DNA of 64,000 bases from Acidimicrobiales bacterium (lineage in GTDB: Bacteria; Actinomycetota; Acidimicrobiia; Acidimicrobiales; MedAcidi-G1), in NCBI GenBank assembly GCA_022452145.1, contig JAKURY010000004.1:1-64000 (forward strand), written 5' to 3'. The stretch's first letter is position 1. Every line of letters starts with the position of its first letter. This document shows positions 1 through 64,000 of the stretch, one piece after another. The translations under genes were made by a program, and so were the position numbers. The notes below the pieces were generated by a model. It was given only the letters and a program-made list of their open reading frames with translations. It was not told the DNA's origin and did not search any database.

Positions 1-321
1 GACCTGCTGGACCGTGCGCTGGCCGGGAAGGTGGCCTGGCTCTCGGGCCTACGGCGCGACGACGGCAGGGAGCGCGCGTCGGCGCGGATCGTCGAGGTGG
101 ACCACCGCGGCCTGGTCAAGGTCAACCCCATGGCCGCCTGGCAAGACGCCGATGCCGCCTCCTACGTCGAACGCCACGACGTCATCCGGAACCCGCTATT
201 CGCCGAGGGCTACACCTCCGTAGGATGCTGGCCGTGCACCGAGCGACCCGCTTCGGGTGCCGACCCCCGGAGCGGCCGCTGGGCCGGATCCGCCAGGACC
301 GAATGCGGACTGCACCTGTGA
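1..321 (+). CDS. cysH: Assimilatory APS/PAPS reductase, C-terminal part (5' end outside window)
   Basis: Reading frame open from the first base of the window; only the last 106 codons are present. The protein reduces activated sulfate (APS or PAPS) to sulfite in cysteine synthesis. The visible end carries the VNPMAAW segment, a GCWPCT pair of cysteines and the terminal ECGLH motif whose Cys takes part in catalysis in this family. The Cys pair at GCWPCT fits the iron-sulfur (APS reductase) branch, but the other cysteine pair lies outside the window. It overlaps the next gene by 4 bases, and siroheme synthesis and sulfite reductase genes follow, so the operon is sulfate assimilation. Confidence 0.88.
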   Translation, partial: DLLDRALAGKVAWLSGLRRDDGRERASARIVEVDHRGLVKVNPMAAWQDADAASYVERHDVIRNPLFAEGYTSVGCWPCTERPASGADPRSGRWAGSARTECGLHL

Positions 322-968
322 CCACCTCCCCGTATCCCGTGAACCTCGACCTGCAGGGTCGCCGGGCCCTGGTGGTGGGTGGCGGCGACGTCGCCGCCCG
401 GAAGGCCCGCGGCCTGCTGGCCGCCGGAGCCCAGGTCACCGTGGTGGCTCCGGAGGCGGTTGACGAGATCGCCAACGACCACCGGGTCCGTTGGCACCAG
501 CGCCCCTACCGACGAGGTGAGGTGGCCTCGTACAGGCTGGCCGTCACCGCCACCGGTGACCCGACGGTCGACGGGCAGGTCTACTGGGACGCCGAAGCGT
601 CCGACGTCTGGCTGAACAGCGCTGACGATCCCGAACACTGCTCGTTCACCCTCCCGGCGGTCACCACCCGCGACGACCTCCAGGTGGCCGTGTCCACCAA
701 CGGCCGCAGCCCTGCGGTCGCCGCGTGGCTGCGCCGCACGATCGACGGTGCCATCGGCCCGGAGCATGCCACCGTCCTGACGCTTGCCGCCGAGGTCCGA
801 ACCGAACTCCGGGAAACTGCCGGCAGCAGCGAGTCAGCGGGCTGGGAGGCCGCCCTGGACGACCACCTGCTGGACCTGGTCCGGGCCGGCGACCTTGCGG
901 CGGCCCGGCAGCGCATACGGACCGCCGTCGGCCTCGACGACCCCCTCATGGACGGAGCGATCCTGTGA
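318..968 (+). CDS. Precorrin-2 dehydrogenase / sirohydrochlorin ferrochelatase-type protein (CysG N-terminal domain)
   Basis: Oxidises precorrin-2 to sirohydrochlorin in siroheme synthesis, the cofactor of the sulfite reductase encoded two genes downstream. The N-terminus PVNLDLQGRRALVVGGG is the NAD-binding Rossmann start typical of CysG-N/Met8/SirC proteins, followed by a SEVxxNS-like NSADDPEHCSF segment and the VAVSTNGRSPAVAAWLR segment of the dimerisation domain. I chose GTG at 318 because it overlaps the preceding TGA (GTGA), the same coupling used by the next gene. An in-frame ATG at 303 with AGGA upstream is the alternative. Whether it also chelates iron cannot be told from sequence alone. 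Confidence 0.85.
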   Translation: MTTSPYPVNLDLQGRRALVVGGGDVAARKARGLLAAGAQVTVVAPEAVDEIANDHRVRWHQRPYRRGEVASYRLAVTATGDPTVDGQVYWDAEASDVWLNSADDPEHCSFTLPAVTTRDDLQVAVSTNGRSPAVAAWLRRTIDGAIGPEHATVLTLAAEVRTELRETAGSSESAGWEAALDDHLLDLVRAGDLAAARQRIRTAVGLDDPLMDGAIL

Positions 969-1732
969 CCGTGCACCTGGTTGGCGCCGGCCCGGGCGAC
1001 CCCGACCTGCTCACCGTGCGGGCGCTGCGCCTGCTGGAGGCCGCCGACGTCGTCATCCACGACCGACTGGTGGACCCACGGGTACTCGACCTGATCGCCC
1101 CGTGGGCAGAGGTGATCGACGTCGGCAAGCGCCCCGGCGGACCGGCCGACGCCCAGGATCGCATCCACGACGTGCTGGTCGACGCCTCGCACAGGGCCGA
1201 CACCGTCGTCCGCCTCAAGGGTGGCGACCCGTTCGTGTTCGGCCGTGGCGGCGAGGAGGCGGAGGCACTCAGTCGGGCCGGAATCGACGTGGCCGTGGTT
1301 CCCGGCATCACCTCGGCCGTGGCCGGTCCGGCCGCTGCGGGCATACCCGTCACCATGCGGGGCCACGCCAGCGGGTTCACGGTGGTCACCGGCCACGAGG
1401 ACCCGACCGCAGGACGCCACCTGGACTGGGACGCCCTGGCACGCCTCGGCACCACCCTCATCGTGCTGATGGGTGCATCGCGCACCGCGGCCATCGCCGA
1501 ACGGCTCCTGGCCGGCGGCATGGCTCCGGGCATGCCGGTGGCCGTCGTCGAATCGGCCACGACCACCGCCCAGCGAACCCTGCGGACCACCCTGTCCGAA
1601 CTCGACAGCCACACCGTCAACGCACCAGCCGTCCTGGTGATCGGCACCGTCGCAGCACTCGAGGTGACCGACGAGGCCGGGCTGGAACGACTCGTCGCCG
1701 ATGTCGCCCTGACCGAGCGCTCATCCCACTGA
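965..1732 (+). CDS. cobA: Uroporphyrinogen-III C-methyltransferase
   Basis: 255 residues, the usual length of a single-domain SUMT. It methylates uroporphyrinogen III twice with S-adenosylmethionine to give precorrin-2, the substrate of the protein encoded just upstream. The signature segments are visible: VHLVGAGPGDPDLLT at the N-terminus, DRLVDPRVL, KGGDPFVFGRGGEE near residue 85, VPGITSAVAGPAAAGIPVT, and VVTGHEDP. GTG at 965 overlaps the previous stop by 4 bases. The same enzyme could also feed cobalamin synthesis, but the neighbours argue for siroheme. Confidence 0.93.
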   Translation: MTVHLVGAGPGDPDLLTVRALRLLEAADVVIHDRLVDPRVLDLIAPWAEVIDVGKRPGGPADAQDRIHDVLVDASHRADTVVRLKGGDPFVFGRGGEEAEALSRAGIDVAVVPGITSAVAGPAAAGIPVTMRGHASGFTVVTGHEDPTAGRHLDWDALARLGTTLIVLMGASRTAAIAERLLAGGMAPGMPVAVVESATTTAQRTLRTTLSELDSHTVNAPAVLVIGTVAALEVTDEAGLERLVADVALTERSSH

Positions 1733-1757
1733 CCCACATGCCCGAGGAGAGTCGACC

Positions 1758-3548
1758 ATGACACAGCTCACCAACCCCACGGACGTCTCCCCCATCCATC
1801 CCGAGATGGCGGCCGACATCGCCAAGTTCGAGGAGATGCTCGCCGACTACCAGGCCGGCCGTATCGCCGAGGACGTCTTCCGGGTCTTCCGGTTGAACAA
1901 CGGCATCTACGGCCAGCGCCAGGGTGGTACCAGCCAGATGGTGCGGGTCAAGGTGCCCTACGGCGCCATGACCGCCGACCAGCTGGACCTGCTGGCCGAC
2001 GTAGTGGACGACCACAGCCGGGGCTGGGGACACATCACGACCCGGCAGAACATCCAGTTCCACTTCGTGGAGTTGGCCGAGATCCCGACCGTCATGCGCA
2101 GGATGGCCGAGGTCGGCCTCACGACCCGTGAGGCGTGTGGCGACACGGTGCGCAACGTGCAGGGCTGCCACCTGGCCGGCGCCTGCCCCCTGGAGGTCCT
2201 CGACGTCACCCCGTGGGCCGAGGCCGCCTACCGGCACTTCGTCCGCAACCCGCTGGCCCAGCGCCTCCCGCGGAAGTTCAAGATCAACTTCTCTGGCTGC
2301 GACACCGACTGCGGCCAGGCCATGTTCAACGACGTCGGCGTGATCGCCGCCACCCGCACGTTCGACGACGGCAGCGTGGAGCAGGGCTTCCGGGTATACA
2401 TCGCCGGCGGCCTCGGCACCACGCCGTTCCCGGCGCTCGCCCTGGAGGAGTTCACGCCGAAGGAGGACCTGCTGGCCACCATCGAGGCCGTGCTCCGGGT
2501 GTTCGAGCAGACCGGCAACCGTGACAACAAGCTCAGGGCCCGCCTCAAGTGGGTGGTCGACCAGTTGGGCATCGACGAGGTCCGGCGCCGGGTGCTGGCC
2601 ACCCGCAAGCTGCTGCCCGCCTCCTCCACCTGGCCGGGAGGCATCCCCACCGTGGTCACCGAATGGGGCGACGAGCCGGCCGGCGTGGCCGACGGCGTCA
2701 CCCCGACGGCCATGGGCCAGGGAACGCCGGTGACCCTCGGCGCCCTGAGCGACTACGACCGGTGGGTTGAGGCAAACGTGGTCAGGGGCGCCGCCAACGG
2801 CACCGTGTCGGCCTACGCCTGGTGCGAGCTGGGCGACGTCACGTCCGGCCAGTTCCGGGCTGTGGCCTCCATAGTCCGGGAGTTCGACGTGGACGTGCGG
2901 GTCACCAACCGGCAGAACCTGGTGCTGCGCGACCTCACGGAGGCACAGCTTCCGGACCTGTACGAGCGACTGGTCGCCGCCGGCATGGCCCGCCCGGGTG
3001 CCGAGCTCTCCCGGGACGTCGTGGCCTGCCCCGGCGCCGACACCTGCAACCTGGCGGTCACGCAGAGCCGCGGCCTAGCCAGCGCCATCGGGGCCGCCCT
3101 GGACGAGGCCGGCCTGGCCGAGGTGGGCGGCGTGCGCACGAACATCTCGGGTTGCACCAACAGTTGCGGCCAGCACCACACCGCCGACATCGGCTTCTTC
3201 GGAGCCGAACGCCGGGCCCACGGCCAGTCGGCCCCCGGCTACCAGATGCTGCTGGGCGGCTACGTGGGACAGGAGCAGATCCACTTCGGACAGAAGGCGC
3301 TGCGGCTGCCTGCCAAGAACGCCGCCGAGGCGACGGTACGGGTCGTCAGCCGGTTCGTCGGCGAGCGCCAGGCCGGTGAACGCTTCATCGACTGGTTGGA
3401 GCGCGCCGGCGGCGCCAAGGAGGTGGCTGCGGGCCTCAAGGACCTGGACGAGTTCCCGACGCCTGACGAGGGCCCCGAGTACTACGTGGACTACGACGAA
3501 ACTGGCCCCTATGCGGCCGTCATCGGCGAGTCGGAGTGCGCCACCTGA
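1758..3548 (+). CDS. Siroheme-dependent sulfite (or nitrite) reductase, ferredoxin type
   Basis: 596 residues, two-repeat nitrite/sulfite reductase architecture. It performs the six-electron reduction of sulfite to sulfide (or nitrite to ammonia) with siroheme and a [4Fe-4S] cluster. Cluster and siroheme ligands are visible as CPGADTC (Cys424, Cys430) and CTNSC (Cys466, Cys470). The first half contains GWGHITTRQNIQFH and KFKINFSGCDTDCGQ. ATG 1758 has a GAGGAG ribosome site about 8 bases upstream. The preceding sulfate reductase and siroheme genes make sulfite the likely substrate; sequence alone does not exclude nitrite. Confidence 0.9.
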   Translation: MTQLTNPTDVSPIHPEMAADIAKFEEMLADYQAGRIAEDVFRVFRLNNGIYGQRQGGTSQMVRVKVPYGAMTADQLDLLADVVDDHSRGWGHITTRQNIQFHFVELAEIPTVMRRMAEVGLTTREACGDTVRNVQGCHLAGACPLEVLDVTPWAEAAYRHFVRNPLAQRLPRKFKINFSGCDTDCGQAMFNDVGVIAATRTFDDGSVEQGFRVYIAGGLGTTPFPALALEEFTPKEDLLATIEAVLRVFEQTGNRDNKLRARLKWVVDQLGIDEVRRRVLATRKLLPASSTWPGGIPTVVTEWGDEPAGVADGVTPTAMGQGTPVTLGALSDYDRWVEANVVRGAANGTVSAYAWCELGDVTSGQFRAVASIVREFDVDVRVTNRQNLVLRDLTEAQLPDLYERLVAAGMARPGAELSRDVVACPGADTCNLAVTQSRGLASAIGAALDEAGLAEVGGVRTNISGCTNSCGQHHTADIGFFGAERRAHGQSAPGYQMLLGGYVGQEQIHFGQKALRLPAKNAAEATVRVVSRFVGERQAGERFIDWLERAGGAKEVAAGLKDLDEFPTPDEGPEYYVDYDETGPYAAVIGESECAT

Positions 3549-3594
3549 CCCGACCGTCTCCCCGGCGGCACCGGCCATGGGGCAGGATCTCGCC

Positions 3595-4557
3595 ATGGCC
3601 CCCGTCTTCCGGACCGAGGACACCCCGCCCTACGGCGAGGTGGAACAGGTGTCGCCGCTGGTCCGCCGGGTGGTGGCCAACAACCCGTCGAGGTTCACCT
3701 ACCACGGTTCTGGCACGTTCATCGTCGGCCCGGCCGCCGGTGGCGACGTGGCCATCATCGACCCCGGCCCGGCCGATGACGACCACGTGGCGGCCCTGCT
3801 GCGGGCCGTGGACGGCCAGCGTGTCACGCACCTGCTGATCACCCACACCCACCCCGACCACTCCCCGGCCGCCGCCGCGCTGAAGGAGGCCACCGGCGCC
3901 CCGACACACGGCTTCGGCCCGCATCCCGCCGAGGCCATCCGGGCCCATGAGGAGAGGGTGCGAATGGCGATCGAGGCCGGCGAGGAGCCGGAGTCCGAGG
4001 ACGGCGAGGGGTCAGGCGATCGGGACTTCGTCCCGGACGTGGTGGCCGCCGACGGCGACGTCATAGCCGGGGCGGGCTTCACCTTCGAGGCGCTCCACAC
4101 GCCGGGCCACATCTCCAACCACCTCTGCTTCGCCCTCCAGGAGGAGTCCACGCTGTTCACCGGAGACCACGTCATGGGCTGGTCGACCTCGGTGGTCCCG
4201 GCGCCGGACGGCGACTTGAACCACTACCTGGCCAGCCTGGGTCTTCTCCTGGACCGGCCCGAGACGACCTACCGACCAACCCACGGACCGGCGATCACCG
4301 ATCCCATCCCGTACGTGGCGTCGCTCATCGAACACCGGCGGATGCGCGAGCGCCAGATCCTGGACGCACTCGCCGACGGCCCCCGCGACATCGCCTCCAT
4401 CGTGGTAGATCTGTACGCCGACGTGGACGAGAAGCTCCACAAGGCCGCCGGCGCCTCCGTCTACGCCCACCTGCTGGCCCTCTCCCGGGCCGGACGGGTG
4501 GACAGCCTCAGTGAGGGCGACGACTCCGACTGGAAGGCGGACTGGCGCCTGGCCTGA
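3595..4557 (+). CDS. Metallo-beta-lactamase fold hydrolase, LACTB2-like
   Basis: 320 residues. An N-terminal metallo-beta-lactamase domain carries the metal motif HTHPDH (about residues 84-89), a downstream HTPGHISNH and the FTGDHVMGW aspartate motif. The C-terminal ~70 residues look like the small winged-helix domain of LACTB2-type proteins (ERQILDALADGP, ASVYAHLLALSRAGRV). Human LACTB2 is an endoribonuclease, but bacterial relatives are mostly uncharacterised, so the substrate is open. I chose ATG 3595 because of AGGA 8 bases upstream; an in-frame ATG at 3577 is possible. It lies 46 bases after the sulfite reductase gene and may be read through from it. Confidence 0.75.
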   Translation: MAPVFRTEDTPPYGEVEQVSPLVRRVVANNPSRFTYHGSGTFIVGPAAGGDVAIIDPGPADDDHVAALLRAVDGQRVTHLLITHTHPDHSPAAAALKEATGAPTHGFGPHPAEAIRAHEERVRMAIEAGEEPESEDGEGSGDRDFVPDVVAADGDVIAGAGFTFEALHTPGHISNHLCFALQEESTLFTGDHVMGWSTSVVPAPDGDLNHYLASLGLLLDRPETTYRPTHGPAITDPIPYVASLIEHRRMRERQILDALADGPRDIASIVVDLYADVDEKLHKAAGASVYAHLLALSRAGRVDSLSEGDDSDWKADWRLA

Positions 4558-4624
4558 CCCGGAAAGGTCGCCGGTCGGTCCGGCAGCCCGGCACCGTCCA
4601 ACGGCCCGCGTGGAAACGGTCGGA

Positions 4625-5401
4625 CTACGGGTGCCGGCTGGAGACCGAGACGACCTCGCCGGTCATGTACGACGAGTAGTCGCTGGCCAGGAACACCATC
4701 ACGTTGGCCACCTCCCACGGCTCGGCCGCCCGCCCGAACGCCTCACCCTCCACCAGGGAGTCCAGCAGCTCCTCGCTGCTGCTCCTGGCCAGGAACGGGT
4801 GCATGGCGAGGCTGGGCGACACGCAGTTGATCCGGATGCCGGAACCAGCCGCCTCCATTGCCGAACACCTCGTGAGCGCCATCACGCCCGCCTTGGCCGC
4901 CGCGTAGTGGGTCTGGCCGGCCTGTGCCCGCCATCCGACCACCGAGGCGTTGTTCACGATCACACCGTGGCCCTGGGCCTCCATGATCCTCAGGGCGGCC
5001 CGAGTGCAGCGCATGGTGCCGGTCAGGGTGATGTCCAGAACCCTGTCCCACTCCTCGTCGGTCATGTCCACGAGCCGGGTCTCGCCACCCAGGCCGGCGT
5101 TGTTGACCAGCACGTCGATGCGCCCGTGCTCGGCCACTGTCGCGTCCATGAGGCCCTGCACGTCGGCCTCGTGGCGTACGTCGCAGAGCCGGGCCACCGG
5201 ACGTTGCCCGGCCAGGGCCTCCAGGGCATCGGCGGCCTCGGCGAGGCGACGCTCGTGGACGTCGGAGACGACGACCGTGGCGCCCTCCTCGACGGCCCGC
5301 CTGGCGACGGCGAAGCCGATACCGGCTCCGGCCGCCGCAGTGACCACCACGACCTTGTCGGCCAGCAGGCCATGGCCCTCTACGTAGGTGGGAACGGTCA
5401 T
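4625..5401 (-). CDS. Short-chain dehydrogenase, IpdF-like (steroid C/D-ring CoA-ester reductase family)
   Basis: 258-residue SDR with glycine-rich TAAAGAGIGFAVARR, NNAG, and a YAAAKAG catalytic Tyr-Lys pair. The sequence outside the generic SDR motifs matches what I remember of mycobacterial IpdF (Rv3559c): GHGLL at the N-terminus, NNASVVGWRAQ, VMALTRCSA, EAFGRAAEPWEVAN and LASDYSSYMTGEV near the end. IpdF reduces a hydroxylated C/D-ring CoA intermediate in cholesterol breakdown. None of the other ring-degradation genes (ipdAB, ipdC, echA20) is adjacent, so the pathway assignment is an inference. The next SDR gene lies 31 bases upstream on the same strand, suggesting co-transcription. Confidence 0.7.
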   Translation of the reverse strand: MTVPTYVEGHGLLADKVVVVTAAAGAGIGFAVARRAVEEGATVVVSDVHERRLAEAADALEALAGQRPVARLCDVRHEADVQGLMDATVAEHGRIDVLVNNAGLGGETRLVDMTDEEWDRVLDITLTGTMRCTRAALRIMEAQGHGVIVNNASVVGWRAQAGQTHYAAAKAGVMALTRCSAMEAAGSGIRINCVSPSLAMHPFLARSSSEELLDSLVEGEAFGRAAEPWEVANVMVFLASDYSSYMTGEVVSVSSRHP

Positions 5402-5432
5402 GGCAGGAGGGTAGGCGCGTCGGCGTCGGCGG

Positions 5433-6359
5433 CTAGGACGCCGTCCCGGCCTCTTCTGCAGCCTTCTTCTCGGCCATCTCCCTCATCCGCCGTTCCAGGT
5501 CGGCGAACATCGGCATCTCCTCGGTGCCGATGGCCGTCGGGAGCCTCTCGGCGATCTCGTCCACGGTGAACATCTCACCGTCGTCGGCCGACATGTGCCG
5601 CAACTCCTCGGGCTGGTTCCATACGGCTATCCGTTTCCCCGTACAGGTGTAGATCTGAGCCGTCGTGTCCCTGGCGGCGTCCGACATGAGGTACACGGCC
5701 AGCGGGGCTATCGCCTCGGGGCCACCGGCCTCGATCTCGAACGGCACGTTCTCCGACATGCGGGTCATGGCCGCCGGGGCTATGCAGTTGGCGTTGATGC
5801 CGTAGCGCCGCAGGGCGAATGCCGCACTGCGGGTGAGCGAGACGATCCCACCCTTGGCGGCCGAGTAGTTGGCCTGTGCGGTCGAAGCCACGAAGGCACC
5901 GGAGGTGAACCCGACCAGGCTGCCGCCGGTCTCCTGGGAGCGCATGACCGCCGAGGCGGCCCTGTAGAGCGTGAAGTGGCCCTTGAGGTGCACGGCGACG
6001 ACGTGGTCGAACTCCTCCTCGCTCATGTTGAACAGCATCCGCTCGCGAACGATGCCGGCTACGCATACCACGCCGTCGATGCTCCCCCAGTTCTCGACAG
6101 CCGTGTCCACGATGCGATGTCCCACCTCCATCTCCGACACGTCGCCGGCCACCGCAATCGCGGTTCCGCCGGCTGCCCGGATCTCGTCCACCACGCCGTC
6201 GGCCACCTCGCTGGACGGATCGCTGCCGTCCATGGTCACGCCGTAGTCGGCGACGACCACGTTGGCGCCCTCGTCGGCGCAAGCCAGCGCGATGGCCCGG
6301 CCGATCCCGTTCCCGGCACCGGTGACGGCGATGTTCTTTCCTGCCAGGTGGCCGGCCAT
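5433..6359 (-). CDS. Short-chain dehydrogenase, multifunctional-enzyme-2-like, with charged C-terminal tail
   Basis: 308 residues. SDR core: VTGAGNGIGRAIA glycine motif, DYGVTMDG segment typical of the hydroxyacyl-CoA dehydrogenase part of peroxisomal MFE-2 proteins, and YSAAKGG active-site Tyr/Lys. About 60 extra residues at the C-terminus (after the cofactor domain, AQIYTCTGKRIAVW onward) end in a charged helix rich in Glu and Lys. A 3-hydroxyacyl-CoA or hydroxysteroid substrate is likely from the family; the exact one is unknown. ATG 6359 is preceded by GGGAG. A 15-base inverted repeat lies 37 bases upstream and could control this gene and the IpdF-like gene after it. Confidence 0.75.
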   Translation of the reverse strand: MAGHLAGKNIAVTGAGNGIGRAIALACADEGANVVVADYGVTMDGSDPSSEVADGVVDEIRAAGGTAIAVAGDVSEMEVGHRIVDTAVENWGSIDGVVCVAGIVRERMLFNMSEEEFDHVVAVHLKGHFTLYRAASAVMRSQETGGSLVGFTSGAFVASTAQANYSAAKGGIVSLTRSAAFALRRYGINANCIAPAAMTRMSENVPFEIEAGGPEAIAPLAVYLMSDAARDTTAQIYTCTGKRIAVWNQPEELRHMSADDGEMFTVDEIAERLPTAIGTEEMPMFADLERRMREMAEKKAAEEAGTAS

Positions 6360-6395
6360 TGTCTGCTCCCGGAGTGTTGGGCGAGGTTCAGCGAC

Positions 6396-6410
6396 CTGAC
6401 GGTCCGTCAG
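6396..6410 (-). promoter_or_regulatory. Inverted repeat, probable repressor operator
   Basis: CTGACGG-T-CCGTCAG, 7-base perfect arms around one base, 37 bases upstream of the MFE-2-like SDR start. Size and position fit a TetR-family operator. No regulator gene is adjacent. Confidence 0.5.
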
Positions 6411-6480
6411 ATCCTGTGGTCACCCTAGCGGCGCTCCAGATCCCCGACCCCGACCGGGAAGACGAGTTCGACGGGTCGAC

Positions 6481-6542
6481 GGTCACCGCGCCGGGGCCAT
6501 CCCACCGTCGGGGGTCACCGCGCCGGGACCATCCCGCCATCG
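6481..6542. repeat. Imperfect tandem duplication of the 3' end of the SDR gene
   Basis: Two 30-base copies (6481-6510 and 6513-6542), differing at three positions. On the minus strand both encode DGG-M-(A or V)-PAR followed by TGA. The copy at 6513 is the true end of the SDR gene; the copy beyond its stop is a non-translated duplicate. Confidence 0.8.
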
Positions 6543-7288
6543 ACCGTGAGGCACTGGCCGGTCATGAAGCTCGCGGCATCCGACGCCATGTACAGGACCG
6601 CCCCGACCATCTCGTCGGGATCAGCCAGTCGCTTCAGGTAGTTGGATCGGGCCATGCCCGCCGTGCTCTCGGGCCCGGTGTTGCGGACCATGTCGGTGTC
6701 CACCGGCCCCGGGGCCAGGGCGTTGACTCGGATGTCCCGCGAGGCGTACTCGGCGGCCATCGACCGGGTGAAGTGCAGCAGCGCCGCCTTGCCGGCCCCG
6801 TACATCGACACCCCGGGGGTGTTCAGGAACGCCCCGGCCGAGATCACGTTGACCACCGAGGCGTGTTCCGAGGCCAGCAGGTGGGGCAGGCAGGCCTGGA
6901 ACAGGAACAGCGGACCCCGCACGTTGACGTCGAACGACTTGGCGAACGCCTCGGGGGTGATCTCTCCTATTGGCTGGGCCACCGAGTTGGCCGCATTGTT
7001 GACCAGGATGTCGATGCCTCCGTATGCGCCGACGGCCGCGGCGACCAGCCGGTCCAGGTCGCCCAGGTCGCCCACATGGGCCGGAACGGCGAGGGCCTCG
7101 CCACCGGCGGTACGGATGGCGGCCACCGTCTCATTACAGGCGTCGGCCTTCCGGCTGGAGACGACGACCTTGGCTCCCTGGGTGGCGAATGCCTCTGCGA
7201 CCGCCCGACCGATCCCCCGACTCCCGCCGGTCACCACGGCTACCCGCCCGGTCAGGTCGTGCAGGGCGGCGATGTCGGCTCGGTCCAC
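6515..7288 (-). CDS. Short-chain dehydrogenase, FabG-like
   Basis: 257 residues, classical SDR: VTGGSRGIGRAVAEAF, NNAANSVAQP, YGAGKAALLHFTRSMA catalytic Tyr/Lys and a C-terminal MTGQCLTVDGG. GTG 7288 starts one base after the stop of the DUF1214 gene, so the two are co-transcribed; no in-frame ATG lies near that point and longer versions would read back into the other gene. Substrate unknown; the family acts on hydroxyacyl-CoA, polyols or steroids. Its last eight codons and stop are duplicated just beyond the gene. Confidence 0.8.
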   Translation of the reverse strand: MDRADIAALHDLTGRVAVVTGGSRGIGRAVAEAFATQGAKVVVSSRKADACNETVAAIRTAGGEALAVPAHVGDLGDLDRLVAAAVGAYGGIDILVNNAANSVAQPIGEITPEAFAKSFDVNVRGPLFLFQACLPHLLASEHASVVNVISAGAFLNTPGVSMYGAGKAALLHFTRSMAAEYASRDIRVNALAPGPVDTDMVRNTGPESTAGMARSNYLKRLADPDEMVGAVLYMASDAASFMTGQCLTVDGGMVPAR

Positions 7289-7289
7289 G

Positions 7290-8396
7290 TCAGGTTCCGA
7301 TCTCGGCGAACGGGACGACCTCGGCGCCCAGGGGCTCCACGTCGCCCTCGGGCAGGAAGAAGCGGAAGAACAGGGTGCCCGAGGGCCGACCCTCGGTGTC
7401 GATCCAGTTGGGGACACCGGGGTCAGCATGGGCCACGACCATGCGGAAGGAGCCGTCGGGTTCGAGGGTGGTGGTGGCCCGGTTCCGGCTGACCGGCCGG
7501 TTCATGTAGTCGAGGGTCTGTTGGAACCGGTTCCAGGCGCACACGCTGGCGAACCGGCACTCGGGCCACCGGCCGGTGACGACCAGCGCCTCGTCGGGCC
7601 CGAGCAACCACCGACCCAGGGAATAGTGGGCGTCGGTAGCCGACAGGGCAAGATCGCCCGGCGCCTGGGGCACCGGGAACCCATTGGGGATTCGGCCCAC
7701 CCAGTCGGGCGGCGCGGTGCGGTCGGCCGGGCGCGGACCGTCGATGGTCTTGCTTCGTACATGGGTGGCGACCCGCCCGATGGCAGCAGCCACCAGGGCG
7801 TCATCCCAAGGGGGCGGCGGCCCATCGGGTGGGTCGAGGTTCGAGATGGTCAGCGGCACGTGGACCTCGGCGGCGGCCGACGACGCCCACTCGAAGTAGT
7901 GGCGGCTGGTGAGGCGACCGGCGTCGGCCGACAGCCCCAGCCAGTTCCGGTCCCGGGGTTCACCCCCGAGGACGATCTCGTAGGAGCCGTCGGCGACAAC
8001 GTCGAACTGCATGTCGTTGAGCACCCCGTCGGTGCGGTCCGGGTACGAGCCGTCGAAGGCCCCGGCCTCCACGGTGAACGCCGTGTACACCGCTCCGGCC
8101 AGGTTTCCGGTGATCCGGTAGGTGCGGTCGCCCCGGATGGGGGCCTCGAAGTAGACGGCGTCGGCATTGTCGCCGCTGAACTTGCGGGTCGGCGTCACGA
8201 TCCGGCGCCATACCGGGCGTTCCGGGTCGAACTCGGCGTGGCTCACCAGCCCCGACTGGAGGATGTGGGCGATGGTGCGGTGGGCCTCGGCGACGTCGCG
8301 GTCGTCGAGCACCATCCACTCCTCACCGGCGAACCGCTCACCGGCCTCGGCCAGCACCTCGAGCAACCCGGCCCACGCAACACGCGTCTCGGACAT
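7290..8396 (-). CDS. DUF1214-domain protein
   Basis: 368 residues. The C-terminal third (ASVCAWNRFQQTLDYMN, SFRMVVAHADPG, GTLFFRFFLPEG) matches the DUF1214 domain, found in secreted or cytoplasmic proteins of unknown function and often next to catabolic genes in actinobacteria. No signal peptide is visible, so it is probably cytoplasmic. ATG 8396 has GGGGAGG 5 bases upstream. It is the first gene of a pair with the FabG-like SDR. Confidence 0.75.
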   Translation of the reverse strand: MSETRVAWAGLLEVLAEAGERFAGEEWMVLDDRDVAEAHRTIAHILQSGLVSHAEFDPERPVWRRIVTPTRKFSGDNADAVYFEAPIRGDRTYRITGNLAGAVYTAFTVEAGAFDGSYPDRTDGVLNDMQFDVVADGSYEIVLGGEPRDRNWLGLSADAGRLTSRHYFEWASSAAAEVHVPLTISNLDPPDGPPPPWDDALVAAAIGRVATHVRSKTIDGPRPADRTAPPDWVGRIPNGFPVPQAPGDLALSATDAHYSLGRWLLGPDEALVVTGRWPECRFASVCAWNRFQQTLDYMNRPVSRNRATTTLEPDGSFRMVVAHADPGVPNWIDTEGRPSGTLFFRFFLPEGDVEPLGAEVVPFAEIGT

Positions 8397-8478
8397 CTGC
8401 CTCCCCTCAACCCGGCCCCTTCGATCCAGAAACGAGTGTGGCCCGTGACCCGATCGGCGACCGCATCGGGTCGACACC

Positions 8479-8484
8479 TACGCT
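8479..8484 (+). promoter_or_regulatory. -10 box TACGCT of a leaderless start
   Basis: Seven bases before GTG 8492; supports that start over upstream in-frame codons. Confidence 0.55.
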
Positions 8485-8491
8485 GGCCGAC

Positions 8492-9412
8492 GTGCCGACC
8501 GACAAGAAGATCCTGATCACAGGGTTGACCGGCCAGATCGGCCATCCGGTGGCCAGGTTCCTGGCGCGGGACAACGAGGTGTGGGGCCTGGCCCGCTATA
8601 CGGCCGACGGCAGTCGGGAACGGGCCGAGTCGATCGGAGTCCACCCGCACGTGGCCGACCTGGAGACCGGCGACTACGGCGACCTTCCGACAGACTTCAC
8701 CCACCTCGTCCACTTCGCGGCGTGGCAGGGCCCGACCCCCGACTACGACCGCGCCATCCGGGCCAACGCCGAGGCCACCGGCCTGATCATGGCCCACTGC
8801 CGTCACGCCACCGCCGCCCTAGTCGCCTCGACCAACTCCGTCTACCGACCCCACGCCGACCCCTGGCACGCCTATGTCGAGACTGACCCGCTGGGTGATC
8901 CGACTGCCCCCCACAGCCCAACCTACGCGGTCTCCAAGGTCGGTCAGGAGGCGGTGGCCCGCACCATGGCCAGGGCCCTGGGCCTGCCGACCACCATCGC
9001 CAGGATCAACGCCAGCTACGGGCCCAACGGCGGCCTTCCCGCCTACCACTGCGACGCCATCGCCGCCGGAAGGGCGGTGCCGCTGCGATCTCCCGACCGG
9101 TCTCCGTACTCCCCCATACACGAGGACGACCTGGCCGCGCAGGTGGCACCGCTGCTGGACGCGGCGGCGAGTCCAGCAACGATCGTGAACTGGTGTGGCG
9201 ACGAGACGGTGACGGCCGAACAGTGGTGCGCCCTGTTCGGCGAACGCCTCGGGGTCGAATCCGAGTTGGCCTACTACGACCTTCCGGGAAGCCAGCCGGG
9301 CAGCGCGGCCGACCCCACGAAGCGCCGGTCGCTCACCGGCCGGTGCACCGTCCCGTGGCGGGACGGCATGTCGGCCCTGGTCGACCAGCGAACACGTCCG
9401 GCCAACGGCTGA
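8492..9412 (+). CDS. NAD-dependent epimerase/dehydratase family protein
   Basis: 306 residues of the extended SDR type. The N-terminus KKILITGLTGQIGHPVARFL is the NAD-binding motif, followed by LVHFAAW, an STNSVY segment and YAVSKVGQEAV carrying the catalytic Tyr/Lys. The ending (TKRRSLTGRCTVPWRDG) resembles nucleotide-sugar epimerases, but it lies among CoA and steroid-type genes, so the substrate is unclear. The GTG start is supported by a TACGCT box 7 bases upstream and lack of a ribosome site, suggesting a leaderless mRNA. Confidence 0.75.
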   Translation: MPTDKKILITGLTGQIGHPVARFLARDNEVWGLARYTADGSRERAESIGVHPHVADLETGDYGDLPTDFTHLVHFAAWQGPTPDYDRAIRANAEATGLIMAHCRHATAALVASTNSVYRPHADPWHAYVETDPLGDPTAPHSPTYAVSKVGQEAVARTMARALGLPTTIARINASYGPNGGLPAYHCDAIAAGRAVPLRSPDRSPYSPIHEDDLAAQVAPLLDAAASPATIVNWCGDETVTAEQWCALFGERLGVESELAYYDLPGSQPGSAADPTKRRSLTGRCTVPWRDGMSALVDQRTRPANG

Positions 9413-9443
9413 AGCCGTTCTACGCCACGTCCGCGGCAAGGAC

Positions 9444-10706
9444 TCAGGCCGGAGTCCACTCACATGGCAGGTGCTTGATCCCGTTCACGAAGTTGGATCG
9501 CAGGCGATCCGGCTCGGCCGTCGAACGGATGTCGGGCAACCTCGTTAGGAGGTGCCGGAACATCACGCCGACCTCCCGGCGGGCCAGGTGAGCCCCCAGG
9601 CAGAAGTGCGGACCGGGGCCACCGAAGCCGACGTGGGGGTTGGGGTCGCGCTTCACGTCGAACCGGTCGGGCTCGGCGAACACCGCCTCGTCCCGATTGG
9701 CCGAGTTGTACCAGAGCACCACCTTGTCGCCGGCCGTGAACTCGTGGTCGCCCAACCTGACACCATCGGTGGTGACAGTCCTACGGAAGTGGATCACAGG
9801 ACTGGCCATCCTGACTATCTCCTCGACGGCGGTCGGCGTGACGCCGTCGATGTCGGCCAGCCACAGGGCCCGCTGGTCGGGGTTCCCGGTCAGGTAGTGC
9901 AGGCCCCAGGAGATGGCGTTGCGGGTCGTCTCGTTGCCCGCCACGCAGAGCAGCACGAAGAAGGAAGCCAACTCGTCGGAGGTGAGCCGCTCGCCATCCA
10001 CCTCGGCGTTGACGAGCAGCGATGTCAGGTCCTGGCCGTCGCCGCCGCGACGGTCCTCAGCGGTCTCGTGCATGATGGCCGCCAGGCCGGCGCCGGCACC
10101 CAGGAGCGCCTCCAACGGATCGACATCCTCCGCGATGTACTCGGGATCCCCCTGGCTGAGCACCACGTTGGAGTGGTTGAAGACCTCGTCGTAACTGTCG
10201 GGAGCGATGCCCATCATGTCGCAGATGATCGCCAGCGGAAGGCGGGCCGCCACCTCGGTCACGAAGTCGCACCCACCGCGTTCGGCCACGCCGTCAACGA
10301 TCGCCACTGCCGTCCGCTCCACGCCATCCTCCAGGGACCGCATCATGCGCGGCGTGAAGCCGGCCGATACCACCTTGCGGAGGCGGGCATGGCGGGGATC
10401 GTCCATGGAGATCATCGACCCGAAGAACTCGCGGAACTCCGGTGGCAGGTCGGGGATGTTGGTGCCCTCACCCGAACAGAACCACTCCGGATGGCGGCTG
10501 GCCTCGATCACGTCGGCGTGGCGGGTGATCGCCCAGTAGCCGGGACCGGCCGGGAGGAAATCGGTCTCCATCTCGGCAAAGAAGCGGATGGGGTCCTGGC
10601 TGCGGAGTGCAGCGAACCCGGCATGGCGGTCGGCCATCGGCCCCGACCAGAACGGGTCCACGTCGGACAGGTCGATGTCGGCAGGTCGTGGTCCAGCGGT
10701 TCCCAT
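9444..10706 (-). CDS. Cytochrome P450, CYP124/125/142-like
   Basis: 420 residues. Heme-binding loop FGGPGPHFCLGAH with the thiolate Cys369, I-helix VAGNETTRN with the oxygen-activating Glu-Thr, and K-helix EEIVR (ExxR). The segments FRRTVTTD, VVLWYNSANRDE and SNFVNGIKHL are shared with the mycobacterial sterol and branched-lipid omega-hydroxylases CYP124, CYP125 and CYP142, so terminal oxidation of a sterol side chain or methyl-branched lipid is a good guess. No dedicated ferredoxin gene is adjacent. I chose ATG 10706 because TAGGTT lies 8 bases upstream and the longer version would start inside the divergent promoter. Confidence 0.85.
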   Translation of the reverse strand: MGTAGPRPADIDLSDVDPFWSGPMADRHAGFAALRSQDPIRFFAEMETDFLPAGPGYWAITRHADVIEASRHPEWFCSGEGTNIPDLPPEFREFFGSMISMDDPRHARLRKVVSAGFTPRMMRSLEDGVERTAVAIVDGVAERGGCDFVTEVAARLPLAIICDMMGIAPDSYDEVFNHSNVVLSQGDPEYIAEDVDPLEALLGAGAGLAAIMHETAEDRRGGDGQDLTSLLVNAEVDGERLTSDELASFFVLLCVAGNETTRNAISWGLHYLTGNPDQRALWLADIDGVTPTAVEEIVRMASPVIHFRRTVTTDGVRLGDHEFTAGDKVVLWYNSANRDEAVFAEPDRFDVKRDPNPHVGFGGPGPHFCLGAHLARREVGVMFRHLLTRLPDIRSTAEPDRLRSNFVNGIKHLPCEWTPA

Positions 10707-10714
10707 GTAGCCGG

Positions 10715-10776
10715 AACCTAGGCCGCGACCCAGCCAGGTTCCCGACCCGGGCACCGCTCCCTCGGCCACCTAGGTT
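10715..10776. promoter_or_regulatory. Divergent leaderless promoters with mirrored CCTAGGTTCC boxes
   Basis: Minus-strand TAGGTT at 10720-10715 lies 8 bases before the P450 ATG; plus-strand TAGGTT at 10771-10776 lies 6 bases before ATG 10783. Both sit within CCTAGGTTCC, so the region forms an inverted repeat about 50 bases across. Confidence 0.55.
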
Positions 10777-10782
10777 CCCGGC

Positions 10783-11208
10783 ATGACCGTCGATCCGATC
10801 CGCGACCTGGCCGACCGGCTGGCCATCGGGGACCTGCTCACCCGTTACGCCACCGCGGTTGACCGGCGCGACTGGGACCTCTACCGGACCGTCTTCACCA
10901 GCGACGCGGAGATCGACTACACGTCGGCCGGCGGCATCGCCGGAACAGTCGACGAGGTCGTCGAGTTCCTGGACGGCGCGCTCTCAGGCTTCGAGATGAC
11001 CCAGCACCTGGTGTCCAACGTGGATGCCAGCGTCGAGGGCGACACGGCCCGGGTGACGGCCATGTTCAACAACCCGATGCGCCTGCCGGACGGCGACACC
11101 TGGTTCACCGGCGGCTGGTACCACCACGACCTGGTGCGCACGGCCGACGGCTGGCGCAGCCGGAGGCTCCGCGAGGAATCCGCATGGTTCGACCGTGCGC
11201 CCTTCTGA
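10783..11208 (+). CDS. SnoaL/ketosteroid-isomerase-fold protein
   Basis: 141 residues. The N-terminal helix pair (LADRLAIGDLLTRYATAVDRRDWDLYRTVF, here only cited by region 7-36) and the later GWYHHDLVRTADGWRSRRL pattern are typical of the SnoaL_4 group of NTF2-like proteins. Members include polyketide cyclases, dehydratases and steroid isomerases; many are binding proteins or of unknown activity. It is divergent from the P450 gene and shares its mirrored promoter region, suggesting a common catabolic role. TAGGTT 6 bases upstream of ATG marks a leaderless start. Confidence 0.75.
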   Translation: MTVDPIRDLADRLAIGDLLTRYATAVDRRDWDLYRTVFTSDAEIDYTSAGGIAGTVDEVVEFLDGALSGFEMTQHLVSNVDASVEGDTARVTAMFNNPMRLPDGDTWFTGGWYHHDLVRTADGWRSRRLREESAWFDRAPF

Positions 11209-11324
11209 ACCCCGACACGAGACGTTCCCGGACACGGCGACCGCGCCGACTTCGCCGATCGAATCGCTTCAGGCGCCGGCCAGACCCCCCGATGACAAGC
11301 CCCCATAGAGACAGGCAAGCAAGC

Positions 11325-12152
11325 ATGACCAGCCCCTTCGACTACACCGGCCGCATCGTGCTCGTCACCGGCGCGGCCACCGGTATGGGCGCCGAGACCG
11401 CGGCTCTGCTGGTGGAGGCCGGCGCCGAGGTTCACGCCCTGGACATCGCCGAGGTGACCGGTCCGGTTGCCGGCTCCCAGAGGGTGGACCTGGGTGATTC
11501 GACGTCCATCGACGGCGTGCTGGACGCCCTACCCGAGCGGATCGACGCCGTCATGAACTGCGCCGGCATCCCGGGCGGTACGCGCTTCGACGCCCGCACC
11601 GTCATGCGAGTCAACTTCCTGGGACTACGCCACCTCACAGAGGCGATCTTCGACCGCATCCCGTCGGGCGGGTCGGTCACCAGCATCGCCTCCCTGGCGG
11701 GGGGCGGCTGGACCAACCACGTCGCCGAGCTGACCGAGCTGCTCGCCACCGGGGACTTCAGGGCCGCCGAGGCCTGGCTGGATGGTCGGGACGACCTGAT
11801 CGGCGACGGCTACGGATTCTCGAAGGAGTGCGTCCAGTACTGGACCATGTGGCGTTCCGTCACCGCCATCAAGTCCGGTGTCCGGATCAACAGCATCTGC
11901 CCCGGGGTCACCGACACCGCGATCATGGCCGACTTTCGCCAGGCGATGGGCGACAACGCCATCGAGATGACCGCTGAGGCGGGCATAGGCCGGCTGGCCA
12001 CCGCCGACGAGATGGCCCCAGCCATGGCGTTCCTGGGCAGCGAGGGCGCGGCCAGCTACGTGAACGGCGTGAACCTGGACATAGACGGCGGGTTCATGGC
12101 GGCCATGGCCACCGGGCAGGTCGACTTCGCCAAGTACGGATTCGGCGGCTGA
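11325..12152 (+). CDS. Short-chain dehydrogenase, 3-alpha-hydroxysteroid/coniferyl-alcohol dehydrogenase-like
   Basis: 275 residues. VTGAATGMGAETA glycine motif, MNCAGIPG, SIASLAG serine and YGFSKECVQYWTM catalytic Tyr/Lys. The long insertion between the Ser and Tyr motifs (about 45 residues including EAWLDGRDDL) and NSICPGVTDTAI are features of the group containing Comamonas HsdA and enzymes annotated as coniferyl-alcohol dehydrogenases. The family oxidises ring-bound hydroxyls. ATG 11325 fits the start of homologous SDRs; an in-frame ATG at 11292 would add 11 residues. Neighbouring P450 and SnoaL-fold genes make a steroid-like substrate plausible. Confidence 0.75.
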   Translation: MTSPFDYTGRIVLVTGAATGMGAETAALLVEAGAEVHALDIAEVTGPVAGSQRVDLGDSTSIDGVLDALPERIDAVMNCAGIPGGTRFDARTVMRVNFLGLRHLTEAIFDRIPSGGSVTSIASLAGGGWTNHVAELTELLATGDFRAAEAWLDGRDDLIGDGYGFSKECVQYWTMWRSVTAIKSGVRINSICPGVTDTAIMADFRQAMGDNAIEMTAEAGIGRLATADEMAPAMAFLGSEGAASYVNGVNLDIDGGFMAAMATGQVDFAKYGFGG

Positions 12153-12244
12153 GGCCAACCCCCTGGGTCCGACTTCGGCAACCGGAGTTCGCCCGCTTCG
12201 GCGACCCCTACGGCCGAGGAGTCGCCCTCCGGGGGGAGCGCCGC

Positions 12245-13066
12245 CTAGCCGATGATCGATGGGTTCCGGTCCGCCCGGAGGTCCTCGAAGCGGACCATGG
12301 ACATCTCCAACGTGACGTCATGGGTGAACACCCAGAACCGGCCGGTCCTCACGGCGTCGACCACCCGGGCGGCGACATCCGCCGGTTCGATTCCGCGGCG
12401 GTCCAGCATCTCGCCCAGCGCCGCCTGCGTGGCATCGGTGGTTTCGTGGACGTCCACCCAGTCGGGCCGGAGCCGACCCACGTCGAAGATCTCGGTCCGC
12501 ACCAGCTCGGGGCACAGGCACGACACCCCGACCGGCGTCGGATCCAGCTCCCGGTAGAGCGCCTCCGAGAGGCCGACCACCGCGTGCTTCGAGGCGCAGT
12601 ACATGCCCAGGAACCCGGTGGTCATGACACCAGCCTGGGAGGCCACGTTGACGATGTGCCCCTCACCGGCGTCCACCATGCGCGGGGCAAAAGCCGTCAC
12701 GCCATGGGCCACGCCGAGCACGTTGACGTCGAACGTCCAGCGCCACTCGGCCGGCGTCGTCTGCAGCATCGGACCGGCCGGGCCCACACCGGCGTTGTTG
12801 CACAACAGGTGAACCGCGTCGTGGCGGTCCCAGGCCGCATTGGCCAGGGCCACCACCGCGTCCGCATCGGTCACGTCGCAGACCACGCCGGACACCGAAC
12901 CGCCGGCGTCGGCCAGCCTCTCCACCTGGGCGTCGAGGGTGGCTTCGTCGCAGTCCGAGAGGACAACCTGCATGCCTTCGGCCAGGAAGGCCTCCGACAT
13001 GGCCAGGCCTATGCCCGAGGCCGCCCCGGTGACAACTGCCACCCTTCCGTCCAGTTCCTCGAGCAT
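12245..13066 (-). CDS. Short-chain dehydrogenase
   Basis: 273 residues, classical SDR: VTGAASGIGLAMSEAF, LLCNNAGVG, NVASQAGV serine region and YCASKHAVVGLSEAL Tyr/Lys. The C-terminus (FWVFTHDVTLEMSMVRFEDL) lacks the usual VDGG ending and resembles SDRs often annotated as acting on long-chain or steroid alcohols. ATG 13066 has GGGAG 6 bases upstream. The frame stays open far upstream, but that part overlaps the CaiB gene on the other strand and is not coding. Convergent with the HsdA-like SDR gene. Confidence 0.78.
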   Translation of the reverse strand: MLEELDGRVAVVTGAASGIGLAMSEAFLAEGMQVVLSDCDEATLDAQVERLADAGGSVSGVVCDVTDADAVVALANAAWDRHDAVHLLCNNAGVGPAGPMLQTTPAEWRWTFDVNVLGVAHGVTAFAPRMVDAGEGHIVNVASQAGVMTTGFLGMYCASKHAVVGLSEALYRELDPTPVGVSCLCPELVRTEIFDVGRLRPDWVDVHETTDATQAALGEMLDRRGIEPADVAARVVDAVRTGRFWVFTHDVTLEMSMVRFEDLRADRNPSIIG

Positions 13067-13189
13067 CCCGTACTCCCGTTGTCGACCAGCCGTTCGCCCA
13101 CTGCCAGACCAGAGCAGTCGCGAGGTGGACAGGGGCTGCCAGACGGTAGGTGACCGCCGTCCGGCACACCCACGCCGGGACGCCACGGC

Positions 13190-13195
13190 TACCGT
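13190..13195 (+). promoter_or_regulatory. -10 box TACCGT of a leaderless start
   Basis: Six bases before ATG 13202 of the CaiB-family gene; no ribosome site is visible. Confidence 0.55.
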
Positions 13196-13201
13196 CGCCC
13201 C

Positions 13202-14389
13202 ATGCCCGGACCCATGGACGGAATCAGGATCGTCGACCTGTCCGTCGCCCTCACCGGGCCGCTGGCCGCCGGAATGCTCGTGGACCAGGGCGCTAGCTGC
13301 GTCAAGGTGGAGCAGGCGCCGACGGGTGACCTGATCCGGTGGCTGGGCAGCACGGTCGCCGGCATCTCGTCCATGTTCCAGGTGGCCAACAGGGGAAAGC
13401 GGTCCATCGTGGTGGACCTCCGACATGCCGACGGGCTGGCCATCATCCGGGACCTGATTGCCGAGGCCGACGTGCTGGTCCAGAACTTCCGCCCCGGCGT
13501 GGCGGAACGACTGGGCGTCGCCTACGACGACGTACGGTCCATCCGGCCCGACATCGTTTACGCCGACCTCACCGGCTTCGGACCCGGTGGGCCCTACAGC
13601 CAGCGCCGCGCCTACGACACGGTCATCCAGGCCCAGTCGGGCCTGGCGGCCAGCCAGACCGGCATCAACGACGACCAGCCCAAGTTCCTCAAGCAGTTGG
13701 TGTGCGACAAGGTCACCGCCTACACGGCCTGCCAGGCCATCACCGCCGCCCTCTTCGCCCGGGATCGTGGCGCCGGTGGCCAGCACTTGGAGTTGAGCAT
13801 GCTCGACGCCTGCATCGCCTTCCTGTTCGTAGACGGCGCCGACCACGAGGTCGTCCTCGACGGCGACCACTCCGGACCCCAGTCGGTGGCCGCCAACAAC
13901 ACCCCGCTTGTCTTCGACGGTGGCTTCGCAGCGGTGACCGTGCCCGGCGACGACGAGTTCCACGGCCTGGCCAGCGCCATGGGCGTGGACAGCTCGGATC
14001 CCGACCTCGCAACCATCCAGGACCGCGCCCGCAACCGCGACAAGGCAATGGCCGTCCACCGTGCCGTGCGCCAGCGGGCGACGGGGTTCACCGTGGCCGA
14101 GGCGGAGGCCCTCCTGGAAGCCAACCAGGTGCCGTTCGGGATCGTGCGGGCGGTCGACGAGGTGGTGGGCGACCCACAGGTGGTCGCCAACGAGGTCTTC
14201 TCCGAGTTCGACCATCCGGCTGCCGGTCGGGTGCGCCACCACCGGCCACCCACCCGGTTCCACGGCACCCCGTGCGAACTCCGGGAACCGGCCGCCCCGA
14301 CGCTCGGCCAGCACTCCGACGAGATCGTCGCCCAGACCGGCCGCGCCGACCTGATCGACGAGCTGCGCGCCTCCGGGATCATCCGATGA
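13202..14389 (+). CDS. CaiB/BaiF-type CoA transferase
   Basis: 395 residues, typical family III length. It moves CoA between organic acids. The N-terminus GIRIVDLSVALTGPLAAGMLVDQGASCVKVEQ, NRGKRSIVVDL, the ADVLVQNFRPG segment and LSMLDACIAF, with the aspartate that forms the acyl anhydride, are all present; VPFGIVRAVDEV is the usual C-terminal segment. Substrate cannot be read. It overlaps the Nudix gene by 4 bases (ATGA), so the two are translationally coupled: a CoA transferase followed by a probable CoA-derivative hydrolase. Confidence 0.85.
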   Translation: MPGPMDGIRIVDLSVALTGPLAAGMLVDQGASCVKVEQAPTGDLIRWLGSTVAGISSMFQVANRGKRSIVVDLRHADGLAIIRDLIAEADVLVQNFRPGVAERLGVAYDDVRSIRPDIVYADLTGFGPGGPYSQRRAYDTVIQAQSGLAASQTGINDDQPKFLKQLVCDKVTAYTACQAITAALFARDRGAGGQHLELSMLDACIAFLFVDGADHEVVLDGDHSGPQSVAANNTPLVFDGGFAAVTVPGDDEFHGLASAMGVDSSDPDLATIQDRARNRDKAMAVHRAVRQRATGFTVAEAEALLEANQVPFGIVRAVDEVVGDPQVVANEVFSEFDHPAAGRVRHHRPPTRFHGTPCELREPAAPTLGQHSDEIVAQTGRADLIDELRASGIIR

Positions 14390-15165
14390 CCGTCCCGCCC
14401 GGGAGGCGGGAGCACCGCGACCACAGGCGCTACGACGACTACGCCCGGCACCACGTGGAACACGGTTCATCGGAGCTGATCCCGGCGGCCACCGTCATCG
14501 TGCTCAGGGACGCTCCCGACGGGATCGAGACCCTGATGCTCCACAAGAACTCGAAGATCGCCTTCGGCGGCATGTGGGTGTTCCCCGGCGGCCGCATCGA
14601 CGCCGCCGACACGGTGGTCGGCGGCGACGGCAAGCCTGACGATCTGGCTACGGCAGCGGTCGCGGCCGTCAGGGAGGCGGCCGAGGAGGCGTCAGTGTCC
14701 GTGGACCCCGACGGCATGGTCTGGTTCGCCCGCTGGGTCCCTCCCCCCGTCATGCCGAAGCGGTTCGCCACCTTCTTCTTCGCGGCCCGCCTGGAGGCCG
14801 ACGCCGGGTCAATCGCCATCGACGACGGCGAGATCACCGACCACGAGTGGATGCGTCCGGCCGACGCGATGTCCCGACGCGACGGCGGCGAGATCGAGCT
14901 GGCGCCTCCCACCTGGATGACCCTGAACCGGTTGGCCGGCTACGCGGACGTCTCCGCGGCGCTGGCCGACCTGGAGTCCACCGATCCCACCTTCTACGAG
15001 ACCCACATGGCATGGACCGAGAACGGCCCGGTCGCCATGTGGGAGGGCGACGGCGGGTACGAGTCGAACGACCCGACGCGACCCGGACCCAGACACCGGT
15101 TGACCATGGTCGAAGACCACTACTTCTTCGAGGACGACAGGGCCTGCGGGAACAACCCGACCTGA
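14386..15165 (+). CDS. Nudix hydrolase, NUDT19-like (probable CoA/acyl-CoA diphosphatase)
   Basis: 259 residues. VIVLRDAPDGIETLMLHKN and GGMWVFPGGRID lead into a Nudix box interrupted by an insertion of about 15 residues before AAVREAAEEASV, an arrangement known from NUDT19/RP2p, which hydrolyses CoA and CoA esters. PKRFATFFFAARLE is also typical of that group. The ATG overlaps the CaiB-type gene stop, which supports a CoA-related role. The activity is a family inference; the conserved glutamates of the box are present. Confidence 0.75.
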   Translation: MTVPPGRREHRDHRRYDDYARHHVEHGSSELIPAATVIVLRDAPDGIETLMLHKNSKIAFGGMWVFPGGRIDAADTVVGGDGKPDDLATAAVAAVREAAEEASVSVDPDGMVWFARWVPPPVMPKRFATFFFAARLEADAGSIAIDDGEITDHEWMRPADAMSRRDGGEIELAPPTWMTLNRLAGYADVSAALADLESTDPTFYETHMAWTENGPVAMWEGDGGYESNDPTRPGPRHRLTMVEDHYFFEDDRACGNNPT

Positions 15166-15195
15166 CCACGACCGGTAGCGCCCACCCGTTCCACC

Positions 15196-15201
15196 TAGCA
15201 T
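15196..15201 (+). promoter_or_regulatory. -10 box TAGCAT of a leaderless start
   Basis: Eight bases before GTG 15210 of the P-type ATPase gene. Confidence 0.5.
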
Positions 15202-15209
15202 CTGCCGCC

Positions 15210-17570
15210 GTGGACGACGCCCCGACAACGAAAGGCACGACCGCCGCGGACACCCCGGGGTTGACAGGCCTCACCGCCGCCGAGGTGGCCGAACGCGTCG
15301 CCGACGGCCGGGTGAACGACGTCCCCGACGCGCCGGTCAGGACGACCGGCGAGATCCTCCGGGCCAACGTCCTGACCCCGATCAACGCCATCATGGGTGC
15401 CCTGTTCGCCCTGATCCTCGTGGCCGGATTCCCCGGCGACGCCCTGTTCGCCGGGGTGATCGTCTCCAACAGCATCATCGGGACCGTCCAGGAACTCCGT
15501 GCCCGGCGAACCCTCACCGAGTTGGCCGTCCTCTCGGCTCCCGGGGCCCGGGTGGTCCGCGACGGAACTGCCTCCGACATCGAGGTGTCGGGTGTGGTGG
15601 CAGACGACCTGTTGGAGCTGCGACCCGGCGACCAGGTGGTGGTGGACGGCGTGGTGGTCGACGCCATCGGCCTGGAGGTGGACGAATCCCTCCTGACCGG
15701 GGAGGCGGACCCGGTCGACAAGGCGGTCGGCGACGGCGTCCTGTCGGGCAGCTTCGTGGCGGCCGGCACAGGGCACGTCAGGGCGACCGGGATCGGCTCC
15801 GAGTCGTATGCGGTCACGCTCGCCGAGGAGGCAAGGCGATTCACCCTGGTGGACAGCGAGCTCCGGTCGGGGGTGAACGCCATCCTGCGCTGGCTGTCCG
15901 TGATCATCCCCCCGGCGGCAGGCCTGCTGCTGCTCCGGCTCCTCGTCACCGAGGACCTCTGGGAGGAGGCGCTGCGGGGCACGGTGGCCGCCGCCGTGGC
16001 CATGGTGCCCGACGGCCTGGTCCTCCTGACAAGCCTCTCCTTCATCGTCGGCGTGGTCGCCCTGGCCCGTCGTAAGGCCCTGGCCCGCGAGCTGGCCTCT
16101 GTGGAGCTGTTGGCACGAGTCGACACGCTCTGCCTGGACAAGACCGGCACCATCACCACCGGTGAGATCGCCTTCGCGGGCCTCGAGACGATCGGCGCCA
16201 CCACCGACGGCGAGGCCGCCAACGCGGTCGGCGCCATGGCAGCGGCCGACCCGGCGCCCAATGCGACGCTCGCCGCCCTCGCCGCCGACCTTCCATCCCC
16301 GGGCTGGCGTGCCGCAACCGTGGTTCCCTTCTCTTCGGCCCGCAAATGGGCGGCCGCCGACTTCGACGGCCGGGCCACCTACCACCTGGGAGCGCCTGAC
16401 GTCCTGCTCCCGACGGGCGAATGGGCCGTCGCCCGGGAGCGGGTGGCCGAGTTGGCCGAGGCGGGCCAGCGGGTCCTCGTGCTCACCCGTGCGACAGCCG
16501 GCTCGTGTGATGCCAAGACGCTTCCAGCGGCCCGGCTGCCGATGTGCCTGATCCTCCTGGAGGACACGGTCAGGCCTGAGGCACCCGAGATCCTGGCCTG
16601 GTTCGCCGAGCAGGGTGTGAGCCTCAAGGTGATCTCCGGAGACCACCCGGCGACGGTCGCCGCGGTGGCCCGTCGGGCCGGCGTCCCCGGGGCCGACCGG
16701 TGGGTGGACGCCAGGGACCTCCCCGACGACCCTGAGGCCCTGTCCGACGCCGTGGCCGCCGGTGCCGTGTTCGGCCGGGTCACCCCCCACCAGAAGCGGG
16801 CCATGGTCGACGCCCTGCAGGCCCGGGGCCACACGGTCGCCATGACGGGCGACGGCGTGAACGACGTGCTCGCCCTCAAGGACGCGGACATGGGCATAGC
16901 CATGGGATCTGGCAGCTCGGCATCGCGCGCCGTCGCCCAGCTGGTCCTGCTAGACGACAGGTTCTCCACGCTTCCCAGGGTGCTGGCCGAGGGCCGCCGG
17001 GTCATCAACAACGTCGAGCGGGTGGCGAACCTCTTCATCACCAAGGCCACCTACGCCGTCCTGCTCACCGCCATCGTGGGCCTGTTCGGGGTGCCGTTCC
17101 CGTTCCTGCCGAAGCAGCTGACCCTCATCGGCACCATCTCCGTCGGGGTCCCCGGCTTCTTCCTCGCCCTGGCACCCGACGACTCCCTGGTCCGGCCGGG
17201 ATTCCTGGCCAGGGTGCTGCGCTACGCCCTGCCGGCGGGCACCGCCGCGGCGGCTGCCACGTTCGTCGCCTACGAGGTGGTCAGGCGGAGCGACGCCACG
17301 CTAGAGGCGGCCCGCACCTCGGCCACCCTCACGCTCCTGGGCATCAGCCTGGTCGTCCTGCTGGGGATCAGCCGACCGCTCCGCCCCTGGAAGGTCGGGC
17401 TGGCCGCCGCCATGGGCGGTTGGTACGCCCTGACCATGGCCTGGTCCTTCCCCCGCGACTACTTCGAGCTGGTCATCCCCCCGACGTCGGCGTGGCTGAC
17501 GGCTGCGGCCTGCACGGCAGCGGGAGGTCTGCTGGTGGCCGTCCTGCCACGGATCACCAACCGGCGGTAG
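15210..17570 (+). CDS. P-type cation ATPase, CtpE-like
   Basis: 786 residues. DESLLTGEAD actuator loop, phosphorylation motif LCLDKTGTITTGE (Asp310), nucleotide-domain segments and the TGDGVNDVLALKDADMG hinge are intact; there is no N-terminal heavy-metal domain. The membrane segment VPDGLVLLTSLSFIVGVVALARR just before the phosphorylation site resembles mycobacterial CtpE, a calcium-uptake pump, where it reads IPEGLVLLTS. Calcium is therefore the best guess, not proven. About ten membrane helices are visible. The leaderless-type TAGCAT box and no ribosome site support the GTG start. Confidence 0.82.
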   Translation: MDDAPTTKGTTAADTPGLTGLTAAEVAERVADGRVNDVPDAPVRTTGEILRANVLTPINAIMGALFALILVAGFPGDALFAGVIVSNSIIGTVQELRARRTLTELAVLSAPGARVVRDGTASDIEVSGVVADDLLELRPGDQVVVDGVVVDAIGLEVDESLLTGEADPVDKAVGDGVLSGSFVAAGTGHVRATGIGSESYAVTLAEEARRFTLVDSELRSGVNAILRWLSVIIPPAAGLLLLRLLVTEDLWEEALRGTVAAAVAMVPDGLVLLTSLSFIVGVVALARRKALARELASVELLARVDTLCLDKTGTITTGEIAFAGLETIGATTDGEAANAVGAMAAADPAPNATLAALAADLPSPGWRAATVVPFSSARKWAAADFDGRATYHLGAPDVLLPTGEWAVARERVAELAEAGQRVLVLTRATAGSCDAKTLPAARLPMCLILLEDTVRPEAPEILAWFAEQGVSLKVISGDHPATVAAVARRAGVPGADRWVDARDLPDDPEALSDAVAAGAVFGRVTPHQKRAMVDALQARGHTVAMTGDGVNDVLALKDADMGIAMGSGSSASRAVAQLVLLDDRFSTLPRVLAEGRRVINNVERVANLFITKATYAVLLTAIVGLFGVPFPFLPKQLTLIGTISVGVPGFFLALAPDDSLVRPGFLARVLRYALPAGTAAAAATFVAYEVVRRSDATLEAARTSATLTLLGISLVVLLGISRPLRPWKVGLAAAMGGWYALTMAWSFPRDYFELVIPPTSAWLTAAACTAAGGLLVAVLPRITNRR

Positions 17571-17657
17571 CCCGCCATGCCCATAGGGGTCGGCGGCTAG
17601 CGTCTGCGGGCAGCAGGAGGATCGACGACGATCCCCGCCCGACCCGAAGGGTCCCCG

Positions 17658-18926
17658 ATGACCGACACCGGCACGAGCCTCTTCGCCACCGCACTTGACC
17701 AGTTCAACCGCGGCGCCGACCTCATCGACCTCCCCGACGACCTCAGGTCGATCCTCTCGCAGCCCAAGAACGAGATCATCGTCAACTTCCCGGTCCGGAT
17801 GAACGACGGCACCTACAGGGTGTTTCGCGGCTACCGCATCCAGCACAGCAACCTGCTGGGCCCGTACAAGGGCGGCGTCCGGTTCCACAACATGGTCGAC
17901 CTCGACGAGGTCAAGGCCCTGGCGTCCTGGATGACCTGGAAGTCGGCCCTCTGCGACATCCCGTTCGGGGGCGCCAAGGGCGGCATCTCGTTCGACCCGA
18001 CGGTGCTCGAGACCGATGAGTTGGAGCGGGTCGTCCGGCGGTTCACCCATGCCCTGGGAAGCAACATCGGCCCCGACCACGACATCCCCGCCCCCGACCT
18101 GGGCAGCAACGCCCAGTCGATGGTCTGGATGATGGACACGTATGCCAACTCGACCGGGGCGACCGAACGCCAGAACGTCAAGAGGATCGTCACTGGCAAG
18201 ACGTTGGAGACGGGCGGTAGCCCGGGCCGAGAGAAGGCGACCGGGCAGGGGGTCGTGTTCTGCCTCCAGCACTGGGCCGACGAGGTCGGCTTCGACCTGG
18301 TCGGAGCCACGGTGAGCATCCAGGGCTTCGGCAACGTGGGGAGTGCCACCGGACGGATCCTCCAGGTCCACGGAGCCAGGCTGGTGGCGGTGCAGGACCA
18401 CGGCGGCTCCATCACCGACGAGGACGGCATAGACGCCTTCGAGCTGGCCGACTGGGTCCGGGAGCACGGCAGCGTGGCCGGCTTTCCGAGCGCCATGTGG
18501 ATCGACGACGAGGACTTCTGGTCTGTGCCCGCCGACCTCCTCGTGCCGGCGGCACTGGAGAACCAGGTCACCGCCGAGCACGCAGGACGCATCCAGGCAC
18601 GGGTGGTGGTCGAGGCGGCCAACGGCCCGACCACGCTGGAGGCCGAGAAGATCCTCGCTCAGCGGGGCATCGACGTCCTGCCCGACATCCTGGTCAACGC
18701 AGGCGGTGTCGTCGTCTCATACTTCGAGTGGCTCCAGAACCGGTCGGCCCAGCGCTGGGACCTCGAGGACGTGGACTTCAAGTTGCGGGAGACCCTGTGG
18801 AAGGCCTGCGATGCGGTGGTCGACATCCGCAAGGAGCTGGAGATCCAGTCCCGCCGGGACGCCGCCTACGCGGTGGCCCTCCGTCGCCTGCAGGTCGTGT
18901 ACAAGCAGCGGGGAATCTTCCCCTGA
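17658..18926 (+). CDS. Glutamate dehydrogenase family protein
   Basis: 422 residues, the small hexameric type. Substrate Lys in GPYKGGVRFH and catalytic Lys in PFGGAKGGI are present, as is the dinucleotide motif GFGNVGS and the C-terminal NAGGVVVSYFEWLQN. It interconverts glutamate and 2-oxoglutarate plus ammonia; the length and VSYFEWLQN fit NAD-type GdhA/RocG/GudB rather than leucine or phenylalanine dehydrogenases. ATG 17658 has GAAGGG upstream. A TAGCGT box and a small hairpin lie in the 87-base gap before it. Confidence 0.88.
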   Translation: MTDTGTSLFATALDQFNRGADLIDLPDDLRSILSQPKNEIIVNFPVRMNDGTYRVFRGYRIQHSNLLGPYKGGVRFHNMVDLDEVKALASWMTWKSALCDIPFGGAKGGISFDPTVLETDELERVVRRFTHALGSNIGPDHDIPAPDLGSNAQSMVWMMDTYANSTGATERQNVKRIVTGKTLETGGSPGREKATGQGVVFCLQHWADEVGFDLVGATVSIQGFGNVGSATGRILQVHGARLVAVQDHGGSITDEDGIDAFELADWVREHGSVAGFPSAMWIDDEDFWSVPADLLVPAALENQVTAEHAGRIQARVVVEAANGPTTLEAEKILAQRGIDVLPDILVNAGGVVVSYFEWLQNRSAQRWDLEDVDFKLRETLWKACDAVVDIRKELEIQSRRDAAYAVALRRLQVVYKQRGIFP

Positions 18927-18970
18927 TTCCAGGGGCCGGTCGTTTCCCGGTATCCGGCCATTCGGGTGTC

Positions 18971-19001
18971 CGCCTCCCCCGGGCTGCTACTCCCGGAGGC
19001 G
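18971..19001 (+). terminator. Possible terminator hairpin after the glutamate dehydrogenase gene
   Basis: CGCCTCC at 18971 pairs with GGAGGCG at 18995; an inner GGG/CCC extends the stem after a three-base bulge. No T-run follows, so the role is uncertain. Confidence 0.35.
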
Positions 19002-19073
19002 AGGGCCGCACCCACGGAGTCGTCCCGCCCGGGGGCGGCAACCGCTCCGCCCGGGTGATACACGTCTGGACCC

Positions 19074-19769
19074 ATGGCTGACGGAACCCGGACCCTGCTG
19101 GTCGGTGACGGACTGCTCGCCGATGGACTGCACGACGGCCTCGTCGACCGCGGTCACGTCGTGGCCCAGGTGGTGCCTGCACACGCCGGCGCCCGATCGG
19201 ATGCGGGTACAGGTTCCGGCGCAGGAATCAGTGCCGGAATCAGCGCAGCCGTCGGGCTTATCGGCGAAGTCGACCTCGTCGTCCACGTTCCCCAGACCCC
19301 GTCCAGCCCGACGCCGCTACTCGACCAATCCACGGAGCAGTGGGTGGAAGCCTGCGAGGCGCCCATGGCCGAGGCATTCGCCGTGGCCCGAACCTGTCGG
19401 CCGCACCTGGCCGACCGCGCACGCCTGGTCTGGGTGGTGTCGACCGTGGCCATGGGCGGGGCCGCTGGCTTCGCCGGCTCCGCAGCCGCATCCGAGGGGA
19501 TCCGGGCCCTGGCCAAGGGCGCTGCCAGGCAGTGGGGGCCTGACGGCCTGACCACGGCGGTGCTGGCCGTGGCACCTGAGGTGGCCTTCTCGCCAGAAGC
19601 GGGCGCTGAGGTCGCTGCCACCACCACGCTGGCCGATCCGGCCCTGGGCCGTCCGGGGGACCCGTACGGGGACCTGGCCCCGCTGCTGGACCTCCTGGCC
19701 GATCCGGCGGCCCGTTTCGTGACCGGTGCGACCCTTGTGGCCGACGGCGGCGTCTGGATGTCCCCGTGA
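19074..19769 (+). CDS. Degenerate short-chain dehydrogenase, probably non-catalytic partner
   Basis: 231 residues with an SDR outline (LVWVVSTVAMGG in place of the Ser strand, ALAKGAARQWGPDGLTTAVLAVAPE, and the ending FVTGATLVADGG), but the cofactor loop reads LVGDGLLADGL instead of TGxxxGxG and the Tyr-xxx-Lys position reads GFAGSAAASEG, with neither catalytic residue. It therefore should not reduce or oxidise anything itself. It overlaps the following complete SDR by GTGA, so both are made together. A similar active/inactive SDR pair (BbsC/BbsD) forms one enzyme in anaerobic toluene breakdown; that comparison is my inference. Confidence 0.7.
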   Translation: MADGTRTLLVGDGLLADGLHDGLVDRGHVVAQVVPAHAGARSDAGTGSGAGISAGISAAVGLIGEVDLVVHVPQTPSSPTPLLDQSTEQWVEACEAPMAEAFAVARTCRPHLADRARLVWVVSTVAMGGAAGFAGSAAASEGIRALAKGAARQWGPDGLTTAVLAVAPEVAFSPEAGAEVAATTTLADPALGRPGDPYGDLAPLLDLLADPAARFVTGATLVADGGVWMSP

Positions 19770-20551
19770 CCTCGGCCTCGCGATCAGACCACCGCCTCCT
19801 GGAGGACCGGGTGGTCCTGGTGACCGGTGGCGCCTCGGGGCTGGGCCTCGGGATGGCTACCGCAATGGCGGCCCACGGGGCGGCTGTCGTGCTGGCCTGT
19901 CGACGGCCCGAAACGGGCGAGCCTGCCGCCGCCGGCCTCCGCGAGGCCGGGCACGATGCCCGGTGCGTCCGTTGCGACGTGACCTCGGCCGACGAACTCC
20001 TGGCCGCGGTGGACTCCGCTGTCGAGGCCCATGGACGGCTGGACTGCATGGTCCACAACGCGATCGCGCCCCCGGGAGCGCCGGCCCGGCTTGAGGACGT
20101 GACGCAGGACCACTGGGACGCCATGGTGGCCACGGCGATCCGGGCCACGTTCGACGGAGCCCGGGCCGCCCACCGGCACCTGCGTGCCGTCGGCGGGTCG
20201 ATGATCATCATGACGTCGTCGTCCGGCATGGAGGGGAGCGCCAACCTGGCCGTCTACGCCATGGTCAAGGCAGCCCAGCGCACGCTGGCCAAGGGGTTGG
20301 CCGCGGAGTGGGGGGCCGACGGGATCCGTGTTAACTGCATCGCTCCGATGGCCATGACCCCGGCGATGGACCGTGCCTACCGGGAGAACCCGATCCTGCA
20401 GGAGCGCCTGCTCGGGCGGACGCCGCTGGGTCGGATTGGTGACCCAGTGCGCGACGTGGGCCCTGCAGCCGTGTTCCTGGCCAGCGACCTGGCCCGGTTC
20501 GTCACCGGACAGACCCTGTCGGTCGACGGTGGTGCCTTCCTCGGCCTCTGA
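19766..20551 (+). CDS. Short-chain dehydrogenase, complete active site
   Basis: 261 residues. VTGGASGLGLGMATAM, VHNAIAPPG, SSSGMEG and YAMVKAAQRTLAKG Tyr/Lys, then NCIAPMAMTPAMDRA and the final FVTGQTLSVDGG. The GTG start overlaps the stop of the degenerate SDR, indicating equal production of two proteins that may assemble together. Substrate unknown, probably a hydroxyacyl-CoA given the neighbours. Confidence 0.8.
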   Translation: MTSASRSDHRLLEDRVVLVTGGASGLGLGMATAMAAHGAAVVLACRRPETGEPAAAGLREAGHDARCVRCDVTSADELLAAVDSAVEAHGRLDCMVHNAIAPPGAPARLEDVTQDHWDAMVATAIRATFDGARAAHRHLRAVGGSMIIMTSSSGMEGSANLAVYAMVKAAQRTLAKGLAAEWGADGIRVNCIAPMAMTPAMDRAYRENPILQERLLGRTPLGRIGDPVRDVGPAAVFLASDLARFVTGQTLSVDGGAFLGL

Positions 20552-20577
20552 CCGGGCGGCTGGCCCGTTCTTCGGGT

Positions 20578-20916
20578 TCAGCCGACCTCGGCGAGGGCTG
20601 CGGCAGCACGACGGGCGGCCACCTGGCGACGCCCGATGATGGGGGTGGTCGGGGCGAAGCCGGCGGTGGCCCGCTCGGCCTCCGACTCTCCACCCCAGAA
20701 TCCGAGCTCACGGTTGTCGCGGGCGTAATGGCGACAGGCGTACATCGCCGGACAGGCGGTGCACAACTCCGCTGCACGTGCCTCCCGTCGAACCCGGGCC
20801 TCGGGACGCTCGGCGAACGGGGCGAAGAACTGGTCGCTCCTGCCGATGCACAGCGCACCGTCGACCCAACTCATCTCCTGCGAGTCGACGTACAAGTTCA
20901 CCGCTGCGTCTGACAT
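20578..20916 (-). CDS. WhiB-family iron-sulfur transcription regulator
   Basis: 112 residues. Four cluster cysteines in the WhiB pattern: Cys23, then Cys52-x2-Cys55-x5-Cys61 (ELCTACPAMYAC), followed by the turn GFWGG (residues 72-76) and a basic C-terminus IIGRRQVAARRAA for DNA contact. WhiB proteins occur only in actinobacteria and some of their phages and act with sigma factors in response to redox or developmental signals. It has its own AT-rich promoter region upstream with a leader of roughly 125 bases. Which WhiB subclass it belongs to is not clear to me. Confidence 0.93.
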   Translation of the reverse strand: MSDAAVNLYVDSQEMSWVDGALCIGRSDQFFAPFAERPEARVRREARAAELCTACPAMYACRHYARDNRELGFWGGESEAERATAGFAPTTPIIGRRQVAARRAAAALAEVG

Positions 20917-21048
20917 GATCGCCCCTTCCCTTCGCCACCTCGACCGGATGGAACGGGTTGCCCCTCCGCGGATGCCGTCATCTCGCCTGCCCGGAGATCG
21001 TAGGAATCCGATCCGTCGCGCTCCAGTGATTCCCGATGATTGTTAGAG

Positions 21049-21077
21049 AACCTATCTATCTATTTGAACGATGTAAA
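21049..21077 (-). promoter_or_regulatory. Promoter of the WhiB gene in an AT-rich island
   Basis: On the minus strand TTTACA (21077-21072), 17 bases, TAGGTT (21054-21049). It lies in the AT-rich stretch about 21030-21120, exceptional for this window. An ATCCA-TAT-TGGAT inverted repeat at about 21080-21092 sits just upstream. The rest of the gap 20917-21188 shows no gene. Confidence 0.6.
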
Positions 21078-21188
21078 TATCCATATTGGATGCCTCCCCA
21101 CGATGACTACCGGGTAATAACACGTGCAGTCAGGGTCCGCGACCGCCAGGACCGTGCATCACCGACCGGGGGCTGCCAGAGTGGCGCC

Positions 21189-22211
21189 GTGCCCGATGAC
21201 TCTCTGGTCCGCGTGGACCACGATGACCACGATCCCGGGCCCTACTTCGATGACCTGGTCGTCGGCCAGTCCCTAGATCCCGCACCGGCCGTCACCATCG
21301 GCCCCGGAGAGGCGGCCACCTACCAGGCCATTTGCGGCGACCCCCTGGCCACGTCGCTCAGCCGCCCCCTGGCCGAGGCCGTGACGGGTCGGCCTGGCGC
21401 CCTGGTCAACCCGGCCCTCGTCCTCCACGTGTCAATCGGCCAGAGCACCGTCGCCACCCGTCGGGTCATCGCCAACCTCTTCTACCGGGGCGTGGTGCTC
21501 CACCGACCCGTCCGCCATGGCGAAACTCTCCACACCACAGTCGAGGTCCGGGGTCTCTCCGAGCTCAGCCGACGCGACGACCGTCCGGCTCGCGGCCTGG
21601 TCCTTCTCGGCATCCACACCGTGCGGGTTGACGACGGAGCCACCGTGGCCGACTACGAGCGGTGCGCCATGCTGCGATTCCGCGACGCCACGACGACGAC
21701 CGGACACGACGACGACCTGGGCGCCGTCGACCCACAGATCCACCTCGGTGACTGGGAGGGGCGGATCCCGCCCGACTGGGATCCCACGCCGCTGACCCCC
21801 GTCGCCGTCAAGGGCTGGCAGGTCGGCGTCCGACGTAGCGACCGCCTCCGGGACACCGTCACCCTCGCACCTGAGTTGGCCCGGCTGACCCAGAACCAGG
21901 CCCCAGTGCATCGCGATCCGGCACTGGACCCCGACGGCCGGCGACTCGTCTATGGGGGCCACACCATCGGGCTGGCCCAGGCGTCGCTGGTCCGGATGCT
22001 GCCCGACACGGCCACCGTGCTCGGCTGGCAGGCCTGCGACCACCTGGCCCCCGTCTTCGAGGGCGACGTCCTGGCCTGCCACCACACGCTGCTGGACGAG
22101 CGGCCCGCAGCCGGTGGACGACTCAGGGCCGTCCGGGTCGAGGTGGACAGCGATCGTGGCGGCGAGACCGTCCAGGTCCTGGACTGGCGTGTCGTGACCT
22201 GGGGCGCCTGA
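21189..22211 (+). CDS. MaoC-family double-hotdog hydratase, mesaconyl-CoA hydratase-like
   Basis: 340 residues with two hotdog halves. The N-terminal half (GPYFDDLVVGQSL, ANLFYRGVVLHRPVRHGETLHTT by region, YERCAMLRFRD) follows the pattern of Mch, the mesaconyl-C1-CoA hydratase/methylmalyl-CoA dehydratase of the ethylmalonyl-CoA and 3-hydroxypropionate pathways; the second half has the PVHRDP and YGGHTIGLAQASL segments holding the usual Asp/His positions. Its convergent neighbour resembles the mesaconyl-CoA C1-C4 transferase, which supports C5 dicarboxyl-CoA chemistry. The GTG start has CAGAGT 6 bases before it and no ribosome site. Confidence 0.65.
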   Translation: MPDDSLVRVDHDDHDPGPYFDDLVVGQSLDPAPAVTIGPGEAATYQAICGDPLATSLSRPLAEAVTGRPGALVNPALVLHVSIGQSTVATRRVIANLFYRGVVLHRPVRHGETLHTTVEVRGLSELSRRDDRPARGLVLLGIHTVRVDDGATVADYERCAMLRFRDATTTTGHDDDLGAVDPQIHLGDWEGRIPPDWDPTPLTPVAVKGWQVGVRRSDRLRDTVTLAPELARLTQNQAPVHRDPALDPDGRRLVYGGHTIGLAQASLVRMLPDTATVLGWQACDHLAPVFEGDVLACHHTLLDERPAAGGRLRAVRVEVDSDRGGETVQVLDWRVVTWGA

Positions 22212-22221
22212 GCAGGGTTCG

Positions 22222-22237
22222 CCGGGAACGTTCCCGG
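22222..22237. repeat. Perfect 16-base palindrome CCGGGAACGTTCCCGG
   Basis: It lies between two convergent genes, 11 bases after the MaoC stop. It may be an 8-bp bidirectional terminator stem or a binding site; no T-run follows. Confidence 0.6.
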
Positions 22238-22238
22238 A

Positions 22239-22296
22239 TCGCGTACCTCAATCGCGTACCTCAATCGCGAGCCAGGATGTCGAAGCTCAATCGCGA
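22239..22296. repeat. Short direct repeats (TCGCGTACCTCAA twice, CTCAATCGCG three times)
   Basis: Two tandem 13-base units at 22239-22264, with a third partial copy at 22286-22296. They lie between convergent genes; function not evident. Confidence 0.7.
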
Positions 22297-22306
22297 AGAC
22301 GGTAGG

Positions 22307-23530
22307 TCAGCCGGCGGTTGCCACCGCCCCCCGGTCGATCAGGGCCCCCACCTCGGCCGACGTCAGGCCCAGGTCGACGGTCAGGATCTCCTCGGTGTGC
22401 TGACCCAGCAGCGGCGCAACGTCGGCGCCACGATCGCCGGCGCGTGACACGCCGAACGCCAGCGGCGAGCCGGGCACCAGGTGCATGCCCACACCGGGCT
22501 GATCCAGCTCGGCGAACAGGGGATTCGCCGTTGAACACCGGGGATCCTCGGCCACCAGCTCGGTGACCGTCCGGTACGGACCCCAGCAGACGCCGTGCTC
22601 GTCCATCCCGTCTGCCACCTCGGCAAGGGTGCGCTGAGCGAACCAGGGCTCGAACAGGTCGCAGAGCCGACCGGAGGCACCGTACCTGGAGCCCTCGTCG
22701 GCGAAGTCCACGCCCAGCTCGTCGGCCAGGGCGGCGACCTCGCCTGCCGTTCCGGTGACCGCCAGCAGGCCCCGCCACTGCTTCGGGGTTATGGCCACGA
22801 CCATCACCCTCCGGGCGTCGGACGTGGTGAAGTCCCGCCCGAAGGCGCCGTAGATGGCGTTGCCGATCCGACCACGGGACTCGCCGTTGACCTGGGCCTC
22901 TGCCAGGTTCCCCAACGATCCCACGGTTGCCAACGCCACATCGGACAGGGCGATGGTGACCTGCTGGCCCTCGCCGGTCCGGTAGCGGTGCCGGTCGGCG
23001 GCGACCAGGCCGAGGGCCGCCATCTGGCCGCAGACCAGGTCCCAGGCCGGGACGACGTTGTTGACCGGGCGCGGATCGTCGGGGTGTCCGGTCATGGCCG
23101 GATAGCCCACGGCGCAGTTGATCGTGTAGTCCAGCGCGCTGGCCCCGTCGTGCGAGCCGGTGATGACGAGCATCACCAGATCTTGGCGGCGCGCCTGCAG
23201 CTCGTCGTAGGACATCCAGCCCACCGGCGGGAAGTTGGTGAGGAAGTTTCCTGCCCGGGCTATGAGCTCGGCCAGCAGCTCGGTGACCTCTGGATCCCGC
23301 AGGTCGACGGCCAGGGAGCGCTTGCCCCGGTTCAGGCCGTTCCAGTAGAGGCTGACCCCGTCATAGGTCAGCGGCCAGCGGCGGTGGTCGAGGCCACCTC
23401 CCACCTGGTCAAACCGGATCACGTCGGCACCCAGTTGGGCCAGCGTCATCCCACCGGACGGAGCGGCAACGAACGCCGTGCCCTCGACGACCGACAGTCC
23501 CTCCAGTGGGCGGATCACAGCCCTCTCCAC
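22307..23530 (-). CDS. CaiB-family CoA transferase, mesaconyl-CoA C1-C4 CoA transferase (Mct)-like
   Basis: 407 residues. Family III transferase with the catalytic Asp in ALSDVALA. Several segments match the 2-methylfumaryl-CoA isomerase (Mct) of the 3-hydroxypropionate bicycle as I remember it: VVEGTAFVAAPSGGMTLAQLG, FDQVGGGLDHRRWP, GPYRTVTELVAEDPRCST by region, and VPGSPLAFG. Mct moves CoA within mesaconyl-CoA from C1 to C4. Many heterotrophs carry relatives, so carbon fixation is not implied; itaconate, mesaconate or glutamate-type C5 acid metabolism is an alternative. GTG 23530 is the first start; GTG four codons later is possible. Confidence 0.7.
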   Translation of the reverse strand: MERAVIRPLEGLSVVEGTAFVAAPSGGMTLAQLGADVIRFDQVGGGLDHRRWPLTYDGVSLYWNGLNRGKRSLAVDLRDPEVTELLAELIARAGNFLTNFPPVGWMSYDELQARRQDLVMLVITGSHDGASALDYTINCAVGYPAMTGHPDDPRPVNNVVPAWDLVCGQMAALGLVAADRHRYRTGEGQQVTIALSDVALATVGSLGNLAEAQVNGESRGRIGNAIYGAFGRDFTTSDARRVMVVAITPKQWRGLLAVTGTAGEVAALADELGVDFADEGSRYGASGRLCDLFEPWFAQRTLAEVADGMDEHGVCWGPYRTVTELVAEDPRCSTANPLFAELDQPGVGMHLVPGSPLAFGVSRAGDRGADVAPLLGQHTEEILTVDLGLTSAEVGALIDRGAVATAG

Positions 23531-23674
23531 CGGGTCAATTCCCGATCCGACACGTCACCGTCGTCAGGAGACCAGCGCCCGAGTCGCCGGTGCGCCACCT
23601 TCGGGAGGCGGCCACCAGGACCGCCGTCGCTTCGCACTCGCAGGACCGCGGCCAGATCCGCCGGGCCACCGGCG

Positions 23675-24127
23675 TCAGGAGAGCGCCCGGATGTCGTCCA
23701 GTACGGCCGTGGCGTGCTCGGCGAGGTCCTGGCCGGCCAGGTCGTAGGTCCGGACGATGCCGCCCTCGGGGTCGATCAGGTAGCTGATGCGGCGGGGGTA
23801 GCCCTTGTCGGGCTGGTCGGCCAGGTAGGCCGTGCCCATCACCTTGTCGACATCGGCCAGCAGGCGGTACGGAAAGCCCTCCTCGTCGACGAACTTCTTC
23901 TGTGCCTCCACGGAGTCGAAGCTGGCGCCGACGACCACCGCTCCGGCTGCCTCATAGTCCGGGGTTCGATCACGGAACCCCCTGCCCTGGATCGTTCAAC
24001 CGGGGGTGGATGCCATCGGATACCACCACAACGCCACCCAGTGGCCACGCAGGCTCTCCAGGGTGACTACCTGGCCGTCCTGGTCGGGCACCGAGAAGTC
24101 CGGAGCCTCAGTTCCCACTTCCAGCAT
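23675..24127 (-). CDS. Selenocysteine-containing peroxiredoxin (Bcp/PrxQ type), TGA recoded at codon 44
   Basis: 151 codons with one in-frame TGA (23998-23996). Both sides read as one thiol peroxidase: APDFSVPDQDGQVVTLESL, then WWYPMASTPG-U-TIQGRGFRDR, where U replaces the peroxidatic cysteine of the P-x3-T-x2-C motif, then VVGASFDSVEAQKKFVDEEG by region and RRISYLIDPEG with the conserved Arg. Length is normal for Bcp proteins. A hairpin 14 bases after the TGA fits a bacterial SECIS. The residue 5 places later, where PrxQ has its resolving Cys, is Arg (a one-selenocysteine type). ATG 24127 has TTGGAGAG upstream. Role: peroxide reduction. Alternative: a nonsense mutation, made unlikely by the exact position and intact frame. 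Confidence 0.8.
23961..23981 (-). promoter_or_regulatory. SECIS-like hairpin inside the peroxiredoxin gene
   Basis: Minus strand: GGGGTTC (23981-23975), loop CGTGATC, GAACCCC (23967-23961), a perfect 7-bp stem. The loop begins 21 bases after the TGA and has G in its second position, both within what is described for bacterial SelB-binding elements. Confidence 0.65.
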
Positions 24128-24319
24128 CGCGTCTCTCCAATATCTGGCCATCTCGTGGTGGCTGCCCAACGTAGGTGCCTGAATACATCTACCTGAACAT
24201 TGCGTACCTCGCCGAACCTAGTACCGGGCTCCGGCCGACGACGGACCAGACGGGCGGCGGGCCCAGGGCCGACACCGGGCAGACCGGACGGCCGGCCCAC
24301 AGGTCGACACCGGGCCGGG

Positions 24320-25792
24320 TCAGGCCATCCAGGAGATCGCCTGCACCTCGCTGTAGGCCTCGAGGCCGGCGATGCCGCGGTCGCGGCCGATCCCTGACTC
24401 CTTGAACCCTCCGAACGGCGCGTTCGGATGGGGCACGATGCTGTTCAACGCCACGTTGCCGGATTCCAGGCGCCGGGCGATGCGGTAGGCCCGGGCCATG
24501 TCTCCCGCGTACACATAGCTGTAGAGCCCGTACGCCGAGTCGTTGGCGATGGCCACGGCCTCGTCGTCGCCGTCGTGGGCCAGCACCACCACCACCGGCC
24601 CGAAGGCCTCCTCCCGCACGGCGTGCATGTCCGCCGTGCAGTCGGCCAGCAGGGTCGGAGCCACGAAGTAGCCGGGCAGGTCCGGACGCTCGCCTCCGCA
24701 CACCAGCGTGGCGCCATCAGCCACCCCGCCGCGGATGAATTCCTCCACGCTGTCCCTCTGGCGTTCCGAGACCAGCGGACCGACGAGGGTGTCGCGCAGG
24801 GTGGCATCCCCCACCTTCAGCATCCCGGCCACCGACTCCAGCGTGGACACCAGCTGGTCGTAGAGGCTGGTGTGGCAGATCACCCGGGTGGGTGCCGTGC
24901 AGATCTGTCCACTGTGGAAGCCCCACACGCTGGCTATCGCCCCGACGGCGGCATTCACGTCCGCGTCCTCGGTCATGACCAGCGCACCCTTGCCGCCCAG
25001 CTCCATCAGCACCCGGGTCATCGATGCGGCACCGTCGGCCATGATCCGCTTTCCGACGGCCGACGACCCGGTGAAGCTGACCATGTTCACGTCCGGTGAC
25101 GCCACGAGGGCGGCCGAGGCCTCCACGTCGGAGGTCGTCAGGATGTTCACCACGCCGGGCGGGAAGCCGGCCTCCTCCACCGCTTCGCCGAGTCGCAGCA
25201 CGCCCAGCGGGTCCTGCGGAGCCGGCTTGATGATGCAGGTGTTGCCCATCGCCAGGGCCGGAGCCAGCTTGCCGGCCACGTTCACGAGCGGGAAGTTGTA
25301 GGAGGTGATGCAGGCAACCACCCCGGCCGGCTGCCTGTGGGAGACCGCGCCTATCAGGCCGGCAGGGCCCAGGGCCGAAGCAGCCTGGGTGACGGGAAGC
25401 TCGGCCCGGTCGAGGTCGCGGGGAACGGCGTACTGGGCGTAGCGGTCAGCGAGGGTCGGCCCGACCTGCATCGTCTCGGCCACGTTGATGGTGGCACCCG
25501 TCTCGGCCTGGACGAGTGTCGACCATGTGGGTGCCCGCTCACGGAGCACGTCTCCCAGGCGGCCCAGCAGCGCGCCACGCTCGACCGGTGGGGTGTCGCG
25601 CCAGCCCGGAAGGGCCGCCTTCGCTGCGGCGATGGCAGCTTCGGCGTCGGCGACCGAGCCGTCGGGTGCGTGTCCCACCACGGCCGTGGTGTTGGGATCC
25701 ACGATCTCGTAGGTGCCCGACGCGGACGTCCATTCACCTCCGATGAGGAGCTTCCACTCCTCCTGCGGATCGATGGCGGTGGTCTCGCCCAT
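24320..25792 (-). CDS. NAD(P)-dependent aldehyde dehydrogenase
   Basis: 490 residues, standard ALDH length. Catalytic Cys in SGQICTAPTR, general-base Glu in MELGGKGALVM, cofactor motif FTGSSAVGKRI and the C-terminal PFGGFKESGIGRDRG. It oxidises an aldehyde to the acid; the closest group by feel is the betaine/vanillin/aromatic aldehyde type, but the substrate is not readable. The peroxiredoxin gene follows on the same strand after 192 bases, which contain their own AT-rich promoter-like stretch, so the two need not be one transcript. Confidence 0.87.
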   Translation of the reverse strand: MGETTAIDPQEEWKLLIGGEWTSASGTYEIVDPNTTAVVGHAPDGSVADAEAAIAAAKAALPGWRDTPPVERGALLGRLGDVLRERAPTWSTLVQAETGATINVAETMQVGPTLADRYAQYAVPRDLDRAELPVTQAASALGPAGLIGAVSHRQPAGVVACITSYNFPLVNVAGKLAPALAMGNTCIIKPAPQDPLGVLRLGEAVEEAGFPPGVVNILTTSDVEASAALVASPDVNMVSFTGSSAVGKRIMADGAASMTRVLMELGGKGALVMTEDADVNAAVGAIASVWGFHSGQICTAPTRVICHTSLYDQLVSTLESVAGMLKVGDATLRDTLVGPLVSERQRDSVEEFIRGGVADGATLVCGGERPDLPGYFVAPTLLADCTADMHAVREEAFGPVVVVLAHDGDDEAVAIANDSAYGLYSYVYAGDMARAYRIARRLESGNVALNSIVPHPNAPFGGFKESGIGRDRGIAGLEAYSEVQAISWMA

Positions 25793-25842
25793 GGCGCTGG
25801 TTCTCCCGGATGCTGGGCCGGATACTGGCTAGGCGCCGTCCC

Positions 25843-25862
25843 GCCCGGGGCCGACCCCGGGC
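25843..25862. repeat. 8-bp perfect hairpin in the 237-base gap before the amidohydrolase gene
   Basis: GCCCGGGG-CCGA-CCCCGGGC. It lies between the divergent aldehyde dehydrogenase and amidohydrolase genes. The rest of this gap (25793-26029) shows a moderately AT-rich stretch near 25885-25905 and no gene. Confidence 0.6.
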
Positions 25863-26029
25863 TCTTGGCACGACATCGGATTCCGTGGGGAAATCAAATG
25901 TCGGTAGTCAGACGTCCTGGGGAGAGGGTACCGAGGCGCCCCGTTCGGCCCCCCACCGGCCCGGTGACTACCGTCCCCGGGGTGGCCGGAGGCGCTGCGC
26001 GGCGCACGCCGTACACAGTTGGGAGCACC

Positions 26030-27739
26030 ATGTACGACACGTTGATCCGGGGGGGCTGGGTCGTCGACGGCGACGGAGGCCCCCGACGGCGCGCCGACGT
26101 GGGCATCGTTGACGGGCGCATCGCCACGATCGGCCCGGACCTGGACACCGCCGACGCCACCGTGCTGGACGCCGACGGTCGGATCGTCTGTCCGGGCTTC
26201 GTGGACGTCCACACCCACTACGACGCCCAGCCGTTCTGGGACGGCACCCTCAGCCCGTCGCCGCTGCACGGCGTCACGACCGTGATCGGCGGCAACTGCG
26301 GTTTCACCATCGCCCCGCTGTCCGACGACCCGGCCGACGGCGACTACCTGATGAGGATGCTGTCGCGGGTGGAGGGGATGCCGCTCGAGTCCCTCCGGGA
26401 AGGGGTGCCGTGGAACTGGCGGACCACAGCCGAGTTCCTGGATGCCATCGACCCACTGCTGGCCATCAACGCCGGCTACAAGGTCGGGCACTCGGCACTG
26501 CGCCGGGTCGTAATGGGCGACGAGGCAGTCCAGCGGGAGGCCACCGAGGCCGAGGTGGCCGCCATGGCCGACCTCCTCCGGGCCGGGCTGGCGGCCGGCG
26601 CCATGGGTTTCTCCTCGACCTGGTCCCGCACCCACAACGACGCCGAGGGTCGCCCGGTGCCCAGCAGGCACGCCTCGCGCCGGGAGCTCATCGACCTTTG
26701 CAGCGTGGTGGCCGACTTCGATGGCACCGGCCTCGAGTTCCTGCCCGGCGTGGGCGGACCCGTCGACGAGGAGTCGCGCCAGCTCCTCACCGACATGTCG
26801 CTGGCCGCCGGAGGCCGACAGCTCAACTGGAACGTCATGCAGGTCACGGCCGGCAACATCGACGAGTGCTTCCTCAAGTTGGAGGCGGGAACCCATGCGG
26901 CCGAGCGCGGTGCAAAGGTGGTGGCCCTCACCGTGCCAATGGTCATCGCTGCCCGTCTCTCGCTGGCCAGCGGATTCGTGCTGGATGCGATCCCCGGCTG
27001 GGAGGAGGTCATGTTCCTTCCCCGCGAAGACAAGAAGCGGATTCTGGCCGACCCCGAACAGCGGAGGCGCCTGGACGCCCTGGCCCAGGGCGACCACCCA
27101 CTCCGGCGGCTGGCCAACTGGGGGGCCCTGACCATCTTCGACACGGTGGACCCGGCCAACGCCCGCTTCGACGGTCGCACGGTGGCCGCCATCGCCGCGG
27201 AGCTGGGCTGCGAACCGTTCGACGCCCTGCTGGACATCGCCCTGGTAGACGACCTGCAGACCTCGTTCGGTCGGCCCGACGTGCCGGCCAGCCGACAGGA
27301 CTGGGAGGCCCGGGTACGGATCTGGCGGGACGGGCGGGCGGTAATCGGTGCGTCGGACGCCGGTGCCCACCTGGACCTGCTGGCCACCTTCAACTATCCG
27401 ACCCGGGTGCTGGCCGAGCCGGTCCGCGACCACGGCCTGCTGGAACTTGAGGAGGCGGTGCACCTCATGACCGCCGTCCAGGCCGACCTGTACGGCCTGG
27501 TCGACCGGGGGAGGCTCCACCAAGGAGCCCATGCAGACGTGCTGCTCATCGATGAGGCCTCCGTGGCCAGCGACCCAGTCACCATGCGGCCCGACCTGCC
27601 CGGTGGCGCCGCACGCCTGTACGCCGGTGCCTCGGGCATCGACGACGTCCTGGTGGCAGGCGTTCCGGTCGTAGAAGCCGGAGCCTTCACCGATGCCCGA
27701 CCAGGACGGGTGCTGCGCAGCGGCACTGACAGTCGCTGA
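26030..27739 (+). CDS. Amidohydrolase, N-acyl-D-amino-acid deacylase (D-aminoacylase) family
   Basis: 569 residues. Starts with TLIRGGWVVDGDGGPRR and the metal-binding HTHYD after GFVDVH; NCGFTIAPL, GASDAGAHLDLL (active-site Asp and His) and the C-terminal LHQGAHADVLLID are the typical order of the D-aminoacylase/dihydroorotase-like superfamily. Members remove acyl groups from D-amino acids, but actinobacterial paralogues of this size are largely uncharacterised. ATG 26030 is preceded by TTGGGAG. A methyltransferase gene follows 20 bases later on the same strand. Confidence 0.78.
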   Translation: MYDTLIRGGWVVDGDGGPRRRADVGIVDGRIATIGPDLDTADATVLDADGRIVCPGFVDVHTHYDAQPFWDGTLSPSPLHGVTTVIGGNCGFTIAPLSDDPADGDYLMRMLSRVEGMPLESLREGVPWNWRTTAEFLDAIDPLLAINAGYKVGHSALRRVVMGDEAVQREATEAEVAAMADLLRAGLAAGAMGFSSTWSRTHNDAEGRPVPSRHASRRELIDLCSVVADFDGTGLEFLPGVGGPVDEESRQLLTDMSLAAGGRQLNWNVMQVTAGNIDECFLKLEAGTHAAERGAKVVALTVPMVIAARLSLASGFVLDAIPGWEEVMFLPREDKKRILADPEQRRRLDALAQGDHPLRRLANWGALTIFDTVDPANARFDGRTVAAIAAELGCEPFDALLDIALVDDLQTSFGRPDVPASRQDWEARVRIWRDGRAVIGASDAGAHLDLLATFNYPTRVLAEPVRDHGLLELEEAVHLMTAVQADLYGLVDRGRLHQGAHADVLLIDEASVASDPVTMRPDLPGGAARLYAGASGIDDVLVAGVPVVEAGAFTDARPGRVLRSGTDSR

Positions 27740-27759
27740 CCCGGGAGCCGGACGACGCC

Positions 27760-28419
27760 ATGGCCGACCACCGATCCTTCTTCCTGGACGAGGCCCTGCA
27801 GGACTACGTGCTGGACCACACCACCGCTGCCGACGACGTACAGGACTCGCTGGCCGCGGCCACCCGTGAACTCGGACCATGGGCCCGGATGCAGGTGGCC
27901 CGGGACCAGGCTGCGTTCCTGTCGATGCTGGTCGCCGCGGTCCGGCCGCGCCTGGCCGTGGAGGTGGGCACGTTCACCGGCGCCTCCTCGCTGGCCATCG
28001 CCCGTGCGCTACCCGACGGCGGCCGCCTGCTCTGTTGCGACGTGTCCGAGGAGTGGACCAACATCGCCCGACGCCACTGGGAAGCCGCCGGTCTCGCCGA
28101 CCGGATCGACCTGGTCATTGCTCCGGCCATCCAAACGCTGCGTGCACTGCCCGAGGACACCGTCGTCGACTTCGCGTTCATCGACGCCGACAAGACCGGC
28201 TACCTCGCCTACTACGAGGAGCTCGTCCCCCGGCTCTCGGCCCACGGCCTCCTGGTCGTGGACAACGTGCTGTGGTCGGGTCGGGTCCTGGACCCGTCGG
28301 CAGACGACGACGACACCGTGGCACTCCGGGCGTTCAACGCCCGCGTGGTGGGCGACGGCCGCGTCGAGGTGGTCATGCTGTCGGTGGGCGACGGGGTCAC
28401 CCTCGTCCGGAAGCGCTGA
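27760..28419 (+). CDS. Class I SAM-dependent O-methyltransferase (caffeoyl-CoA/catechol type)
   Basis: 219 residues, the usual size of cation-dependent O-methyltransferase family 3. VEVGTFTGASSLAIARALP is the SAM-binding motif, FAFIDADKTGY carries the metal Asp pair and LLVVDNVLWSGRV the third metal segment. It methylates catechol-like or hydroxylated aromatic substrates in characterised relatives. It lies directly after the amidohydrolase and probably forms an operon with it. Confidence 0.85.
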   Translation: MADHRSFFLDEALQDYVLDHTTAADDVQDSLAAATRELGPWARMQVARDQAAFLSMLVAAVRPRLAVEVGTFTGASSLAIARALPDGGRLLCCDVSEEWTNIARRHWEAAGLADRIDLVIAPAIQTLRALPEDTVVDFAFIDADKTGYLAYYEELVPRLSAHGLLVVDNVLWSGRVLDPSADDDDTVALRAFNARVVGDGRVEVVMLSVGDGVTLVRKR

Positions 28420-28532
28420 TCCGACTGGCCAGGTCGACAGCCCGATCGCCCCGGCCAACAGGTACTGGGTGGGAAAGCCAAGCAGGTCCCGGGTGGGACC
28501 GCCCATCGGACCCGGGATTAGGCTCGTCGGCG

Positions 28533-28557
28533 TATACAGGGTTACCGGTCGGTAACC
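28533..28557 (+). promoter_or_regulatory. Promoter with overlapping operator-like inverted repeat, thiolase gene
   Basis: TATACA (28533-28538) followed by GGTTACCG-GT-CGGTAACC (28540-28557), two perfect 8-base arms. It lies 50 bases upstream of the thiolase start and fits a TetR-type repressor site. Confidence 0.6.
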
Positions 28558-28607
28558 AATGGACCGCCGTGCCCCGGCACGCACCAGCCAGCAGGAGGAC
28601 CATTCCC

Positions 28608-29810
28608 ATGGCCGAAGCCGTAATTGTCGCCACCAGCCGCACCGCCATCGGACGGGCCGGGAAGGGCAGCTTCGTGGACGCCCGACCCGACGACATGTCC
28701 GCCTTCATCATCGACGACGTCCTGGGGAAGGTCCCCGAACTTACCCACGACCAGGTCGAGGACGTCATCTGGGGCACCGCCCAGCCGGGCGGCGAGCAGG
28801 GCTACAACCTGGGTCGGGTGGCGGGCCTGCTGGCCGGCCTCGACGCCCCGGGCACCACCGTCAACCGGTACTGCTCGTCATCCCTCCAGACCATCAGGAT
28901 GGCCGCCCACGCCATCCGGGCCGGCGAGGGCGACGCCTTCGTGTCCGGTGGGGTGGAATGCGTGAGCCGCTTCCAGTTCGGCGCGTCGGACACCGGCCCG
29001 CATAACCCGCGCTTCGGCGACGCAGAGGGCCGTACCGCGGAGCGCGCCGGCGAGGGCACCGGCGCATGGACCCCACCGGTCGGCCTGCCCGACGTCTACA
29101 TCGCCATGGGCCAGACGGCCGAGAACGTGGCAGAGCACATGGGCGTGTCACGTCAGGCCCAGGACGAGTGGGGCGTGCGGTCCCAGAACCGGGCCGAGGC
29201 CGCCCAGGCACGCGGCTTCTTCGAGCGGGAGATCTCCCCGTACACCCTTCCGGACGGCACCGTGGTCTCGTCCGACGACGGCATCAGGCCCGGCACCACC
29301 TACGAGAAGGTGTCCCAGCTCTCGCCCGTGTTCCGTCCCGACGGCACGGTGACCGCCGGCAACGCCTGCCCGCTGAACGACGGTGCCGCCGCCGTGGTGG
29401 TGATGAGCGACACCCGTGCGGCCGAGCTGGGCATCAGGCCGCTGGCCAGGATCATCTCATCGGGCGTCTCGGCACTCAGCCCGGAGATCATGGGGCTCGG
29501 CCCCATCCAGGCCATCCGCCAGGCCCTGGGCCGGGCCGGCATGACGCCCGACGACATCGACCTGTTCGAGATCAACGAGGCCTTCGCCGCGCAGGTTCTG
29601 CCCTCGGCCGACGAGGTCGGCATCGACCTTGACAAGCTGAACGTGAACGGCGGCGCCATCGCCCTCGGCCACCCGTTCGGCATGACTGGCGCCCGCATCA
29701 TGACCACCCTGCTGAACGGCCTCGAGGACACCGACGGGGAGTTCGGCGTGGAGGCAATGTGCGTGGGCGGTGGCCAGGGCATGGCCATGGTCGTCCAGCG
29801 CCTCAGCTGA
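28608..29810 (+). CDS. Thiolase, acetyl-CoA C-acyltransferase
   Basis: 400 residues. Active-site Cys in VNRYCSSSLQT, His in NEAFAAQ context and GGAIALGHPFGMTGAR, and the second Cys in EAMCVGGGQGMAM are all present, so it should be a functional degradative or biosynthetic thiolase. It cleaves or condenses acyl-CoA, the last step of beta-oxidation type breakdown. AGGAGGA lies 8 bases before the ATG, one of the strongest ribosome sites in the window. A palindromic operator upstream suggests substrate-controlled expression, and no other gene is in the unit. Confidence 0.88.
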   Translation: MAEAVIVATSRTAIGRAGKGSFVDARPDDMSAFIIDDVLGKVPELTHDQVEDVIWGTAQPGGEQGYNLGRVAGLLAGLDAPGTTVNRYCSSSLQTIRMAAHAIRAGEGDAFVSGGVECVSRFQFGASDTGPHNPRFGDAEGRTAERAGEGTGAWTPPVGLPDVYIAMGQTAENVAEHMGVSRQAQDEWGVRSQNRAEAAQARGFFEREISPYTLPDGTVVSSDDGIRPGTTYEKVSQLSPVFRPDGTVTAGNACPLNDGAAAVVVMSDTRAAELGIRPLARIISSGVSALSPEIMGLGPIQAIRQALGRAGMTPDDIDLFEINEAFAAQVLPSADEVGIDLDKLNVNGGAIALGHPFGMTGARIMTTLLNGLEDTDGEFGVEAMCVGGGQGMAMVVQRLS

Positions 29811-29871
29811 CCACGGCGCCGGCAGCAGCCCGGTAGCCGGTATGGGCCCACGGCTTCGGCGGGCCCCCGGG

Positions 29872-30903
29872 TCAGCCCTGGCCGCCCGAGGCCTCCTGGA
29901 CCGAGACCCTGCCGGCGCTGATCCAGGGCATCATGGCCCGCAGGTCGCTACCGACCTTCTCGATGCGGTGCTCCCGACCCTCGGCCTCCAGGCGGTAGAA
30001 GTTCTCCCGGCCACTGTGGGCCTCGGCAACCCACTCCTCGGCGAACTGGCCGCTCTGGATCTCTGACAGGACCTGCTGCATGGTGGCCCTCACGTCGTCA
30101 TCGATGATCCGTGGTCCGCGGGAGAGGTCGCCGTACTCGGCGGTGTCCGACACCGAGAAGCGCATGCCGCCGATGCCCTGCTCGTACATGAGGTCCACGA
30201 TGAGCTTCAGCTCGTGGAGGCACTCGAAGTAGCAGATCTCCGGCTGGTAGCCGGCGTCCACGAGCGTGTCGAACGCGCTGCGGACGAGTTCGGTCATGCC
30301 ACCACACAGCACCACCTGCTCACCGAACAGGTCGGTCTCACACTCCTCGGTGAACGTCGTCTCGATCACGCCCGCCCGGGCACCGCCCAGGCCGTCGGCA
30401 TAGGCCAGGGCCAGGGCCTTGCCGCCACCCGACGGATCCTGCTCGACGGCGATGAGGCACGGCACGCCGCCGCCCTCCACATAGGTCCTGCGCACCAGGT
30501 GCCCGGGGCCCTTGGGGGCGACCATGATCACGTCGACGTCGGCCGGCGGGTCGATCAGGTCGAACCGGATGTTGAAGCCGTGGGCGAAAGCCAGGGCGTC
30601 GCCGGCCTGCAGGTTCGGAGCGATGTGCTCCTCGTAGACCGCGGCCTGGTCGGTGTCGGGCAGCAGGACCATGATCACGTCGGCCCATGCCGAGGCGTCG
30701 GCGAGGGACCGCACGACGAGGCCGGCCTCGGAGGCCTTGGCCGCCGACGCGGAACCGTCGCGCAACCCGACGCAGACCTCGATGCCGGACTCCTTCAGGT
30801 TCAGGGCGTGGGCGTGGCCCTGGGAGCCGTACCCCAGGATCGCCACCTTCCGGTCGGCGATCGCCGAGCGGTCGACGTCGGACTCGTAGTAGATGTTGGC
30901 CAC
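29872..30903 (-). CDS. ilvC: Ketol-acid reductoisomerase (NADP+)
   Basis: 343 residues, class I length. NADPH motif [34 protein letters not shown], the metal and substrate segment [19 protein letters not shown] and the C-terminal knotted helical part (SDTAEYGD) are complete. It converts acetolactate and acetohydroxybutyrate to dihydroxy acids in valine, leucine and isoleucine synthesis. GTG 30903 with GGAG upstream fits the usual N-terminus; the frame stays open beyond without homology. It is third in the ilvB-ilvN-ilvC operon. Confidence 0.95.
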
Positions 30904-31003
30904 GGGATTCTCCTGGCTTGCTTGTCGGAACGGGGCTTGCTTGCTGGATCGCTGGCTGCTCTCCGGATCTGGATCTGCTGTCGGCTCGGGGCCTGCTCGT
31001 CGG

Positions 31004-31525
31004 CTACCGGCCGGCGTTGTCGTGGTCATCGAGGGTGGCCAGCGCCACCCGGCCCGTGCGCTGCAACTCCACGATCCCGTAGGGGCGGAGCAGATCCTCG
31101 AACTCGTCCACCCGGGCCGGCAGGCCGACGAGAGACAACATCATGAGATCGGTGCCCACGCTCAGGACCTTGCCACCTGCCCGGTCCAGGTGCTCCACGA
31201 TCTCGTCGCGGCGATCCGGCTCCGCCGAGACCGTCACCAGCATCAGCTCACGCTCCACGGCGTGGCCGGGGTGCAGCTCCCGGATCTCCACCACGTTCAC
31301 CAGCTTGTCCAGCTGCTTGATGATCTGGTCGAGCGGCGCCGACTCCAGGTCCACGACCACGGTGAGCCGGCTGAACTGCTCGTCGTCGGTGGGCGCCACG
31401 GCAAGCGACTCGATGTTGAACGCTCGACGGGCAAACAACGAGGCCACCCGGGCCAGCACGCCCGACTTGTTCTCAACGGTCACCACCAGCGTGTGGTACC
31501 GGTACTCCGGTGTCTGGATGTTCAT
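31004..31525 (-). CDS. ilvN: Acetolactate synthase small (regulatory) subunit
   Basis: 173 residues. N-terminal ACT domain ([22 protein letters not shown] by region, FNIESLAV) that binds valine for feedback inhibition, followed by the typical C-terminal domain ([29 protein letters not shown] by region). Its ATG overlaps the ilvB stop (ATGA), coupling both subunits. A 100-base gap separates it from ilvC. Confidence 0.95.
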
Positions 31526-33264
31526 CGGGGCTGGTGCTGCTGGAAGGGCGGCACCACCAGGTCGGAGTTCGTGGCACCCGACGGGACCATCGGGTAGACC
31601 TTCTCGGCCGCCGACACCCGGAAGTCGATGACCACGGGTCGGTCGTCGACCTCGTTGGCCTTGGCTATGGCCACCTCGACCTCGTCGGGGTCGTCGACCC
31701 GTATGCCGACGCAGCCCATGGACTCGGCCCACATCTTGTAGTCCGGGACGTCCTTGGACAGGAAGACCTCCGAGTACCGCTCCTCGTAGAACATCTCCTG
31801 CCACTGCCGGACCATGCCGAGGTAGGAGTTGTTGAGCAGCGCCACCTTGATCGGGATGTCCTCGACCGTCGCCGTGACCAGTTCCTGGGCCGTCATCTGG
31901 AAGCAGCCGTCGCCGTCGACGGCCCACACCATGCGGTCGGGATGGGCCACCTTGGCTCCGATGGCCGCCGGAATGGAGAAGCCCATCGTGCCCAGGCCGC
32001 CGGAATTGATCCAGGTGTAGGGGTGGTCGAACTTCCAGTACTGGCTGGCCCACATCTGGTGCTGGCCGACGCCCGAGGTGAGGATGGTGTCGTCCGGCGT
32101 GCCGTCACGCAGGCACTCGATGACGTACTGGGGCTTGAGGGGGTCGCCCGGAATCCAGGGCTCGTAGGCCAGCGGGAACCGCTCCTGCCAGCCGCTGATC
32201 CGCGACCTCCAGGCACCACGGTCGGCGTCGCCCGTGCCGTTGGCCGAGAGCTCGGCCACGAGCGCCTCGATGGCCACCCTGACGTCACCCTGGATGGCCA
32301 CGTCGGGCTGGCGGACCTTGCCCAGCTCGGCCGGGTCGATTTCGGCGTGGATGATCTTCGCCCCGGTGGCAAAGCCGTCCAGGCGGCCGGTGACGCGGTC
32401 GTCGAAGCGGGCACCCAGGGCGATGAGCAGGTCGGATTCCTGCATGGCGGTGACCGCCGTGAAGTTGCCGTGCATACCCGGCATGCCGAGGCAGAGGTCG
32501 TGGCTGTCTGGGAAGGCGCCGCGGGCCATGAGCGTGGTGACCACGCCGATCCCCGTCAGCTCGGCCAGGGCACGGAGTGCCTCGGCGGCCCGGGCCTTGA
32601 GGATGCCACCGCCCACGTAGAGCACAGGTCGCTCGGCGACCCGTATGAGCTCGGCTGCAGCCGAGATGGCCGCCGGGTCGACCTCGGTCTGCGGGTGGTA
32701 GCCCGGCAGGTCGATGGTGACGTCGTCGGTCCAGGTCATGGCCGAGCGTGGGTTGCCCGGGTCCACGATGTCCTTCGGGATGTCCACGAGGACCGGGCCC
32801 GGACGACCGGTGGTGGCGATGTGGAACGCCTCCTTGATGGTCCGGGGGATGTCCTGGGCCTCGGTGACGAGGAAGTTGTGCTTGGTGATCGACTGGGTGA
32901 TGCCGGTCGTGTCGCACTCCTGGAAGGCGTCGGTGCCGATGGCGCCGGTCGGGACCTGTCCGGTGATGACGACCATCGGGACCGAGTCCATGTATGCGTC
33001 GCACAGCGGTGTGACGATGTTGGTGGCCGCCGGACCAGAGGTGACCATGGCGACGCCCGGCCGGCCGGTGGCATGTGCGTAGCCTTCGGCCATGTGGCCG
33101 GCGCCCTGCTCGTGGCGAACCAGGATGTGGCGGATCGACGAGTCGATGATCGGGTCGTAGACCGGCAGGATCGCCCCACCCGGCAGCCCGAACATGACCT
33201 CGACGCCCTCGTTCTCGAGGGCGCGGATCAGGGCTCTACCGCCGTCCATCTGTTCTGTGGCCAT
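31522..33264 (-). CDS. ilvB: Acetolactate synthase large (catalytic) subunit
   Basis: 580 residues. Catalytic Glu in VRHEQGAGHMAEGYA, FAD-binding middle domain, and the thiamine diphosphate motif from GDGCFQMTAQEL to LLNNSYLG. It makes acetolactate or acetohydroxybutyrate, the first common step of branched-chain amino acid synthesis. ATG 33264 gives the normal N-terminus; no strong ribosome site is visible. A leader with small ORF and two hairpins lies upstream and probably controls the whole ilvBNC unit. Confidence 0.95.
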   Translation of the reverse strand: MATEQMDGGRALIRALENEGVEVMFGLPGGAILPVYDPIIDSSIRHILVRHEQGAGHMAEGYAHATGRPGVAMVTSGPAATNIVTPLCDAYMDSVPMVVITGQVPTGAIGTDAFQECDTTGITQSITKHNFLVTEAQDIPRTIKEAFHIATTGRPGPVLVDIPKDIVDPGNPRSAMTWTDDVTIDLPGYHPQTEVDPAAISAAAELIRVAERPVLYVGGGILKARAAEALRALAELTGIGVVTTLMARGAFPDSHDLCLGMPGMHGNFTAVTAMQESDLLIALGARFDDRVTGRLDGFATGAKIIHAEIDPAELGKVRQPDVAIQGDVRVAIEALVAELSANGTGDADRGAWRSRISGWQERFPLAYEPWIPGDPLKPQYVIECLRDGTPDDTILTSGVGQHQMWASQYWKFDHPYTWINSGGLGTMGFSIPAAIGAKVAHPDRMVWAVDGDGCFQMTAQELVTATVEDIPIKVALLNNSYLGMVRQWQEMFYEERYSEVFLSKDVPDYKMWAESMGCVGIRVDDPDEVEVAIAKANEVDDRPVVIDFRVSAAEKVYPMVPSGATNSDLVVPPFQQHQPR

Positions 33265-33291
33265 TGGATTCTGACTTTCGGGGAATCGGGG

Positions 33292-33326
33292 CGAAAAACG
33301 AAACGACCTCCCGCTACGGGAGGTCG
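33292..33326 (-). terminator. Attenuator terminator before ilvB
   Basis: Minus strand: CGACCTCCCG (33326-33317), TAG loop, CGGGAGGTCG (33313-33304), a 10-bp perfect stem, then a T-rich run GTTTCGTTTTTC (33303-33292). It lies upstream of ilvB, so it would stop transcription before the operon. Confidence 0.75.
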
Positions 33327-33327
33327 A

Positions 33328-33350
33328 GGCACGCAACCGTCGCGCGTGCC
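33328..33350 (-). promoter_or_regulatory. Leader hairpin upstream of the ilvB attenuator terminator
   Basis: GGCACGC (33350-33344), nine-base loop, GCGTGCC (33334-33328). Its first base is the last base of the leader-peptide stop codon, so a translating ribosome would disturb it. Confidence 0.6.
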
Positions 33351-33400
33351 TACGGCAGTACCGCTACCTCATGGGCAAGGGGGGTGGGAAACGGCTGCAT
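33350..33400 (-). CDS. Leader peptide of the ilvBNC operon, 16 residues
   Basis: ATG 33400 to TAG 33352-33350 encodes MQPFPTPLAHEVAVLP. The second half has Leu, Val, Val, Leu, with the codons CTT, GTA, GTA and CTG; GTA and CTT look rare in this GC-rich window. It ends exactly where the two leader hairpins begin. A CATAAT box 8 bases before the ATG suggests that transcription starts at the start codon, so the peptide would be translated from a leaderless mRNA. It fits a ribosome-mediated attenuation sensor for branched-chain amino acids. An antiterminator pairing is not obvious; GAGGT in the ORF can pair with ACCTC of the terminator stem. Confidence 0.65.
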   Translation of the reverse strand: MQPFPTPLAHEVAVLP

Positions 33401-33408
33401 GGTCCGCA

Positions 33409-33414
33409 ATTATG
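33409..33414 (-). promoter_or_regulatory. -10 box CATAAT of the ilvBNC leader
   Basis: Eight bases before the leader-peptide ATG, among the best TATAAT matches in the window. Confidence 0.6.
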
Positions 33415-33505
33415 CGCCGGTGCGCCCGGTGACCACAACCTGCCCCGCCGATCATCGCCGAACCTGTGCTCCCGCCACCCTGACCTGATCGGCCACCATG
33501 GGGGC

Positions 33506-34057
33506 ATGCGCAGCGGTGTCCAACCCGGTTCGTTCGACCCTCCGACCCTGGCCCACCTCGCGATCGCCGACGCAGCCCGGCGCCGCTGGGACCTGGACCG
33601 CGTGGTCTGGGCCCTGTCGCGTGACCCCCTCGGCAAGGAGCAGGGTGGCCGGACGACCGTGGAGGCCCGGCGGGCCGTCCTCGACCGGGTGGCTGACGAC
33701 CACGCCTGGCTGGAGGTCGTGGTCAGCGACGCCCGCCTGGTTGCCGACCTGACCGCTGGGCACGACGTGGTAGTCATGGGAGCCGACAAATGGCACCAAC
33801 TGCACGACCCGGCGTTCTACGGAGCTGAGACAGACGGGGTTGAGGCAGACGGAGCCGAGGCGGCAATGGCCGACGCCCTGGGTCGCCTGCCTACCTGTGC
33901 CGTGGCGCCCCGCGACGGCCTGCAAGTCCCCGCCGAGGTGCGCCTCGATGTGGCTGCGTGGGTGGCCCGCCAGTCGTCAACGCTGGCCGTGGACACGGCA
34001 CCCTGGATGATGCTCTCGGCCGCCCGGGCATCCGGCCTGTGGGCCGACGGCACGTAG
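33506..34057 (+). CDS. Nucleotidyltransferase of the NadD/CoaD-like superfamily
   Basis: 183 residues. GSFDPPTLAHLAIADAARRRW is the cytidylyltransferase-like entry motif (here TLAH replaces the usual xHxGH), with VVMGADKWHQL as the middle segment. Relatives are nicotinate- or nicotinamide-nucleotide adenylyltransferases. The weakly conserved HxGH (Thr-x-Ala-His) and the absence of a clear C-terminal ISSTxxR motif (here QSSTLAVDTAPW) make the activity uncertain; the true nadD may be elsewhere. ATG 33506 has CACCAT 6 bases before it. Divergent from the ilvB leader. Confidence 0.6.
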   Translation: MRSGVQPGSFDPPTLAHLAIADAARRRWDLDRVVWALSRDPLGKEQGGRTTVEARRAVLDRVADDHAWLEVVVSDARLVADLTAGHDVVVMGADKWHQLHDPAFYGAETDGVEADGAEAAMADALGRLPTCAVAPRDGLQVPAEVRLDVAAWVARQSSTLAVDTAPWMMLSAARASGLWADGT

Positions 34058-34109
34058 ACGCAGGCGGCGCGGCTACCTGGCAGTGGCTACCCGCCACGGG
34101 GCGGCGTGG

Positions 34110-35807
34110 CTACGCCTGGGTGACGGCACCCTTCTCGGCCCCCTGGGCCAGGGCGGCGTACTTGGCCAGGAAGCCCGAGGTGTAGCGGGGCTCGAACTCC
34201 TTGAGGTCCGCGCGACGCTGCTCGAGCGTGGCCTCGTCGACCAGCAGGTCGATGGCGTGGCTGCGGACGTCGATGAGGATGCGATCCCCCTCGGCGACCA
34301 GGGCGATCGGACCACCGTCCACGGCCTCCGGCGCCACGTGGCCCACGCAGAACCCGTGGGTTCCACCGGAGAACCGCCCGTCGGTGATGAGCGCTGCGTC
34401 GCCGCCCCGCCCGGCGCCCTTCATCGCACCGGTGATGGCCAGCATCTCGCGCATGCCGGGGCCGCCCTTGGGACCCTCGTAGCGGATGACCACGACGTCG
34501 CCAGCCTCGATGCGGTCGGCCAGCACGGCCTCCATGGCCAGGTCCTCGCCGTCGAACACCCGGGCCCGGCCCTCGAACCGGTCGAAGTCCAGTCCGGCCA
34601 CCTTGACCACCGAGCCCTTCGGTGCCAACGAGCCCCGGAGGATGGCGAGTCCGCCCACCGCGTTGATCGGGTCGTCGAAGGCGTGGATCACGTCCCCATC
34701 GGGGGCCGGCACGTCCAGCATCGCCAGGTTCTCGGCAACCGTCCTACCCGTGACGGTGACCTCGTCGCCGTACAGCAGCCCCTCGTCCAGAAGCATCTGC
34801 ATGACCACCGGGACCCCGCCGATGCGGTCGATGTCGACCATGTGGTACTTACCGTGGGGCTTCGTGTCGGCCAGGTGCGGAACCCGGGCAGCCACACGGT
34901 TGAAGTCCTCCAGGTCCAGTTCGAGGTCTGCCTCAAAGGCGATGGCCATCAGGTGGAGGACTGCGTTGGTCGATCCCCCGAGGGCCATGACCACGGCTAT
35001 GGCGTTATCGAACGCACCCCTGGTCATGATCTGGCGGGGACGGATGTTCTCGCGAAGCAACTGCATGACAGCGGTGCCGCTGGCGAAAGCGATGTCGGAC
35101 CGCCGACCGTCTATGGCAGCTGCCGAGGCCGAGCCGGGCAGCGACATCCCTATGGCCTCGCCGACGGCAGCCATCGTGTTGGCGGTGAACATCCCGGCGC
35201 AGCTGCCGATGGTGGGGCAGGCGGCGCGCTCGATGGCGAGCAGTTCGGCGTCGTCGATGCCGCCCACGGCATGGGCGCCGACAGCCTCGAAGACACTCAC
35301 GATGTCCAGCTTCCGACCGTCGGGGTGCTCGCCGGGCATGATCGACCCGCCGTAGACGAACACTGACGGCAGGTTGATGCGGGCGGCGGCCATGAGCATT
35401 CCGGGGAGCGACTTGTCGCAGCCGGCGAAGCTGACGAAGGCGTCTAGCCGCTCGGCGTGCATAACTGCCTCGACCGAGTCGGCGATGATCTCGCGGCTGA
35501 CGAGGCTGGCGCGCATGCCCTCGTGGCCCATCGAGATGCCGTCGCTGACGGCGATGGTGTTGAACTCCATCGGGAAGCCGCCAGCGGCGGTGACGCCCTC
35601 CTTGCAGCGCTTGGCGAGCGCGCCTAGCGGCAGGTTGCAAGGGGTGACCTCGTTCCACGACGAGGCGACGCCGACCTGGGCCTTGTCGAAATCGTCTTCG
35701 GTCATGCCGACGGCTCGCAGCATGGCCCGGGCGGGGGCCCGGTTGTCGCCGTCGGTGACCTCGTGCGAACGGGGCTTCATGGTGGACCGGCCTGTGGAGT
35801 CACTCAT
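34110..35807 (-). CDS. ilvD: Dihydroxy-acid dehydratase
   Basis: 565 residues. Iron-sulfur cysteines in [24 protein letters not shown] and [16 protein letters not shown], and the C-terminal [19 protein letters not shown]. It dehydrates dihydroxy acids to 2-keto acids, the step after IlvC. It is separate from ilvBNC by one gene and has its own leaderless-type promoter: TAGCCT ends 7 bases before ATG 35807. Confidence 0.95.
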
Positions 35808-35814
35808 GCAAAGC

Positions 35815-35859
35815 AGGCTAGAGGTGGGCAGGGTCCACGGTGTCGGCGGGACCTACGAT
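35815..35859. promoter_or_regulatory. Divergent leaderless promoters of ilvD and the MATE gene
   Basis: Minus TAGCCT at 35820-35815, 7 bases before the ilvD ATG. Plus TACGAT at 35854-35859, 6 bases before GTG 35866. Confidence 0.6.
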
Positions 35860-35865
35860 CACGCC

Positions 35866-37170
35866 GTGCGCCCGGTCGACCGAGAACTGCTGCGGCTGGC
35901 GGTCCCGGCGCTGGGGGCGCTGCTGGCGGAGCCCCTCTACGTGCTCGCCGACACGGCGGTGATCGGGCACTTGGGCACCGCCGAGTTGGGTGGCCTGGCG
36001 GTCGCCTCGGCGGCGCTGCTGTTCGGCTACGGGATGTGCATCTTCCTCGCCTACGGCACCACGGCGGCGGTGGCCCGGCTGACCGGCGCCGGCGAGGACC
36101 GTCGGGCCGCCCACCAGGCAGTGCAGGGCCTCTGGCTGGCGCTGGTGCTCGGCGTGGTCCTGGCGCTGCTCGGCGCCACATTCGCTGATCCCCTGCTGAG
36201 CCTGCTGGGCGCAGACGGCGAGGTCCTGGGCCAGGCGGGCACCTACTTCCGAATCAGCCTGCTGGGGGCCCCGGCAATGCTGATGATGCTTGCGGGTGTC
36301 GGCTACCTGCGTGGCGTCAAGGACACGGTCCGTCCGCTCTGGGTGGCCGTGGGCACTGCGCTACTGAACCTCATACTAGAAGTAGTCCTCATCTACGGGT
36401 TCGACCGGGCCATCGGAGCATCGGCGGCCGCCACGGTCGTGGCCCAGTGGCTGGGCGCCGGCTGTTACCTGGCCTGGATCGGCCGCTGGGTCCGACGCCT
36501 CGACGTATCGCTGGCACCCGACCTGCGGGTCATCGGGCGTCTGCTGGGTGTAAGCGCCGAACTCATGGTCCGTAACCTCTCCCTGACTGGAACATTCCTG
36601 ATCGCCACTGCCGCGGCGACCCGGATCGGCGACGTGGACGTGGCCGCCCACCAGGTGGCGTTCCAGGTCTGGATGGTGCTGGCGCTGTCGATGGACGCTG
36701 TGGCCATAGCCGCCCAGGCCATGGTCGGCAACCTGCTCGGTGCCCACGACCCCGCCGGCGCCAGGTCGGTGGGGAGGCGTGTCATCGGCTGGTCGATCGC
36801 CATCGGCGCCGTATTGGGGGCAGCAATCGTCGCTGTGCACGGGGTGCTGGGGCAGGTGTTCTCGGCGGACGACGCTGTGGTCGCCCTGGCGGGATTCCTG
36901 CTGCTGCACGTGGGCCTCATGGCGCCGTTGTCGGGCGTGGCGTTCGCCCTCGACGGCATCCTCATCGGCGCCGGTGACCAGCGGTTCCTGGCCAGGGCGA
37001 TGGTCGGCGCTGCCGCGGTGGCGGTACCGGTGATGGTGGCGACCCGGCTAGCCGACCTCGGGATCGGCCCGCTGTGGGCCGGGATCTGGGCCTTCATGGT
37101 TGTCAGGGGGCTCAGCCTGGGAGCCCGCTTCCGCAACGACCGTTGGCAGATACTCGGCGTCGGCTCCTGA
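35866..37170 (+). CDS. MATE-family efflux protein, DinF-like
   Basis: 434 residues and about twelve membrane helices. The first repeat begins LLRLAVPALGALLAEPLYVLADTAVIGHLG, typical of the DinF branch; FDRAIGASAAATVVAQW and AAHQVAFQVWM belong to the middle and second half. It exports cationic or organic compounds using a sodium or proton gradient; the substrate is unknown. GTG 35866 is supported by the TACGAT box 6 bases upstream. Confidence 0.85.
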   Translation: MRPVDRELLRLAVPALGALLAEPLYVLADTAVIGHLGTAELGGLAVASAALLFGYGMCIFLAYGTTAAVARLTGAGEDRRAAHQAVQGLWLALVLGVVLALLGATFADPLLSLLGADGEVLGQAGTYFRISLLGAPAMLMMLAGVGYLRGVKDTVRPLWVAVGTALLNLILEVVLIYGFDRAIGASAAATVVAQWLGAGCYLAWIGRWVRRLDVSLAPDLRVIGRLLGVSAELMVRNLSLTGTFLIATAAATRIGDVDVAAHQVAFQVWMVLALSMDAVAIAAQAMVGNLLGAHDPAGARSVGRRVIGWSIAIGAVLGAAIVAVHGVLGQVFSADDAVVALAGFLLLHVGLMAPLSGVAFALDGILIGAGDQRFLARAMVGAAAVAVPVMVATRLADLGIGPLWAGIWAFMVVRGLSLGARFRNDRWQILGVGS

Positions 37171-37181
37171 GCACGGCGGCG

Positions 37182-37967
37182 CTAACCGCCCAGCACGACC
37201 GAGGGGTCGGGGATGAGGTCGCGGGCCAGCCACTGGAAGACCCGCCAGCCGATGGTGTCGCAGCCCAGCGCAATGGCGGCGTGCTTGGCCGCGTCGTCGG
37301 AGATGGGCTGCTGGTCGGTGGCCTTGACGTGAACCTCGGCGACCCGTTCGGCCAAGACGAACAACCCGACGGCCTCGCCGGGCGATGCGCCGCCAGTAAG
37401 GAGGCCGTGGTTGCGCAAGATGCAGAGCCGCGTTGCGCCCATGGCCTCGGCAATGGCGTGGCCGCCGGCCAAGGTGTCGACCTCGACGTCCTCGCCCGGG
37501 TAGATCGACTGGTCGTACACGAAGACGCACGACTCCTGGGAGATCGGCCGGAACGGTTGCACGTTGGCCGCCCACGGGGTGCCGTACTGGGTGTGGGTGT
37601 GTGCGGCGGACACGAGGTCGGGGCGGGCGTCGAGGATCGGCCAGTGGATGTTGTGTGCGGCGTAGTTGATACCGCCGGCGGTGGAGCCCTCGACCACCTC
37701 GCCGTCGGGCCCGACCAGGCAGAGGTTGTCGAGCGTGGCCGCCCAGAACGGGATGCCGTGGGCGAGCACCCAGAAGTGATCGAGCCGTTCGGGGTCGCGT
37801 GCGGTGATGTGGCCGTCGCCCAGTTGGCCCCAGCTCATGGCCGAGAAGATGCGGTAGCCGATGGCGACCTCCCACTTGCGCAGCAGCCGTAACTCATCGG
37901 GATCGGTGGGCACCGGTACGTCGACCCCATAGCCGATGACCGGGTACTGGTCGAGTTCGAGTGCCAT
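37182..37967 (-). CDS. Class II aldolase/adducin family protein
   Basis: 261 residues. Zinc ligands in SAAHTHTQYG and LRNHGLLTGG, with GGINYAAHN before them. The group includes fuculose-phosphate aldolases and, among longer bacterial members, hydroxy-acid or keto-acid lyases and decarboxylases; the catalytic Glu position was not assigned, so activity is unclear. It starts 2 bases after the gatB stop with AGGGAGG upstream, so it is co-transcribed with gatCAB, an unexpected partner. Confidence 0.78.
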   Translation of the reverse strand: MALELDQYPVIGYGVDVPVPTDPDELRLLRKWEVAIGYRIFSAMSWGQLGDGHITARDPERLDHFWVLAHGIPFWAATLDNLCLVGPDGEVVEGSTAGGINYAAHNIHWPILDARPDLVSAAHTHTQYGTPWAANVQPFRPISQESCVFVYDQSIYPGEDVEVDTLAGGHAIAEAMGATRLCILRNHGLLTGGASPGEAVGLFVLAERVAEVHVKATDQQPISDDAAKHAAIALGCDTIGWRVFQWLARDLIPDPSVVLGG

Positions 37968-37969
37968 CG

Positions 37970-39418
37970 TCAGCCTCCCTGTTCGACTGCGCGTCGGGCC
38001 AGCAGCTCGTTGACGGCCCGGCCGTCTGCCTGGCCCCGGGTGGCCTTCATGACCTCGCCGACGAAGAAGCCGGACTTCTTCCTGCGTTCCTTCTCGTCAC
38101 CGGTGGTCAAGGCGGCCCAGTCCTCGGGATGGTCGGCTATGAGCCGGTCCACGACGGCCTCCAGCTCAAGGGTGTCCATCGCCTCGAATCCCATGGACGC
38201 CGCGATTGCGGCCGGATCGCCTCCGTCGACGACCAGGACGGCCAGAACCGTCTTGGCCTGGGTGGCCGTGAGGTCGCCACCGGTCTCCATGGCAACCAGT
38301 GCGGCGAACAATCCGGCAGTGAGCAGGCCCACCCCGTCGGCCAGGTTGTTCTCCAGGTGCACCAGCACCCGGCCGGCGTCGGCTCCCGCGCCGATGGTGG
38401 CCACGGCCAGGTCGTCGAGGCCTCGCTCGACGGTCAGGGCGGTCGCTTCGGAGTCCACGCCGGCAACAGCGGCCAGGCGATGCCGCCGCTCCCTTGGCAA
38501 CAACGGCAGGGCGGCCCGGATTTCGGCGATCCACTCCTCGGAAGGCTCCACCGGCATCAGGTCCGGTTCCGGGAAGTACCGGTAGTCGAACGCCTCCTCC
38601 TTGGAGCGCAGCTTGTGGGTCCGGCCCTCGTCCTCGTTCCAGTGCCGAGTCTGCTGCTCTACCCGCTCCCCAGAGGTGACGATGTCCACCTGGCGGCGGG
38701 CCTCGTACTCGATGGCCCTCCCCAGGGACCGCAACGAGTTGATGTTCTTGACCTCGCAGCGGGTGCCCAACTCGGCCTGGCCCACCGGACGCACCGACAC
38801 GTTGCAGTCCACCCGCATCGACCCCTCCTCCATCTTCCCGTCGGAGGCTCCGATGGCGACCAGGATCGAACGCAGTTCGCTGACGTAGGCCCTGGCGTCC
38901 TCGGACCCCCGGAGGTCGGGCCTGCCGACGATCTCGATGAGCGGCACGCCGGCACGGTTGTAGTCGACCAGGGAATGCCCGGCCTCGTGGATCCTGCCTC
39001 CGCCACCCACATGCGTGCTCTTGCCGGTGTCCTCCTCGAGGTGTGCCCGCTCGATCCCGATCCGGCGGCCGTCGGCCAGCTCCAGCCAGCCCTCCCCGTT
39101 GATCGGGAGGTCGTACTGGGAGATCTGGAAGTCCTTCGGCATGTCCGGGTAGAAGTAGTTCTTGCGGGCGAACACCGACCTCTGGATCCGGCAGTTCAGG
39201 GCCAGGCCGACCCGAATGGCCAACTCCACGGCATGGCCGTTGAGCACGGGCAGCGAGCCCGGCAGGCCCAGCGACACCGGGTCGATGTTGGTGTTGGGAT
39301 CGCCGCCGAACCGGTTGGGCGCCCCGCTGAACATCTTGGTGACCGTGGCCAGCTCGGCGTGGACCTCCAGGCCGATGACGGTCTCCCAGCCCGGAACGAT
39401 CTCGGGCGCCCCGGTCAC
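37970..39418 (-). CDS. gatB: Aspartyl/glutamyl-tRNA amidotransferase subunit B
   Basis: 482 residues. [30 protein letters not shown], the [15 protein letters not shown] region and the [13 protein letters not shown] signature, then the C-terminal YqeY-like domain. It activates the misacylated tRNA with ATP and passes it ammonia from GatA. GTG 39418 overlaps the gatA stop (GTGA). It is the third gene of the gatC-gatA-gatB order on the minus strand. Confidence 0.95.
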
Positions 39419-40857
39419 GATGAGGCTCCGGGCGGTGCGGCCGCCTCGAGCACCGCAGCAGCCCTGAACATCGCCGGTTCGCCCATGGCCGGTGCCAGGA
39501 CCTGCACGCCTACCGGCATTCCGTCGTCGCCGACCCCGAACGGCACCGACATGGACGGGTGGCCGGCCAGGTTCGACGGGATGGTGCACACGTCGTTGAG
39601 GTACATGGTCATGGGGTCGGCGGTCTTCTCCCCGATCGGGAAAGCCGTGGTGGGCGCCGTCGGGCTGAGGAGCAGGTCGTAGGTCCCGTAGGCCATGGCG
39701 AAGTCGTTCACGATCAGCGTCCGGACCTTCTGGGACTTGCCGTAGTAGGCGTCGTAGTAGCCCGCCGACAGGGCGTAGGTGCCGAGCATGATCCGACGCT
39801 TGACCTCGTCGCCGAAGCCGGCGGTCCGGGTGGCTGTGTGCATGTCCCCCGAGTTCGGGGCATCCACCCGCAGGCCGAACCGCACACCGTCGTAGCGGGC
39901 CAGGTTTGACGAGGCCTCGGCCGGGGCGATCACGTAGTAGGCCGACAGGCCGTACACCGTGGACGGCACCGACGTGGTCTCGACCGTGGCTCCGGCGGCC
40001 TCCAGGACGGCGGCGGCCTCGCCCAGGCGGGCCCGGACGTCTCCGGCGATGCCCTCCAGGCCGTCACCCGAGAGCTCCTCGATGATGCCTATCCGCATTC
40101 CCTCCACGCCACGGTCCAGCACGGACGTCAGGTCGGCCGCCGCCCCGGGAATGGACGTGGAGTCCAGCGGATCGTGCCCGCCGATGACCTCCAGAAACAG
40201 GGCAGCGTCAGACACCGTGCGGGCGAACGGCCCGATCTGGTCCAGGCTGGAGGCGAAGGCCACCAGGCCGTAGCGGGAAACCGCCCCGTATGTGGGCTTG
40301 ACACCGACCACGCCACAGAGGGCGGCCGGCTGGCGGATCGACCCACCGGTGTCGCTTCCCAGGGAGAGCGGCACGAAGCCGGCTGCCACCGCCGCGGCCG
40401 AACCACCCGACGAACCGCCTGGGACCTTCGTGGTGTCCAACGGGTTGCGGGTGGCGCCGAAGGCCGAGTTCTCAGTCGAGCTGCCCATGGCGAACTCGTC
40501 GAGGTTGGTCTTGCCGACCAGGACGGCGCCGGCGGCGGCCAGCCGCTCCACGACCGTGGCGTCGTACGGGGGTCGCCACCCCTCGAGGATCCGCGAGGAG
40601 CAGGTGGTCGGCACCCCGCGGGTGCACATGTTGTCCTTGATGGCCACCGGTACGCCGGCCAGCACGCCCGGGTCCTCACCGGCGGCGACCCTGCGGTCGA
40701 CCTCGTCGGCGGCGGCCCGGGCCTCGTCGGCCAGCACCAGGTTGAAGGCGTGGATCTCCGGCTCTCCTGAGCGGATGGCCACCAGGTGCTCGTCGACCAC
40801 CGACCGGGCCGAACGGTCGCCGGATCGGACGGCCGCGGCGAGGGCACGGCCGCTCAC
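39415..40857 (-). CDS. gatA: Aspartyl/glutamyl-tRNA amidotransferase subunit A
   Basis: 480 residues. Amidase-signature catalytic triad: Lys in VAIKDNMC, cis-Ser and Ser nucleophile in [14 protein letters not shown] and [11 protein letters not shown]. It hydrolyses glutamine and channels ammonia to GatB. ATG 40857 overlaps the gatC stop by 4 bases. Confidence 0.95.
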
Positions 40858-41156
40858 GACACCTCCCCCAGCACCGGCGGCACCCTGAACTGCGCCTCCT
40901 CGACCGAGGGAGCGGCGGCCAGCACCTCGTCCCGGTCACTGGTCGGTCCCTCGACGTCGGCCCGGAAGACGTTGACCAGTGGAAGCGGGTGCGCCGTGGG
41001 CTCCAGGTCGGAGAGATCCAGGGCGTCGAGGTCGGCCGCGTGGTCGAGCACGTCGGCAAGCTGCAGGGTGAAGGCGTCCAACTCGTCGGCGGTCAGCGAG
41101 AGCCGGGCCAGGTCGGCCACATGGGCCACGTCGTCGCGTGTTATCCGTTCTGTCAT
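40854..41156 (-). CDS. gatC: Aspartyl/glutamyl-tRNA amidotransferase subunit C
   Basis: 100 residues. [18 protein letters not shown] at the N-terminus and the later [13 protein letters not shown] and FRVPPVLGE belt segments are typical. It stabilises the GatA-GatB complex. Overlaps gatA by ATGA. A TAGCGT box lies 9 bases before the ATG. Confidence 0.93.
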
Positions 41157-41176
41157 CGGGCGGCCACGCTACGGGT

Positions 41177-43129
41177 TCAGCCGGAACCGACCACGAGGGT
41201 GACCTCGACGTCGGGCATTCCACGCCTTGCCGGCGGGGGATCCTGGGAGACCACCACCAGGGCGGCCCGGTCGACAGGGGTCCCATCGGTCGACTCGGGC
41301 AGGCCCACGACCACGACGTTGCGGAACCCCGACACCTGCAGCCGGCTCTCGGCCGCGGCCAGGGACAGCCCCTCCAGCGCAGGAACGGCCCGCTCGGCCG
41401 CCCCCAGCGATATGACCACCCGGACGTCGTCGCCCACGACCATCCGCGTACCGGCCACCGGCTCCACCCTGGAGACGCGACCGGCCGCCACCCACTCGTC
41501 GTGCTCCTCTCCCATGGTCGGCGCCAGTCGTAGGGCAATCAGCTCGGCCACCACGTCGGCCGGCATCATGCCGACCAGGCCCTGGGGCACCACCCGGGGC
41601 AGGGGTCCGTCCGAGACCAGGAGGTCGACGGCATCGCCCCTCGGGACTGTGTCACCAGACCTCAGCACCTCCAGCACGACGCCGGCGACCACGTCCTCGT
41701 TGTTGACGCGGGTCACCTCTCCGGTTACGAGGCCGGCATCGACCAGCAGGCGACTCGCCTCGGACAGGCTCACGCCCACCAGGCCAGGCGGTATCGACTG
41801 GCGCTCGGATCCGAGCGAAACCTCCAGCACCACCGTCTCGCCCGCTGCCAGGCGGGTACCTGCCGGGGGCTGCATGTCGAGCACCTCACCGGCGCTGGTG
41901 CCGTTGCGCCTGACGTCGAACCTCTCCACCAGCCAGCCCAGCTCGGTGAGCAGGGACCGGGCGCTGTCGCCCGACGAGCCCACAAGGGTGGGCAGGGCCC
42001 GCTGGGTGGGTCGGCTGATCTCCCTTACGAGCATGCCGCCGACGGCGGCCACCACGATGAGAAGGCCGGTCAGCAGGACACCGGTCCAGCGGCGACGGCG
42101 GCGGACCGGCCGGGGCGCCGGTGACACCGGCTGGGAGGGGAACACGGTCGGTGCTACACGGTCCGACTCGCCCGGCATCGGGGCAGCGCCCACCTCGCCT
42201 GGACCGACGAGCGGCAGCGGCTCGGGTCGGGCCATCCTCCCGGCGATGTCCAACAGCATGCGCCCCAACTCGCGGGCCGTGGGACGGTTCTCAGGCTCGG
42301 CGGCGCCTGCATGGGCCACCACCGGGACGAGGGGGCCCAGCGTGTCGGGAATCGGCACGTCCTGGCCGACGCGGGCGCTCAGGGTGCCCTCGAGGGTGTC
42401 GGCCACGAACGGGAGGTGACCTGTCACCCCCTCTACCATGCACAGCGCCAGGGCGTACACGTCGGATCGGCCGTCCAACGCCAGGCCCTGGGCCTGCTCC
42501 GGCGAGGCGTACCGGGCGGTGCCGATCACCCCACCGCCGCCGTACAACTCACGGCTGGCGACCCCGGTGAGGGCCTCAGCCAACCCGAAGTCGGCGACGC
42601 GGAGGCGTCCGTCCTGTCCGAACAAGAGGTTGGCCGGCTTGACGTCCCGATGGACGATGCCCTGTCGGTGGGCGTGGTCCAGGGCCCTGCAGGCCTCGAG
42701 GGAGACCATCAGCATCTGCGACGGACTGAGGGTGCGGCCCGACGAGAGGATGCTCCGGAGGCTGCCGCCACCCAGGTACTCGGTCACCAGGTAGGCCTGT
42801 CCGTCGACCCCCCAGTCGTAGATGGACACCACGTGGGGATCGGCCAGCGACGCCACGAGGCGGGCCTCGGTCCGGAACCGCTCCACGAACGCCTCGTCGC
42901 CGACCAGCGAGGAATGCAGCACCTTGACCGCCACCTGCCGACCCAGCGAGAGGTCGTCGGCCAGGTAGACGGTGCCCGAACCGCCGGTTCCGATGGCGTC
43001 GCCCAGGCGATACCGCCCGCCCAGCAGTCGGCCACCCATGCCCTGTTGGGGCGCGCCAGCCGACCCTGATGTCCCGGTAGGGGCGCTGGCGGTGAACCGG
43101 GGATCGCCCCCGAACGGTCCGTCGGTCAC
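41177..43129 (-). CDS. Membrane Ser/Thr protein kinase with PASTA repeats (PknB type)
   Basis: 650 residues. Kinase domain from RYRLGDAIGTGGSGTVYLA, with Lys in VAVKVLH, HRDVKPANLLFG, VADFGLAEA and YASPEQAQG; then a Pro/Arg-rich linker, one membrane helix (WTGVLLTGLLIVVAAVGGML, about 345-365) and four extracellular PASTA repeats starting near RALPTLVG, IPPGLVGVS, PRVVPQGLVGM and RAVPALEG. PknB-like kinases sense cell-wall fragments and control division. GTG 43129 has TAGCCT 6 bases upstream. No FtsW, PBP or phosphatase gene is adjacent, unlike the usual pknB locus. Confidence 0.92.
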   Translation of the reverse strand: MTDGPFGGDPRFTASAPTGTSGSAGAPQQGMGGRLLGGRYRLGDAIGTGGSGTVYLADDLSLGRQVAVKVLHSSLVGDEAFVERFRTEARLVASLADPHVVSIYDWGVDGQAYLVTEYLGGGSLRSILSSGRTLSPSQMLMVSLEACRALDHAHRQGIVHRDVKPANLLFGQDGRLRVADFGLAEALTGVASRELYGGGGVIGTARYASPEQAQGLALDGRSDVYALALCMVEGVTGHLPFVADTLEGTLSARVGQDVPIPDTLGPLVPVVAHAGAAEPENRPTARELGRMLLDIAGRMARPEPLPLVGPGEVGAAPMPGESDRVAPTVFPSQPVSPAPRPVRRRRRWTGVLLTGLLIVVAAVGGMLVREISRPTQRALPTLVGSSGDSARSLLTELGWLVERFDVRRNGTSAGEVLDMQPPAGTRLAAGETVVLEVSLGSERQSIPPGLVGVSLSEASRLLVDAGLVTGEVTRVNNEDVVAGVVLEVLRSGDTVPRGDAVDLLVSDGPLPRVVPQGLVGMMPADVVAELIALRLAPTMGEEHDEWVAAGRVSRVEPVAGTRMVVGDDVRVVISLGAAERAVPALEGLSLAAAESRLQVSGFRNVVVVGLPESTDGTPVDRAALVVVSQDPPPARRGMPDVEVTLVVGSG

Positions 43130-43135
43130 GTCCTG

Positions 43136-43166
43136 AGGCTACCCGTGGGAGCCCCGTGGATAGCCT
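43136..43166. promoter_or_regulatory. Closely spaced divergent leaderless promoters
   Basis: Minus TAGCCT (43141-43136), 6 bases before the kinase GTG. Plus TAGCCT (43161-43166), 6 bases before GTG 43173. Only 19 bases separate the two boxes, so their -35 regions overlap. Confidence 0.6.
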
Positions 43167-43172
43167 GCACCG

Positions 43173-43586
43173 GTGACTCGTCGGAACGCACTCGTGATCA
43201 GCGTGCTGATGGGCCTTGGGGTGGGCATCCTGGTGCTGACCGCCATGCTGCCCAGCGAGAATCCCGGCGACCTGGCCGTCGACACCAACCCGGCCATCAG
43301 CGAGCTGCTGCCACACCGGGGAGACACCGTGCTCCCGCAGGCCAACGTCGGCGTGATCCTCACCGCCGGATGGGCCGGCGAGATCCTCCACATCGGCGGA
43401 ACGCCCATCCCGCTGGACCAGCAGCGGATCCAGAAGGCCCTCAACTCGGTAATATTCCGGCCCGACGCCGGGCTCGTCCTGGACCGGCTCCCGGCCCAGG
43501 ACGTCTGCACCACCGTCCGCTACTGGCCGGTCCGCAACCCAGACCGCACAGCCACCATCGACTGGTGCTTCCGGGTGGACGGCTGA
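43173..43586 (+). CDS. Small membrane-anchored protein, unknown function
   Basis: 137 residues. One N-terminal membrane helix (ALVISVLMGLGVGILVLTAML, near residues 6-26) acts as anchor or uncleaved signal, leaving about 110 residues outside. The exterior part includes QANVGVILTAGW and two Cys (DVCTTVRYW, IDWCFRVDG) that could form a disulfide. No family recognised. It is divergent from the PASTA kinase and shares the compact promoter region, so a cell-envelope role is possible. Confidence 0.65.
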   Translation: MTRRNALVISVLMGLGVGILVLTAMLPSENPGDLAVDTNPAISELLPHRGDTVLPQANVGVILTAGWAGEILHIGGTPIPLDQQRIQKALNSVIFRPDAGLVLDRLPAQDVCTTVRYWPVRNPDRTATIDWCFRVDG

Positions 43587-43615
43587 CCCGGACAACGCCC
43601 CGCCTCAGTCCGGGA

Positions 43616-45694
<2,079 letters not shown>

Positions 45695-45767
45695 CCGGTG
45701 GCCCGGGACGCCCTCAGGGCCTACGCGTGCTCCGACCGAGCGTCCTGTAGCTCGACCGACCGGCCCG

Positions 45768-45773
45768 TACCCT
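45768..45773 (+). promoter_or_regulatory. -10 box TACCCT, leaderless
   Basis: Six bases before GTG 45780 (three before GTG 45777), favouring 45780 as the start. Confidence 0.5.
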
Positions 45774-45779
45774 GACGTG

Positions 45780-46769
45780 GTGGCCCGTCCCTCACGCCCC
45801 TCACGCCCATCCCGGCCGTTACGACCCTCCCGGCCGTTACGGGCCTTCGTGCAGCGCAATGGCCACGACCGTATCCCGGGTCGTGGTACCGAGCGGGCTG
45901 CCGTGGTCGCCCTACGGGTGGCGTGGCTGGTGCTTCCGGTCGCCCTCGGACCCACCGTTGCCGATGCCCTGCACGACATGGCCTCAGGCCCCCGGTCCAC
46001 GGCCTCGGTGGCCCTCTGGGTCCTCTGGGCGATCGGCCTGACCGCCACCCTGGTCCCGCTTCCGGTGACCCTGACAGCGCTGAGGGTCGGCGCTCCGGCG
46101 CTTGTCGTCGCTGCGGCCTGGAGTGCCCCGGCAGGCGAGGGCGTCCTCCGGACGATGCCGGGGATGGTCGTGGCCGCCGTGGTGGTCGTAGCCGCCTTCT
46201 CGGCTCCGACGGCAGACCGGTTCGTGGACGGGGCCTCCTACGGCGACGAGCGGCGCTTCCAGCTCCGGGCCCCGGGGCCCGTCGCCCTGCTGCTGGGACC
46301 GTTGGCCACCGTGGTCGTCATCCTCGGCCTGGTCCTCGGTCCGGTGCTGCTGATCGGCCGCCACTGGGTGGCCGGAGCCGCAGCCATCTGCATGGGCCTC
46401 CCGCCAGCCGGCCTGGCCGCCCGTGCCCTCCACCGGCTGTCCCGACGCTGGATCGTGCTTGTGCCGGCCGGGCTCGTCCTCCACGACCATCTGGCCCTGG
46501 CCGAGCCGACGCTGATCCAGCGGGCCGGCCTGGCCCGGATCGGTGCGGCGCCGGCGGACACCGACGCACTGGACCTCACCCAGCAGGCCCATGGCCTGGC
46601 CCTGGAGGTGAGGTGCCGGGAACCCCACGACGTGCTGCCCTCAGGCCGGGGCCGCACGACCGGTGCCAGGGCAGTCGAGGTCCGCCCTGTCGAGGCCTTC
46701 CTCTGCTCGCCGATCCGACCCGACGTGGTGCTGGCCGACGCTTCCCGCCGACGCCTACCGGTCGGCTGA
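45780..46769 (+). CDS. Polytopic membrane protein with Arg/Pro-rich N-terminus, unknown function
   Basis: 329 residues. The first 20 residues are repeats of SRP and LRP, cationic and probably cytoplasmic. Then about six hydrophobic helices (AWLVLPVALGPTVA, LWVLWAIGLTATLVPLP, VVAAVVVVAAFSA, LLLGPLATVVVILGLVLGPVLL) and a cytoplasmic end with LVPAGLVLHDHLALAEPTL. No family recognised; the ending with a PH-like pattern occurs in several actinobacterial membrane proteins I cannot name. The short DNA repeats at its start (CCCTCACGCC and CCCGGCCGTTACG units) may vary in number. Confidence 0.6.
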   Translation: MARPSRPSRPSRPLRPSRPLRAFVQRNGHDRIPGRGTERAAVVALRVAWLVLPVALGPTVADALHDMASGPRSTASVALWVLWAIGLTATLVPLPVTLTALRVGAPALVVAAAWSAPAGEGVLRTMPGMVVAAVVVVAAFSAPTADRFVDGASYGDERRFQLRAPGPVALLLGPLATVVVILGLVLGPVLLIGRHWVAGAAAICMGLPPAGLAARALHRLSRRWIVLVPAGLVLHDHLALAEPTLIQRAGLARIGAAPADTDALDLTQQAHGLALEVRCREPHDVLPSGRGRTTGARAVEVRPVEAFLCSPIRPDVVLADASRRRLPVG

Positions 46770-46774
46770 GAGGC

Positions 46775-47827
46775 TCAGGCCCGGCGGGCGATCGAACCGC
46801 CGAGCACCTGGTCGCCGTCGTAGAACACCACGCTCTGGCCGAGCGCCACCCGGGGACGGGGCTCGGCCCAGCGCACCACGCCATCGTCCAGCACCGCAGG
46901 GTCGCACGAACCGTGGGCGCTCGTCTGCACGAGGACTCTCCCTACCACGGGCCCGTCGGCCCATGAGAAGGCCTCCAGCGGCGTGGCATCGACCATCAGG
47001 TCGTCGATCGATCCAACCGTGACCGTGGCGCCGGCGACGTCGACGTCCACGGCGAAGCGGGGTGCGGCTCCCCCCGCCAGGGCCATGCCCCTCCGCTGCC
47101 CGACGGTCACCAGCTCCACAGCGGCGACCGAACCCACCTCGGCACCCGACCCGTCGACCACCCGTCCCGGGGTGAGGGTGAGGCTGCGGCGCAGGAAGTC
47201 CTCCCGGCCGTGCTCACGGGTTATGAAGCAGACGTCCTGGCTGTCCGGCTTGTCCGCCGTCCTGAGGCCGAGGCCGGCAGCCCGTCGGCGCACCTCGTCC
47301 TTGGTCAGGTCGCCGATCGGGAGCAGGAGGCTGGCCAGCTGGTCCTGGTCCAGCATGTGCAGCACGTATGACTGGTCCTTCGCCGCGTCGGCGGCCCTGG
47401 CGATCCGGCGGGTGCCGTCGGGCCGTACCACCACACGGGCGTGGTGGCCTGTGGCCAGGAGGCCGAAGCCCAGCGCCCTGGCACGGTCCAGTAGGCGGCC
47501 GAACTTGACGTGGCGGTTGCACTCGATGCACGGGTTGGGCGTCCTGCCCGCCGCGTGGTCGGCCACGTAGGGGCCCACCACCAGCGAGTCGAAGTGGTCG
47601 CCGAGGTTGAACACGTGGTGGTCGATCCCCAGGGCGTCGGCCACCCGCCTGGCGTCGTCGACGTCGGACACAGCGCAGCAGCCGGAATCCGACTCGCCGC
47701 CCCAGAGGCGGAGCGTCACGCCTACAACCTCATGTCCGGCCTCCAGCAGGAGTGCGGCGGCCACCGAGGAGTCCACGCCACCCGACATGGCGACCATCAC
47801 CGGGCCGTAGACCGGCTGGCCGGTCAT
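46775..47827 (-). CDS. mnmA: tRNA-specific 2-thiouridylase
   Basis: 350 residues. PP-loop AMSGGVDSSVAAALL, the sulfur-relay Cys in NPCIECNRHVKFG and second Cys in SQDVCFI. It inserts sulfur at U34 of Glu, Gln and Lys tRNAs. ATG 47827 overlaps the stop of the cysteine desulfurase gene (ATGA), which supplies the sulfur. The open frame continues upstream into that gene and is not used. Confidence 0.95.
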   Translation of the reverse strand: MTGQPVYGPVMVAMSGGVDSSVAAALLLEAGHEVVGVTLRLWGGESDSGCCAVSDVDDARRVADALGIDHHVFNLGDHFDSLVVGPYVADHAAGRTPNPCIECNRHVKFGRLLDRARALGFGLLATGHHARVVVRPDGTRRIARAADAAKDQSYVLHMLDQDQLASLLLPIGDLTKDEVRRRAAGLGLRTADKPDSQDVCFITREHGREDFLRRSLTLTPGRVVDGSGAEVGSVAAVELVTVGQRRGMALAGGAAPRFAVDVDVAGATVTVGSIDDLMVDATPLEAFSWADGPVVGRVLVQTSAHGSCDPAVLDDGVVRWAEPRPRVALGQSVVFYDGDQVLGGSIARRA

Positions 47828-48978
47828 CGGGACCCCACGGCGCGATCGTGCTCCCTGAGTCGGGCCACCGCTGCCGGGATGACGGCCAGGGCGTGGTCGA
47901 CGTCGCCGTCGCAGGAGCCGTGGCCGAGGGAGAGCCGCAGTGAGCCCACGGCCGACGCCCGGTCGACGCCCATGGCGGCCAGCACGTGGGAGGGCTCCTG
48001 GGCACCGCTGGCACACGACGCGCCGGCGCTGGCCGACACGCCGTCGCGCTCCAGCAGGAACAACAGCGCCTCGCTCTCGATGCCGTCGAAGCAGACGTGG
48101 GCGATGGCGGGCGTGCGCTGGGTGCCATAGGGGACGGTGCGGTGGCTGTCCGGTACGCCGGCCAGCAGGCCCGCCTCCAGGCGGTCCCTCAGCGCCCCCA
48201 CCCGTGTGACCGTGGCATCACGATCGGCTACCACCAGGCGGGCCGCCTCGCCGAGGCCGACGATGGCCGGCACGTTCTGGGTGCCGCTGCGCCGTTCATG
48301 TTCCTGGCCACCGCCCCGCAGGACGGGCGCCAGAGGCACGCCCGACCTGACGACCAGGGCGCCCGCCCCCTTGGGCCCCCCGAACTTGTGTCCGGTCAGA
48401 CTGACCAGCCCGGCGGCACGGCAGGCCACCGTGAGGTCGATCCAGGCGACGGCCTGGACGGCGTCGGTGTGGAGCACCGCCTCGTGCGCGCCCTCGGCCA
48501 GCACCGCCGCCACGGCATCCAGGTCGTTGCACACCCCGGTCTCGTTGTTGGCCGCCATTACCGACACCAGACGGATCCCGTCGACAGCGGAGAGCACCTC
48601 GGCCAAGGCCCCGAGGTCGATCCGACCGCCGGCATCGGTAGGCACGACGATTCCGCCGGCATCGGCCACCGGCGCCAGCACCGCCGGATGTTCCACCGCG
48701 CTGCACGCCGGCAGGCCACCGGTCGCCCGCACCACGCCGTCCACGGCCAGGTTGTCGGCCTCGGTGCCCCCGCTGGTGAACACCACGTCACCGGGCCCGG
48801 CACCCACCAGCGCCGCCACGATGTCCCGGGCGTCGTCGATGGCCCGTCGGGCGGCACGGGCCACGGCATGGGAACCCGACGGGTTGCCGGGATGATCGGC
48901 CAGCCACGGCAGCATCGCCTCGACCACCTCGGGTCGGGCCGGCGTGCTTGCCGCATGGTCCAGGTAGGCGCCCTCCAT
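47824..48978 (-). CDS. Cysteine desulfurase (IscS/NifS class I)
   Basis: 384 residues. YLDHAASTPARPEV start, FTSGGTEADNLAV, pyridoxal-phosphate Lys in LTGHKFGGPKGAG and the active-site Cys loop SAGASCASGAQEPSHV. It releases sulfur from cysteine for tRNA thiolation and iron-sulfur clusters. Translational coupling to mnmA points to tRNA thiolation as one task. TAGCCT lies 7 bases before the ATG. Confidence 0.93.
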   Translation of the reverse strand: MEGAYLDHAASTPARPEVVEAMLPWLADHPGNPSGSHAVARAARRAIDDARDIVAALVGAGPGDVVFTSGGTEADNLAVDGVVRATGGLPACSAVEHPAVLAPVADAGGIVVPTDAGGRIDLGALAEVLSAVDGIRLVSVMAANNETGVCNDLDAVAAVLAEGAHEAVLHTDAVQAVAWIDLTVACRAAGLVSLTGHKFGGPKGAGALVVRSGVPLAPVLRGGGQEHERRSGTQNVPAIVGLGEAARLVVADRDATVTRVGALRDRLEAGLLAGVPDSHRTVPYGTQRTPAIAHVCFDGIESEALLFLLERDGVSASAGASCASGAQEPSHVLAAMGVDRASAVGSLRLSLGHGSCDGDVDHALAVIPAAVARLREHDRAVGSR

Positions 48979-48985
48979 GGGTCCG

Positions 48986-48991
48986 AGGCTA
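48986..48991 (-). promoter_or_regulatory. -10 box TAGCCT of the cysteine desulfurase gene, leaderless
   Basis: Seven bases before ATG 48978. The divergent methyltransferase has CATACT at 49028-49033, 6 bases before its own ATG. Confidence 0.55.
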
Positions 48992-49039
48992 CGACCTAAC
49001 CCGCTTGGCGGGCCTGCCGGATCCGGCCATACTCCGCCG

Positions 49040-49798
49040 ATGGACGGCTACGACGAGCGCACCTACGGCGACCGCTACGCGGAGGTATACGACCACTGGT
49101 ACGGCGATGACGGTGGGATGGCCCTCACACGTATCGGCACGCCGACCGACGTGGCCAACCGAATCGCCACGCTCGCCGGGAGCGGACCGGTACTGGAGCT
49201 AGGCGTGGGCACGGGACGACTGGCCCTGGCCCTGGCGGACCGCGGGCTGGACGTCACCGGCCTGGACGCATCGGGCGCCATGCTCGACCGCTTACGGGCC
49301 AAGCCCGGATCGGAACGCCTGACCCTGCTGGAGGGCGACATGGCGGCCCCGCCGAGCCTGACCGACGACACGTTCTCCGTGGTCCTCGTCGGCTTCAACA
49401 CCTTCTTCAACCTGACTACGGTCGAAGCCCAGGCCGGGTGCATGGCATCGGCGGCCCGCCTACTGCAGGGTGGCGGTCGGTTCGTGGTGGAGGCGTTCGT
49501 GCCCGATCCGAAGCTGGCCACCGACGGCGTCTCGGCCCGCTACGTGGGCCTGGACCGGGTGCTGCTGGACGTGGTGAAGGTCGACGGGGCCGAGCAGGTG
49601 ATCACTGGCCAGCGGATCGAGATCAGCGCCGCCGGCAACCGGCTATTCCCCTACGTCCTGCGCTACGCCACCCCCAACCAGATGGATGCCATGGCCTCGG
49701 CAGCCGGGTTGCGGCTCGAGGACCGCGCGGAGGACTGGCACGGCACCACGTTCGACGACGGGTCGCCGGCCCACGTGTCGGTCTGGGTGAAGCAGTAG
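49040..49798 (+). CDS. Class I SAM-dependent methyltransferase
   Basis: 252 residues. YAEVYDHWYGD start, SAM motif VLELGVGTGRLALALADRG, DVTGLDASGAMLDRLR and GDMAAPP. The family methylates small molecules; the C-terminal part (HVSVWVKQ ending) is of the general type-11/25 kind without known substrate. ATG 49040 has CATACT 6 bases upstream and no ribosome site. Confidence 0.8.
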   Translation: MDGYDERTYGDRYAEVYDHWYGDDGGMALTRIGTPTDVANRIATLAGSGPVLELGVGTGRLALALADRGLDVTGLDASGAMLDRLRAKPGSERLTLLEGDMAAPPSLTDDTFSVVLVGFNTFFNLTTVEAQAGCMASAARLLQGGGRFVVEAFVPDPKLATDGVSARYVGLDRVLLDVVKVDGAEQVITGQRIEISAAGNRLFPYVLRYATPNQMDAMASAAGLRLEDRAEDWHGTTFDDGSPAHVSVWVKQ

Positions 49799-49827
49799 GC
49801 CGGGTCGCCCGGGCCCGAATCGGGCGG

Positions 49828-49870
49828 GTCGGCTCGCCCGGGAACCGGTCGTGTCAGTCGGCTCGCCCGG
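49828..49870. repeat. Direct repeat of GTCGGCTCGCCCGG at the 3' end of the DsbA-like gene
   Basis: Copies at 49828-49841 and 49857-49870. The second encodes the last residues TGRAD and stop of the DsbA-like gene; the first is a duplicate beyond the stop. Confidence 0.65.
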
Positions 49871-50534
49871 TCAGGAGCGGCAGGTCCAACATAGGACGGT
49901 TGCTGCGCTTCAGCTCGGAGAACGTAGAGAACCGGCAGAGCGTCAGCGTGGCCTCGTAGAGCTCCAGGCACGCCTCGTCGGTGTCGGGCACCGACGAGAT
50001 GACCGGCCCGAAGATGGACGGTCCGTCCGGTGGGCCGAAGGTGATGATCGGTGTGCCGACGTCACGGCCTGTTCGGCCCACCGCCACCTCCGTCTCGGCC
50101 CGCAGCACTTCGTCGAACGACGGGTCCGAGGCCGCCTCGGCGTGGCCGGAGTCGAAGCCCGCCAGCGCGAGCACCTCTGTCAGGTGCTCAACGGTGGCGA
50201 CACCGGACCGGAAGTCTGTCCCGGGCTCCGCCACCCGGTGCCAGATGGTCTCGCCGAACGCACGATAGAGCGGGTCCATGGCTCCGGACCCCTCGGCGGC
50301 GCGAACCGAGGCCGCCACCCGGAGCATCCGGCGTCCCCGCTCGTGGGACTCGCGGTAGCCCTCGGGGAACTCGGCGTCGTAGTCCCGCTCCTCGTTCAGG
50401 ATCGAAAGGTTGATGAACCGCCACTCGATGGTCAGCCCACGCAGCTCGGCGACTCGCCGAAGCCACCGGGAGGTCTGCCATGCGAACGGGCAGACCGGAT
50501 CCCAGAAGAACTCGATGTCTGCGTGTTCAGCCAT
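49854..50534 (-). CDS. DsbA-fold thiol oxidoreductase, mycothiol nitroreductase (Rv2466c)-like
   Basis: 226 residues. FFWDPVCPFAWQTSRWL, FINLSILNEERD, MDPLYRAFG, DVGTPIITFG, FGPVISSVP and FSELKRSNRP line up with my memory of mycobacterial Rv2466c, a mycothiol-dependent reductase. The active site is CPFA instead of CPWC: Cys15 is kept, the second Cys is Ala18, so it must work as a single-Cys enzyme with a low-molecular-weight thiol. No signal peptide, so cytoplasmic. GAAGAT lies 6 bases before the ATG. Confidence 0.75.
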   Translation of the reverse strand: MAEHADIEFFWDPVCPFAWQTSRWLRRVAELRGLTIEWRFINLSILNEERDYDAEFPEGYRESHERGRRMLRVAASVRAAEGSGAMDPLYRAFGETIWHRVAEPGTDFRSGVATVEHLTEVLALAGFDSGHAEAASDPSFDEVLRAETEVAVGRTGRDVGTPIITFGPPDGPSIFGPVISSVPDTDEACLELYEATLTLCRFSTFSELKRSNRPMLDLPLLTGRAD

Positions 50535-50560
50535 GTTCCGATCTTCGCCCCTGCATGGCC

Positions 50561-51490
50561 TCAGCCCACCAGCGGGTCCGTCCAGTTCCCGGCCGCCCAG
50601 ACGCCGGCTGCCAGGAACACGACCACCAGGCCGTAGAGGACCGACGTGCCCGCGAGGCGCGGGAACCGTCGCCGGTCACAGGCGTCCAGCAGCCAGGCCA
50701 GCACCGCTCCCCCGACCAGACCACCCAGGTGGCCACCGATGCTGATGCCCGGACGACCGAAGGTGAAGAAGAGGTTGACGACCACAAGGCCACCCAGCCC
50801 TGTGTGCCAGGGGTTCACGCCCCGGTGCAACTGGTGGACGACGGTTGCCGCCATGAGGCCGAACACGGCGCCCGATGCCCCGACGGTCAATGCCATCGGG
50901 TCCATGAGCATCACGCCCAGCGAGCCGGCGGCCAACGAACCCAGGTAGAGGCCCACGTACCGAACCGGTCGATGGAGGTGCTCCAACTGCTGGCCGAGCA
51001 TCCACAGCAGGAACATGTTGAAGACGAGGTGGAGGAGTCCGCCGTGGAGGAACCCACCGGTCACGAGCCGCCACCACTCGCCGGCGGACACGCCGACCAC
51101 CGGATCCATGCCGACGTACGGTGCCCATCCGCCGAGGAGGCCGTGGTCGCCCGTGATGCCACCACCACCGGATGCGAACCGGTCGTAGAGCCGGGTGCCC
51201 GTTCCGCCGGCCAGCACCATGAGCACGAAGCCGGCGAGGTTCAGGCCGATGAGGACCGTTGTGGCGTCCCGTCCGGACCGGGCGGGAATCCGCAGGCCAC
51301 CGGCGGACGGCGCCGAGCGGGGAGAGAACCGCTGTGTGGACCTGGACGCCACACAGGCCGGACAGTGGAAGCCGACCGAGGCCGAGTGCATGCAACGGGC
51401 GCAGATGCGTCGGTTGCAGCGCTGGCACCGTACCCCGGCCCGGTTCTCGGGGTGCCAGTGGCAGACCTCGGCGTCCGGTGGGGATTCCAT
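50561..51490 (-). CDS. Rhomboid-family intramembrane protease with N-terminal zinc-ribbon
   Basis: 309 residues. A cytosolic N-terminus with eight Cys (10, 22, 25, 30, 33, 43, 46 and His nearby) resembles a B-box-like zinc module. The membrane part has FLHGGLLHLVFNMF, catalytic Ser in VGASGAVFG and catalytic His in ISIGGHLGGLVGG. Rhomboids cut single-span membrane proteins; the substrate is unknown. ATG 51490 is supported by TACGGT 7 bases upstream; a longer frame would run into the promoter. Confidence 0.87.
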   Translation of the reverse strand: MESPPDAEVCHWHPENRAGVRCQRCNRRICARCMHSASVGFHCPACVASRSTQRFSPRSAPSAGGLRIPARSGRDATTVLIGLNLAGFVLMVLAGGTGTRLYDRFASGGGGITGDHGLLGGWAPYVGMDPVVGVSAGEWWRLVTGGFLHGGLLHLVFNMFLLWMLGQQLEHLHRPVRYVGLYLGSLAAGSLGVMLMDPMALTVGASGAVFGLMAATVVHQLHRGVNPWHTGLGGLVVVNLFFTFGRPGISIGGHLGGLVGGAVLAWLLDACDRRRFPRLAGTSVLYGLVVVFLAAGVWAAGNWTDPLVG

Positions 51491-51497
51491 CCGGCGC

Positions 51498-51503
51498 ACC
51501 GTA
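51498..51503 (-). promoter_or_regulatory. -10 box TACGGT of the rhomboid gene, leaderless
   Basis: Seven bases before ATG 51490. Confidence 0.5.
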
Positions 51504-51576
51504 CCGGCGTACCCGACGGGCCCCGGTGCGCCCGTGGTCACCTCGCCACGAACTCAGGGGCGGAAGACGAGCGGCC

Positions 51577-52209
51577 TCAGAGACGGATGATGACCGGCAC
51601 ACAGTCCGGGTCGGTGACCCAGGCGAAGAACAGCAGTTGGGGTTCGTCACAGGTGACGGTGGCGTGCCGCACCCCGGTGTCGTGGAGGATCACCGTCCCC
51701 GGCCCGTGGGTCGACCACGCGTCGCCCTTCTGCCAGTCGGCGGAACCGGCCAGCACCCAGTAGACCTCGACGGCCTTGTGGACGTGGGGCGGGTAGGTGA
51801 CGCCGGGACCCTGCAGGACCATGCCGGCGAACACCTCGTCGCTCAGGTACACGGGCGTCGCCGTACTCCCCGAGATGGCGTCCTCGGCGGCACCGATGAT
51901 CGGCGAGTAGGCGTAGCCCAGACGCATGGCGTCCATGTCCGGCTCCCCTGCGTATTCGGGGTACGGAACGACCCAACCGGTCCGGGATGCGACCATCCGG
52001 GCCAGGTCGGCGGCCGGTCCCACCCCGGCTGCCAGGGTCGTCTCGAGGTGCTCATCGACCACCGGCAGGGTGACCCGGGGTAGCTCCGCTGCCGGGACGA
52101 CCCGCGTCAGCGCATCGGCCAGCAGGGCCATTGGACTCTCCATTTCGGGATGGCCGGCGCCCTCGGCGACGGCGAGGTCGTGGAAGGCGATCAGGAAGGG
52201 GTCGCGCAC
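51577..52209 (-). CDS. Cupin protein resembling DMSP lyases (DddL/DddQ type)
   Basis: 210 residues: a helical N-terminal part and a C-terminal cupin barrel. Metal-binding pattern YPPHVHKAVEVYWVLAG (two His and Glu four residues on), ADWQKG, then HDTGVRHATVTCDEPQLLFF with the third His. The spacing and the phrases YPPHVH-x3-E-x-Y and EPQLLFF-x-W resemble DMSP lyases, which cleave dimethylsulfoniopropionate to dimethyl sulfide and acrylate. The resemblance is from memory, and other cupins share much of it. The leaderless GTG has TAGGTT 7 bases upstream. Confidence 0.6.
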   Translation of the reverse strand: MRDPFLIAFHDLAVAEGAGHPEMESPMALLADALTRVVPAAELPRVTLPVVDEHLETTLAAGVGPAADLARMVASRTGWVVPYPEYAGEPDMDAMRLGYAYSPIIGAAEDAISGSTATPVYLSDEVFAGMVLQGPGVTYPPHVHKAVEVYWVLAGSADWQKGDAWSTHGPGTVILHDTGVRHATVTCDEPQLLFFAWVTDPDCVPVIIRL

Positions 52210-52216
52210 GGCGCGG

Positions 52217-52222
52217 AACCTA
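52217..52222 (-). promoter_or_regulatory. -10 box TAGGTT of the cupin gene, leaderless
   Basis: Seven bases before GTG 52209; decides that start. Confidence 0.55.
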
Positions 52223-52273
52223 GACCCGGCACCGGGCAGCGGCCAGCACCCGGAGGCCGAGCCGAGCCGCGTC

Positions 52274-53062
52274 TCAGCAGCCGCGGAAGGTGGCCCTGCC
52301 CGGTCCGTGCTCGAAGAACGACTCCACGCCGTGTCGGGCGTCGTCGGTCTCGAAGACCTCCATGAAGAGGTCCAACTCCAGGTCCACGCCTGCATCCAGC
52401 GAGAGCCGGAGGCCCTCGTCGATTGCCCGCTTGGCTGCCCGGATGGCCACCCGGGGACCGGCGGCGTAGCCGGCGGCCAGGGCCAGAGCGCGCTCCAGTA
52501 ACCCGTCGTCGGGCACCACCTCGTCGGCCAGGCCCAGTCGAAGGGCCTCGGAGGCATCCACCTGGGCTCCGCCCCAGATCAACCGCTTGGCCGTCGATCG
52601 ACCGACCAGGCGGGTCAGGCGCTGGGTGGCCCCGCCACCGGGGATGATGCCCAGGAGCACCTCTGGCTGGCCGAACACCGAACGCTCCCCCAGGATCCGC
52701 AGGTCACAGCACCAGGCCAACTCGGCGCCCCCGCCGAGGGCCAGGCCGTTGACCGCGGCGATCGTCGGACACGGAATCCGCTCGAAGGCGGCGAAGGCCG
52801 ATCGGAAGGCATCGGCCTGGATCGGACGCAGGTCCGGGTCGGCGAACCCGGCCAGCTCCGCACCCGCGGCGAACATGCGACCGGCACCGGTCACTACGAC
52901 GGCTCCCGGGGGATCGTCGGCACAGTCCAGGGCCAGGGCCTCTATCTCGTGGAGCAACGCCGCATCCAGGGCGTTGACCTTGGGACGGTCGAGGGTGGCC
53001 AGGACAACGCCGTCGTCGCGTCGCTCGACACGGAGGAGGGGCCGTTCTGTCACCTCTGTCAC
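52274..53062 (-). CDS. Enoyl-CoA hydratase/isomerase family protein
   Basis: 262 residues, crotonase fold. ATLDRPKVNALDAAL, AGGxEL-type AAGAELAGFAD oxyanion loop, NGLALGGGAELAW and the glutamate of GQPEVLLGIIPGGGATQRL. Both typical active-site Glu positions seem present, so hydration of enoyl-CoA is likely. GTG 53062 has TACCCT exactly 6 bases upstream; an ATG 11 codons earlier would lie upstream of this box and is not favoured. Confidence 0.85.
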   Translation of the reverse strand: MTEVTERPLLRVERRDDGVVLATLDRPKVNALDAALLHEIEALALDCADDPPGAVVVTGAGRMFAAGAELAGFADPDLRPIQADAFRSAFAAFERIPCPTIAAVNGLALGGGAELAWCCDLRILGERSVFGQPEVLLGIIPGGGATQRLTRLVGRSTAKRLIWGGAQVDASEALRLGLADEVVPDDGLLERALALAAGYAAGPRVAIRAAKRAIDEGLRLSLDAGVDLELDLFMEVFETDDARHGVESFFEHGPGRATFRGC

Positions 53063-53068
53063 CGCCGG

Positions 53069-53074
53069 AGGGTA
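53069..53074 (-). promoter_or_regulatory. -10 box TACCCT of the enoyl-CoA hydratase gene, leaderless
   Basis: Six bases before GTG 53062; decides that start. Confidence 0.55.
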
Positions 53075-53127
53075 CCCAGCAGGACCGGTAGCCATGGAAC
53101 CGGACTCCGGATCGCCACCAGTCCGGC

Positions 53128-53457
53128 TCAGAGGAAGACGGCGGTGCCCTCGTCGGGGTCGGGTGCTCCGATGGGCCCGTCCGGGTTGGCGGTCTCGCCC
53201 ACGTTGCGCACCGACGTCACCCCGTCCACCCGGTCCCTCAGGATCCGCTCGATGCCGGCCTTGAGCGTCTGGTCCGAGGCCGGGCAGGTGGTGCAGGCCC
53301 CGACCAGTTCCACGGTGACCTCGCCAGTCACCTCGTCGACGTCATGCAACTCGATGTCGCCGTCGTCGGCCTGGATCGCCGGACGGATGATCTCGATGAC
53401 CTTCTCCACCCGGGCCCGGAGGCCGGGGGTCGCCTCGGTGGTGACGTCGATCGACAT
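53128..53457 (-). CDS. NifU-like iron-sulfur scaffold (Nfu domain)
   Basis: 109 residues, the stand-alone C-terminal NifU domain. VEKVIEIIRPAIQADDGDIEL start and the cluster motif GACTTCPASDQTLKAGIERIL with CxxC are complete. It carries or transfers [4Fe-4S] clusters, relevant for IlvD, the WhiB protein and sulfite reductase in this window. GAGAAT lies 6 bases before ATG 53457. Confidence 0.9.
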   Translation of the reverse strand: MSIDVTTEATPGLRARVEKVIEIIRPAIQADDGDIELHDVDEVTGEVTVELVGACTTCPASDQTLKAGIERILRDRVDGVTSVRNVGETANPDGPIGAPDPDEGTAVFL

Positions 53458-53529
53458 GGCTTCATTCTCGCACCACCGGCCACAGACGCCACCCCCATCC
53501 GCCCGACAGACCCCGATGATCGACCGCCG

Positions 53530-53535
53530 TAGGCT
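53530..53535 (+). promoter_or_regulatory. -10 box TAGGCT, leaderless
   Basis: Six bases before GTG 53542 of the 53-residue gene, divergent from the Nfu gene. Confidence 0.55.
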
Positions 53536-53541
53536 CGGACG

Positions 53542-53703
53542 GTGCCCCTCCAACCCCTCCCAGGCATCCGGCTTCTCGCCCACCAGGGTGGCTGGGACGA
53601 GATCGGCCTGGTGGCCGGTCCACTGGCCGTGGTCGCCGCACTGCTCTGGATGGCCGACCGCAGGGCCCGCCGGATGGGCCGACGCCAGGACGACGACGCC
53701 TGA
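53542..53703 (+). CDS. 53-residue single-helix membrane protein, unknown function
   Basis: Begins VPLQPLPGIRLLAHQGGW, then a membrane helix EIGLVAGPLAVVAALLWM (residues 20-37) and a strongly basic then acidic tail DRRARRMGRRQDDDA. The orientation would place the basic tail inside. The start is supported by TAGGCT 6 bases upstream, as in many genes here, and it fills the gap between the Nfu and murA genes without overlap. No homologue known to me; too short for most gene callers. Confidence 0.55.
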   Translation: MPLQPLPGIRLLAHQGGWDEIGLVAGPLAVVAALLWMADRRARRMGRRQDDDA

Positions 53704-53717
53704 CGGCCTCCGTCAGG
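53699..53717. terminator. Hairpin between the convergent small membrane gene and murA
   Basis: CCTGACGG-CCT-CCGTCAGG, 8-bp perfect stem overlapping both stop codons, with GAAAT after it on the plus strand. A bidirectional terminator is likely. Confidence 0.5.
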
Positions 53718-55011
53718 AAATGTCGGCTCCCAGGCGGGCCAAGTTGCCGACCAGGTCCTGGTAGCCGCGTTCCACATGGTGGGCGTCCGCCACCACCGTC
53801 TCACCGTCGGCGGCCAGGCCAGCCACCACGAGGGCCGCCCCGGCCCGGATGTCGGGCGCACGCACCGGCGCCCCGGAGAGCGCTTCCACCCCCCGGACCA
53901 CCGCGTGGTGGCCCTCCACGCGTATGTCGGCACCCATGCGCACCAGTTCGGGGATGTACCTGAACCTGCCGGCGAACACGTTCTCGGTGAGGATCCCCAC
54001 CCCGTCGGCCACGGACAGCAGCGCTACCAGCAGGGGCTTGTAGTCGGTGGCCACCCCTGGATACGGCAGGGTCGACACGTCTACGGAACGCAGCCGGTCC
54101 GGCGCCGTGGCCCACAGCACGTCGCCACCGTCGTCGACCCGCAGGCCCATGTCGCCCAGCTTCTCTAGCAGCATCTCCATGTGGTCGGCCCGTGCGCCGT
54201 GCAACTGGATCGCCCCGCCGGCCATGCCGACGGCCGCCAGGTAGGTGGCCGCCTCGATGCGGTCGGGAACCACCGTGTGTGTGACCGGGTGCAGCCGTTC
54301 GACCCCCTCGACGGTGATGGTGGAGCCGCCCGCACCGTGGACCTCAGCGCCCATGGCGTTCAGGAAGGCCGCCAGGTCGGCGATCTCGGGCTCCCGGGCC
54401 GCATTGTCTATGACCGTCGTGCCCTTGGCCCTGACGGCCGCCATCAGGAGGTTCTCGGTGGCCCCCACGCTCGGGTACTCGAGGATGACCCGCGCTCCCA
54501 CCAGCCGCTCGGCCCGGCCCTCGATGTAGCCGTGGCTGGTGGTGAACGTGGCCCCCAGCTGCTCGAGCGCCCTGAGGTGCATGTCGATCGGACGGTGGCC
54601 GAAGTCGTCGCCGCCGGGCACCGACACCCGGGCCTCGCCGAACCGTGCCAGCAGCGGGCCCAGCACGACGATGGACGCCCGCATCCGCTCCACCAGGTCG
54701 TACGGAGCCTCCGGAACCATCACCTCGGGCACGTCGATGGTCAGGATGTCCGGCGCCTGGTCGGAGGAGCCGTGGGTGACGGTCGCCCCCATGCCGTCCA
54801 ACAACTCGGCCATGAGGGCGACGTCGGCGATCCGCGGAACGTTCCGGAGGGTGAAGCGCCCGGGGGCCAGCACCGAGGCCGCCATGAGCTTCAGGACCGA
54901 GTTCTTCGCTCCGGAAACCCGGATGGAACCGGACAGTGGGCCAGATCGCCGGACCCGGATGACCGAACGACTACCGGTCCCGGCTGAAGAATCGTCTGAG
55001 ACGGCATCCAC
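53713..55011 (-). CDS. murA: UDP-N-acetylglucosamine 1-carboxyvinyltransferase
   Basis: 432 residues. First committed step of peptidoglycan synthesis. RVSGAKNSVLKLMAAS with the Lys-Asn of the active site, GPLLARFGEARVSVPGG, then DDFGHRP where the usual Cys is Asp135, as in the fosfomycin-insensitive mycobacterial enzyme. C-terminal segments AATYLAAVGMAGG and GVATDYKPLLVALL are complete. GTG 55011 has CATACT 6 bases upstream; longer frames lack homology. Confidence 0.93.
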   Translation of the reverse strand: MDAVSDDSSAGTGSRSVIRVRRSGPLSGSIRVSGAKNSVLKLMAASVLAPGRFTLRNVPRIADVALMAELLDGMGATVTHGSSDQAPDILTIDVPEVMVPEAPYDLVERMRASIVVLGPLLARFGEARVSVPGGDDFGHRPIDMHLRALEQLGATFTTSHGYIEGRAERLVGARVILEYPSVGATENLLMAAVRAKGTTVIDNAAREPEIADLAAFLNAMGAEVHGAGGSTITVEGVERLHPVTHTVVPDRIEAATYLAAVGMAGGAIQLHGARADHMEMLLEKLGDMGLRVDDGGDVLWATAPDRLRSVDVSTLPYPGVATDYKPLLVALLSVADGVGILTENVFAGRFRYIPELVRMGADIRVEGHHAVVRGVEALSGAPVRAPDIRAGAALVVAGLAADGETVVADAHHVERGYQDLVGNLARLGADIS

Positions 55012-55099
55012 CCCCTCAGTATGGTGGGCGACCGAACGGACCGGAGGGCAGCCCATCACCACCAGCACGCCCGATGGCACCAGCGGTCGCACGACGACG

Positions 55100-56671
55100 G
55101 TGGTCGTGGTCCACGAGGTGGATAAACGCGGCCTGGCCGATCTCCGGTCCCCCCGCGACGACCTGGTCCGGGAACGTGGTCCGGAGCCCGCTTCCGGATC
55201 GGCAGAGCGCTTCGGGCTGGCCCACGGCCCGTTCCACGCGTGGGTGCGCACGCTGGTCGTCGCCCCGTCGGACCCGGCGGCACCAGATGGCCGCCTCTCA
55301 CGGGTGGTGGAGACCATCGAATACCGGGCGGCGGTCGGCATCTGGCGCCCCCTGTTCGCCCTACCGCTACGTCATGCCGTGAGGACCCGGAAGGTGCCGT
55401 GGTGGGCGCCGCCGGACCGCCTCGACGCCCGGGCCAGCCGGGTGCTCTCCCTCCTGGCCTGCATACAGGTCGTCGACGGCTACCTCGGCACTGTCATCAC
55501 CCAGACCATCACCTTCGCCAGCGACGAATTCCACCGGAGCGACACCGCACAGGGTGTCACGCTGGCCGTCGTCCGCCTCGGAATCGTCGTGGCCCTGGCC
55601 GTGGTGGCCCTCGCCGACAGGAGCGGCAGGCGACGCCTGCTCATGGCCGCCGCCGTCCTGGCGGTTGCCACCACGGCGCTGGGGGCCCTCTCGCCGGGGC
55701 TCTGGTTCCTGGGCGGCACGCAGCTGGTGGCCCGGGGCCTCACTATGGGCATGGGGATCCTGATCGGGGTGTTCGCCGCCGAGGAGCTCCCACGCGGTTC
55801 ACGTGCCTACGGGGTGAGCCTGCTGGCGCTCTGCGCCGCCCTGGGGGCCGGCATGGCCGTGTGGGTCCTACCGGTGGCCGACCTGGACCCACGGGGCTGG
55901 AGGGTCGTCTACCTGGTGCCGCTGGTGGCCATTCCCGGCCTCGTGGCCATCGGTCGACGCCTCCCGGAGTCCCGCCGGTTCACCGCCAACGCCCCGGCAG
56001 GCGCCGACGGCGGCCGGCCCTCCGGCGCCCTGAGGCGCATCGAGGGGCGTCGACTGCTCCTGTTGGCCGCTTCGGCATTCCTCCTCCTGGTGTTCGCCGC
56101 ACCGGCCAGCCAGTTCCAGAACGACTTCCTGAAGGACCACCGCGGCTACACGGCCGCCGGCATCACCCTGTTCACCCTCCTGACCACCACCCCGGCAGGC
56201 ATCGGCATCTTCATGGCCGGTCGGTTGGCCGACACCAGGGGGCGTCGGGGCGTGGGGGCGGTCGGCCTCCTCGGCGGTACGGCCTTCATCGTCGTCGGGT
56301 ACCACACGGCGGGGCTCGCCATGTGGACGACCAACGTCATGGGTGCCGTACTGGGATCGTTGACCGTGGCCCTCGGCGTCTACGGACCCGAGTTGTTCTC
56401 GACCAGGCACAGGGCCCGGGCCAACGGCCTGATAGTCACCCTGGGCGTAGCCGGTAGCGCCACCGGGCTGCTGGTGGTGGGGATGCTGGCAGACCGGTTC
56501 GGGTCGTACGGTCCGGCCTTCTCCGTGGTGGCCGTCGGGCCTGTCCTGGCCGCCGTGCTCGTGCTGGGTTGGTTCCCCGAGACGGCCCGGGTGGAGCTGG
56601 AGGCCCTCAACCCCGGCGACGCCGACCTCGACGACGTATCGCCGGGCGGAGCAACCCCCGACGGGTCCTGA
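55100..56671 (+). CDS. MFS transporter with N-terminal soluble extension
   Basis: About 523 residues. The first ~110 residues are not membrane-like (VHEVDKRGLADLRSPRD, ETIEYRAAVGIWRPLFALP, KVPWWAPPDRLDARA) and look like part of a START/SRPBCC-type or DUF domain; about twelve helices follow, with the MFS loop ADRSGRRRLLMAA between helices 2 and 3 and RLADTRGRRGVG in the second half. An ATG is not available; GTG 55100 is the most upstream reasonable codon, others follow at 55106 and later. Substrate unknown. It is divergent from murA. Confidence 0.7.
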   Translation: MVVVHEVDKRGLADLRSPRDDLVRERGPEPASGSAERFGLAHGPFHAWVRTLVVAPSDPAAPDGRLSRVVETIEYRAAVGIWRPLFALPLRHAVRTRKVPWWAPPDRLDARASRVLSLLACIQVVDGYLGTVITQTITFASDEFHRSDTAQGVTLAVVRLGIVVALAVVALADRSGRRRLLMAAAVLAVATTALGALSPGLWFLGGTQLVARGLTMGMGILIGVFAAEELPRGSRAYGVSLLALCAALGAGMAVWVLPVADLDPRGWRVVYLVPLVAIPGLVAIGRRLPESRRFTANAPAGADGGRPSGALRRIEGRRLLLLAASAFLLLVFAAPASQFQNDFLKDHRGYTAAGITLFTLLTTTPAGIGIFMAGRLADTRGRRGVGAVGLLGGTAFIVVGYHTAGLAMWTTNVMGAVLGSLTVALGVYGPELFSTRHRARANGLIVTLGVAGSATGLLVVGMLADRFGSYGPAFSVVAVGPVLAAVLVLGWFPETARVELEALNPGDADLDDVSPGGATPDGS

Positions 56672-56685
56672 CCGGCTCGAAGGGG

Positions 56686-57267
56686 TCAGGTCTGGAACGT
56701 GTCGGCCATCCAGGCTTCGACGGCGTCGCAGACGATCCCGTCGGCGCCCTTCAGGTCGTGGCGCTTCCCGGGTAGGCGGACCACCGTCACCGGTCCGGCG
56801 ATTGCCGACAGGTGGGTGTCGAATTCCTCCGGGGTCCCGAACTCGTCCCGGTCGCCGGACACGAACAGGCACGGCATGTGGATGGACCCGAAGTGGCCGG
56901 TCCGCAGGTTCTCCGGCTTCCCAGGCGGGTGCAGCGGGTAGCAGACCAGCACCAGGCCGGCCGCCGGCAGGCCCTCGGCCACTGCCATCGAGCACATCCG
57001 ACCGCCCATGCTGCGCCCACCCAGCACCAGCCTGTCCGGGTCCAGGCCGTGGGCCCCGGCCATCGCGGCCACGCCGTCGCGCACCGCTTTGACCAGCACC
57101 GGTGCCCGGTCGGGGAAGGGCTTCCCGGCCTTCCGGTAGGGGAAGTCCATGCGCTCCACCGGGAGGGGTGCCATCCGGTCCTGGAGTACCACCAGGCCCG
57201 GATGGTCGCGGTCGCTCCCCGCCCCAGGGGTCAGGAACAGGCCGGACACGGTGGGCGACGTGGTCAC
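56686..57267 (-). CDS. Alpha/beta hydrolase, KANL3/TEX30-like or dienelactone-hydrolase-like
   Basis: 193 residues. Nucleophile Ser in GGRSMGGRM, acid Asp in VSGDRDEFG and His in GKRHDLKG. GLFLTPGAGSDRDHPG at the N-terminus is typical of the TEX30/KANL3 hydrolase-like group. Substrate unknown, probably a small ester. GTG 57267 has TACCCT exactly 6 bases upstream. Confidence 0.75.
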   Translation of the reverse strand: MTTSPTVSGLFLTPGAGSDRDHPGLVVLQDRMAPLPVERMDFPYRKAGKPFPDRAPVLVKAVRDGVAAMAGAHGLDPDRLVLGGRSMGGRMCSMAVAEGLPAAGLVLVCYPLHPPGKPENLRTGHFGSIHMPCLFVSGDRDEFGTPEEFDTHLSAIAGPVTVVRLPGKRHDLKGADGIVCDAVEAWMADTFQT

Positions 57268-57273
57268 GGCCGG

Positions 57274-57279
57274 AGGGTA
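57274..57279 (-). promoter_or_regulatory. -10 box TACCCT of the hydrolase gene, leaderless
   Basis: Six bases before GTG 57267. The divergent desaturase-like gene has TAGTCT at 57337-57342. Confidence 0.55.
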
Positions 57280-57336
57280 GCGCCGGCAACCCTGACGACG
57301 GCCCGGCCCGACCGGAACCTGTGACGGACCCGTCGG

Positions 57337-57342
57337 TAGTCT
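57337..57342 (+). promoter_or_regulatory. -10 box TAGTCT of the desaturase-like gene, leaderless
   Basis: Six bases before ATG 57349. Confidence 0.55.
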
Positions 57343-57348
57343 GTTCCC

Positions 57349-58356
57349 ATGGACGGCACGCACTCCGCGGACGGGGCGGCCCGCCACGAAGCGCTGGTCG
57401 CGACGATGACCGGTGGCATGGCGCCGTCGGTGCCGGCGTTCGCCGGAAGCGGCCGGTTCCATCCTGACGGACGCCCGAAGGGTGAGTTCCGGGACTCGCT
57501 CCGGAATCCCGCAGACGCCCGCAACGCCTTCACGGTCGCCGGCGCGGTCCTGTTCCCGGTCGCCGTGGTGGCAGCCGCCGTGGCCATCGCCCACCCGATC
57601 GCCTGGGTGCTGGCGTTCATGGTCATGCCGGTGGCACAGAACCGCCTGTTCATCCTCCACCACGAGGCCGCCCACCGGGTCCTGTTCTCGAGCCGGCGGG
57701 TCAACGACCTGGTCGGCATCAACCTCATTGGCTGGCTGACCTTCGGCACCGGCGGCCACGGTTACAGGATCGGCCACATCAGACACCACCGTGACGAGTT
57801 CGGACCCGACGAACCGGACTTCCTTCTCTACTCGCAGTACCCGATCACCCCTGCGTCGATGCGTCGAAAGCACCGCCGTGACCTGTTCGGGGTGTCGGCG
57901 TTCCGGATCGTGCGCCCCCGGTTCCAGCGACTAGGAGAGGCCCGCCACCGCCGCCTCACCTACTGGTTCCTCGCCGGGCAGGCGCTGGTGTTCAGCGCCT
58001 TCTGGTCCTTCGGACGGCCATGGCTCTACCTGGCGCTCTGGGTCCTCCCCTGGGCGACGCTCTACCAGGTGGTCAACCGGCTCCGGGCAATCGCCGAACA
58101 CGCCGGGATGACCCGGTCGCTGGACCGGCGACGAACCACACACCACGTCCGGCAGTCGCTCCTCGCCCGAATGGTGATGGTCCCGCTGAGCGTCGGCTAC
58201 CACCTGGCCCACCACGCCGACATGACGGTCCCCTACCGCAACCTGCCCCGCCTACACGAGGCGCTGGTGGAGGACGGATACGTCGGCGATGTCGAGTGGC
58301 CGACCTACCGGGCGCTCTGGCGGACCCTGCGGTCCGCCGAGCCCGTAGCGGCCTGA
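57349..58356 (+). CDS. Membrane fatty-acid desaturase/hydroxylase-like di-iron protein
   Basis: 335 residues with about four membrane helices and three histidine clusters: HHEAAH, HIRHHRDE and HLAHHAD, the pattern of membrane desaturases and hydroxylases. It should insert a double bond or hydroxyl in a lipid; electrons would come from a ferredoxin or cytochrome not encoded here. The substrate is unknown. An acidic/soluble N-terminal ~55 residues precedes the first helix. Leaderless-type TAGTCT box 6 bases before the ATG. Confidence 0.78.
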   Translation: MDGTHSADGAARHEALVATMTGGMAPSVPAFAGSGRFHPDGRPKGEFRDSLRNPADARNAFTVAGAVLFPVAVVAAAVAIAHPIAWVLAFMVMPVAQNRLFILHHEAAHRVLFSSRRVNDLVGINLIGWLTFGTGGHGYRIGHIRHHRDEFGPDEPDFLLYSQYPITPASMRRKHRRDLFGVSAFRIVRPRFQRLGEARHRRLTYWFLAGQALVFSAFWSFGRPWLYLALWVLPWATLYQVVNRLRAIAEHAGMTRSLDRRRTTHHVRQSLLARMVMVPLSVGYHLAHHADMTVPYRNLPRLHEALVEDGYVGDVEWPTYRALWRTLRSAEPVAA

Positions 58357-58437
58357 CCCATTCCCGGCCCGACTCGACTGCAGACTGGGTCGTTCCCGGG
58401 CCGGACCTATTGCGACGGGACCCGAGTCGGGTAGGGC

Positions 58438-58719
58438 TCAGATCTCGACGACCCCGTGGACGTCCAGGTTCCGGAACGTCGTGCCGTCGGAATTCTCGGC
58501 CGCTGCCTCCTGGGTGCCAGCCTTCTCGTCGTTCTCGGCGGCCGACTCCGCCGAGTCGAACTCGACGATCATCAGCGTGACCCCCGGCCGGTCCCGGTCG
58601 CCGCACACGGTGGCCCGCCGGGCGTTTGTCTCTCCGGCCATCTGCTCCGCATATCCCTGGACCTTTGCCAACTCCTCGGCCGGATCCGACTCGGACTCGA
58701 TGATCTGGATGAAACGCAT
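58438..58719 (-). CDS. Small alpha/beta-barrel (ABM-like) protein, unknown function
   Basis: 93 residues. The pattern MRFIQIIE, a helix, RRATVCGDRDRPGVTLMIVEF and SAESAAEND suggests a ferredoxin-like dimeric barrel of the antibiotic-monooxygenase type, often used in aromatic or heme breakdown or simply as stress proteins. No catalytic residue is clear. ATG 58719 has GGAGG 6 bases upstream, a clear leadered start. Confidence 0.6.
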   Translation of the reverse strand: MRFIQIIESESDPAEELAKVQGYAEQMAGETNARRATVCGDRDRPGVTLMIVEFDSAESAAENDEKAGTQEAAAENSDGTTFRNLDVHGVVEI

Positions 58720-58817
58720 GGGGTGCCTCCCTGTCTGCCGCCGGGAATATCCCGATCGGGGAAGGGAGGATCCCGCGTGGGTGGGGCCGCCACAAGGCGC
58801 TGGCCCGTCGACCAAAC

Positions 58818-59606
58818 TCAGGTCAGGGTTCGGAGCACCTCGGTCAGGCCGCCGGCCAGGCCGGTCACCTCGGCCTCGTCCGCATCGCCGTCGGCGAGCA
58901 GGGCCATGAGCTGAGTGGTCCGGTCCCCGAGGGCGTTCCAGAGTTGGCCGTCGATTCCGAACGGGGGCCGGTGGTCCACCAGTACCGGGACCAGCTGGAT
59001 GAGCTGTTCGATTCCCGCGAGGTCGCGGGCGTCACGCCGAAGTCGGTCGCAGGCCACGAACATGTCGCTCAGGAGGCGGTTGGCCTCCAGGCCCTCAAGC
59101 TCCGGGCGTTCGTCTGCTCCAGCCTGGAAGGCATCCAGCGCGGCTTCCACCGCCTCCTCGTCGGCAACCAGCACCAGCAGGTCCCCTTCGGCGTCGAACT
59201 CGTAGGGGATCTCGAGCCGGCCCAGGAGCTCGCCGAAGGCCGACTGCTCATCGGCCGCCCAGGCACCCATCTCATAGGCCAACTTCTCGGCATCGGGATC
59301 CAGCGCCGGGCCCCCGGCGTCGTCGGCCTCGGCCACCGCCAGGTCCACGGCCTCCTCGTCGGCCACCAGCACCACCAGGGTGGCGCCCTGCCAGGCATGG
59401 GCGATGCCGCCACCGGTCAGGAGCTGGTCCAGGATCCGACGGCTCTCGCCGGCCCACTCATGGAGCTCGTAGGCCAACTGGTCCTCGTCGGTCGAGCCGA
59501 CGTCGGCGGCGTCGGTCGGCGCCTCGTCCACCAGCGCCACGCCGCACTCCACACAGTCCTCCACGCCCATCGTGTACTGGATCCCGCACTGGAAGCACCA
59601 TCCCAT
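58818..59606 (-). CDS. Zinc-ribbon protein with two tandem DUF2007-like repeats
   Basis: 262 residues. N-terminal ribbon [19 protein letters not shown]. Then two similar units of about 60 residues: one with [19 protein letters not shown] and [18 protein letters not shown], the other with [19 protein letters not shown] and [18 protein letters not shown], separated by a Pro/Asp linker. The rest is helical. The sequence is very acidic. Possibly a regulatory or binding protein; no function is known to me. ATG 59606 has AGGA 8 bases upstream; the ATG three codons earlier (59615) is less well placed. Confidence 0.65.
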
Positions 59607-59678
59607 GGCCGTCATCCTGCCACCGGTCGACGCCCCGCAGGGCCACGGCGATCGGACACGACCGGGAGTGGACGGGGC

Positions 59679-59684
59679 TATGTT
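59679..59684 (+). promoter_or_regulatory. -10 box TATGTT of glpX, leaderless
   Basis: Eight bases before ATG 59693. Confidence 0.5.
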
Positions 59685-59692
59685 CACCTCCC

Positions 59693-60682
59693 ATGACCGC
59701 CAACGCCCAGGTACCCGATCGCAACCTCGCCCTCGACCTCTGCCGGGTCACCGAGGCGGCCGCCCTTGCTGCGTCGCGTTGGATGGGGCGGGGTGACAAG
59801 GAGGGGGCCGACGGGGCGGCGGTGGACGCCATGCGCCACGTGCTGGACACCGTCACCATGGACGGCGTCGTCGTCATCGGGGAGGGCGAGAAGGACGAGG
59901 CGCCGATGCTCTTCAACGGCGAGCACATCGGCAACGGGCAGCCGCCGGCCGCCGACATCGCCGTGGACCCCATCGACGGCACCACGTTGACCTCCCTGGG
60001 CAGGGCCAACGCCATCGCGGTGATCGCCGTGAGCGACCGCGGCACCATGTACGACCCGGGGCCGTGCGTGTACATGGAGAAGATCGCCGTCGGCCCCGAG
60101 TGCGCCGGCGTCATCGACATCACTGAGTCGGTCACCGAGAACCTGAGGCGCATCGCCGAGGCCAAGCACGAGGAGGTCCGGGACCTGACCGCGGTGATCC
60201 TGGACCGGGACCGCCACGCCGAGCTCATCTCCGAGGTCAGGGCGGCCGGGGCGCGCATCCGGCTGATACCCGACGGCGACGTGGCCGGCGCCATCTCGTC
60301 GGCGTGGCCGGGTTCGGGCGCCGACGTGCTGTTCGGCATCGGTGGCACGCCGGAGGGCGTCATCTCCGCCGCAGCCCTGAAGTGCATGGGGGGTGCCATC
60401 CAGGGTCGCCTCTGGCCCCGAAACGAGGCCGAACGCAACGCCGCGGTGGAGGCCGGCTACGACCTGGCACGGGTCCTGACCACCGACGACCTCGTGGCCG
60501 GAGACAACTGCTTCTTCTCGGCCACCGGGATCACCGACGGCGACCTGGTCAAGGGCGTGCACTACACGTCGGGGTCGGCCCGCACTCAGTCGCTGGTGAT
60601 GCGCTCGCGGTCGGGCACGGTTCGCATGATCGACGCCCACCACTCCTTGGACAAGTTGGAGTCGTTCTCGCCCGTCTATTGA
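59693..60682 (+). CDS. glpX: Fructose-1,6-bisphosphatase, class II
   Basis: 329 residues. [15 protein letters not shown] and [14 protein letters not shown] carry the metal ligands; [20 protein letters not shown] and the final segment are typical of GlpX, the form used by actinobacteria. It is the gluconeogenic FBPase. Divergent from the zinc-ribbon gene, convergent with atpC. Confidence 0.94.
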
Positions 60683-60776
60683 TCCGTGCCGGCCAGCGGT
60701 CGGCGACGGCCGGAGGCCGACGGTCTGGCACCTGCTGGGCCGCCGGGCCCGGAGCGCCGTGGTTCCGAGACCGGGC

Positions 60777-61175
60777 TCAGGCCTCGGCGCCTGCCACCCG
60801 GAGGCGCAGTTCGGCACGTGCCAGGGCGCAGGCTGCGTCGGCGTCCTCCTTGTCGGCCGCCAGTGCAGCCTCGGCTGCGGCCCTGGCCACACGGGCACGT
60901 TCGACGTCGATCCCGTCTGAGGACTCGGACACGTCCGAGAGGATGCTCACCCTCGTGCCTGCGACCTGCACGAAGCCCTGGTGGACGGCAATGGTGTCCC
61001 GGTCGCCATCGGGGCGGATCACGTCGACCGACCAGACCGCCAGCACGCCGATGAAGGGCACGTGGCCCGGCTGGAAGGCAATGTCGCCCCCCTCCAGGGT
61101 CCGTGCAACCACCATCTCGGCCTCGCCGCTGTATGAGATGGCCTCCGGCGAGACCAGCTCGATCTGGAACGTCAT
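60777..61175 (-). CDS. atpC: F1F0 ATP synthase epsilon subunit
   Basis: 132 residues. QIELVSPEAISYSGEAEMV and the PGHVPFIGVLA turn are typical, followed by the C-terminal helical pair. It couples the c-ring to the catalytic head. It starts 8 bases after atpD and is the last gene of the operon. Confidence 0.93.
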   Translation of the reverse strand: MTFQIELVSPEAISYSGEAEMVVARTLEGGDIAFQPGHVPFIGVLAVWSVDVIRPDGDRDTIAVHQGFVQVAGTRVSILSDVSESSDGIDVERARVARAAAEAALAADKEDADAACALARAELRLRVAGAEA

Positions 61176-61183
61176 TGCCCGGG

Positions 61184-63581
<2,398 letters not shown>

Positions 63582-63674
63582 GGGACGTTCCCTTCATCGG
63601 GGGGATCGTCGCGAAGACGTACACCGCTGCTGCGGTACGGAACGTCGCGAAGCCCAGCAGGCAGGTAACGAGGT

Positions 63675-64000
63675 TCACTCGGTCTCCGAGATGTCCTCTT
63701 CGGGGAGCGTCGTGGTGGCATCCACGATGTGCGACTCGATGTCGGTGGACTCTGCGTCGGGGGCCGACTCGACATCCGACGCCGAACCCTGGAACTGCTC
63801 GGCGAACGCGGCGATCAACGCCTCGAAGGCGTCCTCGTCGGCGATCTTCCCGGAGGTCCGGATGTCGGCGAGCACGTCGCTGTGGCGTGTGCGGAACCAG
63901 TCCAGCACCTCGGCCTCGAAGCGCCGCACGTCGGTGACCTCGATGCCGTCCAGGTGGCCCCGGGTACCCGCCCAGATCAGCACGACCTGTTCCTCGACAA
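63675..64000 (-). CDS. atpA: F1F0 ATP synthase alpha subunit, C-terminal part (5' end outside window)
   Basis: 108 codons are visible: the terminal domain QVVLIWAGTRGHLDGIEV, FEAEVLDWFRTRH and AFAEQFQGS. A further ~35-residue acidic tail follows (SASDVESAPDAESTDI, then EEDISETE), beyond the usual end of AtpA. It forms the non-catalytic sites of the head. It is upstream of atpG in the same operon. Confidence 0.93.
   Translation of the reverse strand, partial: VEEQVVLIWAGTRGHLDGIEVTDVRRFEAEVLDWFRTRHSDVLADIRTSGKIADEDAFEALIAAFAEQFQGSASDVESAPDAESTDIESHIVDATTTLPEEDISETE

Follow-up and report, generated by a model that had tools for sequence, protein, structure and literature searches.

Peroxiredoxins with selenocysteine (Sec) in a TxxU active site are an established group. 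The Sargasso Sea set contains 43 such sequences, filed under COG1225 (PMC1088965), and the GOS set contains 253 (PMC2398784). A count of 91 proteins in 78 organisms has been given (PMC5029168), and the group is tabulated in a 2026 review (PMC13188914). The word Actinobacteria is absent from PMC1088965 and PMC2398784. Symbiobacterium, then placed under Actinobacteria, is listed with a Sec-peroxiredoxin (PMC1794560), so that in its older sense the phylum already had a listed case. SelA and SelB co-occur in most sponge symbiont bins, which belong to various phyla (PMC5649159). Within one open-access collection, searches for selenoproteins or selenocysteine in Acidimicrobi- taxa or Actinomycetota found no paper on the gene.

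The window (the whole stretch of DNA analysed, 64,000 nt from an Acidimicrobiales bacterium) contains a gene with the known TxxU features, including PF00578, the PxxxTxxU motif, UGA at the peroxidatic position and a downstream hairpin of the bacterial SECIS (bSECIS) type. In contrast to the metagenomic TxxU sets, the gene is here tied to the genomes of one order, together with the Sec machinery, the neighbouring genes and Cys forms. Judged from sequence comparison, it appears to be a lineage-anchored addition to the established TxxU Sec-peroxiredoxins, forming a Cys-poor branch in one group of uncultured actinobacteria.

Other peroxiredoxin types are less close. Bcp/PrxQ proteins (PRK09437; 5iox, 3gkn) are the best solved relatives and have the STPGC/U-T context in common with the window protein, but their peroxidatic residue is Cys where the window protein has Sec. 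The best NCBIfam score, 89.1 bits, is to the Bcp-type thiol peroxidase NF006960 and lies below its cut-off of 140. The earlier note on this DNA had pointed to PrxU, which we take to contain Sec, as the precedent. As a family this does not hold, and membership was rejected, because the protein scores 47.2 bits against NF040737, the cut-off being 270; the PrxU model has 233 positions and the window protein 150 amino acids, and what they have in common is the peroxiredoxin superfamily. AhpE (Rv2238c) likewise has one catalytic residue, but it is Cys, and the protein is more distant (1xxu, E 3.1e-11). One-Cys AhpE is recycled via mycothiol and mycoredoxin 1 (PMC4360819).

The gene very probably encodes a functional one-Sec peroxiredoxin, with SelB-dependent Sec at residue 44 and reduction by an external thiol. 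Decoding of the UGA as Sec, as the earlier note had proposed, is strongly supported by the machinery, the UGA of relatives, the covariation of the hairpin and the constraint on codons, and the comparative case for Sec is unusually complete.

The gene and its catalytic site

Table 1. Positions of the gene, its signals and its neighbours in the window (the product names of the two neighbours are those which we presume).
Feature	Position	Strand	Basis or remark
Predicted Sec-containing peroxiredoxin gene (PF00578, PrxQ/Bcp-like, 150 aa)	23675..24127	-	TGA translated as U; Pfam; Bcp structures; dN/dS
In-frame UGA, codon 44, peroxidatic position of PxxxTxxU	23996..23998	-	Sequence; alignment with catalytic Cys; homologues
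Putative bSECIS hairpin, 7-bp stem, loop CGUGAUC	23961..23981	-	Folding, compensatory changes, loop Arg codon, CGUGA conservation
Ribosome-binding site GGAG, 7 nt 5' of ATG	24135..24138	-	Sequence
Start codon ATG	24127-24125	-	Sequence
Terminal stop, also TGA	23675..23677	-	Sequence
Upstream neighbour, aldehyde dehydrogenase-like	24320..25792	-	Conserved neighbour; functional link not claimed
Downstream neighbour, CaiB/BaiF CoA-transferase-like	22307..23530	-	Conserved neighbour

Two pieces of a Bcp/PrxQ-type protein in the same frame, split only by a TGA at the catalytic Cys and preceded by a normal start and ribosome site, had been described earlier, and each of these points was borne out. 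There is one frame of 150 codons with this TGA as its sole internal stop, the ATG is preceded by GGAG (Table 1), and alignment with Cys-containing Bcp proteins, which had been suggested as a check, places the TGA where solved Bcp/PrxQ proteins have the Cys of TPGCT (best 5iox, E 9.5e-21). The read-through product matches Pfam AhpC-TSA (PF00578) over residues 4-125 (E 8.7e-32; 110.1 bits, cut-off 26), and its motif around the UGA is YPMASTPGU. PF00578 has five matches in the window's genome, and this protein alone has TxxC/U, the others having UxxC or CxxC. Each of the two neighbours lies beside the gene in 17 of the 23 loci tested; one of the aldehyde dehydrogenase-like cases is a 30-aa contig end only, and in L030 there is only a distant 55-aa piece of the CaiB/BaiF-like gene.

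The resolving Cys places of Bcp/PrxQ are presumably +5 or helix alpha3. The window protein has R49 at the +5 position and V80 where Bcp structures carry Cys in NFCAKQGF, and it has no Cys anywhere, so the two-Cys type of Bcp/PrxQ was rejected for it. The claim that the resolving Cys is replaced by Arg, which makes an external thiol necessary, is confirmed by R49 and extended by the complete lack of Cys, since a Cys-free protein needs an external reductant. Apart from Sec, Cys is also missing from the products of 46 of the 62 Sec genes read, and a Cys at +5 occurs in one (L066).

In the proposed cycle, SelB bound to the hairpin past the UGA would deliver the Sec-tRNA (UCA), and the ribosome would insert Sec44, insertion itself being a presumed step. 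The selenolate, activated by Pro37, Thr41 and Arg113, would attack the peroxide to give a selenenic acid, which would then be reduced by a thiol from outside the protein. The three residues are conserved in the alignment; their activating roles are assumed by us from peroxiredoxin chemistry.

Mycothiol with a mycoredoxin-like protein is, by analogy with AhpE, the most likely reductant, with about an even chance of being the right one, and thioredoxin comes next as a possible but less probable candidate. The window's genome encodes an MshC-like protein of 452 bits, which is below the cut-off of 485 and also scores 352 bits to CysS (cut-off 340). Its gene is one of two adjacent CysS-like genes (L117 and L118, G000:C32:9915-12385), one matching better as MshC and the other as CysS. 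This pair suggests mycothiol synthesis in the lineage, and mycothiol is likely to be present there, judging from gene content.

A less probable alternative is that the Sec-peroxiredoxin is recycled not through mycothiol/mycoredoxin but through thioredoxin or the genome's own UxxC selenoprotein. The nearest NCBIfam models are named thioredoxin-dependent, and a second PF00578 protein, with UxxC, is indeed encoded in the genome; yet a Cys-free protein offers thioredoxin no internal disulfide or selenylsulfide as a target, and the lipoprotein-like N-terminus of the UxxC protein would probably place it outside the cytoplasm. Mycothiol with a mycoredoxin-like protein is preferred here to both.

Sec machinery and the hairpin

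The genome of the window (46 contigs, 2.1 Mb, 95.07% complete) has all four components, selA, selB, selD and tRNA-Sec, for which a search had been advised in the earlier note. SelB (265.7 bits, above the curated cut-off) is encoded on contig C9, where SelA (389 bits) adjoins it, and the same contig carries a tRNA-Sec with anticodon TCA (67.5 bits). SelD (365.2 bits) has its own in-frame UGA within GAGUGCK (L040:1402-2433, minus strand, G000:C17), a site which in other SelD proteins we take to be Cys or Sec.

The stem of the hairpin pairs 23981-23975 with 23967-23961 (7 bp, no mismatches) and encloses the loop at 23974-23968, which has G as second base. The spacer from the UGA to the stem is 14 nt, and the loop starts 21 nt from the UGA. 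A perfect 7-bp hairpin 14 nt past the TGA with a 7-base loop had been reported, and it is exactly as described. According to the 2026 review, bSECIS elements have a loop of 3-9 nt, an upper stem of 4-16 bp, G in loop position 1 or 2, the loop 16-37 nt from the UGA and a minimum free energy of at most -7.5 kcal/mol (PMC13188914). The window hairpin (L041) lies within these limits, with a 7-nt loop, 7 bp, G second, 21 nt and -10.5 kcal/mol.

Folding of the single sequence was rejected as proof of a SECIS element, as the 46-nt stretch, in G+C-rich sequence, gains no stability over shuffled versions (z 0.13), of which 106 in 200 fold equally well. The hairpin alone is thus no evidence, and the comparison of relatives carries the weight. 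A loose bSECIS test was too permissive to stand as evidence by itself, being passed by all 62 UGA sites but also by 3670 of 5427 control positions in the same genes. A stem score of at least 17 is reached by 55 of the 62 UGA sites versus 455 of the 5427 control positions. Eight of the 49 distinct Sec sequences fall short of the -7.5 kcal/mol limit with their 21-nt hairpin (six at -5.5, L065 at -7.1 and L066 at -5.3 kcal/mol). L066 pairs in register at four of seven positions only, and the stems of L032 and L101 use another register.

Changes on both sides of the stem exceed the shuffled expectation. Among 29 distinct sequences there are 10 cells with double-side changes versus a shuffled mean of 3.1, and a second, more varied set of 31 gives 15 versus 3.8; in neither set did any of 500 shuffles reach the observed value, though kinship among sequences may beat all shuffles even without structure, as the tool itself warns. 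The set of 31 consists of hand-picked Sec sequences without near-copies, L032 and L101, while L032 is within the set of 29. Pairing in the set of 31 is 95.9% in register and falls to at most 64% when the partners are slid by 1-3 columns. Two other covariation measures, double-change pairs and further pair types, were unexceptional in both sets. In L032, L124, L128 and others from the same part of the tree the stem is replaced (GGGCCUG...CAGGCCC type) around an unchanged CGUGA, a loop sequence found in 61 of the 62 Sec genes.

Constraint on codons points in the same direction. All 51 distinct Sec genes have CGT as the Arg codon of the loop, whereas CGT makes up 35 of 301 other Arg codons of those genes; the 301 exclude the residue directly past the Asp of the loop, which itself is CGA in 45 of 51. 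The share of synonymous pairs with the same codon is 0.96 at u+7, 1.00 at u+8 and 0.95 at u+11, against a background mean of 0.48 (sd 0.14, 67 other codons); u+27, which is outside the hairpin, is also high, at 89%.

A further reading is that the UGA is decoded as some other amino acid, by near-cognate suppression or general reassignment, to give a protein without selenium. The frame, open on both sides of the UGA, would fit this as well, but the reading is very improbable: UGA is not generally sense, since an unrelated family has 33 matches in the same genome and all 33 are free of internal stops; a tRNA-Sec whose anticodon is UCA is present, as is a hairpin that covaries; and the site is the catalytic one, at which members of the clade have replaced Sec by Cys in two cases and by Ser in one. 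The 33 matches belong to the DAO family (FAD oxidoreductases), which for a genome of 2.1 Mb looks like many amine/sarcosine-type dehydrogenases.

On the reading of UGA as Sec, the window's genome has at least three predicted selenoproteins, the peroxiredoxin among them. Two hairpins are predicted past the UGA of selD, one of them with loop GUC 33 nt downstream. The second redox candidate (L080:356-919, minus strand, G000:C44) is a ResA/TlpA-like, lipoprotein-type protein of 188 aa that has UxxC in the form SYUPVC; a hairpin whose loop is AGUUG is predicted 25 nt past its UGA. If the GUC hairpin is taken for selD, the loops of the three genes share G followed by U at the start (CGU, GUC, AGU). 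A SECIS covariance model of 29 sequences was discarded as a genome-wide selenoprotein finder, its only clear match being the peroxiredoxin gene (E 4.1e-17; next 0.79), so that the hairpins of selD and L080 are missed by it.

Sec, Cys and Ser forms in the order

A scan of contigs found 23 loci encoding relatives, 18 with UGA and five with Cys forms; the records of the UGA-carrying ones are labelled Acidimicrobiales, Acidimicrobiia, Acidimicrobiaceae, Microthrix and, in one case, Actinomyces. In a sample of 41 genomes (the window's own and 40 relatives), the UGA form is present in all 25 genomes of the family. Homologues (E<=1e-30) occur in 45 of 248 genomes of the order, 41 of which have exactly one TGA inside the match, and all 62 Sec sequences that were read have the UGA at the identical codon. 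Relatives, which were to be inspected for the same UGA, thus have this single codon and no scattered stops.

A SelA match is present in 38 of the 41 UGA genomes, that of G192 being two pieces below the cut-off. It is missing in G259 (96% complete), G216 (90%) and G086 (78%), all of which have tRNA-Sec. Of the 41, 37 have SelB (E<=1e-60), and the four without it all have tRNA-Sec (ARAGORN check). Among the remaining 207 genomes 110 have SelB, and the difference (Fisher p 2.7e-6) is only a guide since genomes are not independent. SelA was found in one (G043) of 15 homologue-free genomes tested, which were picked from those lacking SelB and not at random. SelA and SelB were both looked for in nine family genomes, and each of the nine has the pair; a costly selenocysteine apparatus is kept by a family of actinobacteria with small genomes.

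In the 31 relatives that were read as far as the next stop, the frame continues past the UGA to its full length of 149-158 codons. In comparisons with ten relatives dN/dS is 0.20-0.50 past the UGA versus 0.05-0.21 before it, and it is higher on the 3' side in all ten pairs. Values below 1 past the UGA, together with the codon constraint, indicate selection of the downstream part as protein and of the hairpin region also as RNA. Stop counts in the 52-sequence coding set were not used against a pseudogene because 31 of the 52 had been extended as far as the first other stop. That the TGA is a true stop, left by a nonsense mutation in a dead gene, has practically no probability left, for although the gene is split by it and the listing of open reading frames of at least 60 aa shows this frame by its downstream 87-aa piece alone, the single TGA recurs across the order, the frame beyond it stays full length, dN/dS there is below 1 and the Sec machinery is complete.

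Replacement of Sec was met in a few homologues. L097 (G148) and L121 (G161), both within the Sec clade, have TGC at the site. The genome of L097 retains SelA, tRNA-Sec and a SelB match slightly below the cut-off; no fold is formed by the 21 nt that correspond to the hairpin, and 46 nt allow a weaker hairpin (-6.4 kcal/mol) nearer to the codon. The genome of L121 is without a SelA match and without SelB (E<=1e-60), and its best match to the tRNA-Sec model is a tRNA-Ser. L120 (G094) is a Ser form in which the motif is lost; SelA and SelB are present, and the best match to the tRNA-Sec model is a tRNA-Gly. L122 (G118), also a Cys form, falls outside the Sec clade. Natural Cys versions from which the hairpin has gone from its place offer a test of the benefit of Sec in a peroxidase without resolving Cys.

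In a tree of 70 proteins, which has a midpoint root only and several long branches, the 62 Sec sequences, two Cys forms and the Ser form are on one side of a branch with support 98/98, the placement of the Ser form being weak (91/50). Nesting of L097 and L121 inside the Sec clade argues that Sec is probably ancestral there and has been lost on three occasions, with Cys as the replacement in two and Ser in one. A wider proposal, which is tentative, is that of a Cys-poor one-Sec PrxQ-like clade recycled by mycothiol/mycoredoxin in a GPx-like cycle and serving as the main AhpC/TSA-type peroxidase of the actinobacterial family, with a single gain of Sec at the base of the clade followed by three or more losses (two to Cys, one to Ser).

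L066 (G028) is a Sec form keeping Cys at +5 (UTIQGC), with a weaker hairpin, and may reflect an older two-residue state. Two redoxin-like proteins of the family, L135 (G020:C25) with WUPPC and L136 (G006:C52) with WUGC, each have an in-frame UGA and a predicted hairpin, and are possibly further selenoproteins.
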